From: Gaeumannomyces sp. JS-464
Lineage: Eukaryota > Ascomycota > Sordariomycetes > Magnaporthales > Magnaporthaceae
NCBI GenBank assembly: GCA_002197995.1
Contig: NGZR01000004.1
Coordinates: forward strand, 3,224,001-3,288,000
DNA: 64,000 nt
Direction: 5' to 3'
Positions 1-64,000 of the stretch are shown here, piece by piece. Each line of letters starts with the position of its first letter. The first letter of the stretch is position 1. The translations under genes were made by a program, and so were the position numbers. A model generated the notes under the pieces. The model did not search any database, was not told the origin of the DNA, and was given only the letters and a program-made list of their open reading frames with translations.

Positions 1-1250
1 CGATGCTTTTTTCCCGCAAAAGCCACGATAATGCTTTCGTAATTATGGATGCGTTTTTTAAAAGGTCCTAAACCGTTTTATGCAAAAAAACGGCCACGGT
101 TAAAAACGCAGTTATAATGTTTTACGAGGGACTATAGCGGATTTAGGGACTTTTAACCACCGTGGGATTAAACCGAGGCCCCCAATTCGTATCGGCTTTT
201 ACCGATAAGCTGGCGGCCGTTTTAGGCATAAATTGGAAACTTTCCAGTTTAGGACATTTATAATCGGCCGGCTAAACGGAAATTATAAACGCCTATTTAA
301 ATTAGCGATTACGAATGTTCGTTAATCACTTTCAAAACGATTGGAACGAGGCGATCCCGGTTTTAAATTGGATGTAAGCTTCGCTCCCTTATAAGGCGCT
401 AAATGGCATATCTTTATACGAGGTAACAATTGGCTCCCTCCCACCATGCCATTTCGATTGGAAGCGTCGCACGAAGGAGTTCGGTGGCATAGCGGCCGCC
501 GCGAACGGATTACCCGCGTAAAGGCTTAAGCGCTTATAAATCGATTGCAAAAGTACGCCGAAAACGGCTAAAAACACTTTGCAAAAAAAGCCAGGACCGT
601 ATAACGCAATAAGCCAATAAGCACCGAAAAAAGCCGGATTTCGGTGTTAGCGACCGAGTGTTCATCTTTCGCAAAAACTAGCCCTACGGATCGCTTTGCC
701 GACAAATTAAACTTCCTTATAACAAAAGACATTTCCTAATTAAGGCTAAAAAGGGGCATTCTTATAAGCTCGAAATGTTAAAAGGTTGGAAAAGATCGAC
801 GGTATACCATGCAAACCGCTTGCGCAATATAGTAATAACCCGATAAAAAGGCAAAAGCACAAACTAAAACCGGCAGCCGATACGTAAACGAAAAGGGAAA
901 AAAGGAATGGGTGGTAAAACTATGTAAAATCGTTAACGGGTTTACTACGGCAAACTACAATACCAAATCGAATGGAAAGGATGGGACCCCGACCCGGCCT
1001 AATACCCGGCCGAAAACTTTAAGGAGCGCTTAAGGTCCTAAGGAAGTATTACGAGGCTTACCTTTAATAGCTAAGCCCCCCGGCGCGGCTAAAGCAGTGG
1101 GAAGCAGCATATAAGGCCGGGACGGAAAACCCGGCCCACAAAGACGATAACCGACCGGCGGAGGGCTAGGAAGCCCCAAAGTACGCCTTCCGGCAGCGCC
1201 GAAGCAAAAAACCATAATGCGGGAACTAATGTATTGCCGACGCTTTTGTT
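1..1250 (+). pseudogene. Gypsy pol 3' end: integrase and chromodomain (left part outside window)
   Basis: Decayed C-terminal half of a Ty3/Gypsy polyprotein. Around 160-520 one frame reads RGPQFVSAFTDKLAAVLG, then VNHFQNDW and HFDWKRRTKEFGG, which is the integrase core and its downstream region. In-frame TAA/TAG stand where Gln or Trp would be expected. The D before RGPQF has become N. At about 905-1050 the frame gives YYGKLQYQIEWKGWDPDP, a chromodomain typical of fungal chromoviruses. Integrase inserts the cDNA and the chromodomain targets it to chromatin. The frame ends shortly before a purine tract and an LTR, so this is the end of a plus-strand element. It cannot encode a working protein. 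Confidence 0.85.
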
Positions 1251-1264
1251 AGGGGAGGGGGTAG
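1251..1264 (+). promoter_or_regulatory. Polypurine tract
   Basis: The purine-rich run aggggagggggtag lies directly before the TGTTATGG start of the LTR. This is the normal position for the plus-strand primer of an LTR retrotransposon. Confidence 0.7.
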
Positions 1265-1489
1265 TGTTATGGCGTGGCGGGCCCTCGCGGGCTTCCACCC
1301 CATTAAGGCCAGGGCACGGGGGTTACGTGGTGGCCATTGGCCCGTGCACTAATTGGCCGCACGGAAAACCCTGCCAATTAATCCCGGTGCTTCGCACCAC
1401 TTCTTTTTTCCTGTTCCTTAGCTTTAAATAGCTTTAAGTTTAGGGTATATTGCAGCCAGCCTTTTTCCCAACGGCAATCGTGATAAACG
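1265..1489 (+). repeat. 3' LTR of the chromodomain Gypsy
   Basis: Begins TGTTATGG directly after the polypurine tract. The right edge is approximate: it is placed at 'gtgataaac' (about 1489), where integrase coding of a different element resumes. The LTR is richer in G+C than its surroundings (for example 1265-1400), so it is less affected by RIP. No second copy is visible in the window, so the exact end and any target duplication are unknown. Confidence 0.6.
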
Positions 1490-1499
1490 TTTAAATATT

Positions 1500-2590
1500 A
1501 CTTATTATTATATTATAATAATAGTGGACCGGTTAACGAAAATGCGCTATTATATTTTAATAGTGGAAATTAACGCGGGCCGTTTAGCAAACGCCTTTTT
1601 TTTTCGCAAATATATCGCTTATACGGCATTTTAAATACCATCGTTTCGAACCGAAACCGGTAATTTATATTTGCATTTTAAAAAGAATTAAATAGGATAT
1701 TTCGCGTATTATTTAAGCATTTATTATCGTTTTACCCCGAATTTAACAAATAAACGGAAATTTTAAACGCGTATATAAAATAATACTTGCAAGCATTTTG
1801 CTTATATTACTAAAACGATTAAATCGATTAGCTCCCGTTAAAAAAGTTCGCTAATAATAACCACGTATCGAAAATTACTAAGGTTTTCCCTTTTTTCGCT
1901 AATTATACATGGAACCCACATATAAATACGAAACCGAAAAGCGAGCAACTAACCGGCGAAATATTAGCGTAAAACGAGAAATTTATAACGTTATAATAAT
2001 CGCAAACCAGGTTTAAAAAGTTTAAAATTACGTTAAAATGTTAGCCGAAATTAGCAAAAAAAGGTATAAAAAAACGGCGAATCGATATCGGGCTAACGCA
2101 AAAGCTTTTACGCAAAGCGATTTAATATACATTAATATAAAAAACATAGCCATTTCCCGGTTTACGGATAAGCTTATTAAAAAAATGGATTAAACCGTAC
2201 CCGGTTATAAAAGTTTACTTTTAAATTTTAACCGTTTATTTATTAACGCATTATAAATTGTTCGCCATTTTTTACGTTTCGTTAATTTAAAAAAAAACCC
2301 GGGTTTTTTTAAAACAAAAGGCGATAAACGTTAAGCATAATAAGCGAACCGCTAGCGTAACGCTAGCAATAACTAAAAAAACGCAAGCGAAAAGCCGGTG
2401 GAAAAGTGGCATTTCGACCGGATTTTAAACTTAAAAAAAACGTTTAACGTATTAAAATATAAAATAAAATAGGCGGCTTTTTATAAGCCAATTTGGCAGC
2501 CGTTACGGGATTTAAAAAAGGCGGATAATAAAATTTAAAATTTTTGTAAAAAATATTTTAATAAGTTAAAGCTACCGGATTAAAAGCGAA
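1500..2590 (+). pseudogene. Second Gypsy pol remnant: integrase, GPY/F region, chromodomain
   Basis: The frame starts inside the integrase core. IVSNRNR is followed by ILNAYIK and SPFFANY-like residues (about 1620-1930), the usual order in Gypsy integrases. A GPY/F-like module follows at about 2050-2230 (YRANAKAF, then DKLIKKMD). A chromodomain-like stretch VLKYKIKWAAFYKPIWQPL lies at about 2440-2510. Stops are TAA/TAG. The 5' part is missing because the upstream chromodomain element ends at about 1489, which is best explained by insertion of that element into this one. Domain order supports plus-strand coding. Confidence 0.75.
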
Positions 2591-4440
2591 ATTTAAACGA
2601 AATACCGGCACCGGATTAACGTATAACCGGCTTAATTTAACGCGCTAAAAAGGAATAACCCGCTTAATAACGTCCTAAAAAAAGGCTTAAACGTACATTT
2701 TAACCTTAATTAATAGTAAAAAGCTATATAATGAAAAAAAAAGCGAAACGAAAGCGTAAAATAATTGGGCCATTTAAAACGAGCTTATTTTAAGCTAAAA
2801 TTATGCATTAATAATAACTATTTATTTAATTTTTAAACGTACGCCGGTAACCTATTAGGAAAAACCGCGTAAAGTAAAAAAAATACCAGCGGAACGCTAA
2901 CGATAAAACGGGCTTGTAATTAATACAAAAAGGCGTAAAAACTTTAACGGCAAATACTAGTAATGTAAAAGCGGAAGCGCGTCGAAGGAAAGCGTAACGC
3001 TAGCCTCGAACGGCGTGCTTTTCGTTTTTTCGGCTTCCTTTAAAGCTTCGGTATGCTTTAACGCTTCCATACCGTAAAAGTGGTTAATATATTAGTGGTA
3101 AACGGTGATGAGCTCGTTTTTATAAACGGCTTTGCTAATAATTTAAAAGTTAAAGCTAAAATCGCTACCGCGAAAACGAAGTTTAAAAAAAATGCAATTA
3201 ATATATAACGCTAAAAAAAACGATAGGGAAAAACCGCACGTAAAGTGCCAAATTTAAAGCATTTTATTGCTTTAAATCCATTTTTTATCGCCGGGAAGTT
3301 AATTGCGCACGGAATTAAATTAGCGCTTAACGACGCGATAAAACGACCCTTTTAAAACCGTTGCTTTAAAAAAAAGCCAAATTAAATAAGTTAAACGGCG
3401 GAAAAAAAACGAAACATTTACGGTACGAAAACGCTAAAAGCCCGTTTCGTTATAATAATTCCGAATAGACGTTTTTAAACTAATAAAAACGGAAATAAAT
3501 TTGGACACCGTTTTACTAACGGCGAAGCGATACGCTTTTAGCATAATAAAAAGCTCGTTACATTCGCGTTTATCCGTTTCGTTCGGAAACTAATAGCTTT
3601 TATTTTGCAATTCGTCGCAGTTTATAATTTAAAAAAATTTAATAACGCCGATAAATTAAACGAAATCGTAGAAATTTCCCTTTAAAAAAGTGCAAACCTA
3701 TACGGCAAAACGTTAGCGAAACCGGATTAATTAAGCCAAAAGGGAAAAGTTAAGCGAAAGCTTAAAAAGGCGCTAGCGAAAATAACCTTTTTATACGTTT
3801 TGCGGCGCGAATAACATTAATCGCAATTAACGAAAATACCGGTGCGATTACGGCCACCCGTTTAAAAATAAAAAAAACGCTATGCTTTCGTTAAAATCGA
3901 AATAAGCATTCCGGTGTTTATCGTTAAAAGCACGATAATAATTGCCCGTATAAATACGTAAATAAAACATATATAACGAAACGCGAAAAGGTTAAACTTA
4001 AATATTTCGGGTTTGCTTTAAATAAGCGCTATAAAAACGATAAAAAAAAGGAAAAAGTTTGGAAATTAAAAAAAGAAAACGCAAAAGGATAGCGAAGTTA
4101 TAACGGCGAAACGAAGGCACGTTAGCGCGGAAAAGGAAAGGATAAGTAATAACGATGCCCAACCGTGGTAGTAAAAGAAAAAAAAGAAAAAGGTTAAAAT
4201 TTGGCAAAAAACGAAAAGCAAAAGGTAAAAGGAGGAAAAACACCTAAAAGCAGGGCGAGGGGGCGGCGCTTTCCCGATTAGGAAAGCACGCTTTATTACC
4301 AGCGATAACGCGCCGCGCTACGACTAAAAAAGCGACGCCGCGCTGGGGAAACGACGCTATATGGCAAAATTTAAGCAATACCTCGCTAAAAAGCCCGACT
4401 AAGCTAATACCGAAAAGATAATAACGCTATAGCATTAATT
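2591..4440 (+). pseudogene. Long unidentified coding-like region between chromodomain and 3' LTR
   Basis: About 1.85 kb lies between the chromodomain and the polypurine tract, where most Gypsy elements have little. Plus-strand frames are interrupted mainly by TAA/TAG, as expected of RIP-damaged coding sequence. Readable parts include NNADKLNEIVEISL (about 3640-3690), a Cys/His-containing stretch near 3880-3960 (HDNNCPYKYVNKTYITKREK), and a Lys/Arg-rich C-terminal part at about 4000-4260. No family was recognised. It could be an extra ORF carried by the element or a nested fragment. Frame shifts between segments are likely. Confidence 0.4.
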
Positions 4441-4467
4441 GGCAGTTAAAAGACCAATTGCGGTTTA

Positions 4468-4479
4468 AAAGGGGGGTAT
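4468..4479 (+). promoter_or_regulatory. Polypurine tract
   Basis: The run aaaaggggggta immediately precedes the TGTTACGG start of the short LTR-like repeat. This marks the 3' end of the plus-strand element. Confidence 0.6.
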
Positions 4480-4608
4480 TGTTACGGGGTTAAGCTTAGC
4501 ACACCTATATTTAGCTATGGATCCGCGGCCTTTTACGGGGCTAGCGGACTTTCCCTCCTCGTGCAATAACAAGTTTTTAACCTAGTACCTAGTTGTAGCG
4601 CCGTAACA
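4480..4608 (+). repeat. Short (129 bp) putative 3' LTR
   Basis: Starts TGTTACGGGG and ends GCCGTAACA, giving TG...CA termini with a longer inverted match (TGTTACGG / CCGTAACA). A polypurine tract precedes it. It is much shorter than the 385-522 bp LTRs of the main family. No partner copy is in the window, so the LTR call rests on termini and context only. Confidence 0.6.
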
Positions 4609-4705
4609 TTTTAAATATTATTAATATAAATAAATAAAACGTGGTTTTAAAGATGTTTTGGTTTAAAAAAAGCAACCCGCGGATAAATTAAGTAATAGGT
4701 TATAT

Positions 4706-4767
4706 TTAATAAAAAAAAGCATTTAATAGCCGAAATGGTTTAATAGTAAGGTTAGCATTTAACTTAA

Positions 4768-4850
<83 letters not shown>

Positions 4851-5130
4851 ATATTGTAATTATTTAATATTATTTCGTTCTCGTTTACAACCTTTTTTAA
4901 TTCGGATAAATTTTTTAATATTTTAACTTTATAATAATAGTATTTTACAAGCCGTTTTTCCGTATAATTTATTACGACTTGGAGTAATAATATTAGTAGC
5001 AATGAAAAATAAACTTTTTATTGCAGCAAAAGTAGCCGGAATAACCGAATACAACCGTGCTAATATATTTAATATTGGGAATCAATTTTAATTATTTTTC
5101 CAACATAATAAAAAATCTTTTTTTTCGTCG
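4706..5130 (-). pseudogene. hAT transposase C-terminal fragment
   Basis: The minus strand at about 4960-5080 reads YSVIPATFAAIKSLF, matching the hAT C-terminal dimerisation motif (IPATSA.VE.LFS type). The same motif occurs in the larger hAT remnant at 57430-57520. Upstream transposase sequence is absent because gag of a Gypsy element begins at about 5131. A microsatellite interrupts the downstream part, where a minus-strand frame continues as a Tyr/Leu/Phe/Ile repeat. Non-functional. Confidence 0.65.
4766..4853. repeat. (AAAT)n microsatellite
   Basis: About 21 near-perfect tetranucleotide units of ATAA/AAAT. It lies just downstream, in hAT sense, of the transposase motif. Confidence 0.97.
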
Positions 5131-5775
5131 TATAAATCGTCGCTTTAATTAAATTTAATGCTAATCCGTTGGAAATTTGCAGCGTATTTAACCGCGGCTT
5201 TTTATTGCTTAAAAGCTAACAAGTTTTTTTCGGCGATTCGAATTTCGTTAACTATTTCGAACATTTTTTTAACCTTTTTTTTCGAAGGTTTCGAAATTAG
5301 CGAAAATGATTTTGGTAATTTCCTAGCTATCCTCGTACTTTTTAAAGTAATCGCTTTAGGTCGGTTAAAACCATTTTTTTTTATTTTACCGTCCAGTTTA
5401 ATAACAGCGTAAACAACCTTTTATTTTTCGCTTACAAACTGCTATTCGCAAAATTTAAAATAGCTTTTGCATTCGGTAAAAAACGTTTTAAATTTGCCGT
5501 TTTCCTTTTCGTAAAAGTTCGAAGACGGGAATTTATACGCTCGGATTGCGATAAATGTTTCGAAGGACACCAATTTCGCAGTAAATTGCTTTACCTCGGT
5601 TTAGCTTTTAGCGATTTCGTCCGCTATAAGCTTAAAAAGATTAGTCGTATTAGCGGTTTCGTTAAGGTTATATTTAACACCGTTAAAGGTAAAAACCGTG
5701 GTTTTTCCTTTTTAAGCTTTTTGCTATTACTCGCTATAACTGCATTATCCTTTCCTTTAACGAAATACTAAATAG
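5131..5775 (-). pseudogene. gag fragment, main Gypsy family (minus strand)
   Basis: The minus strand aligns by eye with the gag N-terminal regions at 28800-29400 and 32150-32750, including the stretch resembling KLKTFFTECKSYF. It is read from the LTR at 5788-6309 towards lower coordinates, so that LTR is its 5' LTR. The element is cut off at about 5131, where hAT sequence starts. Plus-strand open stretches here (for example 5158-5412 and 5586-5771) are antisense shadows. Confidence 0.7.
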
Positions 5776-5787
5776 AATTAGTTAAAA

Positions 5788-6309
5788 TGTTATAATTAAA
5801 GGTTTGCTTTAAAATAAAGCACTTCGGGGGTGGATAAGATAATATCGCTAATTTGGTTAACAAGGGAAACACGTAACTTTAAAAGGACAATCTAATTGCT
5901 TGTTTTAGAAAATGCCTGGGAGCTAACTTAAATTAACTAATGCCAAAGCCTTAGTTAAAACTACTTAAAACAGTAGGAAATCCATCCTTTATATACACGT
6001 TCTTTTCCTTAGTGGCTTTTGGATTTGTGGTTTTGCTTATAAATTTAAAAATCCCTTTAGATTTGTGGCTTTATCCACAAATCCAAAGATTTAAAAATCC
6101 CTTTGGATTTGTAGCTTTATCCACAAATCCAAAGATTTAAAAATCCCTTTGGATTTGTAGCTTTATCCACAAATCCAAAGATTTAAAAACCCAAAAACCC
6201 GGCTTAGGTAAGCTTGTTACGTAACTCCGTATGTCCGGGTGCGGGGCAAAGGCGCCACCCGGGGTCCTTCCCGTTTCGTTGTCCTGGGGCCTGCACACTG
6301 GTCGTAACA
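5788..6309 (-). repeat. 5' LTR, main Gypsy family (minus orientation)
   Basis: In plus coordinates it begins TGTTATAATTAAAGG and ends CTGGTCGTAACA. In element sense it is the reverse. It carries tandem copies of a palindromic motif, GGATTTGT...ACAAATCC (about 6015-6185), and the conserved core 'aggaaatccatcctttatat' with a TATATAAAGG promoter on the minus strand (about 5985-5996). Confidence 0.85.
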
Positions 6310-7565
6310 TAAGCCAAAATGCAAAGTATATATAGAAAAAAAAAGCCCGGGTTTAAACCAATGGATTAAGACGGTCCGGAATGCCCGAAAGCACGGGAAA
6401 AACCCTCGAAAAAAAATTAAAAAATCCACCCGAAATAAAGCACGGAATAAATTATAACAGCAATTAAAAACCTTATTCGCGACGAATAACGATTAATACC
6501 GGCATATGGTGGTAAAACTATAGCACCGAAAAAGGAAGCTATAAGTATAATCGATAATAGGGCTTAAAACAATTATTTTTCGCCGAAGGCAGCGAAAAGG
6601 TACGAATTTTAAACACGAAAAAAGCGATAACCGTATAGCTTAAATATTGTAAAAAGGAAACCAATCACGTATAATGACGGAAAAATCGATATAAAAGCCG
6701 ATTATTTTAAATTCCGACTTTAACAAAAAAAACTTTCGGGTTATTTTAAACATTATAAATATAAAAAAGGAAAATATTATCCTAAGCATTTTTTAGTTTA
6801 AAAAGCATAATTTACGAATAAATTGGGCCATTTGTTAAATTTAATGGGAAAAGCTACTAGCAATTAAAAAAGTCCGGCAATTACGAACTTTAAGCAATAA
6901 ATATGCTATGCTATAAAAAGCAGTTATAACGGTGGCAAAATAAAGCAGTTAGCCCTAATAATCGATATCGATAAATTCGCAACTATTTAATAGCGATATT
7001 AACCCGAATAAACGAGTAAAGCCGTTGCTCGAATAAAAAACGTTCCTAAGGAATATTTTAAATACAGGCGGTTATTTAAAAAAAAATGTAACAACCGTAC
7101 TTTTTAAATACGAACCGTTCGATTTTAAAATTAAGCTTAAATTAAAAGCATAACTTAAATATTAAAAGGTGTACCAATTTAACCCCCGATAATAAAAAAT
7201 GCTAAAAGAATAATTAAAGGAACATTTACGAAAAGGGCTTATTAAACCTTTAAACTTTCCAATAGGATATAGGATTTTATAAAGGATAAAAAAAACGGGA
7301 CGGAACCAATATGCATTAACTACCGCCCGCTAAACGAGGTTATTATAAAGGATTGGTATTTTTTACTTTTTATCGATAAATTAAAGGATATGCTTAGGAA
7401 AGCACGGTATTTTACGGCTTTAAACCAACGTAAAACTTATAACTTACTACGGATTAAAGAAGGTTAAAAATAGTTAACGGCTTTTAAAATAAAATTAGGA
7501 TATTACGAGTTTTTAGTAATAACCTTCGGTTTTACTAACGCACCGGCCACGTTTTAAAAGATCTG
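6310..7565 (+). pseudogene. Gypsy pol fragment ending in reverse transcriptase
   Basis: Plus-strand frame with RIP stops. NVPKEYFKYRRLF occurs at about 7030-7080. From 7290 to 7560 the reverse transcriptase fingers/palm order is clear: DYRPLNEV, LLRIKEG, TAFKIKLGYYEF, TFGFTNAPATF. The sequence stops just after the NAPATF motif, before the catalytic YLDD, and is joined to gag sequence at about 7566-7640. The region 6310-7000 is plausibly protease and its flank, but no catalytic motif was seen. Confidence 0.75.
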
Positions 7566-8723
7566 CTATTAAACTGGATAGCAAAATAAAAAAATAGTTT
7601 TAATTAATTTAAAACAATTATTTTAAAAAGTATAAAAAAAAAAAAAAGCATTAAAATTATTTTCGCTAATTTCGAAACTTTTAGCGAAAAAATTAAAAAA
7701 AGTGTTCGAAATAATCGACGAAACCCAAATCGCCGAAAAAAACCTGTTAGCTTTTAAATAACGGGGAATAGCGGTTAAATATACCGCAAACTTTTAACAA
7801 ATTAGCATTAAACTTAATTAAAGCAACGCTACGTTAATATTGCATTTTTATAACGGATTGCGCGAAAACGTAAAAACAAACTCGTAAAACAAAATCGCTT
7901 GGAGTTTTTTACGAATTATATCCGAAATGCAATCCGTATTAGCGATAAATTATATAAACGATAGTAAAAAAAAAAGGATATGGTTTTTAAAAATGTGGTA
8001 TAAAATAATAAAGTTAATTAAAAAAAAGGTTAAATAATAGCTAATTACGGTTTATAAAACCCATTTAAACTTTATAAATTTTAACGTAAAAGCTACGTAT
8101 TAGTAACAAAAGTAATAAAAAAACTAAAAGTAAAACCCGAAAAACGGGAAATGCTTTAAATATGGTTAAACCGGCTATATTAAAGCAACCTACTTTTAAC
8201 AAAACGATAACCGCTAAATAGCTAACTTTTAACAAACATAAAAAATCCCGGTGCAAAACGAGTTGTGCTTTAGGTTAGCGTTTAATTAGATATGCTATTA
8301 CGATAAACTATGCATTATATATTAATTCGATAAGGAAATTACCAAATGGTATTTTCGAAAACCATAAAACGTTAGTATGTTTAAAATTATAAGGTTTAAA
8401 TACGATGGCGAAAGGGAATAATGCGTTATTTCCGGCTTAACGGGTTTAAAGGAAAAAAATAACGCCGCTTTTCGTTAGGCTTAAAAAAAAGCGATTTTAG
8501 CAAGTAGTTCGGAAAAAAGGGAAATCCGAAAAAAGGAACCTTTAAGTTAAAACCACCTTTTTTAAAAGCTTAAAAATTGAAACACCGACGAAAAAATAAA
8601 ACAAAACGAGCAAAACATTACTATTGCCCAATTTTGGAAATACGCGGAAATAGCGCGAAATAATGCTATTAGCGAATTTTTCGCATTATTACTTTATGGT
8701 GCTTAAACCAGCTGGAAATATTA
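7566..8723 (+). pseudogene. gag fragment with zinc knuckle, fused downstream of RT
   Basis: Gag-like sequence (cognate of 48700-49260) runs to a zinc-knuckle relic at about 8149-8200 (KCFKYG, then GYIKATY). A further stretch (8260-8650) matches the region after the knuckle in minus-strand copies near 28060-28250. Gag lying downstream of RT is the reverse of Gypsy order, so two element pieces are joined here. The next LTR interrupts it at 8724. Confidence 0.6.
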
Positions 8724-9193
8724 TGTTACAACCAGCATGCAAGCCCCTAGGACACAGGGTGGGAAGGGCTTTAAGTGGTGCCCTTACCCCGCACCACCAG
8801 GACACACGGAAGCACGTAACGGGCTTACTTAAAACGGGTTTTTGGATTTTTAAATCTCTAAATAAAGCCACAAATCCAAAAAAAGGATCTTTGGATTTTT
8901 AAACAAAGCTATAAATCCAAAAGGAGGATTTTTGGATTTTAAGACAAAGCGACAAATCCAAAAACTGGTAAACGGCACGGGAGTTTTGTATATATAAAGA
9001 ATGGATTTCCTACTGTTTTAAATAGTTGTAACTAAAGTTTCGGCATGAATTAACCTAAGTTAGCTCCAAAGCACCCCTTTAAGCAAGCAATTAAACTACT
9101 GTTACCAAATTTACCAAACCCTTTAATAAGCGTACTATTTCAAACACCTCCCTTAAACGGCCTTACCTTAAAAGCAAAAGTCCGTTTGTAACA
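8724..9193 (+). repeat. 5' LTR, main Gypsy family (plus orientation)
   Basis: Starts TGTTACAACCAGCATGCAAG and ends GTTTGTAACA. It contains three AAATCC/GGATTT palindromic units (about 8835-8960) and a TATATATAAAGAATGG promoter core at about 8989. The left half retains CA/TG dinucleotides and is less RIP-damaged. It is followed directly by an element interior with gag on the same strand. Confidence 0.85.
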
Positions 9194-9207
9194 TTTTAAT
9201 TAATCCT
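9194..9207 (+). promoter_or_regulatory. Putative primer-binding site (possible self-priming type)
   Basis: The sequence directly after the LTR, ttttaattaatcct, recurs after the other 5' LTRs (reverse complement at 5775-5787, 29412-29425, 32759-32772). It does not start with the TGG usual for tRNA-primed elements. Its reverse complement shares ATTAGTTAA with the transcribed part of the LTR, which suggests self-priming. Inference only. Confidence 0.35.
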
Positions 9208-9397
9208 ATTTAGCACTTACTGGAAGTACGAATAGTACGATAATAGCGACTTTAAAAACTAGCAAAATAGCATTTGCCCCCATTTTCGAATATAACGGCG
9301 TAACGTACATTGCCGCTAATGCTTTCGACCTTTTTAAAGTTATATAACAAGGGAATTATAGGAAAGTAAAACTAAATTAGCCGCGGTAAAGGTTAAA

Positions 9398-10200
9398 ATG
9401 GCGGAAGTTAAAAGGCAAGCCAAATTTACGGTATTTACGTACAAGTTTTTTACGGCCGATAAATATAATAGAAAGGAAGGTAAGCTCCGAACCTTTTTTA
9501 CCGAATGCAAAAGCTACTTTTTGTTTTAAAAAGCCCATTTTGAAAGGGAAAAATAAAAGGTCGCTTACGCGGTAACCCGTTTTAACGTCAAAATTAAAAA
9601 CTAGTTCGAACCCATTTAAGCGGATTATTTAAAAAGCTTTAATAAATTAAACGAAATTACGAAAATCGTATTCGCCAATTTCGATAAATTCGGAAAAAAA
9701 TCGCTAAAATGTGCGAACAAATCGATTAAAAACGAGTGGTCGAAAAGGAGCTATTTTAATTTCGATAAAAAAAAGCGGCGTTAACATATATATCGAAGTT
9801 TAAACGATTTGTTAATAAATTTAACTGGACCCACTAACCCAAAATTACCCATTTTTACACCGGTTTACGCGATAACGTAAAAAACGAAATGGTTAAAATT
9901 AAATAACCGGACATTTTCGCTAAATACGTTACGGCAACCGTTAAAATTAGCGATAAGCTATACGAACGAAAACTGGAAAAAAGGGATAATAATTTAAAAA
10001 TGTGGTACAAAATAAAGCCAATTAAAAAAAAGCCAAATAATAACCATTTACGGTATTAAGAATTTATTTTAAACTTATAAACCTAAATGCAAAAACCACG
10101 CATTAAAAAAAAGTTAAGTTTTAAAATTTTAAAAACGGGAAATGCTTTAAATACGGCTAAACGAGTTACATTAAAAAAAAAACTGCTTTTAACGTAGCGA
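9398..10200 (+). pseudogene. gag of a truncated main-family Gypsy
   Basis: ATG at 9398 opens MAEVKRQAKFTVFTYKFF, which runs into the retrotransposon gag domain (KLRTFFTECKSYFLF, about 9480-9530, then AYAVTRFNVKIKN). A CCHC zinc-knuckle relic lies at about 10140-10195 (KCFKYG, then SYIKKK). Stops are TAA/TAG. The start is supported by the short 5' leader after the LTR and an A-rich context (aaaATGg). The element ends abruptly at 10234 where another LTR begins. Gag would form the capsid of the cytoplasmic particle. Confidence 0.75.
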
Positions 10201-10234
10201 GCGACAAGCAGCAATCGCTTAACGAGGGGATAAT

Positions 10235-10706
10235 TAGTACAATTAGGGGTTTGCTCCTAGGGTAGGACACTTTAGGGGTGGATAGGACAGTATCGTTACG
10301 TTTGGTTGCAAGGGAAACACGCGATTTAAAAGGACAGTTTAATTGCTTGCCCTAAAAAATGCTTAAAAGCTAACTTAAATTAACTAATACCGAAGCCTTA
10401 GTTAAAACTATTTAAAATAATAGGAAATTTATCCTTTTTATAATTATCCGTCCGCTTTTAACGGTTAAATATGTTAGCTATATTTATAACTTGTATATCC
10501 TTGGAAGTGGTGCTAAATATGTTAGTTGTATTTATAGCTTATATATTTTCGGAAGTAATGCTAAATGTGTTAGCTATATTTATAATTTACATATTTTCCC
10601 CTATTAAGCACGTAACCGGCCCCGGGGTAAAGCTATTCTAACCCCTTTTTTAGGTTTAAATGCCCCGCACCTTTTGCGAATTTGCTTTTGCATGCTGGTC
10701 GTAATA
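10235..10706 (-). repeat. 3' LTR, main Gypsy family (minus orientation)
   Basis: Plus-strand ends are approximately TAGTACAATTAGG and CTGGTCGTAATA (CA terminus changed by C-to-T). The U3 part contains three units with core TTAGCTATATTTATAACTT (10465-10600) instead of the AAATCC units seen in other LTRs. The polypurine side of an element follows to the right, so this is a 3' LTR. Confidence 0.8.
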
Positions 10707-10821
10707 TTAGGTTTCCCCTTTTAAGCTAAATTTTTTTAGCCACATTTTTTATCCCTTCCTTTTGTTAATAGTAAATATTTTCCTTTTTTACCATCCTTCC
10801 ATTCCCTTTCCCTTTAATAAA

Positions 10822-11375
10822 ATGTTTAGCCGGGTGCAAAAACGAAAGTTTACGCGTTTAACCGTTAAACGCGATAACCTTCCTCTTTCCATACTTTTAT
10901 TAACATACCTTCCTGCTTTAACTGTAAGGCTAACGGGTTTAGCCGTTGCAAAGCGTCTTTTAACGACCATTCCCGTTACGAAAGATAATGTTCGTTAAAA
11001 CCGCTCCCGGTGCGACATTTTAGGTCCTGCTTTAAAGCATTTTCGTTATTACAGTTTTTAGCACTTTCGCTTTAAAAAGGAATTGGAAATTGCGGAAGCG
11101 AAATTAAGGGTTTCCTTTGCAAAAATTAACCGTTTGCGGAAATAAAAGAAATAATAGCGTAAAAAGCTTACGCGAGCGATTCGCCGTGGTATTAACTTAT
11201 TGGAGGAATTGAAACGTGTCGAACGAAAGGAGGTTAACCGGGAGGCTTATCGGGTTGCTTCGCAATCCGAGCCATCCGTAGCTCCTACCGTTTTTTTTAA
11301 CTGCCAAACGTTCGAGGTTAATTTTAACTTGGACCTATTTACCCTTTTTAACTTTAGTTAAAAATTACTTTTGCT
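10822..11375 (+). pseudogene. Antisense ORF: cysteine cluster plus coiled-coil-like basic protein
   Basis: It lies opposite to pol, between the pol 3' end and the polypurine tract. The start reads MFSRVQKRKF. A Cys cluster can be followed at about 10900-11030: CFNCKANG, SRCKAS, then in a neighbouring frame CVR and RCDI. A charged helical part follows (KELEIAEAKLR, ELKRVERKEVNREAYR, about 11065-11250). The tail is SVAPTVFFNCQTFEVNFNLD. I recognise the general layout (Cys cluster, coiled coil, acidic/aromatic tail) from TE-linked hypothetical proteins of Pezizomycotina. The function is unknown, and DNA or nucleic-acid binding is a guess. Homologous copies lie at 17580-18115 (-), 19369, 23223 and 60632. 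Confidence 0.6.
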
Positions 11376-11388
11376 AACTCGTTCTTTC

Positions 11389-11459
11389 GAACTTGTAGTA
11401 TAACGGGTACCGCTTTTGCAATTTTGCAAAGGTTGTAAGTTCGATTCCTGCCGGGTGCA
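11389..11459 (+). ncRNA. tRNA-like unit a (71 nt)
   Basis: Acceptor strands gaacttg / cgggtgc pair at 6 of 7 positions counting G-T; discriminator A. The A-box-like TAGTATAACGG fits TRGYNNARNNG. The T loop is TTCGATT, within the B-box-like AGTTCGATTCC. The same unit occurs at 61382-61452, where the T stem is perfect (gtaag/tttac) and the D stem atgc/gcac is consistent with GTGC/GCAC. The anticodon arm gives a 5-bp stem with an 8-nt loop, so identity cannot be assigned. It is tRNA-derived or tRNA-like and probably inactive now. Confidence 0.55.
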
Positions 11460-11465
11460 TTTACT

Positions 11466-11518
11466 CGGATCCGCTTATCGTCCTCGGCGGCGAGTAAGTC
11501 CGTATAAAGCTTTTTTTT
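11466..11518 (+). ncRNA. Hairpin a followed by T8
   Basis: The arms 11466-11480 and 11488-11502 pair at 12 of 15 positions. The three failures are all C-A, as RIP would leave from C-G. An oligo-T run of 8 at 11511-11518 follows, as a Pol III terminator would. The homologous hairpin at 61459-61495 pairs at all 15 positions. Confidence 0.5.
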
Positions 11519-11579
11519 CGCTAACCGTTTGTAATAAACCCTTTTGCTTTATTTGGTTTTAGTAAATGCTGCTTTTTTT

Positions 11580-11651
11580 AACCTAATGGTAAAACGGTAT
11601 TATTTATAGCACCCATTTTGTAAGTCCCGGGTTCGATTTCCGGCTGGGCTA
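11580..11651 (+). ncRNA. tRNA-like unit b (72 nt)
   Basis: Acceptor strands aacctaa / ctgggct pair except at two A-C positions that a G-to-A change would create. The A-box-like TGGTAAAACGG and B-box-like GGTTCGATTTC are both present. The T stem ccggg/tccgg pairs (one G-T), and the D stem gtaa/ttat pairs with one G-T. The anticodon arm is imperfect. This is among the clearest tRNA-like units in the window. Confidence 0.6.
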
Positions 11652-11667
11652 GGGGATTAGCGATTTT

Positions 11668-11698
11668 TTTTTGGAAATATCGCGGGTATTTCCAAAAA
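11668..11698 (+). ncRNA. Hairpin b
   Basis: Perfect 12-bp inverted repeat, TTTTTGGAAATA / TATTTCCAAAAA, around the loop TCGCGGG, 16 nt after tRNA-like unit b. The corresponding hairpin after unit h (61665-61710) has a different stem sequence but still pairs completely. Confidence 0.5.
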
Positions 11699-11699
11699 G

Positions 11700-13230
11700 G
11701 ATCGTTACTTTTCCGTCCTTTTACTAGCTAACCTTTTTATAATTATTTTTGCCGATATTTTTATAAAGCTTTTTAGCAATTTTTTAAATTCGTTTTTTTT
11801 TCCCACGTATTTTTTTCGTGGCCGTACTTTTTTTTTATTTAAGTACTTTTTAAGCCTATTTTTTAACTTATAATCCAGAATTTTGTTAACCTCGTACTCG
11901 TTTTTTAGCTCGACTTTTATTAACTTATTTAATTCCGAACCAATTAATGCTAATTTAAACAAAAAAACGTAAAAAACCGGTGGGATTTTATAATCGGTGG
12001 TAATTGAAATTTATAATTTATATCCGAAACTTTTTTTTAATACTTTAAAAGGTTCCAATTTTTTATGGCTTAATTTATGGTTTAGTCGTTTTGTTTTAAT
12101 ATTGCGTCGAAAAAGATAAACGCTATTTCCTTTTTTAAAAATTAATCCCTCGATTTTTATTTATTTATTTAAGTGGTTATGCGGTGCCGTAGCTTTTTTA
12201 ACTTTGCTTGAAAGCGTTTATGCAATTTGGTAAGTTCCGTTATTTATATTTCCGCTATTAAAACATATTTTCCTATTTTAAGTTCCTTATACGCCGTGGG
12301 CGTATACTTATAATTCGTATAAAACGGTATAATTTTTATGCGTTTATAAATTAAATTGTTATAAGCGAATTAAGCTATAAAAAGCAGTTACACTTAATTG
12401 TTTTATTTGTAATTAAGGTAATAATATAAATATTACTTTATAATTTAATTCGTTCGTTTCGTTTATCCATTTGTTTAAAAGTGGTAAGCTATAAAAAAAA
12501 AGTGTTTTGCTTTTAGCATATTCGTAAGCCTTTTTTAAAACTTGTTTATAAATAGCTTATTTTTATCCGTAATTAAACGGTTCGGAGTTCCGTATTCCGC
12601 TATTACGTATTTAATAAAAACGTACGCCAGTTTTATAGCGTTACTGCTTTTTTTATATGGTAGGAATAAAGTATATTTGGTAAACCTATTTATTATTACT
12701 AATACATTATCGTATTTAACTTTAATTATAAAATTTTTGGATTAGGGAAGTTTAATAACGACATTTATAATATTTTTTTTGCTATATTTCGTTTAATATT
12801 AGCAAAGGTTGCAATAACTTATATAGTTTATACTTATTAGTTTTATTTTTAGCACAACTTTCGCAATCCTTTATTCCGTTTTATATTTCGGCTCGAATTT
12901 TTGCGAATTTGTAATGTTATCGTAACCGTTTCCACGTTTTAATTACGTTTTAATAGTTATATACCAGCTGGTTATAAACTTGTTAAATTTTTTTTAAGGT
13001 TTAAACTTTTCTTTACCGGATTGTTTTAACGAGTATTTTTTATGCTGGGATTAAAAATCCGTTTAATTTTTCCGCTAGGATTACTTATATTTTTTTAAGT
13101 ATTGCGATTTAATGGTTCGGTCGTCGGTTTAAAGCATTCGCCCGGCCGTTTTTTAACCCTTTCCGGTATTTAATCCAGATGTTATGTTTTGCAAAAACTC
13201 GCTTTAACGAATTTATCGTTTATTTAGGTT
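11700..13230 (-). pseudogene. Integrase region of minus-strand Gypsy
   Basis: The minus strand carries the integrase HHCC region, core and C-terminal GPY/F-like part. It aligns by eye with the better copies at 20080-21590 and 23910-25420. The lower-coordinate end is the pol C-terminus, which abuts the antisense tRNA-like cassette. Stops are TAA/TAG. Confidence 0.7.
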
Positions 13231-14500
13231 TTTGCTAATAGTAAAATGTATTAGGTTTTTATTTATTATATATATATATATATAACCCAATGCTTAATTT
13301 TATAAAAATATAATCGCTACTTTTTAAATGCTCGAATAATTGCTAAAAGTTTTTTATCGTGGATTGGTAATTTAATTTAAATTTATTTAACTTTTGCGAA
13401 AAAAACGCATAAAAGTGCAACCGCCCCTGGTTATTTCGTTAATCGAATTAGCTACCGATCGCGTAATTTAACGCGTTAGTTTCGATTTTAAAAGGTTTTT
13501 TTAAGTTTGGAAAAGCTAATATTAATTCCTTTACCACAGCATCCCGTAATTACTTAAAAGCCTTTTATTTTTATCTTTCCCAATAAAATTGGTGGTTATT
13601 TTTGGTAAATTTCGTAAATAATATAGCGATTTTGCTATAACCACGGATAAACCGTTTATAAAAGTTTAAAAAATTTAAAACCTTTTATATTTCCGTAACG
13701 TTTTTAAATATAAGCCATTTTTTAACTTTTTCGACTTTTTTAAAGTGTATGTAAACCTGTTTTAATATAATTACAAACTTTAAAAAAGTAACTTTTTATA
13801 TATACCATTCGCACTTTTTTAATTTAATAAGGAGTTTTGCGTTAAGCAGCTTTTAAAACACTTTATTTACGTGCTATTTATATTTTTCCATCGTTTTTTA
13901 AAAAAACTAAAATATTATCCAAATACGCGAAAACGAAAACGTTAAAATACTTTCGTAATATATGGTTAATTATTTTTTGGAACGTAACAAATGCATTGGT
14001 AAACTAAAAGTTATTATTAAAAATTCGTAGCATTTAAATTTTATTTTAAAAATTGTTAACCATTTTTAACCTTTTTAACCCGTATTAAATTATAAGCTTT
14101 TCGTAAATTTAAAACCGTAAAATATTAGGATTTTGCCGAATTTATTTCGTAATTCGTCGATAAAAAGTTAAAAATATCGATTTTTAACCGTGGTTTTATT
14201 TAACGGGCGGTAATCGACGCATATTCGCTCCGTCCCGTTTTTTTTTTTATAAAATTTCGTATCCTATTAAAAAGTCGAAAGGTTTAATATATCCTTTTCG
14301 TAAGTTTTGTTTTAATTGGTTTTTTAATACTTTTTATTATTAAAGGTTAAACTAATACAATTTTTAATATTTAAATTGCGTGCTTAGTTTAAATTTAATT
14401 TTAAAATCGAACGGTTTATATTCGGAAAGTACCGTTTTTAGGTTTTTTTTAACCAATTTCTCGTATTTATAGTATTTTTTCGGAACATTCGCGAGCCGTT
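13231..14500 (-). pseudogene. Reverse transcriptase/RNase H of minus-strand Gypsy
   Basis: On the minus strand near 13903-13938 the catalytic motif reads YLDNIL, so the second Asp has become Asn (GAC/GAT to AAT, a RIP change). The flanks match RT of the elements at 22270 and 26120. The RNase H part lies at about 13300-13500. Catalytically dead. Confidence 0.75.
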
Positions 14501-15957
14501 TTTTAATATTAGTTAAATCGGTTTGGTTGCTTTACATTTTAAATAATCGTGTATTTGTTAATATCAAATGCGAGGATGGATTGCCAAATCCTATTACTAT
14601 TATAACCTTTTTTCGTTACTTTTTATATTTACGGTTTAAAGTTCGTAGCTAATAAACCGTTCCAATTATTTGTAACTTTTCCTATTAAATTTAGCCGGTA
14701 ACCCAATTTATCCGTGGGTTATTTTTTTAAGCTAAGGAATTCCGAAAATAACGTTTTCTTCTTTTATATTTAATTCGTCCAATATAATAATAACGTTTTC
14801 CCCGCTCCGAATACGTAATGTTATTGGTTATATTTTTCGGTCGATTTATCCTTTATTATACGCGATAAGTATTTTTTCGACCGTTTTTAATTAATACGGT
14901 TAGCGTTTTTAACTTATAGGCATTTTATATCGTTTAACCGTTTATAGCGATATATAATCGCTTTATATTCCGCAATCGACTATTACCGTAACTTTTTTTC
15001 TTTTACATTTTATCCGGAACGTTAATAAATCGTACGGTTAATTCGATTTTATTATCGCGAGGGTTTTTATCGGTTTTTATTTCCAATATTGTACTTTTTG
15101 CGCGGGTGGTTTTTATAATAAAAGGAACAAATACCGTACGTTCGTTTTTTTATCCGGGTTAAACGGGATATACGCTCGCGCGATCCTTTAATGTTAAGTT
15201 TCCGCCTTTTATATTATATGCATTTTACATTTTTAATTTCGCATTTTCCTTAATTAAATATGCTTATAACGCATAGCATCGGGTATTTCCCGCTGGGTTT
15301 AAAAATTGCAACGAATTTATTAACATTGGTTAATTTTTACCGTAGCAATTAAAATGCCAGCCGTAATTTAACTTTAGGTTCGTTTTTAAGCTTTTATAAA
15401 AAAAATCGTACTTTAATTTAAACTTAAAGTGAAATTTGCACTTTTTATAAATGCATTTTGCTTAAAAAAGGCACAAATGCCTAAAGTGCGTTAAACCGAC
15501 GCTAAGGTGGTTTTAAAAGTGCACCTCCTAATAGCTTGCGTTTTCAAACCTAATACTTACGTATTTAACTTTTTAATTGTTAGCGAACCACGATAAAAAC
15601 TGGCCGTTATTTCCATCCGCCGGGGTGGCGTGGGATAACGGGCCGTTTGGGTGTCCTAAAACCTTAACGTTTTAAAAGCACTTTAAAACGTTAAATGGCG
15701 TAAAAACGTGCTGGTTTTTTCAATTTAACTGGTTTTTGCGAACCATAGGTACAAAGGTTACGTTGTTTAAGCCTATTGCTCGGTCCTAAAATTTAATCGC
15801 TCCGAGGTTTTAACCGTTTCGGTTCATTTTAGCGTTGGTGTTTAAATCCTTAGGTTCGCGAAAAAATGGGTTTAACTTAAAAGCTCCTTTTTTTAAACCC
15901 TGATTTTTTTTTATATCGCTTATTAAAATTGTTTTTTTTAAAACCTTATAAAAAACA
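14501..15957 (-). pseudogene. Protease region, Cys-rich region and gag end (minus strand)
   Basis: This is the counterpart of 26620-28250. A Cys-containing knuckle-like relic lies at about 15425-15490. A DSG protease motif could not be read with confidence. It ends at about 15957, where the strand of the element changes. Confidence 0.55.
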
Positions 15958-17434
15958 GCGATATCCGGATTAAGTACCGTAAAAAGTCGGAAAACGGATA
16001 AACGGATGTTTTAAGCTAACGACCGAACTATTAGGCTATAGTACCTAAAAAAACACGAATAATTTTAGCGGAAAAACCAAACGGATTTTTAATCCCGGCA
16101 TAAAGAATACTCGTTAAAACGGTCGGATAGGGAAAAGTTTAAACTTTAAAAAAATTTAACAAATTTATAACCAACTGGTATACGGCTATTAAAACGTAAA
16201 TAAAACGTGGAAACGTTTGCAATAATATTATAAATTCGCAAAAACTTAAGCCGAAATATAAAACGCAATAAAAAATTGCGAAAGTTATGCTAAAAACAAA
16301 GCCAATAAGCATAAACCATATAGGTTATTATAATTTTGCTAATACCGAACGGAGCATAGCAAAAAGTTACTATAAATTTTGTTATTAAATTTGCCTAATC
16401 CAAAAAACCGATAATTAAAACGAAATACGACAATATACTGGTAATAGTAAACAGGTTTACTAAATACGCTTTATTTTTACCGTACAAAAAAACTAATAAC
16501 GCTACCGAGTTAACGTACGTTTTTATTAAACACGTAATAGCAAAATACGGCACGCCGAACCGTTTAATTACGGATAAAAATAAGCTGTTTACGAGCAAGT
16601 TTTAAAAAAGGCTTATAGCTTTGCTAAAAGCTAAGCATTTTTTTATTTACGGTTTACCACTTTTAAATAAATGGATAAACGGAACGGATAAACCAAATTA
16701 TAAAGCAATATTTACGTTATTACGTTAATTATAAACAAAACGATTAAGTACAATTATTTTTTATAGCTTAATTTACTTATAACAATTTAATTTATAAAAA
16801 CATAAAAACTATACCGTTTTATACGAATTACAAATTTACGTTTATAACGTATAAAAAACCTAAAGTAAAAAAACATGCTTTAATAGCGGAAATGCAAATA
16901 ACGAAATTTACCAAATTGCATAAACATTTCCAAATGAAGCTAAAAAAGCTACGGCACCGCATAGCTATTTAAATAAACAAAAAAAAATCGAAAAACCGAC
17001 TTTAAAAAAGGGGATAGCGTTTATCTTTTTTACCGAAATATTAAAACAAAACGACCAAGCGATAAGTTAAACTATAAAACACTAAAACCGTTTAAAATAT
17101 GAAAAAAGGTTTCGAACGTAAATTATAAACTTTAACTACCGTTAACCATAAAATCCCACCCGGTTTTTTATATTTCCCTATTTAAACCAACGTTACCGGG
17201 CTTTAAAAGCGACGAGTTAATGGAAATCGACCTAAAATAAAAGTATAAAATCGAAAAAATTTTAAATTATAAGCTAAAAAGACAGGCTTAAAAAATACTT
17301 AATTAAATGGAAAAAAGTACGGCCACGAAAAAAATACGTGGGAAAAAGCAACTAACTTTATAAATTGCTGAAAAGCTTTAACGGGGTACCGGCAAAAGCA
17401 TTTACAAAAAGGTTAGTAAAAGCAAAAATAGCTA

Positions 17435-17470
17435 AAAACCCGATCGTTAACGCGTCGATAGTCGGATTCC
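17435..17470 (-). ncRNA. Hairpin c
   Basis: The arms 17460-17470 and 17435-17445 pair at 10 of 11 positions (with G-T), around a loop with the TAACGCGT-type core shared with hairpins d and e. It lies 6 nt downstream of tRNA-like unit c on the minus strand. It also overlaps the pol frame, so coding constraint could explain part of it. Confidence 0.4.
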
Positions 17471-17476
17471 TAGCAA

Positions 17477-17549
17477 TAATCGCATTAAAAGTCGAACTTA
17501 AAACCTCCGGCCAATTAGATAAAATACGCTACCATTGCGCTATACGACG
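17477..17549 (-). ncRNA. tRNA-like unit c (73 nt)
   Basis: On the minus strand, acceptor strands cgtcgta / tgcgatt pair at 6 of 7 positions. The A-box-like TAGCGCAATGG fits TRGYNNARNNG, and the D stem gcgc/gcgt is consistent with GCGC/GCGC. T loop TTCGACT; discriminator A. It is antisense to pol. Close relatives are units d and e. Confidence 0.55.
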
Positions 17550-17579
17550 TAAAAAAATTTAAAAAAAAAAACAATTTAC

Positions 17580-18115
17580 AAAAGTTAAAAAAAGCAAATA
17601 GGTTTAAATTAAGATTAACTTTAAGCGTTTGCTAATCGAAAAAAACGGCAGGAGTTAAAAATAGCCCAAATTGCGAAGCAGTTTAATAAGCCTCCCGGTC
17701 GGCTTCCTCCCGCTTAATACGCTTTAACTTTTTTATAAAATTAATACTACGGCGAATCGCTCGAGTAAGCTTTTCGCGCTATTGTTTTTTTTTATTTCCG
17801 CAAATGCTTAATTTTAGCGTTTAAAACGACGTTCCGCTTTCGTAATTTTTAACTTTTTTTCCGCGCGAAAATGCTGGAAATTGTAATAACGAAAATGCTT
17901 AAAAGCAAAACCCAAAATGTCGCACCGAAAACGCTTTTAACGGATATACCTTTTATAGCGAAAATGGTCGTTAAAAAACGCTAAGCACTAATTAAAGCCG
18001 TCGGCTTTACAATTAAAACAAAAAAATATGGAAATAGTAATACGAATAATCGAAAAAAAAAGTTATCGCGCTTAACGGTTAAACGCGCAGGTTTTCGTTT
18101 TTGCATTGGACTAAA
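17580..18115 (-). pseudogene. Antisense Cys-cluster ORF, copy in plus-strand element
   Basis: Minus-strand equivalent of 10822-11375, bounded by the tRNA-like unit on one side and the polypurine tract on the other. The start end (about 18115) and the charged ERVERE-like helical part (about 17690-17750) are recognisable by comparison. Heavily stopped. Confidence 0.5.
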
Positions 18116-18215
18116 CATTTTGTTAAAAGCAAAGGATAAAAGTTGGTAAAAAAGGAAAGTATTTATTATTAATAAAAAACGAAGCGATAAATAATACTTA
18201 AAAGGATTTAGCTTA

Positions 18216-18230
18216 AAAGGGGAAACCTAA
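18216..18230 (+). promoter_or_regulatory. Polypurine tract of the main Gypsy family
   Basis: aaaaggggaaacctaa directly precedes the LTR start. The same sequence, reversed, follows the 3' LTRs at 10707, 19253, 23110 and 60515. Confidence 0.75.
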
Positions 18231-18653
18231 TATTACGACCGCGTTTTTAAAAAGGAATGCGGGGCGGCTTAAAACAAAAGGAAAGGCCAGGGCTACTTAT
18301 TTCGGCGCCCAGTTACGTAACGTTCCACTACGTAATAAGCGCAAAATATATTAGCTATAAATATAGCTAATATATCCAGCGGGGATATGTTAGTTATAAA
18401 TATAACTAATATATTTAAAAAAGCTGTAAAATAGGCGAGGTCGTTATAAAAAGGGAAAGGATTTCCTATTATTTTAAATAGTTTCGATTAAAGCTTTTGC
18501 ATTAATTAATTTAAATTAGCTTTTAAGCATTTCTTAAAATAAGCAATTAAATTGTCTTTTTAAGTTACGTGTTCCCCCGTTAACCAATTTAGCGATATTG
18601 TCCTTTCCACCCCCGAAGTGCCCTATTTTAAAAGCAAACCCCTAATTGTAACA
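18231..18653 (+). repeat. 3' LTR, main Gypsy family (plus orientation)
   Basis: Starts TATTACGACC (TG changed to TA) after the polypurine tract and ends CTAATTGTAACA. U3 carries palindromic units of the TTAGCTATAAATATAGCTAA type (18345-18415). The conserved promoter core is weakened. Confidence 0.85.
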
Positions 18654-18774
18654 CGTTATTAGTATTACCTATTTTCTTACTCGCGTTATATAAATCGCTA
18701 AAATCCGAGTTATTAACGATTAAAAGTGTAATAGCGTTTTTATTAACGCGCGAAAACGCTGTAACGGTACGGTT
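18654..18774 (+). other. Pre-insertion sequence left of the nested Gypsy pair
   Basis: 121 bp between two LTRs. Its last five bases, CGGTT, are repeated at 33252-33256. Removing 18775-33256 rejoins this piece to 33257 onwards, and a plus-strand frame (NARKRCNGTVKAKKNLGRKR) then runs across the join. It is therefore part of the same older sequence as 33252-34440. Confidence 0.7.
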
Positions 18775-19252
18775 TGTTACAATTAAAGGTTTGCTTTTAA
18801 AATAGGGCACTTCGGGGGTGGAAAGGATAGTATCGCTAATCCGGTTAACAAGGAAACACGTAATTTAAAAAGACAATTTAATCGCTTGCTTTAAAAGATG
18901 CCTAAAAGCTAACTTAGCTTAACTAATGCCGAAGCCTTAGTTAAAACTATCGGAAATAATAGGAAATCCATCCTTTATATATACGCTGTTTTTTGCTTTA
19001 GTAGTTTTTGGATTTGTAGTTTTGTTTTCAGGCTACTACAAATTTACAAATCCTTTTTAAATTTATTGCTTTGTTTTTTAACTATTACAAATTTACAAAT
19101 CCCATTTGGATTTGTCGCTTTGTTTTTTAACTACCACAAATTTACAAATCCTTTTTGGGTTACGTAATTTCACGTGTTTTAATGCGGAGTAAAAGCACCG
19201 CTTAAAGCCTTTCCCGCTTTGCTATTTTAAAGCTTGCATACTGGTTGTAATA
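18775..19252 (-). repeat. 3' LTR of the outer Gypsy
   Basis: Plus-strand ends TGTTACAATTAAAGG and CTGGTTGTAATA. Three GGATTTGT...ACAAATCC-type units at about 19005-19160. Matches 32773-33251 throughout. Confidence 0.9.
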
Positions 19253-19368
19253 TTAGGTTTTTTTTTTAAGCCGAATCCTTTTAGCCATATTTTATCGCCC
19301 CGCTTTTTATTAATAGTAAGTACTTTTTTTTTTACCATTTTCCATCCTTTTTTTATTTTTAACAAAAT

Positions 19369-19929
19369 GTTTAGTCGGGTGCGAAAACGTCCTTTTACGA
19401 AAAAAACCTTTTAATGTAAAAATTTGCTTATTTAAGTTTTTTCTTTTCCTATTAAAATGCTTTTTTGCTTTTTTATTACGAAGTTTTAAAACGCGAAAAG
19501 TGCAAAGCCTTTTTTTAGGATTTATCGCGGTACGTGGAATGCTTTAGTCGAAACCGCTCGGGTTGCGATATTTTGGGCCTTTTTTTTGCGCAGTTTTAAA
19601 AAATTGGATAATAGCACGCAATATTAAAAGCTAAGCTAAAAGCAAAAAAGGGAAAGCGCCGTGCCGTAAAACGGAAGCTTTTTATTGTTAACGCTCGTAT
19701 TAAGCGTTTAAAAACGCAAAAAAAAATGTGGTTTAAAAAGAAAATGCGCGCGTTTCGGCGCGGTATTAACGTTATAAAAGAGTTAAAGCGTGTCGAGCGG
19801 GAGGAGGCCGAATAAGCGGCTTGCCATGCTGCCTCGCGGCTTAAGCCGTTCGTGGCTTTTGCCGTTTTTTTTAATTAGCAAGCGTTCGAAGTTAATCCTA
19901 ACCTAAACATGTTTTCCTTTTTTTAACCT
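19369..19929 (+). pseudogene. Antisense Cys-cluster ORF in outer Gypsy
   Basis: Begins MFSRVRKRPFTKKTF, followed by a relic of the Cys cluster (KRKKCK-like and RVAIF parts, about 19440-19570). Basic and charged helical sequence precedes the tail with ISKRSKLILT-like coding in the shifted frame. It is homologous to 10822-11375 and 60632-61193 and antisense to pol. The N-terminus is the best conserved part. Confidence 0.55.
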
Positions 19930-19961
19930 AGTAAATTATAGCTTTTTTAACAACTTTTACA

Positions 19962-20034
19962 AATTGTATAGCGCAATGGTAACATACTTTACTTAATTAG
20001 CCGGAAGTTTTAGGTTTAACTTTTAATGCGACCG
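19962..20034 (+). ncRNA. tRNA-like unit d (73 nt)
   Basis: Acceptor aattgta / tgcgacc: two A-C mismatches would be G-C before G-to-A change, and the rest pair. The A-box-like TAGCGCAATGG matches exactly. T stem ttagg/tttaa pairs with G-T, and the T loop is TTTAACT (TTCAACT before C-to-T). Same type as units c and e. Confidence 0.55.
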
Positions 20035-20040
20035 TTATTA

Positions 20041-20076
20041 GGAATCCGGTTATTAACGCGTTAGCGATCGGGTTTT
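20041..20076 (+). ncRNA. Hairpin d
   Basis: The arms 20041-20051 and 20066-20076 pair at all 11 positions when G-T is counted. The loop attaacgcgttagc is shared in type with hairpins c and e. It lies 6 nt after tRNA-like unit d. Confidence 0.45.
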
Positions 20077-20079
20077 TAG

Positions 20080-21590
20080 CTACTTTTATTTTTGCTAACC
20101 ATTTTGTAAATGCTTTTACCGGTATTCCGTTAAAGCTTTTTAGCAATTTATAAAATTGGTTGCTTTTTCCCACGTGTTTTTATTATAGCCGTACTTTTTC
20201 CATTTAATTAAGTACTTTTTAAGCCTGTTTTTTAGCTTGTAATTTAAATTTTTTTTAATTTTGTACTTTTATTTTGGATTGATTTTTATTAATTCGTCGC
20301 TTTTAAAACCCGGCGGCGCTAATTCGAGTAAAAACATATAAAAAACCGGGTGGGATTTTATGGTTAATAGTAATCGGAATTTGTAATTTATATTTGAAAC
20401 TTTTTTTCAGCATTTTAAACGGTTTTAGTTTTTTGTAGTTTAGTTTATCTTTTAATCGTTTCGTTTTAATATTTTGTCGAAAAAGATAAACGGTATCCCT
20501 TTTTTTAAAAGTCGGTTTTTCGATTTTTTTTTATTTGTTTAAATAGCTATACGATGCCGTAGCTTTTTTAGCTTTATTTAAAAGTGTTTATGCAATTTGG
20601 TAAGCTTTGTTATTTGTATTTCCGCTATTAAAACATATTTTCCTATTTTGGGTTTTTTGTACGCTATAAGCGTAAACCCGTAATTCGCATAAAACGGTAT
20701 AGTTTTTATGCTTTTATAAATTAAATTGTTATAAACGAATTAAGTTATAAAAAATAATTATACCTAATCGTTTTATTTATAATTAACGTAGTAATGTAAA
20801 TATTATTTTATGGTTTGGTTCGTTTGTTTCGTTTATCCATTTGCTTAAAAATAGTAAATTATAAATAAAAAGTACTCCGCTTTTAATTTACTTATAAGCC
20901 TTTTTTAAAACTTATTTGTAAATAGCTTATTTTTATTTGTAATTAAGCGGTCCGGCGTGCCGTATTCCGCTATTACGTGCTTAATAAAAACGTACGTTAG
21001 TTTTGTAACGTCGCTGCTTTTTTTATATGGTAAAAATAAAGCGTATTTGGTAAGCTTATTTATTATTACTAATATATTATCGTACTTTACTTCCGTTATC
21101 GGTTTTTTAAATTAAGGAAGTTTAATAACGAAATTTATAATAACTTTTTGCTATGCTTCGTTCGGCTTTAGCAATGGCTATAAAAGCTTATAAAGCTTAT
21201 GCCTGCTAGTTTTGTTTTTAACGCAGCTTTCGCAATCTTTTATTACGTTTTGTATTTCGGCTTAAGTTTTTACAAATTCGTAATATTATTATAATCGTTT
21301 TTACGTTTTAGTTACGTTTTAATAAGTATATGCCAATTGGTTATAAATTTGTTCGATTTTTTTTAAAGGTTTAAACTTTTCCTTATCGAACCGTTTTAGC
21401 GAATATCTTTTATACCGGGATTAAAAATCCGTTTAATTTTTCCGTTAAAATTATTCGTATTTTTTTAAGTATTGCAACCTAATGGTTCGGTCGTCGGCTT
21501 AAGGCGTTCGCCCGGCCGTTTTCCGACCTTTTCCGGTATTCGATCCGAATGTCGTAGTTTTGCAAAAACTCGTTTTAACGGATTTATCGC
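20080..21590 (-). pseudogene. Integrase of outer Gypsy
   Basis: Minus strand, right to left: HHCC zinc region (about 21220-21300), catalytic core, GPY/F-like region with the SHPVFY-type end near 20340-20365. Integrase would join cDNA to chromosomal DNA in the nucleus, consistent with the 5-bp duplications seen. Broken by TAA/TAG. Confidence 0.75.
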
Positions 21591-22724
21591 TTATTTAGGT
21601 TTTTGCTTATAGTAAAGTGCGTTAGGTTTTTATAATTCGTATATATTATAACCTAATGCTTCGCTTTGTAAAAGTGCGGTCGCTATTTTTCAAATGCTCG
21701 GATTATTGCTAAAAGTTTTTTATTGTAAATTTAATAGTTTAACTTAGGTTTATTTAATTTTTGCGAAAAAAACGCGCAAAAGTGCAACCGTTTTTGGTCG
21801 TTTCGCTGTCCGAATTAGCCGCCGATCGCGTAGTTCGACGCGTCGGTTTTAACCTTAAAAGGTTTTTTTAAGTTTAAAAATACTAGTATTGGTTTTTTTA
21901 ATACGGCGTCGCGTAATTGCTTAAAAGCTTTTTATTTTTGCCTTTTTTAATAAAACTGGTGGTTATTTTTGGTAAAATTCGTAAATAGTATAGCGATTTT
22001 GCCATAACGACGGATAAACCGTTTATAAAAGTTTAAAAACCTTAAAAACTTTCGTATTTTCGTAACGTTTTTAAATATAAACCATTTTTTAATTTCCTCG
22101 ACTTTTTTAAAGTTTATGCAAACCTGCCCGGGTATAACCATAAATTTTAAAAAAGTAACTTTTTACGAATGCCATTCGCATTTTTCTGGTTTAACGAAAA
22201 GCTTTGCGCTAAGCAGCTTTTAAAGCATTTTATAAACGTACTGCTTATGCTTTTCCATTGTTTTCGAAAAAATTAAAATATCGTCCAAATATGCGAAAAC
22301 GAAAACGTTAAAATACTCGCGTAATACGTGGTTAATTATCCTTTGGAATGTAGCTAATGCATTGGTAAATTTAAAAGTTATTATTAAAAATTCGTAGCAT
22401 TTAAACTTGGTTTTAAAAATTGTAAACCATTTTTAGCTTTTTTTAATTCGTATTAAAGTGTAAGCTTTTAGTAGGTTTAAAACCGTAAAATACTAGGCTT
22501 TGCCGAGCTTATCGCGCAACTTATCGATAAAAAGTAAAGGATACCGATTTTTAACCGTAGCTTCGTTTAACGGTTGGTAATCGATGCATATTCGCTTTTT
22601 CCTTTTTTTTTCTTTTTTATAGGATTTTATGTTTTACTAGAAAGTTGGAAGGTTTAATGTGTCCTTTTCGTAGGTTTTTTTACAGCTATTTTTTTAGCAC
22701 TTTTTGCTATCAAAAGCTAAGCTG
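21591..22724 (-). pseudogene. RNase H and RT (3' part) of outer Gypsy
   Basis: On the minus strand the RT motif AYLDDIL is still intact near 22270-22300. RNase H lies at about 21600-21900. Coding is interrupted at 22724 by the nested element and resumes at 29931. Confidence 0.8.
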
Positions 22725-23109
22725 TGTTACAATTAAAAGTTTGCTTTTAAAATAGGGCACTTCGGGGGTGAAAAGGACAATATCGCTGGACTGGTTAACG
22801 GGGGAACACATAATTTAAAAGGACAATTTAATTGCTTATCTTAAAAAATGCTTAAAAGCTAATTTAAATTAACTAATGCAAAAGCTTTAATCGAAACTAT
22901 TTAAAACAGTAAAAAATCCTTCCTTTTTTTAATAACAACCTCGTTTACTTTACAGCTTTTTTGGATATATTAGCTATATTTATAGTTAACATATTTTGCG
23001 TTTATTACGTAATAAAACGTTACGTAACCGGGCGCCGGGATAGGTGGCTTTAGCTTTGCCTTTTGTTTTAAGCCGCCCCGCATTCCCTTTTAAAAACGCG
23101 GTCGTAATA
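22725..23109 (-). repeat. 3' LTR of nested Gypsy
   Basis: Plus-strand ends TGTTACAATTAAAAG and GCGGTCGTAATA. It has only one TTAGCTATATTTATAG unit in U3 (about 22970-23000), and so is about 115 bp shorter than its partner. Confidence 0.9.
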
Positions 23110-23222
23110 TTAAGTTTCCCCTTTTAAGCCAAATCCTTTTAGCTATCATTTATCGCCTCGTTTTTTATTAATAGTAAGTACTTTTCTTTTTTACTAACTT
23201 TCATCCCCTATTTTTAACAAAA

Positions 23223-23762
23223 TGTTTAATCGGGTGTAAAAACGAAAACCTGCGCGTTTAACCGTTAAACGCGATAACCTTTTTTTTTCGATTACTCGTA
23301 TTGCTATTTCTATACCTTTTTATTCCAATTGTAAAACCCACGGCCTTAATTAATGCTTAGCGTTTTTTAACGACCATTTTCGTTGTAAAAAGTGTGTCCG
23401 TTAAAAGCGTTTTTAATACGACATTTTAAGTTTTGCTTTTAAGCATTTTCGTTATTATAATTTCCAGCATTTTCGCGCGGAAAACAAGTTAAAAATTGGG
23501 AAAGCGGAACGTCGTTTATTAACGCTAAAATTAAACGTTTACGAAAATAAAATAAAAATAATAGCGCGAAAAGCTTATTCGAGCGATTCGCTGTAATATT
23601 AATTTTATAAAAAAGTTAAAACGTGTCGAGCGGAAAAAAGCCGACCGGGAGGCTTACCAAACTGCCTCGCAGTTTAAGCCATTTTTAGCTTTTGCCGTTT
23701 CCTTCGACTGGCAAACGCCCGAGGTTAATTTTAACTTAAACCTGCTTGCTTTTTTTAATTTT
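23223..23762 (+). pseudogene. Antisense Cys-cluster ORF in nested Gypsy
   Basis: Starts MFNRV (23223). FRCKKCVR and YDIL (about 23390-23435) retain part of the Cys cluster. LKIGKAERRLL and KLKRVERKKADREAYQ follow, then the tail AVSFDWQTPEVNFNLNL up to about 23760. The tail matches the other copies closely (FDWQTFEVNPNLN in 60632-61193). Antisense to pol. Confidence 0.6.
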
Positions 23763-23791
23763 CGTAAATTGTTTTTTTTTTTAATTTTTTA

Positions 23792-23864
23792 GGTTGTATA
23801 ACGCAATAGTAACGTGTTTTACCTAACTGGCCGGAAATTTTAAGTTTAACTTTTAATGCAACTA
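23792..23864 (+). ncRNA. tRNA-like unit e (73 nt)
   Basis: Acceptor ggttgta / tgcaact pairs at all seven positions (with G-T); discriminator A. A-box relic TAACGCAATAG; T loop TTTAACT. It keeps acceptor pairing despite sequence changes relative to units c and d. Confidence 0.55.
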
Positions 23865-23870
23865 TTGCTA

Positions 23871-23906
23871 AAAATCCGATTATTAACGCGTCGGCAATCG
23901 GGTTTT
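23871..23906 (+). ncRNA. Hairpin e
   Basis: The arms 23871-23881 and 23896-23906 pair at 11 of 11 positions (one G-T) around loop attaacgcgtcggc. It lies 6 nt after tRNA-like unit e. Confidence 0.45.
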
Positions 23907-23909
23907 TAG

Positions 23910-25420
23910 CTACTTTTGCTTTTGCTAACCTTTTTGTAAATGCTTTTGCCGGTACCCCGTTAAAGCTTTTTAACAATTTATAAAGTTGGTTGCTTTTTCC
24001 TACGTATTTTCTTTATACCCGTACTTTTTCCACTTAGTTAGGTACTTTTTAAACTTATTTTTTAGCTTATAATTTAAAACTTTTTCGATTTCGTACTTTT
24101 ATTTTAAATCGATTTTTATTAACTCGTCGCTTTTAAAGCCCGGTAACGCTAATTCGAATAGGGAAAGATAAAAAACCGGGTGGGATTTTATAATTAACGG
24201 TAATCGGAATTTGTAATTTACGTTTAAAACCTTTTTTAATATTTTAAACGGTTTTAATTTTTTGTGGTTTAACTTATCGCTCGGTCGTTTTATTTTAATA
24301 TTTCGTCGAAAAAAATAAACGCTATCCTTTTTTTTAAAAATCGGTTTTTCGATTTTTTTTGTTTGTTTAAATAGCTATGCGGTGCCGTAGCTTTTTTAGC
24401 TTTGTTTAAAAGTGTTTATGCAGTTTAATAAGCTTTATTATTTATATTTCTATTATTAAAGCATGTTTTCCTGCTTTAAGTTTTTTATACGTTATAAACG
24501 TAAACCCGTAATTCGTATAAAACGGTATAATTCCTATGCTTTTATAAATTAAATTGTTATAAACGAACTAAGCTATAGGAAATAATTATACCTAATCGTT
24601 TTATTTATAATTAACGTAATAACGTAAATATTGCTTTATGGTTTAATTCGTTCGCTTTATTTATCCATTTGTTTAAAAATGGTAAGCTACAAATAAAAAG
24701 TGCTTCGCTTTTAGCCTATTCGTAAATCCTTTTTAAAATTTGCTTATAAATAGCTTGTTTTTATCCGTAATTAAGCGGTTCGGCGTGCCGTATTCCGCTA
24801 TTACGTGCTTAATAAAAACGTAAGTTCGTTTTGTAACGTCGCTGCTTTTTTTATATGGTAAAAATAAAGCGTATTTGGTAAACCTATGCATTATTACCAA
24901 TATATTATCGTACTTTACTCCCGTTATCGGTTTTTTAAATTAAAAAAGTTTAATAACGAAATTTATAATAATTTTTTGCTATGCTTCGCTCGGCGCTAAT
25001 AATAATTGGAAACGTTTATAAAGCTTATGCCTATTAGCTTTATTTTTAACGCAGCTTTCGCAATTTTTTATTACGTTTTATATTTCGGCTCGAATTTTTA
25101 CAAATTTGTAATATTATTACAACCGTTTTTACGTTTTGGTTACGCTTTAATAATTATACGCTAATTGGTTATAAACTTGTTAAATTTTTTTTAAGCTTTA
25201 AACTTTTTTTTATCGAACCGTTTTAGCGAATATCTTTTATACCGGGATTAAAAACCCGTTTGGTCCTTCCGTTAAAATTACCCGTGTTTTTTTAAGTATT
25301 ATAACCTAATAGTCCGGTCGTCGGCTTAAAACGTCCGTTCGGCCATTTTCCGACCTTTTTTAATATTCGATTTAAATGTCGTAGTTTTGCAAAAGCTCGT
25401 TTTAACGAACTTATCGCTTA
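23910..25420 (-). pseudogene. Integrase of nested Gypsy
   Basis: The minus strand shows CESCVKNKANRHK (about 25020-25080), the C-x2-C part of the HHCC zinc finger. The core follows, then KLKPFKILKKV and SHPVFY (about 24165-24290), the GPY/F-like end. The terminal KSFNGVPAKAFTKRLAKAK stretch (about 23900-23976) runs on through the complement of hairpin e and tRNA-like unit e. Confidence 0.8.
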
Positions 25421-26620
25421 TTTAGGTTTTTGCTTATAGTAAAATGCGTTAAGTTTTTATAATTTATATATTATAATTTAATACTTCGCTTTACAAAAAT
25501 GCGGTTGCTATTTTTCAAATGCTCGGATAATTATTAAAAGTTTTTTATCGTAAATTTAATAGTTTAATTTAAATTTATTTAATTTTTGCGAAAAAAACGT
25601 ATAAAAATGTAACCGTTTTTAATCGTTTCGTTATTCGAATTAGCCGCCGATCGCGTAATTCGACGCGTTAGTTTTAACTTTAAAAGGTTTTTTTAAGTTT
25701 AGGAATATTAATATTGGTTTTTTTGTTTTTTTAATACGGGGTCCCGTAATTGCTCGAAAGCCTTTTGGTTTTGCTTTTCCTAATAAAATTAATGGTTATT
25801 TTTAATAAGGTTTATAAATAGTATAACGATTTTTATAACTACGGATAAACCGTTGGTAAAAATTTTAAAAACTTTAAAAACCTTTGTATTTTTATAACGT
25901 TTTTAAATATAAACCACTTTTTTAACTTTTTCGACTTTTTAAAATCTATATAAATTTATCCAAATATAATTACGAATTTTAAAAAAGCGATTTTTTGCGA
26001 ATACTATTCGCACTTTTCTAATTTAACAAAAGCTTCGTATTAAGCAGCTTTTTAAACATTTTATATACGTGCTGCTTATATTTTTCCATCGTTTTCGAAA
26101 AAACCAAAATATCGTTTAAATACGCGAAAACCAAAATGTTAAAATATTCGCGTAAATATATAGTTAATTATTTTGTAAAACGTGGCCAATGCGTTAGTAA
26201 GCCCGAAGGTTATTACTAAAAATTCGTAGCATTTAAACTTTATTTTAAAAACCGTAAACCACTTTTAGCCTTTTTTAATTTATATTAAATTATAAGCTTT
26301 TCGTAAATCCAAAACCGTAAAATATTAGCTTTGTCGAGCTTATTTAGTAGAGGCAAAACATACGGTTTTTTATCGTAGCCTCGTTTAACGGGCGGTAATC
26401 GATGCATATTCGTTTTGTTTTATTTTTCTTTTTTTTTTATAAAATCTCGTATTTTATTAAAAAATCGGAAAGTTTAATATATCCTTTTCGTAAATTTTTT
26501 CCAGCTGTTTTTTTAGCACTTCCTACTGTTAAAAGCTAAATTAATACAGCTTTTAGTACTTAAACTACGTTTTTAGCTTAAATTTAATTTTAAAATCGAA
26601 CGGTCCGTATTTAAAAAGCA
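25421..26620 (-). pseudogene. RT and RNase H of nested Gypsy
   Basis: On the minus strand near 26105-26140 the catalytic motif reads YLNDIL, the first Asp being Asn. FYQRFIRSYKN-type connection sequence follows, and RNase H is at about 25430-25720. Dead by active-site loss and stops. Confidence 0.8.
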
Positions 26621-28030
26621 CCGTTTTTAGGTTTTTCCTAAATAACTTTTCGTATTTGTAATATTTCTCCGGAATATTCGCGAGCCGTTTTTTAATATTA
26701 ATTTAGTCGTTTTAATCGCTTTCCATTTTAAATAATCGTATATTTGTTAATGCTAAATATAAAAGCAAATTATTAAGTTTTATTACTGTTATAACCTTTT
26801 TTCGTTATTTTTTATACTTACGGTTTAAAATTCGTAATTGATAAACCGTTTTAATTATTCGTAATTTCCTTTATTAAACTTAACCGGTGGTTTAATTATT
26901 CGTAAATTGTTTTTTTTTAACTAAAGGATTCCGAAAATCACATTTCTTTTTTTATGTCCAATTTGTTTAATATAATAATAACGTTTTCCTTATCCCGGGT
27001 ACGCAACATTACTAGCTATATTTTTTAATTAATCCATTTTTTATTATAAGCGATAGGTATTTTTTTAACCGTTTTTAGTTAATACGGTTGGTATTTCCGT
27101 TTTAAAGGAATTTTATACCGTTTAACCGCTTATAATGATATATAATCGCTTTATATTTCGCAATCGATTATTATTTTATTCGAAATGTTAATAAATCGTA
27201 CGGTTAATTCGATTTTGCTATAGCGAAGGTTTTTATCGGTTTTTTTTTTTATTTTATTCCGTGCTTTTTGCTCCGGTAGTTTAGCTAGTTTTTTAGTAAA
27301 AAAACGAGTACCGTACGTTCGTTTTTTTATCCGGGTTAAACGGTACGTACGCTCGCGTAACTCCCTAATACTAAGCTTTCGCTTTTTATAATATATGCTT
27401 TTTGCATTTCACAGTTTCGCATTTTCTTTAATTAAGTATTTTGGTAATATATAGTATTAAATGCCGTTCGTTAAGCTTAAAAACTGCGGTAAATTTACCT
27501 ATTCGGGCTAATTCCTACCGTAGCAATTAAAATGCCAAACGGGGCTTAACGTTTGGCTCGCTTTCCAACTTTCGTGGAAAAAAATCGTATTTAAATTTGG
27601 GTTATAAATGGAATTTGCACTTTCCGTAAATGCATTTTGCCTAAAAAAGGTACAAATATCCCGGGTGTTTTATATTAATGCTAAAATGGTTTTCGGGTTT
27701 TAACGCAGCCCTGTTTAGCTCGCTTATATCGTCGAACTAGTAGCTAATATACCTAACTTTTTATTAATCGTTAAACTACGATAAAGGTTAGCCGTTATTT
27801 CCGTTTACCGGGGTGGCATAGCATAATAGGCCATTTAGGTATTTTAAAACCTTAACGTTTTAAAAACATTTCGAAACGTTAAAAAGCGTAAAAACGCGTT
27901 AATTTTTTCAATTTGCCTGGCTTTTACAAACCATTAGTATAACGGTTACGCTATTTAAATTCTTAGCTCGTTTTTAAAATTCGGCTATTTTAAAGGTTTA
28001 TCCGTTTTAGTTTATTTCGGCGTCGGTATT
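26621..28030 (-). pseudogene. Protease and Cys-rich region of nested Gypsy
   Basis: The minus strand lies between RT and gag. Cys-containing knuckle-like coding occurs at about 27600-27665. The protease should lie at about 26900-27450 by position, but no DSG/DTG motif was read with confidence. Confidence 0.5.
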
Positions 28031-29411
28031 AAAATTTTCCGACTTTTAAAAAAGGTGTGTTTAGCTTTAAAGCTTTTTTCGGGCTTTTCCTTTTTCCGAA
28101 CCACTTGTTAAAACTGCTTTTTTTAAATTTTACGAAAAGTAACGTCGTTTTTTTTTCCAAATTCGTAAACCTGAAAGCGACGCGCTATTTTCTTTCGCTA
28201 TCCTATTTAAGCTTCGTAGTTTTAAATATGCAAATGCTTCGAAATTTCCAAAAAATATTATTCGGTAACCTTTTTATCGAACTGGTATATAGCATATAAT
28301 TCGTCGTAGCAGCTCGTCCAGCTAAACGCCGGCCCCGGGCATAGCTTTCCTTTATATCGGGCTTTCCTACGTTTGCTAAAAGTTAACTATTTGGCGGTTA
28401 TTATTTTACTAAAAGCAGTTTGCTTTAATATAGCCGGTTTAACCGCATTTAAAGCACTTTCCGTTTTTTAAATTTTGCTTTTGCTTTTTTTATTGCCTTT
28501 ACTATTAATAAGTGGCTTTCGCACTAAAGTTTATAAGGTTTAAATGCGTTTTATAAGCCGTAATAAGCTGTTATTTAGCCTTTTTTTAATTGGCCTTGTT
28601 ATTTTATGCCGCACTTTTAAAACCATATCCTTTCTTTTCCTATTACCGTTCGTACAATTTATCGCTAATGCGAACCGCGTTTTTAATATAATTCGTAAAA
28701 AACTCCGGGCGATTTTGCTTCGCGAATTTATTTTTTACGTTTTCGCGTAACCCGTTATAAAAATGCAATATTAACGTAACGTTATTCCAATTAAGCTTAA
28801 TATTAATTCGTTAAAATTTTGCGGCGTATTTAACTGCGGCTTTTTTTATTTAAAAGCTAACAAATCTTTTTCGGCGATTCGGGTTTCGTTAATTATTTCA
28901 AACATTTCGCCGACCTTTTTTCCGAAGGTTTTAAAGCTAGCGAAAATAAGCTTAATAACTTTTTAGCTATTTTTATATCTTTTAAAATAGTCGCTCCAGG
29001 TTAGCTAAAACCACTTTTTTACTTTGCCGTTTAACTTAATAGCAGCGTAAATAACCTTTTATTTTTCACTTACGAATTGCTATTCGTAAAACTTAAAATA
29101 ACTTTTACATTCGGTAAAAAACGTTTTAAGCTTTCCGTTTTTTTTTCGTAAAAATCCGGGAACGGGAATTTGTACGCTCTGGTTGCGATAAATGCTTCGA
29201 GGGATACCAATTTCGCAATAAATTGTTTTACCTCGGCCTAGCTTTTAGCGATTTCGTCCGCTATAAGTTTAAAAAAGGCTGGCCGTATTAGCAATTTCGT
29301 TAAAGTCGTATTTAATACCGTTAAAGGTAAAAACCGTGGTTTTTTTCTTTTAGGCTTTTGCTGCTGCTCGCTATAATTGTACTATTTTCCTTTTTTAACG
29401 AGGTATTAAAT
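28031..29411 (-). pseudogene. gag of nested Gypsy
   Basis: The minus strand contains KLKTFFTECKSYFKF (about 29090-29140) and VIYAAIKLNGKVKKWF (about 29010-29070), the retrotransposon gag domain. An EIINETRIAEKDLL-type segment follows (about 28850-28920). Plus-strand open stretches at 28057-28299 and 28544-28750 are shadows of this gene. Confidence 0.75.
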
Positions 29412-29425
29412 AGGATTAGTTAAAA

Positions 29426-29925
29426 TGTTATAATTAAGGGTTTGCTTTAAAAGTAAAGCATTTCGGGGGTGGAAAAAACAGTATCGCTAAACTGGTTAAA
29501 AGGGGAACATGTAATTTAAAAGGACAATTTGATTGTTTGTCTTAAGGAATGCTTAAAAGCTAATTTAAGTTAACTAATGCAAAAGTTTTAATCGAAACTA
29601 TTTAAAACAATAGGAAATCCTTCCTTTTTTTATAATAACCTCGTCTGCTTTACAGCTTTTTTGGATATATTGGCTATATTTATAACTAATACATCCCCGT
29701 TAAATATATTAGCTATATTATAACTAATATATCCCCGTTGGATATATTGGTTATATTTATAGCTAATATATTTCAGCTAAATATGATAGTTATATTTATA
29801 GCTAACATATTTTGCGTTTGTTACGTAGTGGGACGTTACGTAACCGGGCGCCGGTATAAGTGGCTTTAACCCCTCCTTTTATTTTAAGCCGCCCCGCATC
29901 CCTTTTTAAAAACGCGGTCGTAATA
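29426..29925 (-). repeat. 5' LTR of nested Gypsy
   Basis: Plus-strand ends TGTTATAATTAAGGG and GCGGTCGTAATA. Four palindromic TATATTAGCTATATTTATAACTA-type units in U3 (about 29660-29820). Followed by AGCTG, the target duplication. Confidence 0.92.
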
Positions 29926-29930
29926 AGCTG

Positions 29931-31100
29931 GTACAGCTTTTAGTATTTAAGCTGCGTTTTTAGCTTAAATTTAATTTTAAAATCGAACGGTCCGTATTCG
30001 GGACGCACCGATTTTAAATTTCTTTTAAATAACTTTTCGTATTTGTGGTAATTTTTCGGAATATTTGCGAGCCGTTTTTTAATATTAGTTTAATCGTTTT
30101 AATCCGTTTTCCGCTTTAAATAATCGCGTATGCGTTAATGCTAAATATAAAAATGGATTGCTAAATTTTAATACCGTTATAACCTTTTTTCGTTGCTTTT
30201 TATGCTTACGGTTTAAGGTTTATAATTGGTAACCCGTTTTAATTACTTATAGCTTTTCCTATTAAACTTAGCCGGTGGTCCAATTTATCCGTAAATTGTT
30301 CTTTTTAAGCTAAGGGATTTCGAAAATTACATTTCCTTTTTTTATATCCAGCTCGTCCAATATAATAGTAACGTTTTCCCTATTTCGGGTGCGTAATATT
30401 ATTGGCTGTGTTTTTTGGTCGATTTATTTTTTATTATAAGCGATAGGTATTTTTTCGACCGTTTTTAATTAATACGGTTGGTATTTCCGTTTTGTAAGAA
30501 TTTTATACCGTTTAACCGTTTATAGCGATATATAGTCGTTTTATACTCCGCAATCGATTATTATTTTAACTTTTTTCTTTTAATATTTTATTTAAAATGT
30601 TAATAGGTTATATTATTAATTCGATTTTGCTATTGCGAGGGTTTTTATCGGTTTTGCCTTTTTTCCATTTCGTGCTTTTTGCTCGGGTAGTTTTTTTAGT
30701 TTTTTAGTAAAAAAAACGAGTACCGTACGTTTGTTTTTTTGTCCGGGTTAAATAGGATATACGCCCGTGCGATCCCCTAATGCTAAGCTTTCGGTTTTTG
30801 TAATATGTGCTTTTTGCATTCCATGGTTTCGCATTTTTCCTAATCGAATATTTTGGTAATATATAGCATTAAATGCCGTTCGCTAGGCTTAAAAACTGCG
30901 GTAAACCTGCCGATCCGGGTTGGTTTTTACCGTGATAATTAAAATGCCAAACGGGGCTTAATTTTAGGCTCGTTTTTTAACCTTCGTAAAAAGAAATCGT
31001 GTTTAAATTTAAATTGTAAATAAAATTTGCATCTTTTATAAATGCATTTTGCTTAAAAAAAGTACAAATGTCCGGGGTGTTTTAAATTAACGCTAAAATG
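29931..31100 (-). pseudogene. RT N-terminal part, protease and Cys-rich region of outer Gypsy
   Basis: Continuation of the outer element after the nested insertion: gtacagcttttagta resumes the RT frame cut at 22724. The protease region and the Cys-containing relic (about 31010-31075) match 26560-27670 of the nested copy. Confidence 0.7.
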
Positions 31101-32760
31101 GTCCTCGGGTTTTAGCGCAGCTTTGCCAGGCTCGCTTATATTATTAACCCGGTAGCTAAGGTATTTAATTTTTTGCTGGTCGTTAAATTACGATAAAGGT
31201 TAGCCGTTATTTTCGTTTGCCGGGGTGGTATGGCATAATAAGCTATTTAGGTGTTTTAAAACCTTAACGTTTTAAAAACACGCCGAAATATCGAAAAGCG
31301 TAAAAGCGCGCTGGTTTTTCTAATTTGCTTAGCTTTTACGGACTATAAATACAAACGTTTCGCCGTTCGAGCTTTTTGCTCGCTTTTAAAATTCGGCTAT
31401 TTTAAAGGTTTAACCGTTTTAATCCGTTTTAATATCGGTGTTAAAGTTTTCCGACTTTCGAAAAAGGTGTATCTAATTTAAAAGTTTTTTTTAAGCTTTT
31501 CTCTCCGAGTTCGTAAGCCCGGAAATAACGCGCTACTTTCTTTCGCTATCGTATTCGAGCCTCGTGGTTTTAAACATGCAAATGCTTCGAAGTTTCCGAA
31601 AATACCATTTAGTAACCTTTTTATCGGACTGGTATATATCGCACAGCTCGTCGTAGTAGCACGTTTAGCTAAATATCGGTTTAAAACATGCTTTTTTTTA
31701 TATCGGGCTGTTTTGCGTTCGCTAAAGGTTTGCTATTTGGCGGTTATTATTTCGCTAAGGGCAATTTGTTTTAATATAGCCGGTTTAGCCGCATTTAAAG
31801 CACTTCCCGCTTTTCGGGTCCTGCTTTTATTTTTTCTACTGCTTTTGCTATTAGTAAGCGGCTCCCGCACTAAGGTTTATAAGGTTTAAGTGCGTTTTAT
31901 AAGCCGTAATAAGTTGCTATTTGGCTTTTTTTTAGTTAGCTTTATTGCTTTATGCCGTACTTTTAAAACCATATCCTTTTTTTTTATATTATTATTCGTA
32001 CAATTTATCGCTAATGCGGACCGCGTTTTTAACGTAGTTTATGAAAAATTCGGGGCGATTTTGCTTTGCGAGTTTATTTTTTACGTTTTCGCGCAATCCG
32101 TTGTAAAAATGCAATATTAACGTGGCATTACTTTAGCTAAGTTTAATATTAATCCGTTAAAAGTCCGCTACGTATTTGGCTGCGGCTTTTCGCTGTTTTA
32201 AGGTTAGCAGGTTTTTTTTAGTAATTTGGGTTTCGTCGATTATACCGAACACTTTTCCGACTTTTTTTCCGAAAGTTTCGAAGCTGGCGAAAATAAATTT
32301 GGTAGTTTTTTTTAGCTATTTTTATATTTTTTTAAAATAATCGCTTTAAATCGGCTGGAACCATTGTTTTATTTTGCCGTTTAGCTTAATAGTAACATAA
32401 GCAACCTTTTATTCCTCGTTTACGAACTGCTATTTATAAAACTTAAAATAGCTTTTGCATTTGGTAAGGAACGTTTTAAACTTGCCGTTTTCCTTTTCGT
32501 AAAAATCCGGGGACGAGAATTTATACGTTCGAATTGCGATCGGTATTTCGAAGGATACCAATTTCGCAGTAAATTGCTTTACCTCGGTTTAGCCTTTGGC
32601 GATTTCGTCCGCCATAAGTTTAAAAAGGCTAGCCGTATTAGTTGCTTCGTTAAAATCGTATTTAACACCGTTAAAAGTAAAATCCGTGGTTTTTTTTTCA
32701 GGTTTTTTACTGCTGCTCGCTATGGCTGCACTATTTTCCTTTTAACGAGGTACTAAACAA
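31101..32760 (-). pseudogene. gag of outer Gypsy
   Basis: Minus-strand homologue of 28031-29411, ending next to the 5' LTR. The gag-domain stretch lies at about 32440-32520. Open stretches on plus at 31890-32120 and 32574-32756 are antisense shadows resembling those of the nested copy. Confidence 0.7.
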
Positions 32761-32772
32761 GATTAGTTAAAA

Positions 32773-33251
32773 TGTTACAATTAAGGGTTTGCTCCTAAGG
32801 TAGGGTATTTTAAAAGTGGAAAGGATAATATCGCTAATCGGGTTAATAAAGGAATACGTAATTTAAAAAGGACAATTTAATCGCTTGCCCTAAAAGATGC
32901 CTAAAAGCTAATTTAGGTTAATTAATGCCAAAGCCTTAGTTAAAACTATCGGAAATAATAGGAAATCCATCCTTTATATATACGCTGTTTTTTGCCTTAA
33001 TAGTTTTTGGATTTGTGGCTTTGTTTTTGGGCTACCATAGATTTACAAATCCCTTTTGGATTTGTCGCTTTGTCTTTTAGCTACCACAAATCCATAAATC
33101 CCTTTTGGATTTGTCTCTTTGTCCTTTGGCTACTACAAATCCATAAATCCCTTTTGGGTTACGTAATTCCACGTGTCCTAATGCGAGGCAAGGGCACCGC
33201 TTAAAGCCCTTCCCGCCCTGCTGTTTTAGGGCTTGCATGCTGGTCGTAACA
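32773..33251 (-). repeat. 5' LTR of outer Gypsy
   Basis: Plus-strand ends TGTTACAATTAAGGG and CTGGTCGTAACA, followed by CGGTT. Three AAATCC-type units at 33005-33150. Confidence 0.92.
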
Positions 33252-34440
33252 CGGTTAAAGCTAAAAAAAACTTGGGGCGAAAACGGGTGCTAATATCGAT
33301 GGTAAAATCGAACCCCGTATTAGGGCGAACGGGCGAACCGATACCCGACCCGAAAAAAAACGAGCCGCGGAACGCGTTTTATAAGCGATTTATAGCGGAT
33401 ATAATAATAACGAGCGAAAACGTAGTTAAAAACTAAGCGGGTATAAAACAAAAAGGCCGAAACTCGGGGCCAAATTTAAATCGCGTCGTACGTAAGCGTT
33501 TAAAATGGGAGCGCAAAGTTAAATTCGTAATACTATTGTTAACGCGGAACCGTTTAAATGATAAAATAACAAACGGTAAACCGAACTGGTCGCTTTTAAA
33601 TTTAGCAACGTAAACCGCGCGTTTAAAAGCGGCGATACGTTATTCGTACGTAGCGTTAAAAGCAAAATGGCCTAATAAAATAATAGTTATAACGCTATTA
33701 AAAAAAGTTAATAAACGCATTTATAATAACGGAAAATTATTTTTAAAAATTTTACAGTACCATTTTACGAGCGGTTTTTAAACGTTTTATATTACGTTAA
33801 ATAATATAAACAAATTTAAAATGTTTAAAAGTTTTTTCGGCATTTTTATTAAATAACGCAAACTTTTAATCGGTATATAATTAAATAACAACGGAAAAAG
33901 TGGTAATATATTAACGGTTAGCGAAATTGCATTTATAACACGCGGTGCGCTTAAAATCAAATTGCGAGTAATAAAGCTAGTTTCGCGAAATGCAACGAAA
34001 GCAGCGGTCGGCGCGCTCGACGCCGCGCAAAAAAAAAAGCGACGGTAAAAGCAACGAGCTGTTTATCCTTTAACACGAAAAACGACGAGCTTAAATCGGA
34101 ATTTTAAATGCGGGAATAAGCGATGAATTAAACGGGATTTGCGAAAAAAATAAAAGCAAAAAATTTATTATAACGGTAAAAAAGCGGGTAAAAGTAAATC
34201 GTAAAACGAAAATAGCTAAAAGGTGAAAATTAGTTAAAAGCGACGAAAGCGGGCAAACCGTCGGTCGCAAATGGTGGTATTAAAGGAAGGGAAGCAAGGA
34301 ATTGGATCGCCAGCAAAAGTGCGGATAACGCCGTGGGCAAAATCGGGGGAGGCGCTAACCTAATTAGGAAAGCGGTTAAAGCGGCGGGTGCGGCCCCACC
34401 TTTACGGGGGCGGGTAAAAGCCGAATTGTTAAAAGGTCGG
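33252..34440 (+). pseudogene. Unidentified plus-strand coding remnant (target of the Gypsy pair)
   Basis: From 33257 a frame reads AKKNLGRKRVLISMVKSN, then PVLGRTGEPIPDPKKNEPRN and FYKRFIADIIITSENVVKN to a TAA at about 33434. It continues with TAA/TAG stops towards about 34400. Later parts are Arg/Lys-rich (about 34010-34210). The frame extends left across the insertion into 18654-18774. No family was recognised. A basic GRKR segment is common in transposon proteins, so a TE origin is more likely than a cellular gene. Confidence 0.45.
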
Positions 34441-34570
34441 TTTTTATTAATGCAGTTACAGGCTTCGGCCTGTGGCTAGTGGCCTACCGAAACGCGCCAC
34501 ACTAACGCACTAGCTACGCTACCAGTATATAGCCGGATCCGCTCCTGGATTTGCGGAGCAGCCTTTTTCA
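34441..34570. other. G+C-richer island with two hairpins
   Basis: Contains ACAGGCTTCGGCCTGT (34464-34479), a perfect 6-bp stem with a TTCG loop, and GCTCC...GGAGC (about 34540-34560). It retains CA/TG dinucleotides, unlike its neighbours. It may be an LTR fragment, but no matching repeat is in the window. Confidence 0.4.
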
Positions 34571-34993
34571 CTTTTTAGCCTTCGTAATTTGTTAATTTAC
34601 CAAAGTCTTTATAAGCGTGCATTACGTCGTAGGACTTTTACACCATCCTAGCTTAAAAAACGAACGGTATATTAATGCTAGCATTTTAACGGCTAATAAC
34701 CGTAATAATAAACGAATTTTAAACACTAAAAAGAATTTAAAAAATTTATAACCAAATAGTATACGGTTTTTAAAAAATAACCAAAATAAAAAAAAACTTT
34801 AACAATATTATAAGTTTATAAAAACTAAAGCAAAGTATAAACCGCAATAAAAAATTGCAAAACTTATGCAAAAACTAAAAACAGCAAGCATAAACTTTAC
34901 GGGTTGTTATAATCGCTATTAGCGCTTAGCGAAGTATAGCAAATAAGTACTATAAATTTTATCGTTAAGTTACCGAAATTTAAAAAACTTTTA
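34571..34993 (+). pseudogene. Gypsy integrase fragment (plus)
   Basis: Aligns by eye with the reverse complement of 62480-62830 and with 16100-16400 (HHCC side of integrase). It ends at aaaaaacttttaa, where pogo copy 1 begins. Confidence 0.6.
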
Positions 34994-36854
34994 ACTTGGT
35001 TTATAAGCGAGCGATATATATAAGCGAGCGACACATTTACACACGACCTTTAATTAATCGACGCGTATATTAACCTAAAACCGTTATAACTCCATTTAAA
35101 CTATTTGGAATTGTATATATCGGATATTTTTACTTTTTCCTAACAAATGCGCGCATTATATCCGGTTTTGCCGCAAATGCCGCATCGCTAACGAGTTATT
35201 ACCGCTTTCCTTTTTTAACTTTTATAATCGCGCATTTTTTATTATAGCTATCCATTTAGCTCCTTTTGGTTTAAAACATTTCGTATTTCGTTTATAATAA
35301 ATAACCCTTTTAATTAAATACGTGTTTTTTTTAGCTTTCCGGCGTTTGTTTAATGTTTTGTTCGCTTTTTGTAATTTAAAGCACTTATTTTCAAAAGGTT
35401 AACACGATGCATAATTGCTTTAGCCCTTTTCGCAAATTACTTTATAACCGTTAATATAAATGTCGGAAAACTATTTTAGTAATTGGAAATTCGAGTTATA
35501 ATATATTCGGATTGCGAAATTACTTTTTTAACCGTTGAAAGCGTTTTGGAAATCCAAAATTCGGCGTCGTTTAAAAGCTTTTTTAAAGGCGTTAAAGTTT
35601 ATAACTTTACATTTAGCTTTTCCAAAACCGATTTCGAATTAAAAAAAGCAAAGCTAACTTTTCGAATGCCTTTTTCAAATATTTCTTTCGGTTATAAAGT
35701 TAAAAAATGTCGTTTCAAATGCCGAAAGGAATTCGATTTTAATTATATAATTAACGTATAACTTTATTAGGTTTTTAATTTGTTAACCGTACGCTTTCTT
35801 TTATTAAATTAAAACATTTAACGTTAAACGGTTAAAAAAAGTAAAACGAATGCGAAAGCATGTAAAACGTAACAATGTTATATTTTTAATAATAAAGCTC
35901 GAAGTTCTTCGAATAGTAGCTTTTATAACAGTTTAATATTAACAAACAATAAAAGCTTGTTATACGCGATGCAATATATTTATCGAAATGTTAAATTCAT
36001 TTTAAACCGAGTTTATTCGTAATTTACCAGTTAACGCTTATTACGATAATTTAATTCCGTGGAAAGTCGATTTCCAAATACTAATTAGCTAAATAAACCC
36101 TATTTTTTAACGATAATAACAAAAAACCGCTTAACGGTAATAATTAACCTTTTAAATAATTATAACCCATATTTAATTGCCAAATTGGATTAGCTTTATT
36201 TTATTACCACTTTTCGATGTTATAATAATTATAACGGCCGCGATTATACTTATAAAAAAGCCGGTTTCGTTAAAATTGTAAATATCGTTATTTTAAATGC
36301 CATATTTAACTATAATATTCCGTACAAAATTAAACCACGTAAAAACGAACTTGGGATTTTCGCATTTGGCTTTTTCGTAATCGTACTTTTAAATTTAACG
36401 CGTGCCGAGCTTTACGCGGCGTTTAACGAATTTACCAATTTAATATTTGCTAACGGTGCTGGCGTTATGTTTAACGAGTAATCGGTTAGCTGTAACTTTA
36501 ACACTAAAAGCCGGGGAGAAAATGCGCGAAAATCCAATTTAAATATGTATTTAACCAACGCTTCCTTTTCGAATTCCGTTAATTTCCGTAACTTAAATAT
36601 GCAATCGCGTCGAGGAGATGAACTAGCGCGTCGGCGACGTAACGTGGTTTTAAAAACGTCGTAAATTTTAACGGCCGAACGCATATTTAATTGCGCGTTA
36701 AATTGCATTGCTCGTACAGCAAAAACAATTTTAATTTTATTAAATGTGGATGCTATTTATGGTTGTTAAACAATTAAAGTTGGAAATGGGAAACGCGAGT
36801 CGCGATAAAAAACGCGTTATTCGCTAATATGCGTCACTTACTAATAAACCACGT
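34994..36854 (-). mobile_element. pogo/Fot-type DNA transposon, copy 1 (1861 bp)
   Basis: The terminal sequences ACTTGGTTTATAAGCGAG (left) and the reverse complement of ...TAATAAACCACGT (right, ACGTGGTTTATTA) form imperfect inverted repeats. TA lies on each side (34992-34993, 36855-36856). It encodes a DDE transposase on the minus strand. Subterminal 'aagcgagcga' occurs twice at the left end. Length and ends match copy 2 at 54420-56276. Confidence 0.8.
35120..36720 (-). pseudogene. pogo transposase copy 1
   Basis: The N-terminal region, still open for 99 codons (36412-36708), contains RSAVKIYDV.KTTLRRR, a Psq-type helix-turn-helix, then FEKEALVKYIFKLDFRAFSP, the start of the CENP-B-like DNA-binding domain. 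The DDE core (about 35500-36200) is stopped by RIP. The C-terminal basic Cys-containing tail is near 35130-35220. The plus-strand open stretch 35483-35761 is a shadow. Confidence 0.8.
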
Positions 36855-37440
36855 TATTATAACTTTATAATTTGGTTTTTATAAGTATATTTTCCATTTT
36901 TTAAACGCTCGAACTATGGTTAAAAGTTCCTTATCGTAAATTTGGCAGTTTAATTTTAAATCGTTAAGTTTTTGCGAAAAAAAAGGTATAAAAGTATAAC
37001 TTTTTTTGCTTATTTTGCTAATTTCACTATCTTTCGATAAGGTAATTTAAAACGTCGGTTTTAACCTCGAAAGGTTTATTGGGATTTGGCATTGCTAATA
37101 TTAGTTTTTGCAATATTGCATTTCGTAATAGTGTAAAAGTTAACTGCTTAATTTTAATCCATTTGAATTGGGTGTTATATTTGGTTAAATTGGTAAACGG
37201 TATTGCCTTTTTGTTAAAATCTTTATTAAACCTTTTATAAAAGTTTAAAAAGTTTAAAAAGCTTGTAACGTTTTAAACGTTTTTCAATATTAGCTATTCC
37301 CGGACTTTTTATATTTTAACTGGCTTTATATTAACTTTTTTGGTTTAATAACGTATTTTAAGAAAGTAATGTCCGAATATGCTATTTGCATTTTTTTAAT
37401 TCGATTAAAAACTTTGCGTTTTATAGCTTTTAAAATACTT
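36855..37440 (-). pseudogene. RT/RNase H remnant, second Gypsy subfamily (minus)
   Basis: The minus strand is homologous to 63030-63620. The RNase H side adjoins pogo copy 1 and the RT C-terminal side joins directly to post-gag sequence at about 37440. The catalytic core of RT is missing, so this copy carries an internal deletion. Confidence 0.6.
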
Positions 37441-38905
37441 TATGCACGTATTTTCGGTATTACTTTGTAATACGTAATTTATTAAACGTTTGTAAACTAA
37501 TTAAATAGTTTTCCGTTATCGTTTATTTCGTAGCTTTTTATAAATTATTTTGCTTAGCGTTATAAGTTTTGTTTTCGGCGTTTTTTAAACCTTCGTAAAA
37601 CTTTCGAAATGTTTAAACAACTTTTTTTTTCGTAGGGTTAATAAATCCTAATTTTTTAAAATATTTATATTAATTTTTTTTCCACGTTTTGGATTTTTAT
37701 TTAAGTAAAAGCCTTTTAAACGTCCATTTTTACGCAAGTTGGTCGCATTATAACGGCGATTTTCGGTTAGGGTTATTATTTTAATCCGGTTTTATCGTAT
37801 CGGTATATTTTATATAAATCGTCGCAATATGCAGTTTAATTAAAGCTAAATCCTAATTATAAATTCTTCTTTTTTTCTTCCTATCGGTAGGTTATTATTA
37901 CTTATTTGCTATTTTGTTCGGCTAATTAAAAATAATGTTTTTTTAACGTGTTTAAACTATCCGCATTTAAAGCATTTCCCGTTTTTAATATCGAAAACAA
38001 ACTTTATTTTATTTTTTGCTAATATGCTGTTTTAATAATAAGGTTTATAAATTTTAAATGGGTTTTATACGCTATGCTTTTTTAACATTAATTTTTTTTA
38101 AAATTAGGTTTTTAAAAACTTTTAACTTTCGGCGATTATCCGTTTTTTTTTATCGCTGCTCGTATAGTTAATCGCTAATTTAAACCGCTTTTTCGATATA
38201 TTTTAATAAAAGCTCGTGTCGTTTAATTTTCGCGAGCTCGTTTTTAACTTCGTTTTACAGCCTTTCGTAAAAAGCCGGAAATAAAAGTTCGTTTTTCTAT
38301 CCTAGCTTAACGGAAATGTGTTAAAACTCGGCAACATATTTAAACGCTAGCTTTATGTATTTAAATCGTTGGATTTTTTAACGATTTTAATTTCGTTTAC
38401 CGTACCGAATGCCTTTTTTCAGCGTTTTCCGAATTTGTTAAACGATAAAAATACGATTTTTATGTTTTTATTTCGGGTATCGTCGTTATTTTCCAAGTAA
38501 TTTCGGTACGTAAGTTTAAGCTAATTTTTTATTTTATTTTTTAATTTTATAATCGCGTATATAAATTTTTATTGCTCGGTTACGAATTGCTTTTCGTAAA
38601 ACCGAAATATACTTTGCATTTCGTAAAAACGTTCGGAATTGTCCGTTTTTTCCGTCGTATTTCGAAAATACAGGGAATTTGTAAAATTGCTTTATAAACC
38701 TAGCGATTTATTACGTCGTTTAAGCAATTTGCTTCGCGATTTGGTTTAACGCAGCGTTTATATTAATAATAATTTTCGTTAACTATTAAAAGGTTTGCTA
38801 TTTTAAGTTAAACTTTTATCCGTTAATCCGGACGACGTTAGGGTTTTAGTTGGTCGATATAATGTATTGTTCGGTTTTTAGGCCAAGTATTAAATAGGAT
38901 TAATT
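37441..38905 (-). pseudogene. gag and post-gag region, second Gypsy subfamily (minus)
   Basis: Mirror of 48300-49810: gag-domain coding (about 38540-38650), a knuckle relic (about 37960-38010) and post-gag sequence (37460-37780). It is read away from the LTR at 38910-39364. Stops are TAA/TAG. Confidence 0.65.
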
Positions 38906-38909
38906 AAAA

Positions 38910-39364
38910 TGTTACAATTAGGGTTTTCCTTTTAAAGTAAAGCATTTTAAAAAAGGGCTAAAATAATCCATTTATCGATAGTTTTAAAAGATTTTAGGTT
39001 TTAAAATGCAGCGTTTTAATTGCTTGCTTTAAAAGATATTTAAAAACTTACTTAGGTTAATTAATGCCGAGGTTTTAATGAAATTTATTAATACGAAAAG
39101 GCGTTGCCTTTTTAAATTTTTATAACCCTTTTTATACATTTCGTCGTAATTTATTAATTTATCCCAAATTAATAAAGCAGTTGTAATTTGTTAATTTGTT
39201 ATAAATTAACAAAGCGGCTTGTAATTTGTTAATTTGTTGCAAATTAACAAATTAAACCGGGGCTTATTTAAACCTATTACGTAACTTTGCCTAGTGGGAG
39301 TTAAATAAGCTTCTTTTAAGGCTGCTTACTTGCTGCTCCCCTTTTACCGGCACTAATCGTAACA
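38910..39364 (-). repeat. 5' LTR, second subfamily (minus)
   Basis: Plus-strand ends TGTTACAATTAGGG and CTAATCGTAACA. U3 contains AATTTGTTAATTT/AAATTAACAAATT palindromic repeats (39150-39255), a third repeat type. The internal half is shared with the main-family LTRs. Confidence 0.85.
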
Positions 39365-39419
39365 TCCCGATAAACAACGCGCTATTCGTTTATATGCGCC
39401 ATTTATTTGTAAACCACGT
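39365..39419 (-). repeat. pogo terminal fragment
   Basis: 55 bp matching the left terminus of the pogo copies (reverse complement ACGTGGTTTACAAATAAATG, then GGCGCATATAAACGAATA). It begins exactly at the LTR end and is followed by TA, so it is a pogo end cut by the LTR element. Confidence 0.75.
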
Positions 39420-39739
39420 TATTTTTTTTATAATTATATAAATTTTAGTAATACATTTCGAAAAATTCGCGGTTATTTAAATTTAAATAAACCGCATTTA
39501 TCATCCGTTAATTTACTGGTTATTTATTATTGCTTTTTTAATTATCGTTTTAATTTATTTAAAAAATTAAAAATGGTTATAATCGCGTTAAAATTTATAA
39601 AAACGGTTATAATTTCGCGGCGGTTAATTTAATTAATTTAAAATGTTAAACGAAATTCGCGATAAATTTAACGGTTATACTTTTTTATTTATTAAAACGA
39701 TTAAAAATATTATTATTATTATTAGTTATACTGCCGTTA
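39420..39739. other. A+T-rich sequence, no feature recognised
   Basis: Short AT-rich stretch with an ATT run at about 39710-39723. No coding frame or repeat relation was seen. Confidence 0.5.
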
Positions 39740-40690
39740 TGTTTGTGAAAACCTTAATGCCTTTGCTGTTTTTATATACATGTAAAAACCCTTAAACTCG
39801 TTTCCGGGTGCGGTCCGTATCCGGCTCGGTGGTTTAAAAGTAAAAACCATGTTTGCTTTTCGTATACGGTTTTTGCTATGTTAAACAATGGTGCCGTTTG
39901 CTTAATTTTTGCGATTGCTTTTAAAAGTTCCATCGCGAAAGCGTTTTTATAATTAATAGTAACAATAGGAAAATACGCAAAGGAAAAACTGTAAAGAATG
40001 CATATTGCGCTTAGGTAACGCCCCGGTGCCGGGTTTTCTTTTTTTATAATAATGTTAGTAGTGGTAGTGTTAGTTCGGTTAATTGCGGTAGCTTAGTTAT
40101 CCGCGTCCGAGGTTTCCCGGTCCCGCTTCGGTGCCTGTCGCGTGGCTGCTCCGTAAAGTTCGGGGGTCGTGGTTAACGTCGGGTAATTCGACGTAATTAT
40201 ATTATTCGCTTCCAAAGGTAACGCTTCGGTTGCGGATTGTTTTTTCGCTTATAGCGCGTATTTAACTTTTTATTAGTTCGCCGTTTTTATAATTGTATTG
40301 CTTTTGCTTTGTTTATATCGTGCTTTTCGGTTGTGCTTTTATTTCCTTCCGGGTGCGGGTTTTTACCGTTTTTTCCCCTTTTGCTTTTAAAGGTTTTTGC
40401 CTTTTTTTTTTCGCCCTTTTTTAATCTTTTTTTATTACAATTTTTAATTTTTTTTCCCCACTTTTACTCCTAATTTTCGCGCATTTTCCCGCCCGCGCTT
40501 TTATACCTGCCTTTTCGCGCTTCGTTTTTTTTCCGGCTTTTGTTTTTTGCATTATGGCTCCAAGGATAAAACTCCCCGTTCTCCTCGCGGCGGCGCGCGC
40601 GGTGATGCGCGCGGCGGCTATAACGGCAACGGTGGTGGTAGCGGCCCTGCGTTTGCTCCTCCTCGTAGCGATCGCGACGAGCACCCATTT
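39740..40690 (-). pseudogene. Lys/Arg-rich minus-strand frame with a less mutated G+C island
   Basis: The minus strand from 40684 opens for 87 codons and is highly basic and Ala-rich (KAGKKTKREKAGIKARAGK). The same or neighbouring frame continues to about 39740 broken only by TAA/TAG (KSKRGKNGKNPHPEGNKS, RRTNKKLNTRYKRKNN). The island 40547-40760 is G+C rich on both strands; on plus it would read RGGARGDARGGYNGNGGG. It may be the tail of the LINE or a separate gag-like ORF. Function not recognised. Confidence 0.35.
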
Positions 40691-41199
40691 TCCAGTTTTA
40701 ACGATAACGACGACTCCGAGGCCGGCGTTATTTCGAACCCCGCGTTAAGGTTGTAAATGCGGTTTTGCACCGCTTCGTTCCCTATTTTTTTACTAATTTT
40801 CTTTTTTTCTTTTAACTTTACCGTTTGTACTATTAAAAGGAGTATAAAACGGCGATCGCTGTTTTTCCGGGTTACATTTTTTACGATTCGATAGTATATA
40901 TTTCCCGTATCGTTTCCTTTTTTATTTCGCTTTGCTAACTTTTTAAACTTGTTTGCAAAATTTGTGTTAGTTGCATTTAGCGTTTCGTTAACGGCATTAA
41001 TAATGCCGGCGCCGTTCGGGGATATTATTATAAAGTTTATATGTTTTTTATTTGCTTCGCTTTTTTTTTTACTCGGTTTTGGTTATATTAACTTATGTTT
41101 TTAACTTTTCGCGTTTTAATTTGTGTAAAGTGCGTTTTTTTGCGCGGTATTTGCGTTTAAATTTGTTATTTTTTTTCCTTTTTCTTTTATTGCTTTTTT

Positions 41200-42940
41200 T
41201 TATTGCTAATTTATCGGTTTCGCTTTAATAGCTTTTCGCTGGTATTAAAAATTAGGTTTATAGCGTTTTTCGTATTTATTAGCGCTATATTTAATCCTTT
41301 TTTAAAATTGCTGCCGATTTGGAAAATGTTTTAGCGGAAATCGCTTATGTCGCTAAAATTTATAGCGGTTTTATTCCGGTGTTATATGTTTTATTATTAA
41401 TGCTTTTTCCAACTTCGTTATATTATTTTAAAGCACGTTATCGCCGGTTACGTTCGATTTGCGAAAGATATTGGAAAGCGGTTCGGCGTTTTTTTTAGTA
41501 CTAGGTTTTCGCGCTCGTTCCTTTCCAATTTAAAAAGCGCTTTTGCTATTATAATTGCATTTAATGGCTCGGGTTTCGTTCGCTCCCTTTTCGGTAATAT
41601 GGTGCTCCGGCGTAAGTTATATCGGGTTAAGCTTTTAAAATTATCGATGCGTAAAATTCGTTTAACCGTATTCGAATAAAGGCGTTAGTTTTTAAAGCGG
41701 GCTAAAATACGAGTTTATCGATATTTCCTTTTATATCGCTATTTTCTTTTAATTCGCTAACCTTTTTATATTTGCTAAATGTTTTTCGTGCAAAATCCTT
41801 TTAATTTTTACTTTCGGTCGGATTTTAACTAAATATCGGGAAAATTATTAACGAAATGTTAAAAAAAAAGGGTAAAAATAAAAATAATTAATTTAGTTGG
41901 TTTTTTTCCGGTTACGGCTTGCATATAAAGTGTTAACGTCGGTTTACTTTTTTTTCCCCTCGTTTTTAATAGGGTATTTTCGTTTAGCGTTTTATAATTA
42001 TTATAGTTCGGTTTTTTTTTAATTAATAGCGTTTTTTTTTTCCTTTTTTTTTGCGCGTTTTCCTTTTACTTTTTTAATTGCTAAAATTAAATTTTTTAAT
42101 TTTAAATAATTATGCGTGTATTTTTTTAAATAATATGTTTTTTGTTTTTTATAACTCGAAATATGTTTTTCGGCTATTTGCTTATGCTATTCCGGTATTA
42201 TCCCGCTATTTGTTTTAAGAAATGCATTAGGTTAGCACGTATTATGCTATTTCCTTTTATCCGTTACCGCACTCGCATAACGGCGTTACCGCGTTAAACA
42301 CGTTCCTATTAAATAGGAAAGCATTTAAATTAAGCTTTTCCGTTTTAATTTAAATTGCTATTAAATTATATGCTTTTGGCATTTTTTTGTAATATTTAAC
42401 CATTTCCTTCGTAAATAAAAGGTTATTCGTTAAGCACGCGGTTTTATGCCGGTTCGTTTTCCTTGCCGTTTCCGTTAAATTAGCAATTTTTAACTTCCAT
42501 TTTATTATTACGTTAAAGTTTTAACGTTTCGCGTGTTTATATTTGGACTTTTTTTCGTTTCCGCGGGGGATTAGTTTACGTTTCGATTTTGGGGTTGTTT
42601 TAAATCGGTTTTAACGTTCCGCTTATCCCTTTTTTATTTAGCCGTTTTAAAAGTGTGGTTTTTTACTTCGTTCCCGGTATTTTAACTTTTTAAATCGGCC
42701 CGCTACTTTCGTTATTACTTCGTTAATCCGCTATATTATTCCAATTTCTAGCCATTTATTTTTTATATTAATTACCTTTTTATTTAAATATAAATTTAAA
42801 AGTGGCATATAGGTTTTTGTTTTTAAATGGGCTAATAACGTCGCTTTATATATTTCGGTTACTATTTTAAAGCATGCTCGCTATTTTTTCGCTAATTTTT
42901 TGGCCGCGTTTCGAAACCGGCCTTATGGTTTGGTTAAAAA
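41200..42940 (-). pseudogene. LINE ORF2 C-terminal region
   Basis: Coding-like minus-strand sequence with RIP stops downstream of RT. RNase H would be expected here in Tad1 elements, but I could not read its motifs. The plus-strand open stretch at 42900-43094 is a shadow. Confidence 0.4.
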
Positions 42941-44300
42941 GTGGTATATTGCGGCTTTATATACTATTGCGCTTTTGCATATTATTATATATAATTATTT
43001 CGCTTTAACGAGGCTGCTTTTTTACGTTACCGTTGCGAGTTTTATTATCGCTAATTGTTATTTTTCTTATTTGTTTTTCGTTTATTTGGTATAAGCTTTA
43101 AAATTTAATTTGTAATTTAGCTAAATTCCGAGGAATTTCGCCGTTAACGATAATTATACGTAAATGGTTCCGGTGCAAACCCGGGTTTAGTTTAAAGCTT
43201 TAGTAAAATGCAACAATTCGGTTTTTAATGCGTTAAATATTATTCCTATTATTTTTGCCCACGTTTAGCATACGTTTTAAGCTTTTTTTAATAGTCGTGC
43301 CGTTTTTGCTATAATGCCTTTTATTGCTAAAAGGTTAATATCGTCGGCGAAACCAATTACCGTTATTTTTGGGATTTTTTCCAATTTATCGTATAATAAC
43401 GCGATGTAAAAAATAAATAATATAAGTAATAGTGGTAATTTTTACGGGATTTTTGCAATTATTGGTATTAGCGTTAACGTATTTCCGTTAAACCGGAACC
43501 GGGCCGTTTTATTTATAAGCCAGCTTTTAATCCATTTAACTATTTTTAATAAAAATCCTTACTTTCGCATTATATCGAGCAGTTTAATATGGTTAATATT
43601 ATTAAATGCTTTTAATAGGTCGAATTGTAATAGCGAGGTTATAACGCCGTGGTTTTACGCCGTTATTACTATGTTTATTACTTATTTAATAGCGAGTTCG
43701 GTGTTGCGTTTTTTTTTATTGCCTATTTATTTTTCCGGTAAAAGTCCCTTTTTTTTCGTTTCGTTAGCGATTCGTTTTCCTACTATAACTTTTATAACTT
43801 TGAAAATGGACGAAAAAAGTGCGATCGGTTTCCATTTTCCCGCTATTTTCCTATTTTTTATGCTTTTGCCTAGTTTTGGCAATACTATTATAAGTGCGTT
43901 TCGAAAGCGTTTCGGAAAATATTCGAAATTAAAGTTAGCGTTAGCTATTTTAAATATAACTTTCCAATAGGGTTCGCCGTATGCTTTTAGGAGTTCGTTT
44001 AATAGGTTATTCGCTTTCGGGGCTTTTTAATTTTGCGTTTTTTTTAAAGCCGTTAATACGTCGCCGTTTTCCGGGTTTACTATATGTTTTATTAAAACGC
44101 GTGGTGGAACGTGTTGTTATTAAACGTAGTATTTGTAATATCGGTTAAATCCGTTTCCGGGCTGGGGTAAAATTTAGCTGCTAAAGTTATTGCTTTATTT
44201 GCGTAGGTATTGGCTGGTTTTTAGTTGCCGTTTTTTAGTCGGTGCAAATTTGGTAATTTGGTTGGATTTCGTTTTTTATAATTGCGCAGTTTCGCCTACC
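42941..44300 (-). pseudogene. LINE reverse transcriptase
   Basis: The minus strand at about 43318-43370 reads ITVIGFADDINLLAIKG. FADD is the catalytic motif of LINE RTs, and the flanking GF.DD.N residues are typical of the Tad1 group. Other RT blocks lie at about 43450-44050. RT would copy the element RNA at the nicked target site. Stops throughout. Confidence 0.8.
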
Positions 44301-44639
44301 GTTTTACGTTCTAAAAAGTGGCTTTTTCTTTTTTATTTTTAATGCCTTTTTAATAAACTTTTTTTAATGCGCGTTAACCGCTTTCCTTTTTTCCTTTATA
44401 AAGGCTTTATCCGCTACTTTTAATTCGTTATAACTATTTTGTGTTTTTAGTTTCGTATGTGTACGCCGGCATTTCCTCGTTTTTTTAACGAGTTTAGTAA
44501 ATTTTAAATTCCAATACGGTGCTAATTTAAAACTGGTTAATATTTTCCTCCTCGGTATTAGCTTATTAGCGATTAAAGTTAGTTAATTTATTAATATGTT
44601 TATTTGGTTATCGATATTTTCCGGTGTTTTATATTTTTA

Positions 44640-46100
44640 ATTTCGATATGTTATATGGCCAATTGCAATGCCTTTTTTTAGTCGTTTTTTATATTAATGT
44701 TTACTTTTTTTTACACCCATTTTTCGGCGGTTTTTTACCGAAGCGGCTTCGCTTTAATATTAATTAGGATTATTTAAAAATGGTAATTCGATCTTTTTAT
44801 TTCGTCGTTTTTGCTTTCGTATTTTACGATTAACGCGTCGAATATTTATATATAATTAATTATGCTTTTTCGTTTGCCAAATTCTTTTTTCGTTACCTTT
44901 TTATAAAGTATTACAAGTTCGAATTTCCACTAATGCGTTAGCGATAATAATACGTTTGTTTTTTCGTTTCGTTTATTATAAACGTTTTATATAGGGTGGT
45001 ATATGTTAAAATCCCTTACGAGCACGGCGTAATGTTATAACGGCTGCGTTTTAATTTTTATTAATAGCGTATGCCATTTTCCTAGTGTTTTGGATTCGGC
45101 GAATATATCGAGTAAATATCGATTTTTCCCAGTAGGGTTTGCAATGTTATTGCTGCCTAATCGTGTTCGTTTCGGCTTTTTCATAATGCGGGGTTTAACC
45201 GTTAATAAACGTATAATATTGCGTTTAAACGGTTATCGGCTTGGTGGTAAACCATTTCGTATTTATATTTTGCTAGTTTTTTTAAATTTCCATATCGGTT
45301 TAGCTCCGGCTTTTATATAGCTATTATATCGTATTTTTTCCTGCTAAATAACGGGATATTTCCTTTTCCGCTTTTTTTTCCCATATTCCAATATAATATC
45401 GAAATTACTATACGGGTTTTTTTAAGCCTTTTAGTACGTTTATAAGTTAATGCTATTTATTATCGGTAGCGGTTTGGAAAAAGGGGGAAAGCGGGGGGGG
45501 TTTATCGGGGCCGTTATCCTTTCGGCTTTTTCGCGTACTTGCTCGTTTGCAATAACGGGGGGTTTAACTAGCGGGGAGCTCGTTTTAAAAGCGAAATGTG
45601 TTATGGGTAGGGGAAGCGGCCGTATATCGGTTCGGCTTTTAAATAACTGTAAATTTTTGCGGGGTTTACCGACTAGTTAGCGTTTTAAAATCCGGGTTGG
45701 TAAATTATTATCCGAATTTAAATTATTCTTTCGTTTTTTACTAAAGCTCGTTAGTTTTCCGGTTCCAAAAGGTTAGCGGGTTTGGAAAATAAGGAAAGTA
45801 ACGTTTTTTATTAGTTTATAAGCTGCGCTTTTTAATATAAACCTTTTCGGTTAGTTTTAATATGCTTTTTTTGCTTTTCTATAACGCGTTATACTATTTC
45901 GCATTTTCGGTAAAAGGCCGGGTACGGTTTATTACAATTTATGCATTTAAGTATGGCTTTTTAATATTAGTAATAGGCGTTATATTAGTATTTTCCTTTT
46001 TAATATTTCGGTTTTCCGTAATGCGGGCACCGGTTCGGTTTAATGCAAAACTTTTAACGGTATCCCTATTCGAAGCAATTATAACATTAGTTGGCTTTAA
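44640..46100 (-). pseudogene. LINE endonuclease region
   Basis: The minus strand near 45000-45035 reads VRDFNIYHPI, the (G)DFN.HHP motif of the APE-like endonuclease. NKRNEKTNVLLSLTHW follows. The plus-strand open stretches 45090-45320, 45450-45680 and 45862-46107 are shadows. Confidence 0.65.
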
Positions 46101-46149
46101 CGTTTAATATAAACGGCTCGCAATTATAAATTACTGCTTTTATTACAAA

Positions 46150-47210
46150 TCCTCGTTTATATGCTTAGTTCGCTACCGTTACCGTTTTAATACGGGCTAA
46201 TATTATGGCATATTTGTAAAAGGTCCGGGCCGGCCATACGTATATGGATTTAATTTTTGCGTTTCGGTTTTCGGCGTTTAAACTTTTAATAAATGCGTTT
46301 AAGTTTTTTAAAAATATTTCCTATTTAAAACTTTAAATTACCACGTTATATATCCGCATTCGGATCGTTACTTAGTCGCCGAATACTTTTTTTACTTAGT
46401 CGTTTTTTTTTATATTTTTTTGCGTTTATTTAAAAGCATATTATTACGTTTCCGCTCCGGAGTTGTTTCGTTACCCGTATTATCGTATTTAATTGGTTAT
46501 TTAACGCTTATAAAATGTTTATTATTAATCGCTTTTTAATTGCTTTTAAGGGTTTTCTTATATTTACGACAATTTTTCGTTCGATTTTTAACGGTATAAA
46601 TCGGGGTGGGGGTTGCGCCGTATTCGGGTATTATTAGCGTGGTTAAATTAACTCGGTTCCGCCCGGCATTCGGGCCGGTAAGCTTATAGCTAATGCAATG
46701 GCATAAAACTTTTGGTATTAGCTAATGCTTTTTTAATTTCCTCGAATATTTTTGCTTTAAGCTTTTACAACGTGTCGTTAGTTATTAGTTTTTTTGCGGC
46801 GGTTTCGCGTTAGCGAGCCGCTTTCGCGTCGATCCTTCGCTTCGTTAGCTCCGATACCAGTTGCAAAATTTCCAGCAACTTTCCATTAATTACAAAAGGC
46901 TTTAGCTTATCGATAATCTTTTTTTTTTTTTTTTTAGCGGCTGCGCGCCGGTTTTATATCGGTATCGCTGCTTTCCCGCGTGTTCGAAAACGCGTTAGGA
47001 GGATCCACCGTCGTGGCGTGCCGACTGGCCGCGAGCTTAAAATCGATCGCCATCGATTTTTAGCCCGTGCCGTTGGCGCGCGCACGATGCGGCATCGATC
47101 CGGGGTCGAGTCGGCTGCGAGGGGTTCGATTTTGGCGTTAAAATTGGATTATTTGGAAGGGCTAACCGGCTACGCGTTTTTAAAGTCGCAGCAGCTTTTT
47201 TTTACGATTA
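46150..47210 (-). pseudogene. LINE ORF1 (gag-like)
   Basis: The minus strand has a basic, Arg/Ala-rich N-terminal part (about 46930-47130). A Lys-rich stretch and KLTGPNAGRN, PEYGATPTPIYTVKNRTK follow (about 46560-46720), in keeping with Tad1 ORF1 layout. The G+C island at 46970-47120 is less affected by RIP. The plus-strand open stretch 47018-47245 is its complement. Confidence 0.5.
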
Positions 47211-47230
47211 AAAATATGTTTTTACTTAAT

Positions 47231-47746
47231 TTATCGTTTTTTTAATAAATTTAAATCGATTTAAATTTACAAGTTGTAATTAACGTAGTTATTACGTAAT
47301 ATACTTCCTATTCCTAATGCGCATTAATTAGGCTAAATTTAGGGTTTTTTCCATCGGCGCCGCGATTACGCTTTAAAATTGCATTGCGATTGCCGCGTTT
47401 TAAAGCAATTTAACGTTATTAATTTTCATATGGTTTTAAATTTAAAGTTAAGTGTTACTTTCATTTTGCGCGAAAAGTTACAGTTTAGCTTGTTTTTTTA
47501 AAAATAAATGGTATATTAATAACTTTTAAAAATATCGAAAAAAAAATTTAAAAAACAATTTTTTTATAATAATAACCGAAATTTTTAATAAATTGTTATA
47601 AAAATTGTATAATTTTGCGAAATGTTTTTTTAGTAGCAATATATTATTATAATATAAACCATTTAAATGTAAAGTCGAATTTTTTTAAGCGAAATGTTAT
47701 CCTATTATTATAATCGCGTTATATATTAATAGAAATTACGCGTAAT
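47231..47746. other. A+T-rich non-coding stretch between LINE and LTR
   Basis: About 500 bp with no coding character. It could be the LINE 5' UTR or older flank. Short A/T palindromes only. Confidence 0.5.
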
Positions 47747-48241
47747 TATTACGACTAGGGCCGGTAAAAGGGGAGCGGCAAATAAGCAGCCTAAAAGGAA
47801 GCTTTTTTTAACCTTTACCAGGCATAATTACGTAATAGGTTTTAAATAAGCCCCGGTTTAATTTGTTATTTTAAAAACAAATTACTAAATTACGAGCCGC
47901 TTTATTAATTTGTAACAAATTAACAAATTATTAACCGCTTTATTAATTTATAACAAATTAACAAATTACTATTACTTTATTAATTTGGGATAAATTAACA
48001 AATTATAACGAAATGTATAAAAAAGCTTTATAAGGATATAAAAGGTAAAGCCTTTTTATATTAATAAATTTAACCAAATCTTCGGCATTAATTAACCTAA
48101 ATTAGCTTTTACATATCTTTTAAAGCAAATAATTAAAACGCTGCATTTTAAAACCCAAAATCCTTTAAAGTTATCGATAAATGCACTGTTTTAACCCTTT
48201 TTTAAATGCGTTATTTTAAAAGCAAAACCCCGATTGTAATA
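47747..48241 (+). repeat. 5' LTR, second subfamily (plus)
   Basis: Starts TATTACGACTAGGG and ends CGATTGTAATA (G-to-A and C-to-T at the termini). Same AATTTGTTAATTT-type U3 palindromes as 38910-39364 (47870-48005). Preceded by GTAAT; no matching duplication found. Confidence 0.85.
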
Positions 48242-48329
48242 TTTTAATTAATCCTATTTAATACCTGGCCTGAAAACCGAACAATATATGATATCGACCA
48301 ATTAAAAGCCTAACGTCGTTCGAATTAAC

Positions 48330-49265
48330 GAATAAAAGTTTAACTTAAACCAGCAAACTTTTTAATAGCTAGCGCAAATTATTGTTAATATAAACACTGC
48401 GTTAAACCAAATCGCGAAGCAAACTGCTTAAACGACGGGATAAATCGCTGCGTTTATAAAGCACTTTTATAAATTCCTTGCGTTTTTGGAATACGACGGA
48501 AAAAACGGACAATTCCGAACGTTTTTTACCAAATATAAAGGATATTTCCGGTTTTACAAAAAACAATTCGTAACCGAGCAATAAAAAGTTATATACGCGA
48601 TTATAAAATTAAAAGGTAAAATAAGGGATTGGTTTAAATTTACGCATTTAAATTACCTAAATAAATTACGTAAAAAACGATAATAATACCCGAAATAAAA
48701 ACACGAAAATCGTGTTTTTATCGTTCGATAAATTCCGAAAACGCTTAAAAAAGGTATTCGGTACGGTGGACGAAATTAAAATCGCCGAAAAAAATCCAAC
48801 GATTTAAGCAAATAGGGTTAACGTTTAAATACACTGTCGAATTTTAACGCATTTTCGTTAAACTGGGATGGAAAAACGAACTTTTGTTTTCGGCTTTTTA
48901 CGAAAAGCTGCGAAACGAAATTAAAAACGAGCTCGCGAAAATTAAACGACCCGAGCTTTTGTTAAAATACATCGAAAAAAGCGGTTTAAATTAACGACCG
49001 ATTATATAAGCGACGATTAAAAAAAAAGGATAATTGCCGAAAGTCGGGAGTTTTTTAAAAACCTAATTAAAGTAAAAAAAAAAGTATTAACGTTAAAAAA
49101 GCACGGTATATAAAACTTACTTAAAGTTTATAAACTTTATTATTAAAATAAGATATTAGCAAAAATATAAAAGGAAAGTCCGTTTTAATATTAAAAACGG
49201 GAAATGTTTTAATGCGGATAATTTAAACACGTTAAAAAACACTATTTTAATTAGCCGGACAAAGC
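48330..49265 (+). pseudogene. gag, second Gypsy subfamily
   Basis: FLEYDGKNGQFRTFFTKYKG (about 48480-48540) with FVTEQ and VIYAIIKLKGKIRDWF is the retrotransposon gag domain. A CCHC knuckle relic (GKCFNADN) lies at about 49200-49225. The interval 48242-48330 is leader. Confidence 0.7.
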
Positions 49266-50451
49266 AGTAAATAAATAGCAATGGTTTACCAATAAAACGA
49301 AAAAACGAAAAACCTATGCTTAAAACCCAGTTTTAATTAAACGGCATATTATAACGATTTATATGGAATATACCGATCCGATAAAAACGGATTAGGGTAA
49401 TACTTTTAACCGAAGGTCGCCGTATAATACAACGAACTTTTCGCAAAAATGGATGTTTAACAAGCATTTATTTAAGTAAAAATCCAAAACGTGGAATAAA
49501 ATTAATACAAATATTTTAAAAAATTAAAACTTATTAAACCTACGGAAAAAAAAAGTTGCTTACACTTTTTAAAATTCCATAAAGGTTTAAAAAAACGCCG
49601 AAAAACAAAAAACTATAGCGCTAAATAAAATGGTTTATAAAAAGCTACGAAATTAATAAACCTTTAAAATACGATTAATAAAACACGTTAAATTTGCCAT
49701 TATTTAAAAAAAACCAAAAACTGCTAAAACAGTTACATTTAATACGCCGAATGTTAGCTAGTTAAATTAGTTCACAAACGTTTAACAAATTACGTATTAC
49801 AAAGTAATACGGGAAATAACACAAAAAAAATGGACGAAAAAAAGCTTAACAATTTTATAGCAAAAAACTACGAAAACATAACCCTAATAAGGAACGGTTT
49901 AAATAGCTTTTTTAAGCAAAATGGTTTTTATAATAATTGCTTTTCGCATTTAAAAAAATAGGTAAAATACGATTATTTTTATAAAAATAACCCAAAAATT
50001 AACCACGCGCGGAATTACAAAAATGGGATTAACCTTTACGGTAAAAAATTAACGCGCGCAATTATAAATAAAAGTTTGAAATTTTTAAACCTTAGGTTTT
50101 TCCCCCGATAATTTGCGTTACCGCAAAGCTCGAATAGCATAAATGCTTAAAAGAAAAATGCAAAATTTACGTGTATTAAAAAGCTAAAAGCTTAAATAAA
50201 CGGACAAATTCGGAACGTATAACGAAAATACGGTATAAAAAACGGATGGATTTTTAAAACCTTGGGTTAAAAAACTAAACTAACCACCAGCGAAAAAGGC
50301 ACGAAATAAGATATTACCGTAAAAAACCTTAGCAAAAACTAATATAACAAAAATCGAAAGCTAGCATTTAGTATTATCGATAAGGATTAACGAACGACTA
50401 ATACCCGTTATAATCGATAATAAAGCATTAAGGAAATTTCATTTTACTAAC
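49266..50451 (+). pseudogene. Post-gag region, second Gypsy subfamily (protease expected)
   Basis: Coding-like plus-strand sequence with RIP stops, homologous to 37460-37960 (minus) in its first half. No catalytic motif could be read. It is cut at 50452 by another element's LTR, so RT and integrase are absent. Confidence 0.45.
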
Positions 50452-50590
50452 TGTTATAATTCCGTGCTAATGGCACGGGTTATAAGCTTAAAAGTTACCC
50501 TTAAGCCGTTTTGTTGCCTATATAACGAAGGCTAATTTCCGAAAAGGAAACTGCTTTCATTTTCCCTTCTTTTCATTTTACAACATAACA
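50452..50590 (+). repeat. 139-bp 5' LTR of a third Gypsy family
   Basis: TGTTATAATTCCGTG...CAACATAACA, with TG/CA termini and a longer inverted match. It contains the short palindrome CCGTGCTAATGGCACGG. Followed on the same strand by gag, protease and RT. No 3' partner is in the window. Confidence 0.65.
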
Positions 50591-51158
50591 TTACCTCGGC
50601 ACTTACTAACCACTACCCATTAGCTTAGCCTATTATATTATTATAAAAATTTTCCCGAAAGCGGGATTATAACCATATCGTCCACTTTCCCCCTTTTAGC
50701 GACAAACGCCGCCACCCCGATAACGACATTCCTAAACCAGATAAACTTTGCAGTTATTATCGCGGATTTGCAAACTCGTTTAGCCGTATCCGAAAAAAAG
50801 CTGGCTAGGTTTTAAACCGAAGTTAATATAGTTTTCGTTAATTAACGTAACGAATAAAACCGTATTATCGAAACGCAAAACGCCTAGCTTAAGCTCGCAA
50901 GCGATCTGCTTATAACTTTTAAAAAAACCTTTTAAAAGCCCCTTTTTTACGATAAAAACGTTTAAAGCTTTAATAGGTAGCGGAACGCTTTTAAATATAA
51001 AATAATACGGGACGCGGAGTTTATTAGCAATAACCGCGATTATTACGAGTATATTTGGGTTTTTTTTACCCTAACCATTAAAAAGCGGTCCGTTTATATT
51101 ACGAAATTAAAAAACCAAGCGGTACGCATAACCCGTTGCAATTTTTTAACCACCTTGC
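50591..51158 (+). pseudogene. gag N-terminal part, third Gypsy family
   Basis: The plus-strand frame includes LQTRLAVSEKKLARFQTEV (about 50770-50830, coiled-coil-like) and DYYEYIWVFFTLTIKKRSVY (about 51040-51095). It is interrupted at 51158 by a solo LTR and continues at 51610 (PFLTIFTKWPKLYRNWK). Confidence 0.6.
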
Positions 51159-51354
51159 TGTTATAATTAAAGGTTTGCTCCTAGGGTAAGGCACCTCGGG
51201 GTGGGGAGGACAGTATCGCTGGTGCTAATAACAGGGGATCACGTGACTTAAAAGGACGATCTAATTGCTTGCCCCAGGGGATGCCTGGGAGCTAACTTAG
51301 GTTGACTAATGCCGAAGCCTTAGTTAAAGCTATCTGAGACAGTAGGAAATCCAT

Positions 51355-51364
51355 CCTTTATATA
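51355..51364 (-). promoter_or_regulatory. LTR TATA box
   Basis: TATATAAAGG on the minus strand within the well-preserved LTR, conserved in position in all other main-family LTRs. Confidence 0.7.
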
Positions 51365-51511
51365 CACGCTGCCTTTTGCTTTGTGCTGGGTTGGATCTGT
51401 GGCTTTGTTACAGATCCACAGATCCCTTTTGGATTTGTTGCTTTGTTACAGATCCACAAATCCCTTTTTGGATTTGTTGCTTTGTTACAGATCCACAAAT
51501 CCCTCCTGGTT

Positions 51512-51527
51512 CACGTGACTCCACGTG
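51512..51527. promoter_or_regulatory. Paired CACGTG (E-box) sites in LTR U3
   Basis: CACGTG at 51512-51517 and 51522-51527, about 150 bp upstream of the TATA box. A third lies in the 3' part of the LTR at 51240-51245. In RIP-damaged copies the sites read CACGTA. CACGTG is bound by bHLH factors in fungi; a role here is inferred. Confidence 0.5.
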
Positions 51528-51604
51528 ACCGGGCGGGGCGGAGGCACCACTTTAGGGCCCCCCTCTTGCCTTGCTGTCCTGGGGCTTGCATACTGGTCGT
51601 AACA

Positions 51605-52250
51605 CTTGCTACCATTTTTAACGATTTTTACAAAATGGCCGAAACTTTATCGAAACTGGAAGTATTTTAAATAAAGCCGGGATAATTATTCGTTTAGTTT
51701 ATTACAAAGTTTAAAACTTTATTAGCTGCGGCCGGGGGTATAGCGTAGGCAGACGAAATTAAAATTAATTACTTTCGTTTACGTATTTCGAATAGGATCC
51801 GATTCGCCGCGGTGGGTAATAAATTATAATAGTCCATTTACGCCGGTATAATTTCGATATATTAACGTATCGTTTAAGCGTTAAAACCGATCGATATAAA
51901 TAATAAATTTAATAAAAAACCAGCAGCTTATTATAACGCATAACAAGTAATATATAAATTAAAAAATATATTAATAACAGGAATAAACGCGGCAAATACG
52001 AGTTTAAAAAGGAATGGCGGTTAAAAGGCACGTAAATTTAAGGCATTATAGGTTTTTTAAAAAGGTTTCCGCTAATAACGCGAAATAAAGGCATGTTTAA
52101 ATTGCGGCAGCTAGGAATACGAAAAACGGCCGTGTCGCTACCGTAGCGCGCTCCAATTTAAAACCGCGCTAGTGGCACAAACCACGACAACCAGCGCTAA
52201 TACGGGAAGAAAATAGCTTTTAATACGAGCTTTAGTTAAAAGGGGACGCC
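51605..52250 (+). pseudogene. gag C-terminal part with Cys knuckle, third Gypsy family
   Basis: Resumes the frame split by the solo LTR. At about 52090-52150, ACLNCGS and EYEKRPCRYRSA form a zinc-knuckle-like Cys pattern. Confidence 0.55.
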
Positions 52251-54417
52251 GCGATAACAAATTAATAACTAGAAAAACACATTTTAAAAAGTGGAAAAAA
52301 CGAGCTAAAAAAAATTAAACGCAATATAAACGGCCTTTTGTTTTTAGTTTTAGCATTGTTTAATTTAGCCAAATTTATTAATGCATAAGTGGATTTCGGC
52401 TGCGACTATTACGTAGCGATAAGCGAGAGTTTCGCGGCAAAAATCGGGGTCGAAAAATCCCGATTTTAAAAGCTTTAACAAATCGGCACAGTTTTAAAAC
52501 GTATACCGGCGGCGATTACCCATATCGCTAAATGCGAATTGGATTTAAATAAGTGGGTATTTTTTGCCTTATTTTATATTATTCCGGAATGTTTAAAAAT
52601 GTTATTTTAGGTTTATTATAAATAAAATATAACCGTGTAAAATTGGACGCGGCGGGTGGCTTTTTCCGAATAAGGCTATTAAAAGGATATTGGTTTAAAA
52701 GTTACGCATTCGACCAAATAACGGTAAACGTCCGGGTGTGGTAATCGGTAGCATTTTCGCGGTAGCGTGTTAAAAACTGCGCCGAAATCCAGCCTACGGA
52801 TACGAATCGCAATTATGTTATTAAAAAAATAATACGGATCTTATTAACGTTCGTAATAACCACGAACTAATTTTAAGCTATAGTTAAACTACCCCGGAAC
52901 TGCCGAATTTTACGAACTTTTTCGATAAAAGCAAAATATTACGTTTGCCGCTATATCGGGGTAACCTAAACCATTACATTTTATTAAAAAAGGATGTTAA
53001 CGGAAATAAATTGATGCTTTTTTATAACGGATTATATTGTATGCCTAAAAACCAACTTTTGGAATTACGCCGTTAAATTACAAATTTTATAAATAAGGTT
53101 GGATTTAAACCAGTTCGTTACCGGTTGTAGCATTAATTTTTTATAGTGAAAAAGCGATAAATAATTAACGTTTATACGTGGATTACCGCGTATTTAATGC
53201 GATTACATAGCAAAACCGCTACCCGTTCCCGTTAGTAAAAAAAACATTCCGTTTTTTAACCGGGGCGAAATGGTTTATTAAAATCGACGTACGTTCCGCC
53301 TTTTACAAATACGCGTGGTAAAAGGAAACGAGCATTTAATTGCATTTTGCATAAGGTTTAGCTTATTTAAATGGTTAATATATCCATTTGGTTTAGCAAA
53401 CGCTTTTGCCACCTTTTAACGTTATATTAACGGCGTATTAGCGGATATTTTGGACTATTTCGTATTAGCTTATTTGGACGACGTGTTTATTTTTTTCGGG
53501 GTTACGTAAACACCATATAAATAAAATACGCGAAATGTTTTAACGGTTTCGCGAAGCCGGGTTTAACCTGGATTTGGATAAAAGCGAGTTCGTAATGCAA
53601 AAAGTTAAATATTTAAGCTTTATTATTAAAATGAAAAAGGGGATTTAAACAAACCCGGAAAAAGTTTGTGCTATTCGCGAATAAAAGGCGTTAAAAAAAT
53701 TAAAAGGATATCGTGGGTTTTTAAGCTTCGCAAACTTTTACCGAGGTTTTATTAATAAATACTTCGATTTGGCAGCACTATTAATAGCATTAACGAAAAA
53801 AAGGGCACCGTTTAACTAAATAAAAAAGTTAATATAGCATTCGAAAAATTTAAATTAACCTTTATGCACGCTTTTTGTTTTAACCTAATAAAACCCCGAA
53901 TTAAACGAGAAAGTTAAAGCGGATTGCTCCGGCGCGGATTAAAAAAAATGCTTTTCTTAATTCGGCAAAGACGGGATTTAGCGACCAATTGTTTCCATTA
54001 TACAAAGTTTAAAAATAGCTAGCGAAATTACACCATTTACGATAAAAAGCTGCTGGCCGCAATCGTTTATATTAAAATATAGGGATTAAAACTTCAAAGC
54101 GTTAAAAAAACCATTTTTAATCCAAACAAATTATAAATGTTTAAAATACTTTTTTAAGCCGCAAGAGTGTTTAAACGATAAATGCGTTAAGCCGAAATAT
54201 TGTTAAAATTGGATTACAATTTATAATATAAAATAGGGATATAAAGCAAAAAAATACCTATTATCCCCAGTATATTTTTACGTTTTTTTAACAAATGTTT
54301 AACAAATATATAAAATATGATTAATGAAAAAGTATTATTACGTTAATAAACGTTATTATTTTTTAAACGATAAGGTTTTAATAAAACGCTAGCGTTTTTA
54401 TAAATTTTTAATACGTT
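52251..54417 (+). pseudogene. Protease, RT and RNase H, third Gypsy family
   Basis: Aspartic protease: VDFGCDYYVAISESFAAKIG (52390-52450), from a DSG-type site with Ser changed to Phe. RT: AKWFIKIDVRSAFYK (about 53265-53310) and the intact catalytic motif YLDDVF near 53470, then FNLDLDKSEFVMQKVKYL and LKGYRGFLSFANFYRGFI. RNase H follows at about 53850-54250. Integrase is absent: a pogo element starts at 54420 and nothing recognisable resumes after it. Confidence 0.8.
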
Positions 54418-54419
54418 TA

Positions 54420-56276
54420 ACGTAATTTACAAATAAGTGGCGCATATAAACGAATACAGCGTTTTTTATCGCGACTCGCGTTTCCCACTTCCAACGTAAA
54501 TTTTTTAATAACCAGAAATAGCGTTAATTTAACAAAGCTAAAATTGTTTTTGCTATACGGGCAATTAAATTTAATTTAACGTTAAATATGCGTTTGGTAG
54601 CTAAAATTTATAACGTTTTTAAAACCACGTTACTTCGCCGACGCGCCGGTTAATTTATTTAACGCGATAGCATAGCTAAATTACGAAAATTAACGGAATC
54701 CGAAAACTAAACGTTTATTAAATGGATATTTAAATTGAATTTTTGCGCATTTTTTCCTTAACTTTTTAATGTTAACAATATAGCTAACCGATTATTTGCC
54801 AAACGTAACGCGGTATTATAAGTAAAAACTAAGTTGCGAGTTTCGTTAAGCGCCGCGTAAAGTTCGGCACGCGTTAATATTCGAAAATACGGTTATTAAA
54901 AAGCCAAATGCGAAAATTTTGAGCTCGTTTTTGCATAATTTAATTTTATACGGAATATTATAAACAAATATAATATTTTAAATAACGATATTTATAATTT
55001 CGACGAAACCGGCTTTTTTATAGGCATAATCGCCGCTATTATAGTTATTATACATCGAAAAGCCGTAATAAATGAAACTAATCCAGTTTAGCAATTGAAA
55101 ATGGGTTATAATTATTTAAAAAATTAACTGTTACGGTTAAACGATCCTTTTTATTATTATCGTTAAAAGGCAGTACCATTTAGCCAATTAGTATTCGAAA
55201 ACCGACTTTCCACGCGATTAAATTATTATAACGAATTTTAACGAGTGCATTACGAACGAGCTTAGCTTAAAATGGATCCAGCATTTCGATAAATACATTA
55301 TATTGTGTACGAAAAGCACCCATCGTTTGTTAATGCTAAACAGTTATAAAAGCCACCATTTAACGGATTTCGAGCTTTATTATTAAAAATATAACATTAT
55401 TCGCTTTATATATTTTCGTATTTATATTACTTTTTTTAACCGTTTTATATTAAATGCTATAACCTGTTAAAAAAAAAGCGTACGGTCGATAAATCGAAAA
55501 TTTAATAAAATTACACGTTAACTACGTAATTAAAATCGAATTCTTTTTAACGTTTAAAACGGCATTTTTTAATTTTATAACCGAAAAAAACATTTAAAAA
55601 GGCTTTCGAAAAGCTAGCTTTGCTCCTTTTAATCCGGATTTGGTTTTAAAAAAGCTGGATGTAAAGCTACGAACTTTAACTCCATCGAGGACGCTATTAA
55701 ACAACCTCGAATTTTGGACTTTTAAAACGCCGCGAATAGCTAAAAAAGCAATTTCGCAATCCGAACATATTAAAACTCGGATTTCCAATTACCGGAGCAG
55801 CTTTTCGATACTTATGCTGGCAATTGTAAACCAGCTTACGAAAAGGACAAATTCGATTATATATTAAATGGCCTTTTTTAAAGCTAAAATTGCTTCGCTA
55901 CGCAAAGCAAACGAAATATTAAGCAAACGCCGAAAGGTTAAAAAAAACACGTGTTCGATTTAAAAGGTTATTTATTATCGAAAAGGTACGAAATGTTTTA
56001 AACTAAAAGGATTTAAATGGATAGCTATAGCAAAAAATGCACGATTATAAGTGTTAAAAAAAAGGCCGACGATAACTCGTCGGCGATATAGCACTTGCGG
56101 CAAAATAGGATATAATGCGCGTATTTGTTACAAAAAAGTAGAAATGTTTAATGTATACAGTTCCGAGTAGTTTAAATGGATTTTTAGCGTTGTTAGGTTA
56201 GTATGCGTGTTAATTAACCGGAGGTTAAAATTAGTGTTCGATTTGGTAATATGTCCGATTTGGTAATAAATTACGT
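54420..56276 (+). mobile_element. pogo/Fot-type DNA transposon, copy 2 (1857 bp)
   Basis: Ends ACGTAATTTACAAATAAGTG (left) and the reverse complement of ...GGTAATAAATTACGT (right) with TA duplicated at 54418-54419 and 56277-56278. Same internal order as copy 1 in opposite orientation. Confidence 0.82.
54560..56090 (+). pseudogene. pogo transposase copy 2
   Basis: N-terminal HTH/CENP-B-like part (54570-54900). The DDE core starts NFDETGFFIG (about 54995), with FDETGF containing the first catalytic Asp, then LEWI.HFD-type and PLKKAYG-type regions. KLDVKLRTLTPSRT (from 55655) to about 55865 is the usual C-terminal region of fungal pogo transposases. The basic tail and final CRQNRI-like Cys part end at about 56110. 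RIP stops make it inactive. Confidence 0.82.
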
Positions 56277-56278
56277 TA

Positions 56279-56658
56279 TTAAAACTTTTACTTATATTAT
56301 TTAAATTATAAATCAATATTTTTATAAATTACGTTAGTTTATTACCGTTATACAAATGTTAAAATGTCGTATATTATTATATTATAACATATATGTTTTT
56401 TTACCTTATTCGATTTTTATAAACTATAAAAAATAACTGCTTATTTAAATACACTTAAAATAAAACCCGTATTTTTAAGATAATAATCGTTAAATAGATC
56501 GGGTAAAAATTCCTTTTAAATTTTTATAAATCTTTTTCTTTTATAAATTTATAATTATACGGTTTTACTATCGCATTTTTAATTAAAAATAAAAAAGTAC
56601 ATTAATTAACGCTATAAATTAAAAGGTTATTTAAAATTAAAACGAAAAATTTAACCGG
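56279..56658. other. A+T-rich stretch, nothing recognised
   Basis: About 380 bp of very A+T-rich sequence between pogo and a solo LTR. It shows no clear continuation of the Gypsy interrupted at 54417. Confidence 0.5.
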
Positions 56659-56663
56659 TTAAT

Positions 56664-57048
56664 TGTTACGACCAAAACAAGGCGTAAAAGGGCTTAATAG
56701 TAGGACGTTAAAAAAGGGCGGCTTAAAAAAACCCTTACCCCGCATTTGGCTTAGTTAAGAGTTACGTAATACCAAAGTGATATGTTTGCTATGCAGCATA
56801 GCGAACATAGCACCGGTTTACGTAATAAGCAAACTAGTATATATAAAAAGGATTTCCTTATGTTAAATAGCTTTTAATTAAAGCTTCGGTATTAGTTAAT
56901 TTAAGTTAGCTTTTAAGCAACGCCTAAAGTAAGCAATTAAAAGTTGTTTTTTAAACCTTTAAGTTTCACCTTTAAACGCTAGCCATTGCTATTGCCTAAA
57001 CCACTTTTAAAGCGTTTTACCTTAAAAGCAAGCCTTTTAATTATAACA
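56664..57048 (+). mobile_element. Solo LTR, main family, TSD TTAAT
   Basis: TGTTACGACCAAAACAAGG...TTTTAATTATAACA, 385 bp, flanked by TTAAT at 56659-56663 and 57049-57053. U3 has a single palindrome TGTTTGCTATGC/GCATAGCGAACA (about 56782-56808) rather than a tandem array. Promoter core TATATATAAAAAGGATTTCC at about 56838. Confidence 0.88.
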
Positions 57049-57172
57049 TTAATTCGATTAAATTATTAAAATCGATTGTATTTTTCGATTTCGAATTTAA
57101 TATCGCCGCCGCTGTTTTACTTTACATCCTCCGTTTTTCTTCTTTTAAAAGTTCTTCCGATTTTAATTTTCC

Positions 57173-57221
<49 letters not shown>
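57173..57221. repeat. (AAT)n microsatellite
   Basis: About 16 perfect trinucleotide units, just downstream (in hAT sense) of the transposase remnant. It adjoins further AAT/AAC-rich sequence to about 57250. Confidence 0.97.
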
Positions 57222-57223
<2 letters not shown>

Positions 57224-57299
57224 AAATAAGTAGTAATAACAATAATAATAAAATTAATTATAAATATAATAAATATTTAATTTTAAATTAGTAATTAAT

Positions 57300-59760
57300 T
57301 AATTTTGTTATCCGAATCGCTATTTTCGCTGAAAGATTTTTCTATTTTTGAAATTCTTTTTGTAAAACCGATAAATCGGTTATATTTCAACTTTTTAATA
57401 GTAATATTTTACGGCTAGTTTTCGATTTTAATTTATTACGGCTAAGGGTTATAATATTAGTAGCTGTAAAAATAAACTTTTTACAGCAGCCGAAGTAGCT
57501 GGAATCGATAAGTATGTTTTAGCCAAAATACTTAATATTGGAAATCGCTTTTTATTATTTTTCCAATATAATAAAATATTTTCATTCCCGTCGCATATGT
57601 TTTTATTTAAATATTAAATATTTTTTATCTTTTTGCTTGTTTTTCCCTTTAAATAATTCGGAATCCGAATCGCTATTATTAATTTTATTACTTTTATCGT
57701 AAAAACTAGTATTTAATTCGTTAAACGAATCAGTTATATTGGAATTTGGATATAATTTATTTTTTAATTTTGTATATTCGTATTTTATAAAGGCTTTAGC
57801 ATCGTTTTCCATATTTGGATAAAAATAAAGTAATTTATCGATTTCGAAATGCGATAATTTATGTCGAGGATTTAAAATTATTAATAATAAATAAGGTTAA
57901 TACTTTTTAAATATATTAAAAGTTGGATTTTTAGGGAAATATTTATCCAGCTTTTTTATCCCGGATTCGATGGCAATTATATAAGCGTTATAATAATTAT
58001 TATTTATGCGATTTAATCGGGTTTTATTGTTAAACCCCGATATTAAATTCTGTAATTTTTTATAAATACGATATATATATATATAAAAACGGTATATTTA
58101 ACGTTGTATAAATTTGGCTTTGCAATTTAGCGGTTAGTTTAAGAAATATTCCGAAAATCGGAATTAAATTATTTATAATTTGAATTCGCTTTTAGTTAAT
58201 ATCGCTTTTTTATAATCGTTATTATCCGTATTTTTTTCCCACGTAAATTAATGGATATTTTAATTTATAAACCGGTTTTAACATTAAAAACGTCGAATTC
58301 CAACGGGTATTATTATTTATTAGAATTTTCGTTAATTTAAAATCTTTTCCAATTTATTTTCATTTTTATATTTATTAATCCCTCCCGTTAAAACCTTTTT
58401 AGGTTCGTTATTATATTTTAAAATCGTTACAATTTTACGAATTTTAACTGTTATAGTATTATTTTCATTATTATCGGTATTATTTAAAAAATCCCGTAAA
58501 ATATCCTTTGCAACCAAATTTAATATATGAGCTGTATAACGAATATTAAAAATTACCCATAACATTTTTATTATAATAACTAATAAAAGTATCGTTATTA
58601 CTAGCGTTATTACGGGTAATTAATAAAATATTATCGCTATTAATAAAAGGATATTTTTTAATTATATTATTAAATTCCAAATATAAATTTTCACCCGTAT
58701 GGGTTATATTACCAATTTTTTTTAAATCGAATTAATTTATAATTTATTTTAAAATCGGAATTAATATATAGTAATATAGTCCAAAATATTAATTTCCAGT
58801 AATTTTAAAAGTTTAAATATCGAAAGTTATATTAAATTTACCGTTATTTTCAATATGTAATCGCATTTTTTTAATAAATAACGAAAGGTATTCGTTATAC
58901 GTATCATTTAATATAACTTTTAATTTTTTCCTATTAATTATAGGAGATATTTTATTATAATAATTTAATAAATCGGTAAATGATTCCGATTTTACTATAT
59001 TAAACGATAGGTTATTATCAATAATAAACCATAATATTTTTTTATATGCATTAATATTATTAAAATTTGTTAAAATTGTATTTTGCCGTTATCGTTTACG
59101 ATTATCCGTTAATTTATTAGATAAAAAGAACGATATTATCGGTAATTAGGCCGTATTTTGTTTTTTTGCCTTGTTTTTTCACTAACCGTATTATATGCAA
59201 TATTAGGGTGTTTAAATTTATAATGCCGTGCGTAATTCGATGATTAAAAACTATTAATTTTTTCGATATTTTTATATTTGCATACAGTGGATTGTATAAC
59301 GAATACGTTCTTTATTAATATTTATTAGTAAAAGCGTTCGTATAAATAAATAATTTTGAAAAATATAGCTTATTTCATTTTTATTAAACGGTAAAGTATA
59401 ATTTGGTTAATTATACGGCGAGTTCTTATAATTTTATTCGTTATTCGAATTATTATTTAAATTACTATTATCGGAATTATTACCCGAATCGGAATTTAAT
59501 TCGTTTAAATAAACTAAATTGGAAATATTAGTTAATTCGGTAATTTGGCTAATATTATCGAAAAAAACATTTTTATATTTTTTTAATGTTTTTTTTTGTA
59601 AAAATTTGTGAAAAGTAGGTCGGGTTAATAGGTAAAATACTAATAATAGGGTTTGTAATAGTGGTGCAGGATATATCGTTATATTATGCTTTATTTTTTT
59701 AGTTTACTATAAAAGTTAGATATTTTAATAGGGTATTCGCTAATTTATACCCGTTTAAGC
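57300..59760 (-). mobile_element. hAT-type DNA transposon remnant
   Basis: Minus-strand hAT transposase in order from high to low coordinates. A BED-finger-side region lies at about 59160-59250. The DDE/RNase H-like region follows (LWFIIDNNLSFNIV, about 59000-59040), then RYTAHILNLVAKDILRDF (58500-58540), the NRIRCxAHxLNL block of the family. The dimerisation motif YLSIPATSAAVKSLF is at 57460-57510. Long frames survive (57603-57812, 58332-58565). Terminal inverted repeats and the 8-bp duplication were not resolved. Confidence 0.8.
57440..59250 (-). pseudogene. hAT transposase
   Basis: Fewer stops than the Gypsy remnants, and a codon composition dominated by Asn, Lys and Ile, so A+T-rich but less RIP-like. 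KMRLHIENNGKFNITFDI (about 58800-58880) precedes the catalytic region, and RNNASNNDTFI (about 58580-58615) matches the G.DNASNN.T block. The C-terminal part is intact from 57812 to 57603, then reaches the IPATSA motif. Frame breaks make it a pseudogene. Confidence 0.8.
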
Positions 59761-60058
59761 TATTCCAAGGCTTTCCACGGTATTTGGTGGATTTGTAAGC
59801 TTATACCTTTTATTATGGTTAAAGTTATTTATTTGGAATATTAAGTTTATTAAATTTATAACTTATGGAAAGAAATTAAAAACCATGGAATTTTATATTA
59901 GTAATATAATTCCAAAAGGTTCCGTGGTATGCCTGCTTACGTAAGCATATATCATTTTAATCCTATAATTAAGGCTTTAATATGCTGGTATCCGTTTGCT
60001 CATAGCCCTTATGGTTATAAAGTTATTAATTATTTTATATGTTATTTTTATATTTCCA
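59761..60058. other. Low-CpG A+T-rich spacer
   Basis: About 300 bp with few CpG and several TG/CA, unlike the adjoining RIP-marked DNA. No coding frame or relation to the other repeats was seen. It may belong to the hAT terminus or be older unique DNA. Confidence 0.4.
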
Positions 60059-60514
60059 TATTATAACCGGGGTTTTACTCCCAGGGTAAGGCACCTAAGG
60101 AAAAGGTTAAAACTATGCATTTGTCGATAACTTTAAAAAAACTCGGGGTTTTAAAGTGCAGCGCTTTAATTGCTTGCTTTAAGGGATACCTAAAAGCTAA
60201 TTTAGATTAACTAATGCCGAGGCTTTAGTTAAAGCTATTTGGGATAATAGGAAACCCATCCTTTATATATACGCTTCCTGCTTTTACGAACGTTTAAATT
60301 TGTGGCTTTATTTAAAAATCCAAAAATCCCTTCCGATTTATGGCTTTGTTTAAAGATTTAAAATCCTTTTGGATTTGTGGCTTTGTTTAAAATCCAAAAA
60401 TCCAGCTTAAGTAAACCTATTACGTGCTTTCGTATCTTTTAGTAATGCGGGGTAAAACCGCCATCTGGAGCCCTTTTTATCCTATATTCTAAGGTTTGCA
60501 TATTGGTCGTAATA
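60059..60514 (-). repeat. 3' LTR, main-family Gypsy at right edge
   Basis: Plus-strand ends TATTATAACCGGGG and ATTGGTCGTAATA. Three AAATCC-type units at 60285-60405. Followed by the reversed polypurine tract at 60515. Confidence 0.87.
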
Positions 60515-60631
60515 TTAGGCTTCCCCTTTTAAGCTAAATCCTTTTAACCATAACTTACTACCCCGTTTTCCGTTAATTAGTAAGTACTTTCTTTTTTTTA
60601 CTATTTCCTTTCCCTTTTTCTAATTAACGAA

Positions 60632-61193
60632 ATGTTTAATCGGGTGTAAAAACGCCTTTTCGCGAAAAGAACTTTTAACGTAAAAACCTGCTTATTTAAG
60701 TTATTTTTTTGTACCGTCGAAATGCCTTTTTGCTTTTTTTATTACGAGGTTCTTAAGCGTAAAAAATGTAAAGCTTTTCCTTAGGACTCGTTTCGGTACG
60801 TAAAATGCTTTGGTCGAAACCGTTTAAACTGCGACATTTTCAACCTTTCTTTTAAATAACTTCGTTTTATCGGCTTTTAATATTAGCAAATAAAAATTAA
60901 AATTAAAACGGTGGAAAAAAAACGTCGTATTTTGGATAATAAGCTTAAACGTTTGCGGAAATAAAAAAAAATATCGTTTAAAAGAAAAATGCCTGCGATT
61001 CGTCGAAATATTAACGCCGTAAAGGAATTAAAGCGTATCGAGCGGAAAGAGGCCGGCCGGGAAGCTCGTTAAATTACCTCGCAATCCGAGCCGTTCGTAA
61101 CTTTTACCGTTTCCTTCGATTGGCAAACATTTGAAGTTAATCCTAATTTAAACTTGTTTGCTTTTTTTAATTCGGGTAAAAGCTATTTTTGCT
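60632..61193 (+). pseudogene. Antisense Cys-cluster ORF, best-preserved copy
   Basis: Starts MFNRV. KTCLFKLFFCTVEMPFCFFY and YYEVLKRKKCKAFP (60690-60780), then RYVKCFGRNRLNCDI (60795-60840), give a Cys cluster (C...KC...KC...CD). A basic helical segment follows (KIKTVEKKRRILDNKLKRLRK, 60900-60960, then AVKELKRIERKEAGREAR, 61020-61070). The tail is FDWQTFEVNPNLNLFAFFN (61115-61170). The Cys spacing recalls fungal TE-associated hypothetical proteins. A nucleic-acid-binding role is inferred. Fewer stops than the sister copies. Confidence 0.65.
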
Positions 61194-61209
61194 AACCGTT
61201 TTAAAAAAA

Positions 61210-61281
61210 ACCCGTAATATACTAAGTACTACTTTACCTTTTTTGGCCAAAATCGCAAGTTCGACTTTTATCGGGTTTATT
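61210..61281 (+). ncRNA. tRNA-like unit f (72 nt)
   Basis: Acceptor aaacccg / cgggttt pairs perfectly; discriminator A. D stem ATAT/GTAC pairs after two RIP reversals (GTAC/GTAC). T stem gcaag/tttat pairs except one C-A. T loop TTCGACT. Confidence 0.6.
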
Positions 61282-61287
61282 TATCGG

Positions 61288-61334
61288 CTAGCAGTTGGTT
61301 TAACCGCTGCTAGTTAATAAAATTCTTTTTTTTT
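61288..61334 (+). ncRNA. Hairpin f followed by T9
   Basis: CTAGCAG (61290-61296) pairs with CTGCTAG (61309-61315), extended by G-T pairs. A T9 run lies at 61326-61334. It sits directly after tRNA-like unit f. Confidence 0.5.
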
Positions 61335-61381
61335 GCTAATCCGGCTGGTAAATGCGCCTTTTTTTATTAACCTGTTTTTTC

Positions 61382-61452
61382 GAACCCGTAATGCAACGGG
61401 CACCGCTTTTGCAATCCTACGAAAATCGTAAGTTTAATTTTTACCGGGTGCA
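61382..61452 (+). ncRNA. tRNA-like unit g (71 nt)
   Basis: Homologue of unit a. Acceptor gaacccg / cgggtgc 6 of 7; T stem gtaag/tttac 5 of 5; D stem (A/G)TGC/GCAC; discriminator A. The 5-bp anticodon-position stem has an 8-nt loop, as in unit a. Confidence 0.6.
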
Positions 61453-61458
61453 TTTATG

Positions 61459-61495
61459 CGGATTTGCTCGTCGTTTTTAACGGCGAGTAAATCCG
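61459..61495 (+). ncRNA. Hairpin g (15 bp)
   Basis: CGGATTTGCTCGTCG and CGGCGAGTAAATCCG pair at all 15 positions (two G-T) around TTTTTAA. Homologous to hairpin a. A T14 run lies further downstream at about 61542-61555. Confidence 0.6.
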
Positions 61496-61581
61496 TATAA
61501 AGCTTCCTTTTACCGTTTTATTGCTAACCGTTAATTACAATTTTTTTTTTTTTTGGCTTTAATAAATGCACTTTTTTTTAT

Positions 61582-61654
61582 AATTTAATGGTATAATAGT
61601 AACATTTTTTACCTTTTTAACTGGAAATCCCAAATTTAACCTTTAGTTAAGTTA
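61582..61654 (+). ncRNA. tRNA-like unit h (73 nt)
   Basis: Acceptor aatttaa / ttaagtt pairs fully (one G-T); discriminator A. The A-box-like TGGTATAATAG fits TRGYNNARNNG. D stem GTAT/ACAT is restored by two RIP reversals. Homologue of unit b by position. Confidence 0.6.
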
Positions 61655-61664
61655 AAACCTTTTT

Positions 61665-61710
61665 AGTTAAAGCTTTTTAATATCGACGGCGGTATTAAAA
61701 AGTTTTAACT
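61665..61710 (+). ncRNA. Hairpin h (18 bp)
   Basis: The arms 61665-61682 and 61693-61710 pair at all 18 positions (one G-T) around TCGACGGCGG. The position is equivalent to hairpin b, but the stem sequence differs. Confidence 0.6.
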
Positions 61711-61719
61711 AATTTGGTT

Positions 61720-62960
61720 CGTTATTTTTACTTAGCTAACCTTTTCGTAAGCGCTTTTACCGATATTTTTGTAAAACGTTTTGGCAATTTTTAAAGTTGG
61801 TTTTTTTTACGTGTTTTTTTCATTACCGTACCTTTTCCATTTAACTAAATATTATTTAGTTCGGTATTTAATCCTTTCGTTAAAAATTTTTTAACTTTAT
61901 ATTTGTAATTTAATTTACTTCGATTAATTCGTTCGTTTTAAATTATAGTAATGCTAATTCGAATCGGGAAATATAAAAACCTAAATGTATTTTTATAAAT
62001 TATAATAATTAAAACTCGTAATTAATTGCTAAAACTTTTTTTATAACTTTAAAAAGTCCCAATTTCGTATAATTTAATTTGTCGTTTAGTTGTTTTATTT
62101 TAATATTAAACTGCTTTTCGTTAGCAACTCGTTTTCGAAATAAACGCTATTTACTTAGTTAATTTATTTATAATTAACGAAATATCGTAAATATTATTCC
62201 AATGTTTAATTCGTTCGTTCGGTTTAACCATCCTTTTAAATTTGTAAACCATTAATAATAAAAACTCGGTTTTTAATTTAGCCGTTAAACCTTTTTAAAT
62301 TTTACTAATAAATAATTTAATTCGATTTATAACGATACTTTCTTGCATTTTGTAATTAACTACCATATGTTTTTAAAAATATGTAAATTAGGTTTAATAT
62401 ATTATTGCTTTTTTACTAGGGTCGGAAATACGCGTATTAGTAAAATCGGTTTACAAATACTAATATACTATTATACCGCATTTTGTTAAAAGTTTTTTAA
62501 ATTTTGGTAATTTAACGATAAAATTTATAATAATTATTTACCACGCTTCGTTAGGCGCCGGTAACGGTTATAGCAATTTATAAGGGTTATACTTATTATT
62601 TTTAATTTTTACATAAATTTCGCAATCCTTTATTACGGTTTATACTTTATTTTAGTTTTTATAAACCCGTAATGCTATTAAAGGTTTTTTTATATTTTAA
62701 TTATTTTTTGGTAACCGTATATTACCTAATTGAAAACCTTTTAAATCCTTTTTAATATTTAAAATTCGTTTATTATTGCGATTATTAACCGTTGGTATAT
62801 TAACATTAGCTTACCGTTTATTTTTTAAGTTAAAATGGTACGTATTTTTTTTAATATTTCGACTTTATAATCCGTTCGTCGGTTAAAAGCGTTTGCTCGC
62901 CCGATTTCCGACCTTTTTTAATATACAATTTTAAAATGAAATTCGTTAAAAAAATTCGCT
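61720..62960 (-). pseudogene. Integrase of right-edge Gypsy
   Basis: Minus-strand integrase, homologous to 23910-25420: HHCC side at about 62620-62720, C-terminal part near 61720-62100. RIP stops. Confidence 0.7.
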
Positions 62961-63029
62961 TTATTTAATTTATCGTTTATTTAAATCTCTGCTTTAATAA
63001 AATGTATTAGGTTTTTATAATTTATATAT

Positions 63030-64000
63030 ACCACGATTTTATAGTTTGATTTACGTAAATATATTTTTTATTTTTTAAACGCCCGGATTATCGCTAAAAG
63101 TTTTTTATCGTAAATTTAATAGTTTAACTTTAAACCGTGAAGTTATTACGAAAAAAAAGCATAAAAGTGTAACCTTTTTTGCTCGTTTCGCTAACTTAGC
63201 TATCTTTTAATAGCGTAATCGAAAGCGTCGGTTTTAACCTCGAAAAGTTTATCGGGATTTAGCATTGCTAATATTGGTTTTTACAATATTATATCCCGTA
63301 ATGGTTCGAAAGCTAATTATTCGATTTTAATCTATTTAAATCAGGTATTATTTTTGCTTAAATTGGTAAACGGTATTGCTTTTTTGCTAAAATCCTTAAT
63401 AAATCTTTTATAAAAGTTTAAAAAGTTTAAAAAGCTTTTAACGTTTTAAACGTTTTTTTTAATATTAGCTATTTTCGAACCTTTTATATTTTGGCTAGCT
63501 TTATACTAACTTTTTTTTAATTTAATAACGTATTTTAAAAAGGTAACTTTTTAAATGTACTAAATGCATTTTTTTTAATTCCATTAAAAGTTTCGCTTTT
63601 ATAGCTTTTAAAATATTTTATATATACATTTTCGGTGTTCGGTTTTATTTTTTAAAAAAAATAAAAATATTATCGAAATATATTACGATAAAAATGTCCA
63701 AATATTTTCGTAACGTATGGTTAATTAAGCTTTAGGAAGTGGCCGACGCGTTAATAAAACCAAAAGTTATTATTGGCGATTTAAATACCCCTTTTCGAAT
63801 TCGAAACGCTGTTTTCCACTGGTTTTTTTTAATTTTAACTATTTTATATGCCTTTCGCAAATTTAACGTTATAAATATACGTATTTTGCCGAGCTTATTT
63901 TTAAATTTATCGATTAAAAGCAAAAAATATCGATTTTTTATTATAACGTCGCTTAACGGTTTATAATCGACGCATATACGTTCGTCGTTCCTTCTTTTTA
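63030..64000 (-). pseudogene. RNase H and RT of right-edge Gypsy (partial)
   Basis: On the minus strand, LLIDKFKNKLGKIRIFITLN and AFRIRKGVFKSPIITFGFIN (63740-63920) are RT blocks. The catalytic motif near 63660-63695 reads YFDNIF, second Asp changed to Asn. RNase H lies at about 63050-63250. Cut by the window end. Confidence 0.8.

Follow-up and report, generated by a model that had tools for sequence, protein, structure and literature searches.

The window, a stretch of 64,000 nucleotides of a Gaeumannomyces contig, contains next to a gypsy-type pol region a short series of tRNA-like sequences, each followed by an inverted repeat. This raises the question whether the series arose by chance in mutated DNA, or whether it represents a set of genes carried by a mobile element. 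The earlier note had described three such units, and the array of tRNA-like heads and hairpins is confirmed: the three heads start within 2 nt of the positions originally read from the sequence, are 71–73 nt long, and all have a 7-nt acceptor pairing, T8, a discriminator A, and a T arm that directly precedes the 3' acceptor strand. The features of the array are listed below, where z is the folding score and where scores in bits refer to model R1, which was built from 35 heads including all three listed here.

61208–61279, forward strand: tRNA-like head of type c1, 72 nt; acceptor 7/7, T stem 4/5; R1 68.7 bits
61280–61321, forward strand: hairpin H1, abutting head c1; 18 pairs with bulges; z -2.6 (80 nt after head)
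61326–61334, forward strand: T9 run, terminator-like by sequence, after H1
61382–61452, forward strand: tRNA-like head of type c2, 71 nt; acceptor 6/7, T stem 5/5; R1 65.6 bits
61454–61500, forward strand: hairpin H2, 22 bp, 1 nt after head c2; z -6.7 (80 nt after head)
61582–61654, forward strand: tRNA-like head of type B, 73 nt; acceptor 7/7, T stem 4/5; R1 63.5 bits
61663–61712, forward strand: hairpin H3 (inverted repeat I3), 23 bp with a loop of 4, 8 nt after head B; z -7.6

As had been claimed, an inverted repeat follows each unit (at most 8 nt away), with 18, 22 and 23 pairs in place of the 7, 15 and 18 bp read before, and the T9 run that had been noticed behind a hairpin is found after the first one. 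A T5 run (61660–61664) lies before, and extends into, the hairpin of the third unit.

A rule-based finder (acceptor at least 6/7, T stem at least 4/5, TTYRA T loop, TRR at positions 8–10, D stem at least 3/4) detects three heads in 61205–61735, and among 5000 dinucleotide shuffles 31 contained one head and none contained more, which answers the earlier concern that shuffled sequence might give the same density of units. On both strands of the rest of the window the finder reports five places, three of which are other arrays, while those at 49510–49578 (reverse strand) and 62153–62223 (forward strand) look like chance matches. Folding of each unit together with its hairpin gave z values of -3.2, -6.4 and -5.8 for the first, second and third unit, respectively (200 shuffles each). 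Among 12786 windows of 75 nt on both strands, the H2 region ranks 2nd, H3 39th and H1 307th, so that H1 is unremarkable when taken alone. The head shuffles and fold tests together rule out the window array as a chance product of RIP. Further very stable 75-nt windows, near H2 in stability or stronger, start at 47011, 51501, 1271, 29701 and 40581, and are not adjacent to strong R1 heads.

The heads are not usable tRNA genes. This is ruled out by ARAGORN, which found no tRNA in the window and, at default settings, none in 34 arrays, whereas 18 of the 20 fetched host tRNA loci were called in the control; moreover, the anticodon arms are non-canonical. Relaxed settings (-ps80) discriminate poorly, with 40 matches in the 34 arrays and 41 in the window. 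A tRNA covariance model, which had been suggested as a check, likewise fails on the window (Rfam tRNA was absent from the 16 matches at E<=10) and succeeds on some less mutated copies. In 20 loci (59 kb) there were 18 Rfam matches at E<=10, six of them tRNA and all six at array heads; less mutated heads in L006 (37.0) and L009 (31.3) passed the tRNA cut-off of 29 bits, and those in L007, L055, L020 and L005 remained below it. Since the window holds eight R1 heads and no Rfam tRNA, the generic model evidently misses RIP-mutated heads, and the window is thus unsuited as an array-free control. No parent among the host tRNAs stands out, the best identity to 18 sampled host tRNAs being 0.58–0.70 depending on head type, compared to a mean host–host identity of 0.63.

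The array belongs to a Ty3/gypsy family that is laid out like Boty. The relevant parts of the element are as follows:

61964–63322, reverse strand: 3' part of pol (Pfam PF17919 and PF17917, over cut-off)
about 63322–62987, reverse strand: RNase H of pol (Pfam)
about 62098–61964, reverse strand: Tf2-type SH3 of pol (below cut-off in the window, above it in relative L063)
60780–61072 (approximate, mapped from L063:4518–4784 by alignment), forward strand, as the array: decayed antisense ORF, open in L063 and L054
60059–60514, reverse strand: 3' LTR of the window element, from its LTR ends
about 66927–67480 in extended numbering, beyond the window end: 5' LTR of the window element, from its LTR ends

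The LTR ends read TRTTACG...TRTAAYA, and the two LTRs of the window element differ by about 100 nt in length, with 379 nt aligned at 78.6%. A 5-bp target duplication, TTCCA, is present at 60054–60058 and just past the 5' LTR; with LTRs and TTCCA on either side, the array is carried by an element of 7.4 kb in which both ends are preserved. Relative L063 encodes RNase H, SH3_Tf2-1 and Chromo domains (Pfam), all on the minus strand, and hence a pol with a terminal chromodomain, of which the window copy retains RNase H and a sub-threshold SH3 only. For a 125-residue SH3/chromodomain piece, 19 homologues were retrieved at E<=0.001, and two of these carry the name Colletotrichum orchidophilum. The array is flanked by pol and the antisense ORF, and is on the antisense strand. 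The earlier description of it as antisense to a gypsy pol is more accurately worded as a position on the antisense strand immediately past the last conserved domain of pol; in L054 a 79-residue open frame on the pol strand crosses the last hairpin and head.

The antisense ORF lies 5' of the array on the array strand and is open over 88 residues in L063 (4518–4784, plus strand) and 105 residues in L054 (1615–1932, minus strand), where it encodes a CxxC...C stretch and a basic region. A protein search retrieved no homologues of it at E<=0.001, and upstream of the array in 18 A-B copies the distribution of transversions by codon position gave no sign of coding constraint. Boty-like gypsy elements with an antisense gene, brtn, are said to have been described by Zhao in 2011. 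According to portions of two accounts of Boty (PMC4227169, PMC7264820), this element has a gag-pol with chromodomain, and brtn is located between pol and the 3' LTR. The carrier element shares with it a chromodomain pol (in L063), an antisense ORF between pol and the 3' LTR and a 5-bp duplication, and judged by this place the antisense ORF may correspond to brtn. The portions of the Boty literature at hand (PMC8365987, PMC7264820, PMC4227169) mention no tRNA-hairpin array.

Sites directly after the 5' LTR ends have in common the motif TTTTAAYTRATYYTRTTTARTR, e.g. at 5788, 29426, 32773, 38910 and 48241 of the window. It is usual for a primer-binding site of TGG type to follow the 5' LTR directly. 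A role of the heads as primers of reverse transcription is not supported, as the motif (TTTTAAYTRAT...) lacks a TGG start and has at most 9 nt in common with any head; it shares at most 7 nt with the sampled host tRNAs and 9 with the LTR.

The array is repeated many times in this single genome (53.0 Mb in 34 contigs). A search with the window array gave 44 matches, the window's own included and some loci being represented in several pieces. At 40 examined loci (again including the window) both element anchors were found in 34 cases, only the upstream one in 4, only the downstream one in 1 and neither in 1. Searches with three other arrays gave at least 40, at least 43 and at least 42 matches, where 40 out of 253, 108 and 183 candidates, respectively, were scored and all of those scored matched. 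Arrays are shown at tens of places per subfamily, and hundreds are likely. All six pairs of pol and antisense-ORF anchors in 74.5 kb enclose heads, with 1–3 units each. R1 made 93 matches at E<=0.01 in 44 sources; omitting eight matches that repeat known places (L061–L064) and one 25.5-bit match in L006 leaves the set of 84 units from 39 sources that is used below. The window itself contains eight strong matches, seven of which are from the training set. Besides the three heads of the array these are:

11389–11651, forward strand: array copy with heads c2 (11389–11459) and E (11580–11651); R1 71.0 and 66.9 bits, both in the training set as L016
17477–17549, reverse strand: array copy with a single head F and hairpin; R1 59.5 bits (training set); hairpin z -3.4
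19962–20034, forward strand: array copy with a single F-like head; R1 51.7 bits, E 1.5e-9; outside the training set
23792–23864, forward strand: array copy with a single head F and hairpin; R1 58.0 bits (training set); hairpin z -5.1

The F-like head (19962–20034) is followed by 80 nt that fold no better than shuffles (z -1.1). A weak R1 match was seen outside the array anchors at 27928–28000 (22.2 bits, E 0.015), and by eye no obvious hairpin follows it.

Nearest-template sorting of the 84 heads gave 28 of type B, 19 of type A, 17 of type c2, 9 of type E, 8 of type c1 and 3 of type F, counts that are good to about two since two decayed heads of L013 were also placed as c1 and c2. The order of types is c1-c2-B in the window, and c2-E, A-B or a single F elsewhere. 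Homologous blocks often begin at a joint of T run and GCTAACC (61516, and 11511 in the search with another array), and many end near the joint of head and hairpin (61655), which gives both heads and hairpins the look of modules that can be exchanged. B heads, for instance, are followed by H3 in the window and in L002 (weakly in L003), by H4 in the A-B copies, and in L005, L008 and L018 by unrelated sequence that shows no clear fold (z 0.2, -0.9 and 0.3). Within one subfamily the hairpin sequence is kept.

Pairing of the heads was assessed in 35 of the 84 units. Acceptor and T stem were paired in 83.1% of 420 cells, compared to 49.3% and 48.6% when the strands were slid by one, and the head types keep this pairing while differing in sequence. 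The covariation score of 0.740, as opposed to 0.378 (sd 0.024) in shuffles, was reached by none of 500 shuffles, a comparison involving only about six head types, in which related sequences can exceed shuffles without structure. In these heads 11 pairs had changed on both sides and 29 further pair types occurred, neither number exceeding that in shuffles. Pair 3-70 occurs as AU, CG, UA or UG and pair 6-67 as AU, UA, CG or UG, and because these differences include transversions, C-to-T decay cannot make such pair types; pair 2-71 is unpaired in 18 of the 35 heads.

For the hairpins the picture is more varied. Hairpin H5 was compared in all A units but L018 (18 of 19); 93.5% of its cells are paired, and the covariation of 0.303 versus 0.253 was reached by none of 500 shuffles; its pair types (16, versus 17.3 in shuffles) and its changes on both sides were not above shuffles. 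In H2, 90.5% of cells are paired in 16 copies (excluding L053 as well as L045, whose head continues into different sequence), with covariation not above shuffles. The 18 A-B copies of H4, folded as an alignment, give 19 predicted pairs, one with a change on both sides; the differences among these copies are mostly transitions, and carry little information on selection. Over all 84 units, the 80 nt after the head have a mean z of -2.28, with 26 at or below -3 and 39 at or below -2. The two controls, each of 84 stretches, gave mean z values of -0.53 (80 nt upstream) and -0.22 (random places), both with 3 at or below -3 and 7 at or below -2. A hairpin directly 3' of the head is accordingly found for the window array and for the 84-unit set as a whole, while 58 of the 84 downstream stretches lie above z -3 and have no clear hairpin by this test. 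By type, z values of -3 or lower were obtained in 6/28 (B), 6/19 (A), 7/17 (c2), 5/9 (E), 2/3 (F) and 0/8 (c1). Pairing in less mutated copies, another check raised earlier, is as good or better in the best cases of the same genome, namely the heads of L006 and L009 and the hairpin of L014 (z -7.3).

The window has an AT-rich composition in which CA and TG are scarce and CG is abundant. In 18 aligned copies the mean share of T in C columns is 0.55 at CpA, 0.60 at CpT, 0.29 at CpC and 0.15 at CpG, a pattern of C-to-T decay at CpA and CpT that, by its sequence signature, appears RIP-like. Classical RIP is CpA-biased; in these 18 A-B copies the decay at CpT is as strong as that at CpA, and hence wider in context. 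In the host genome there are two matches to Dicer-dimer, and five loci match Piwi; together with a HET domain and homologues named Colletotrichum, these matches indicate a filamentous ascomycete.

In its promoter boxes the design is compatible with a Pol III unit. A RIP-tolerant B box is present in 82 of the 84 heads, where it should be noted that the head-finding model includes the T loop, and an unmutated B box in 14; an A-box pattern occurs in the right place in 52 heads, and in none of the 19 A or 8 c1 heads. Runs of five or more T's are found inside 27/28 B, 14/19 A, 6/8 c1 and 8/17 c2 heads, and in none of the E (0/9) or F (0/3) heads; 17 of 18 host tRNA genes have no such internal run, and 15 of 20 host tRNA loci have one within 60 nt downstream. 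Behind the head, the first run of this length starts at 40 nt or less in 50 of the 84 units and beyond 40 nt in 32 (17 of them A), and two units have none. It starts within 5 nt in 22/28 B and 2/8 c1 units, and at 6–40 nt, mostly inside the hairpin, in 8/17 c2, 8/9 E and 3/3 F units, with a further 4/28 B, 2/19 A and 1/8 c1 units in that range. All 19 A units have a run of 9–26 T's within 110 nt after the head. The T runs stem in part from C-to-T decay: the internal run is 4 or shorter in five of the 19 A heads, being broken by C in four, and B heads of L056 and L057 have a C in theirs. As they stand, the T runs in heads, between head B and hairpin, and in hairpins speak against simple read-through in many copies.

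The array thus has an established anatomy (a tRNA-like head, closely followed by a hairpin of 40–60 nt, with a T run after it in many copies), a fixed place in the element, a high copy number, defined block boundaries and pairing across types. The reading that we tentatively prefer, at somewhat less than an even chance, is that the units are small-RNA cassettes of a Boty-like gypsy family, made by Pol III, the freed hairpins being milRNA-like precursors. The internal A and B boxes of the head would act as promoter, from which Pol III would transcribe head and hairpin on the strand opposite to pol. The head would then be cut off by RNase P and RNase Z, and the freed hairpin could become a Dicer substrate, a milRNA-like precursor in the manner of Neurospora milR-4. 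For the element, the benefit might be weakened or redirected RNAi, or an effect on its own convergent transcripts. A farther-reaching version, in which the LTR family uses antisense, Pol III-driven, RNase Z-processed and exchangeable pre-milRNA cassettes against host RNAi or on chosen transcripts, as an independently evolved fungal counterpart of the herpesvirus tRNA-miRNA genes, seems rather doubtful.

Much of the same evidence could be accommodated otherwise. Hairpins made by Pol III might act on Dicer or Argonaute by their shape, as decoys and not as guides, in the way exemplified by adenovirus VA RNA. The host has Dicer and Argonaute genes, and the hairpins differ by head type, and after B heads by subfamily (H3 versus H4), yet stay hairpins; against this, the hairpin sequence is conserved within one subfamily, and there is no better-than-shuffle fold after the B heads of L005, L008 and L018, and we regard this possibility as unlikely. 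The heads might instead bind TFIIIC where the ends of pol and of the antisense ORF converge, blocking read-through or marking a chromatin border. Their position between both anchors in all six segments of the 74.5 kb and the near-universal B box agree with this, and the T-run placement needed for read-through would be irrelevant, but a DNA-binding site needs neither covariation of the acceptor stem nor an adjoining hairpin, which leaves it a distinctly low probability.

A similarly low probability is assigned to a signal in a Pol II transcript, in which RNase P and RNase Z cut the tRNA-like folds and thereby set the 3' end of the antisense-ORF transcript, as in MALAT1. The array closely follows the 3' end of the antisense ORF and shares its strand, its acceptor pairing is kept, and internal T runs would not matter to such a signal; yet one fold would be enough where up to three are present, the B box is retained, and all 19 A heads have a T run of at least 9 within 110 nt after them. 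Finally, the heads could be tRNA-derived, SINE-like inserts that were caught in an ancestral element and copied along without function, for which we see equally little prospect. In favour of such relics, the heads are tRNA-like without being usable tRNAs, their identities to host tRNAs are near the host–host mean, and about two thirds of the downstream stretches have no clear hairpin by z. Against this, 39 of the 40 examined loci keep at least one element anchor, so that the free copies expected from SINE mobility do not occur among those loci, and pairing across types plus hairpins beside many heads would require repeated chance.

Returning to the preferred reading of Pol III-made small-RNA cassettes, the nearest known designs appear, by our comparison, to be Neurospora milR-4 and the tRNA-miRNA genes of MHV68. 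In the available part of its description (Yang 2013, PMC3547838), Neurospora crassa milR-4 has a tRNA-containing Pol III precursor, needs RNase Z and is partly Dicer-dependent. It resembles the array as a hairpin RNA joined to a tRNA in a filamentous fungus, with Pol III and RNase Z putative for the array; it differs as a host locus between two predicted tRNA-Ala genes, not an LTR element and without tRNA-like array. The MHV68 genes are, like the array units, several in one genome region, as far as the text seen (PMC3482243) describes them, but belong to a mouse herpesvirus, where Pol III and RNase Z have been reported and not merely predicted. The likeness to tRNA-promoted hairpin transcripts proposed earlier is good in anatomy, and the proposal is supported in part, the T runs of many present copies speaking against simple read-through.

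The pre-miRNA hairpins of bovine leukemia virus are transcribed directly, and are not known to have tRNA heads. This virus shares with the array an LTR-bearing element and a cluster of pre-miRNA hairpins, transcribed by Pol III in the virus (PMC3911700, in part) and putatively in the array. Helenus and Cassandra TRIMs are LTR retroelements whose Pol III promoter derives from a tRNA or from 5S, and fungal Helenus was reported from Pucciniales only (Kojima 2024, PMC10886601, portions). In these short non-coding elements the promoter is in the LTR, and the word hairpin is absent from the paper (PMC10886601), whereas the heads of the array lie between pol and the 3' LTR of a 7.4 kb element; among mobile elements Helenus thus comes closest in idea, and does not match in place or size. 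Titles and abstract openings in the literature, with few subscription papers among them, report no tRNA-hairpin arrays in an autonomous LTR element. If transcribed at all, the array would represent small-RNA genes of known design that are new in their carrier, array form and orientation.

Transcription would imply that transposable elements build dedicated small-RNA genes by the tRNA-plus-hairpin route of the herpesvirus and the Neurospora locus. Small RNAs of LTR retrotransposons usually derive from bulk dsRNA. In Botrytis they have been studied (PMC8365987, as excerpted), and discrete cassettes with predicted cleavage points turn their origin into a testable question of read starts, polymerase and nuclease. 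In the annotation of fungal genomes, array units could also be mistaken for tRNA or milRNA genes.

Traces of other domains were also noticed. The window contains a remnant of a hAT dimerisation domain at 57461–57616 on the reverse strand (Pfam PF05699, E 3.9e-11) and a sub-threshold DDE_1 transposase match at 55102–55401 on the forward strand, and in L062 a HET (heterokaryon incompatibility) domain was found near an array-bearing element (about 1722–2201, plus strand).
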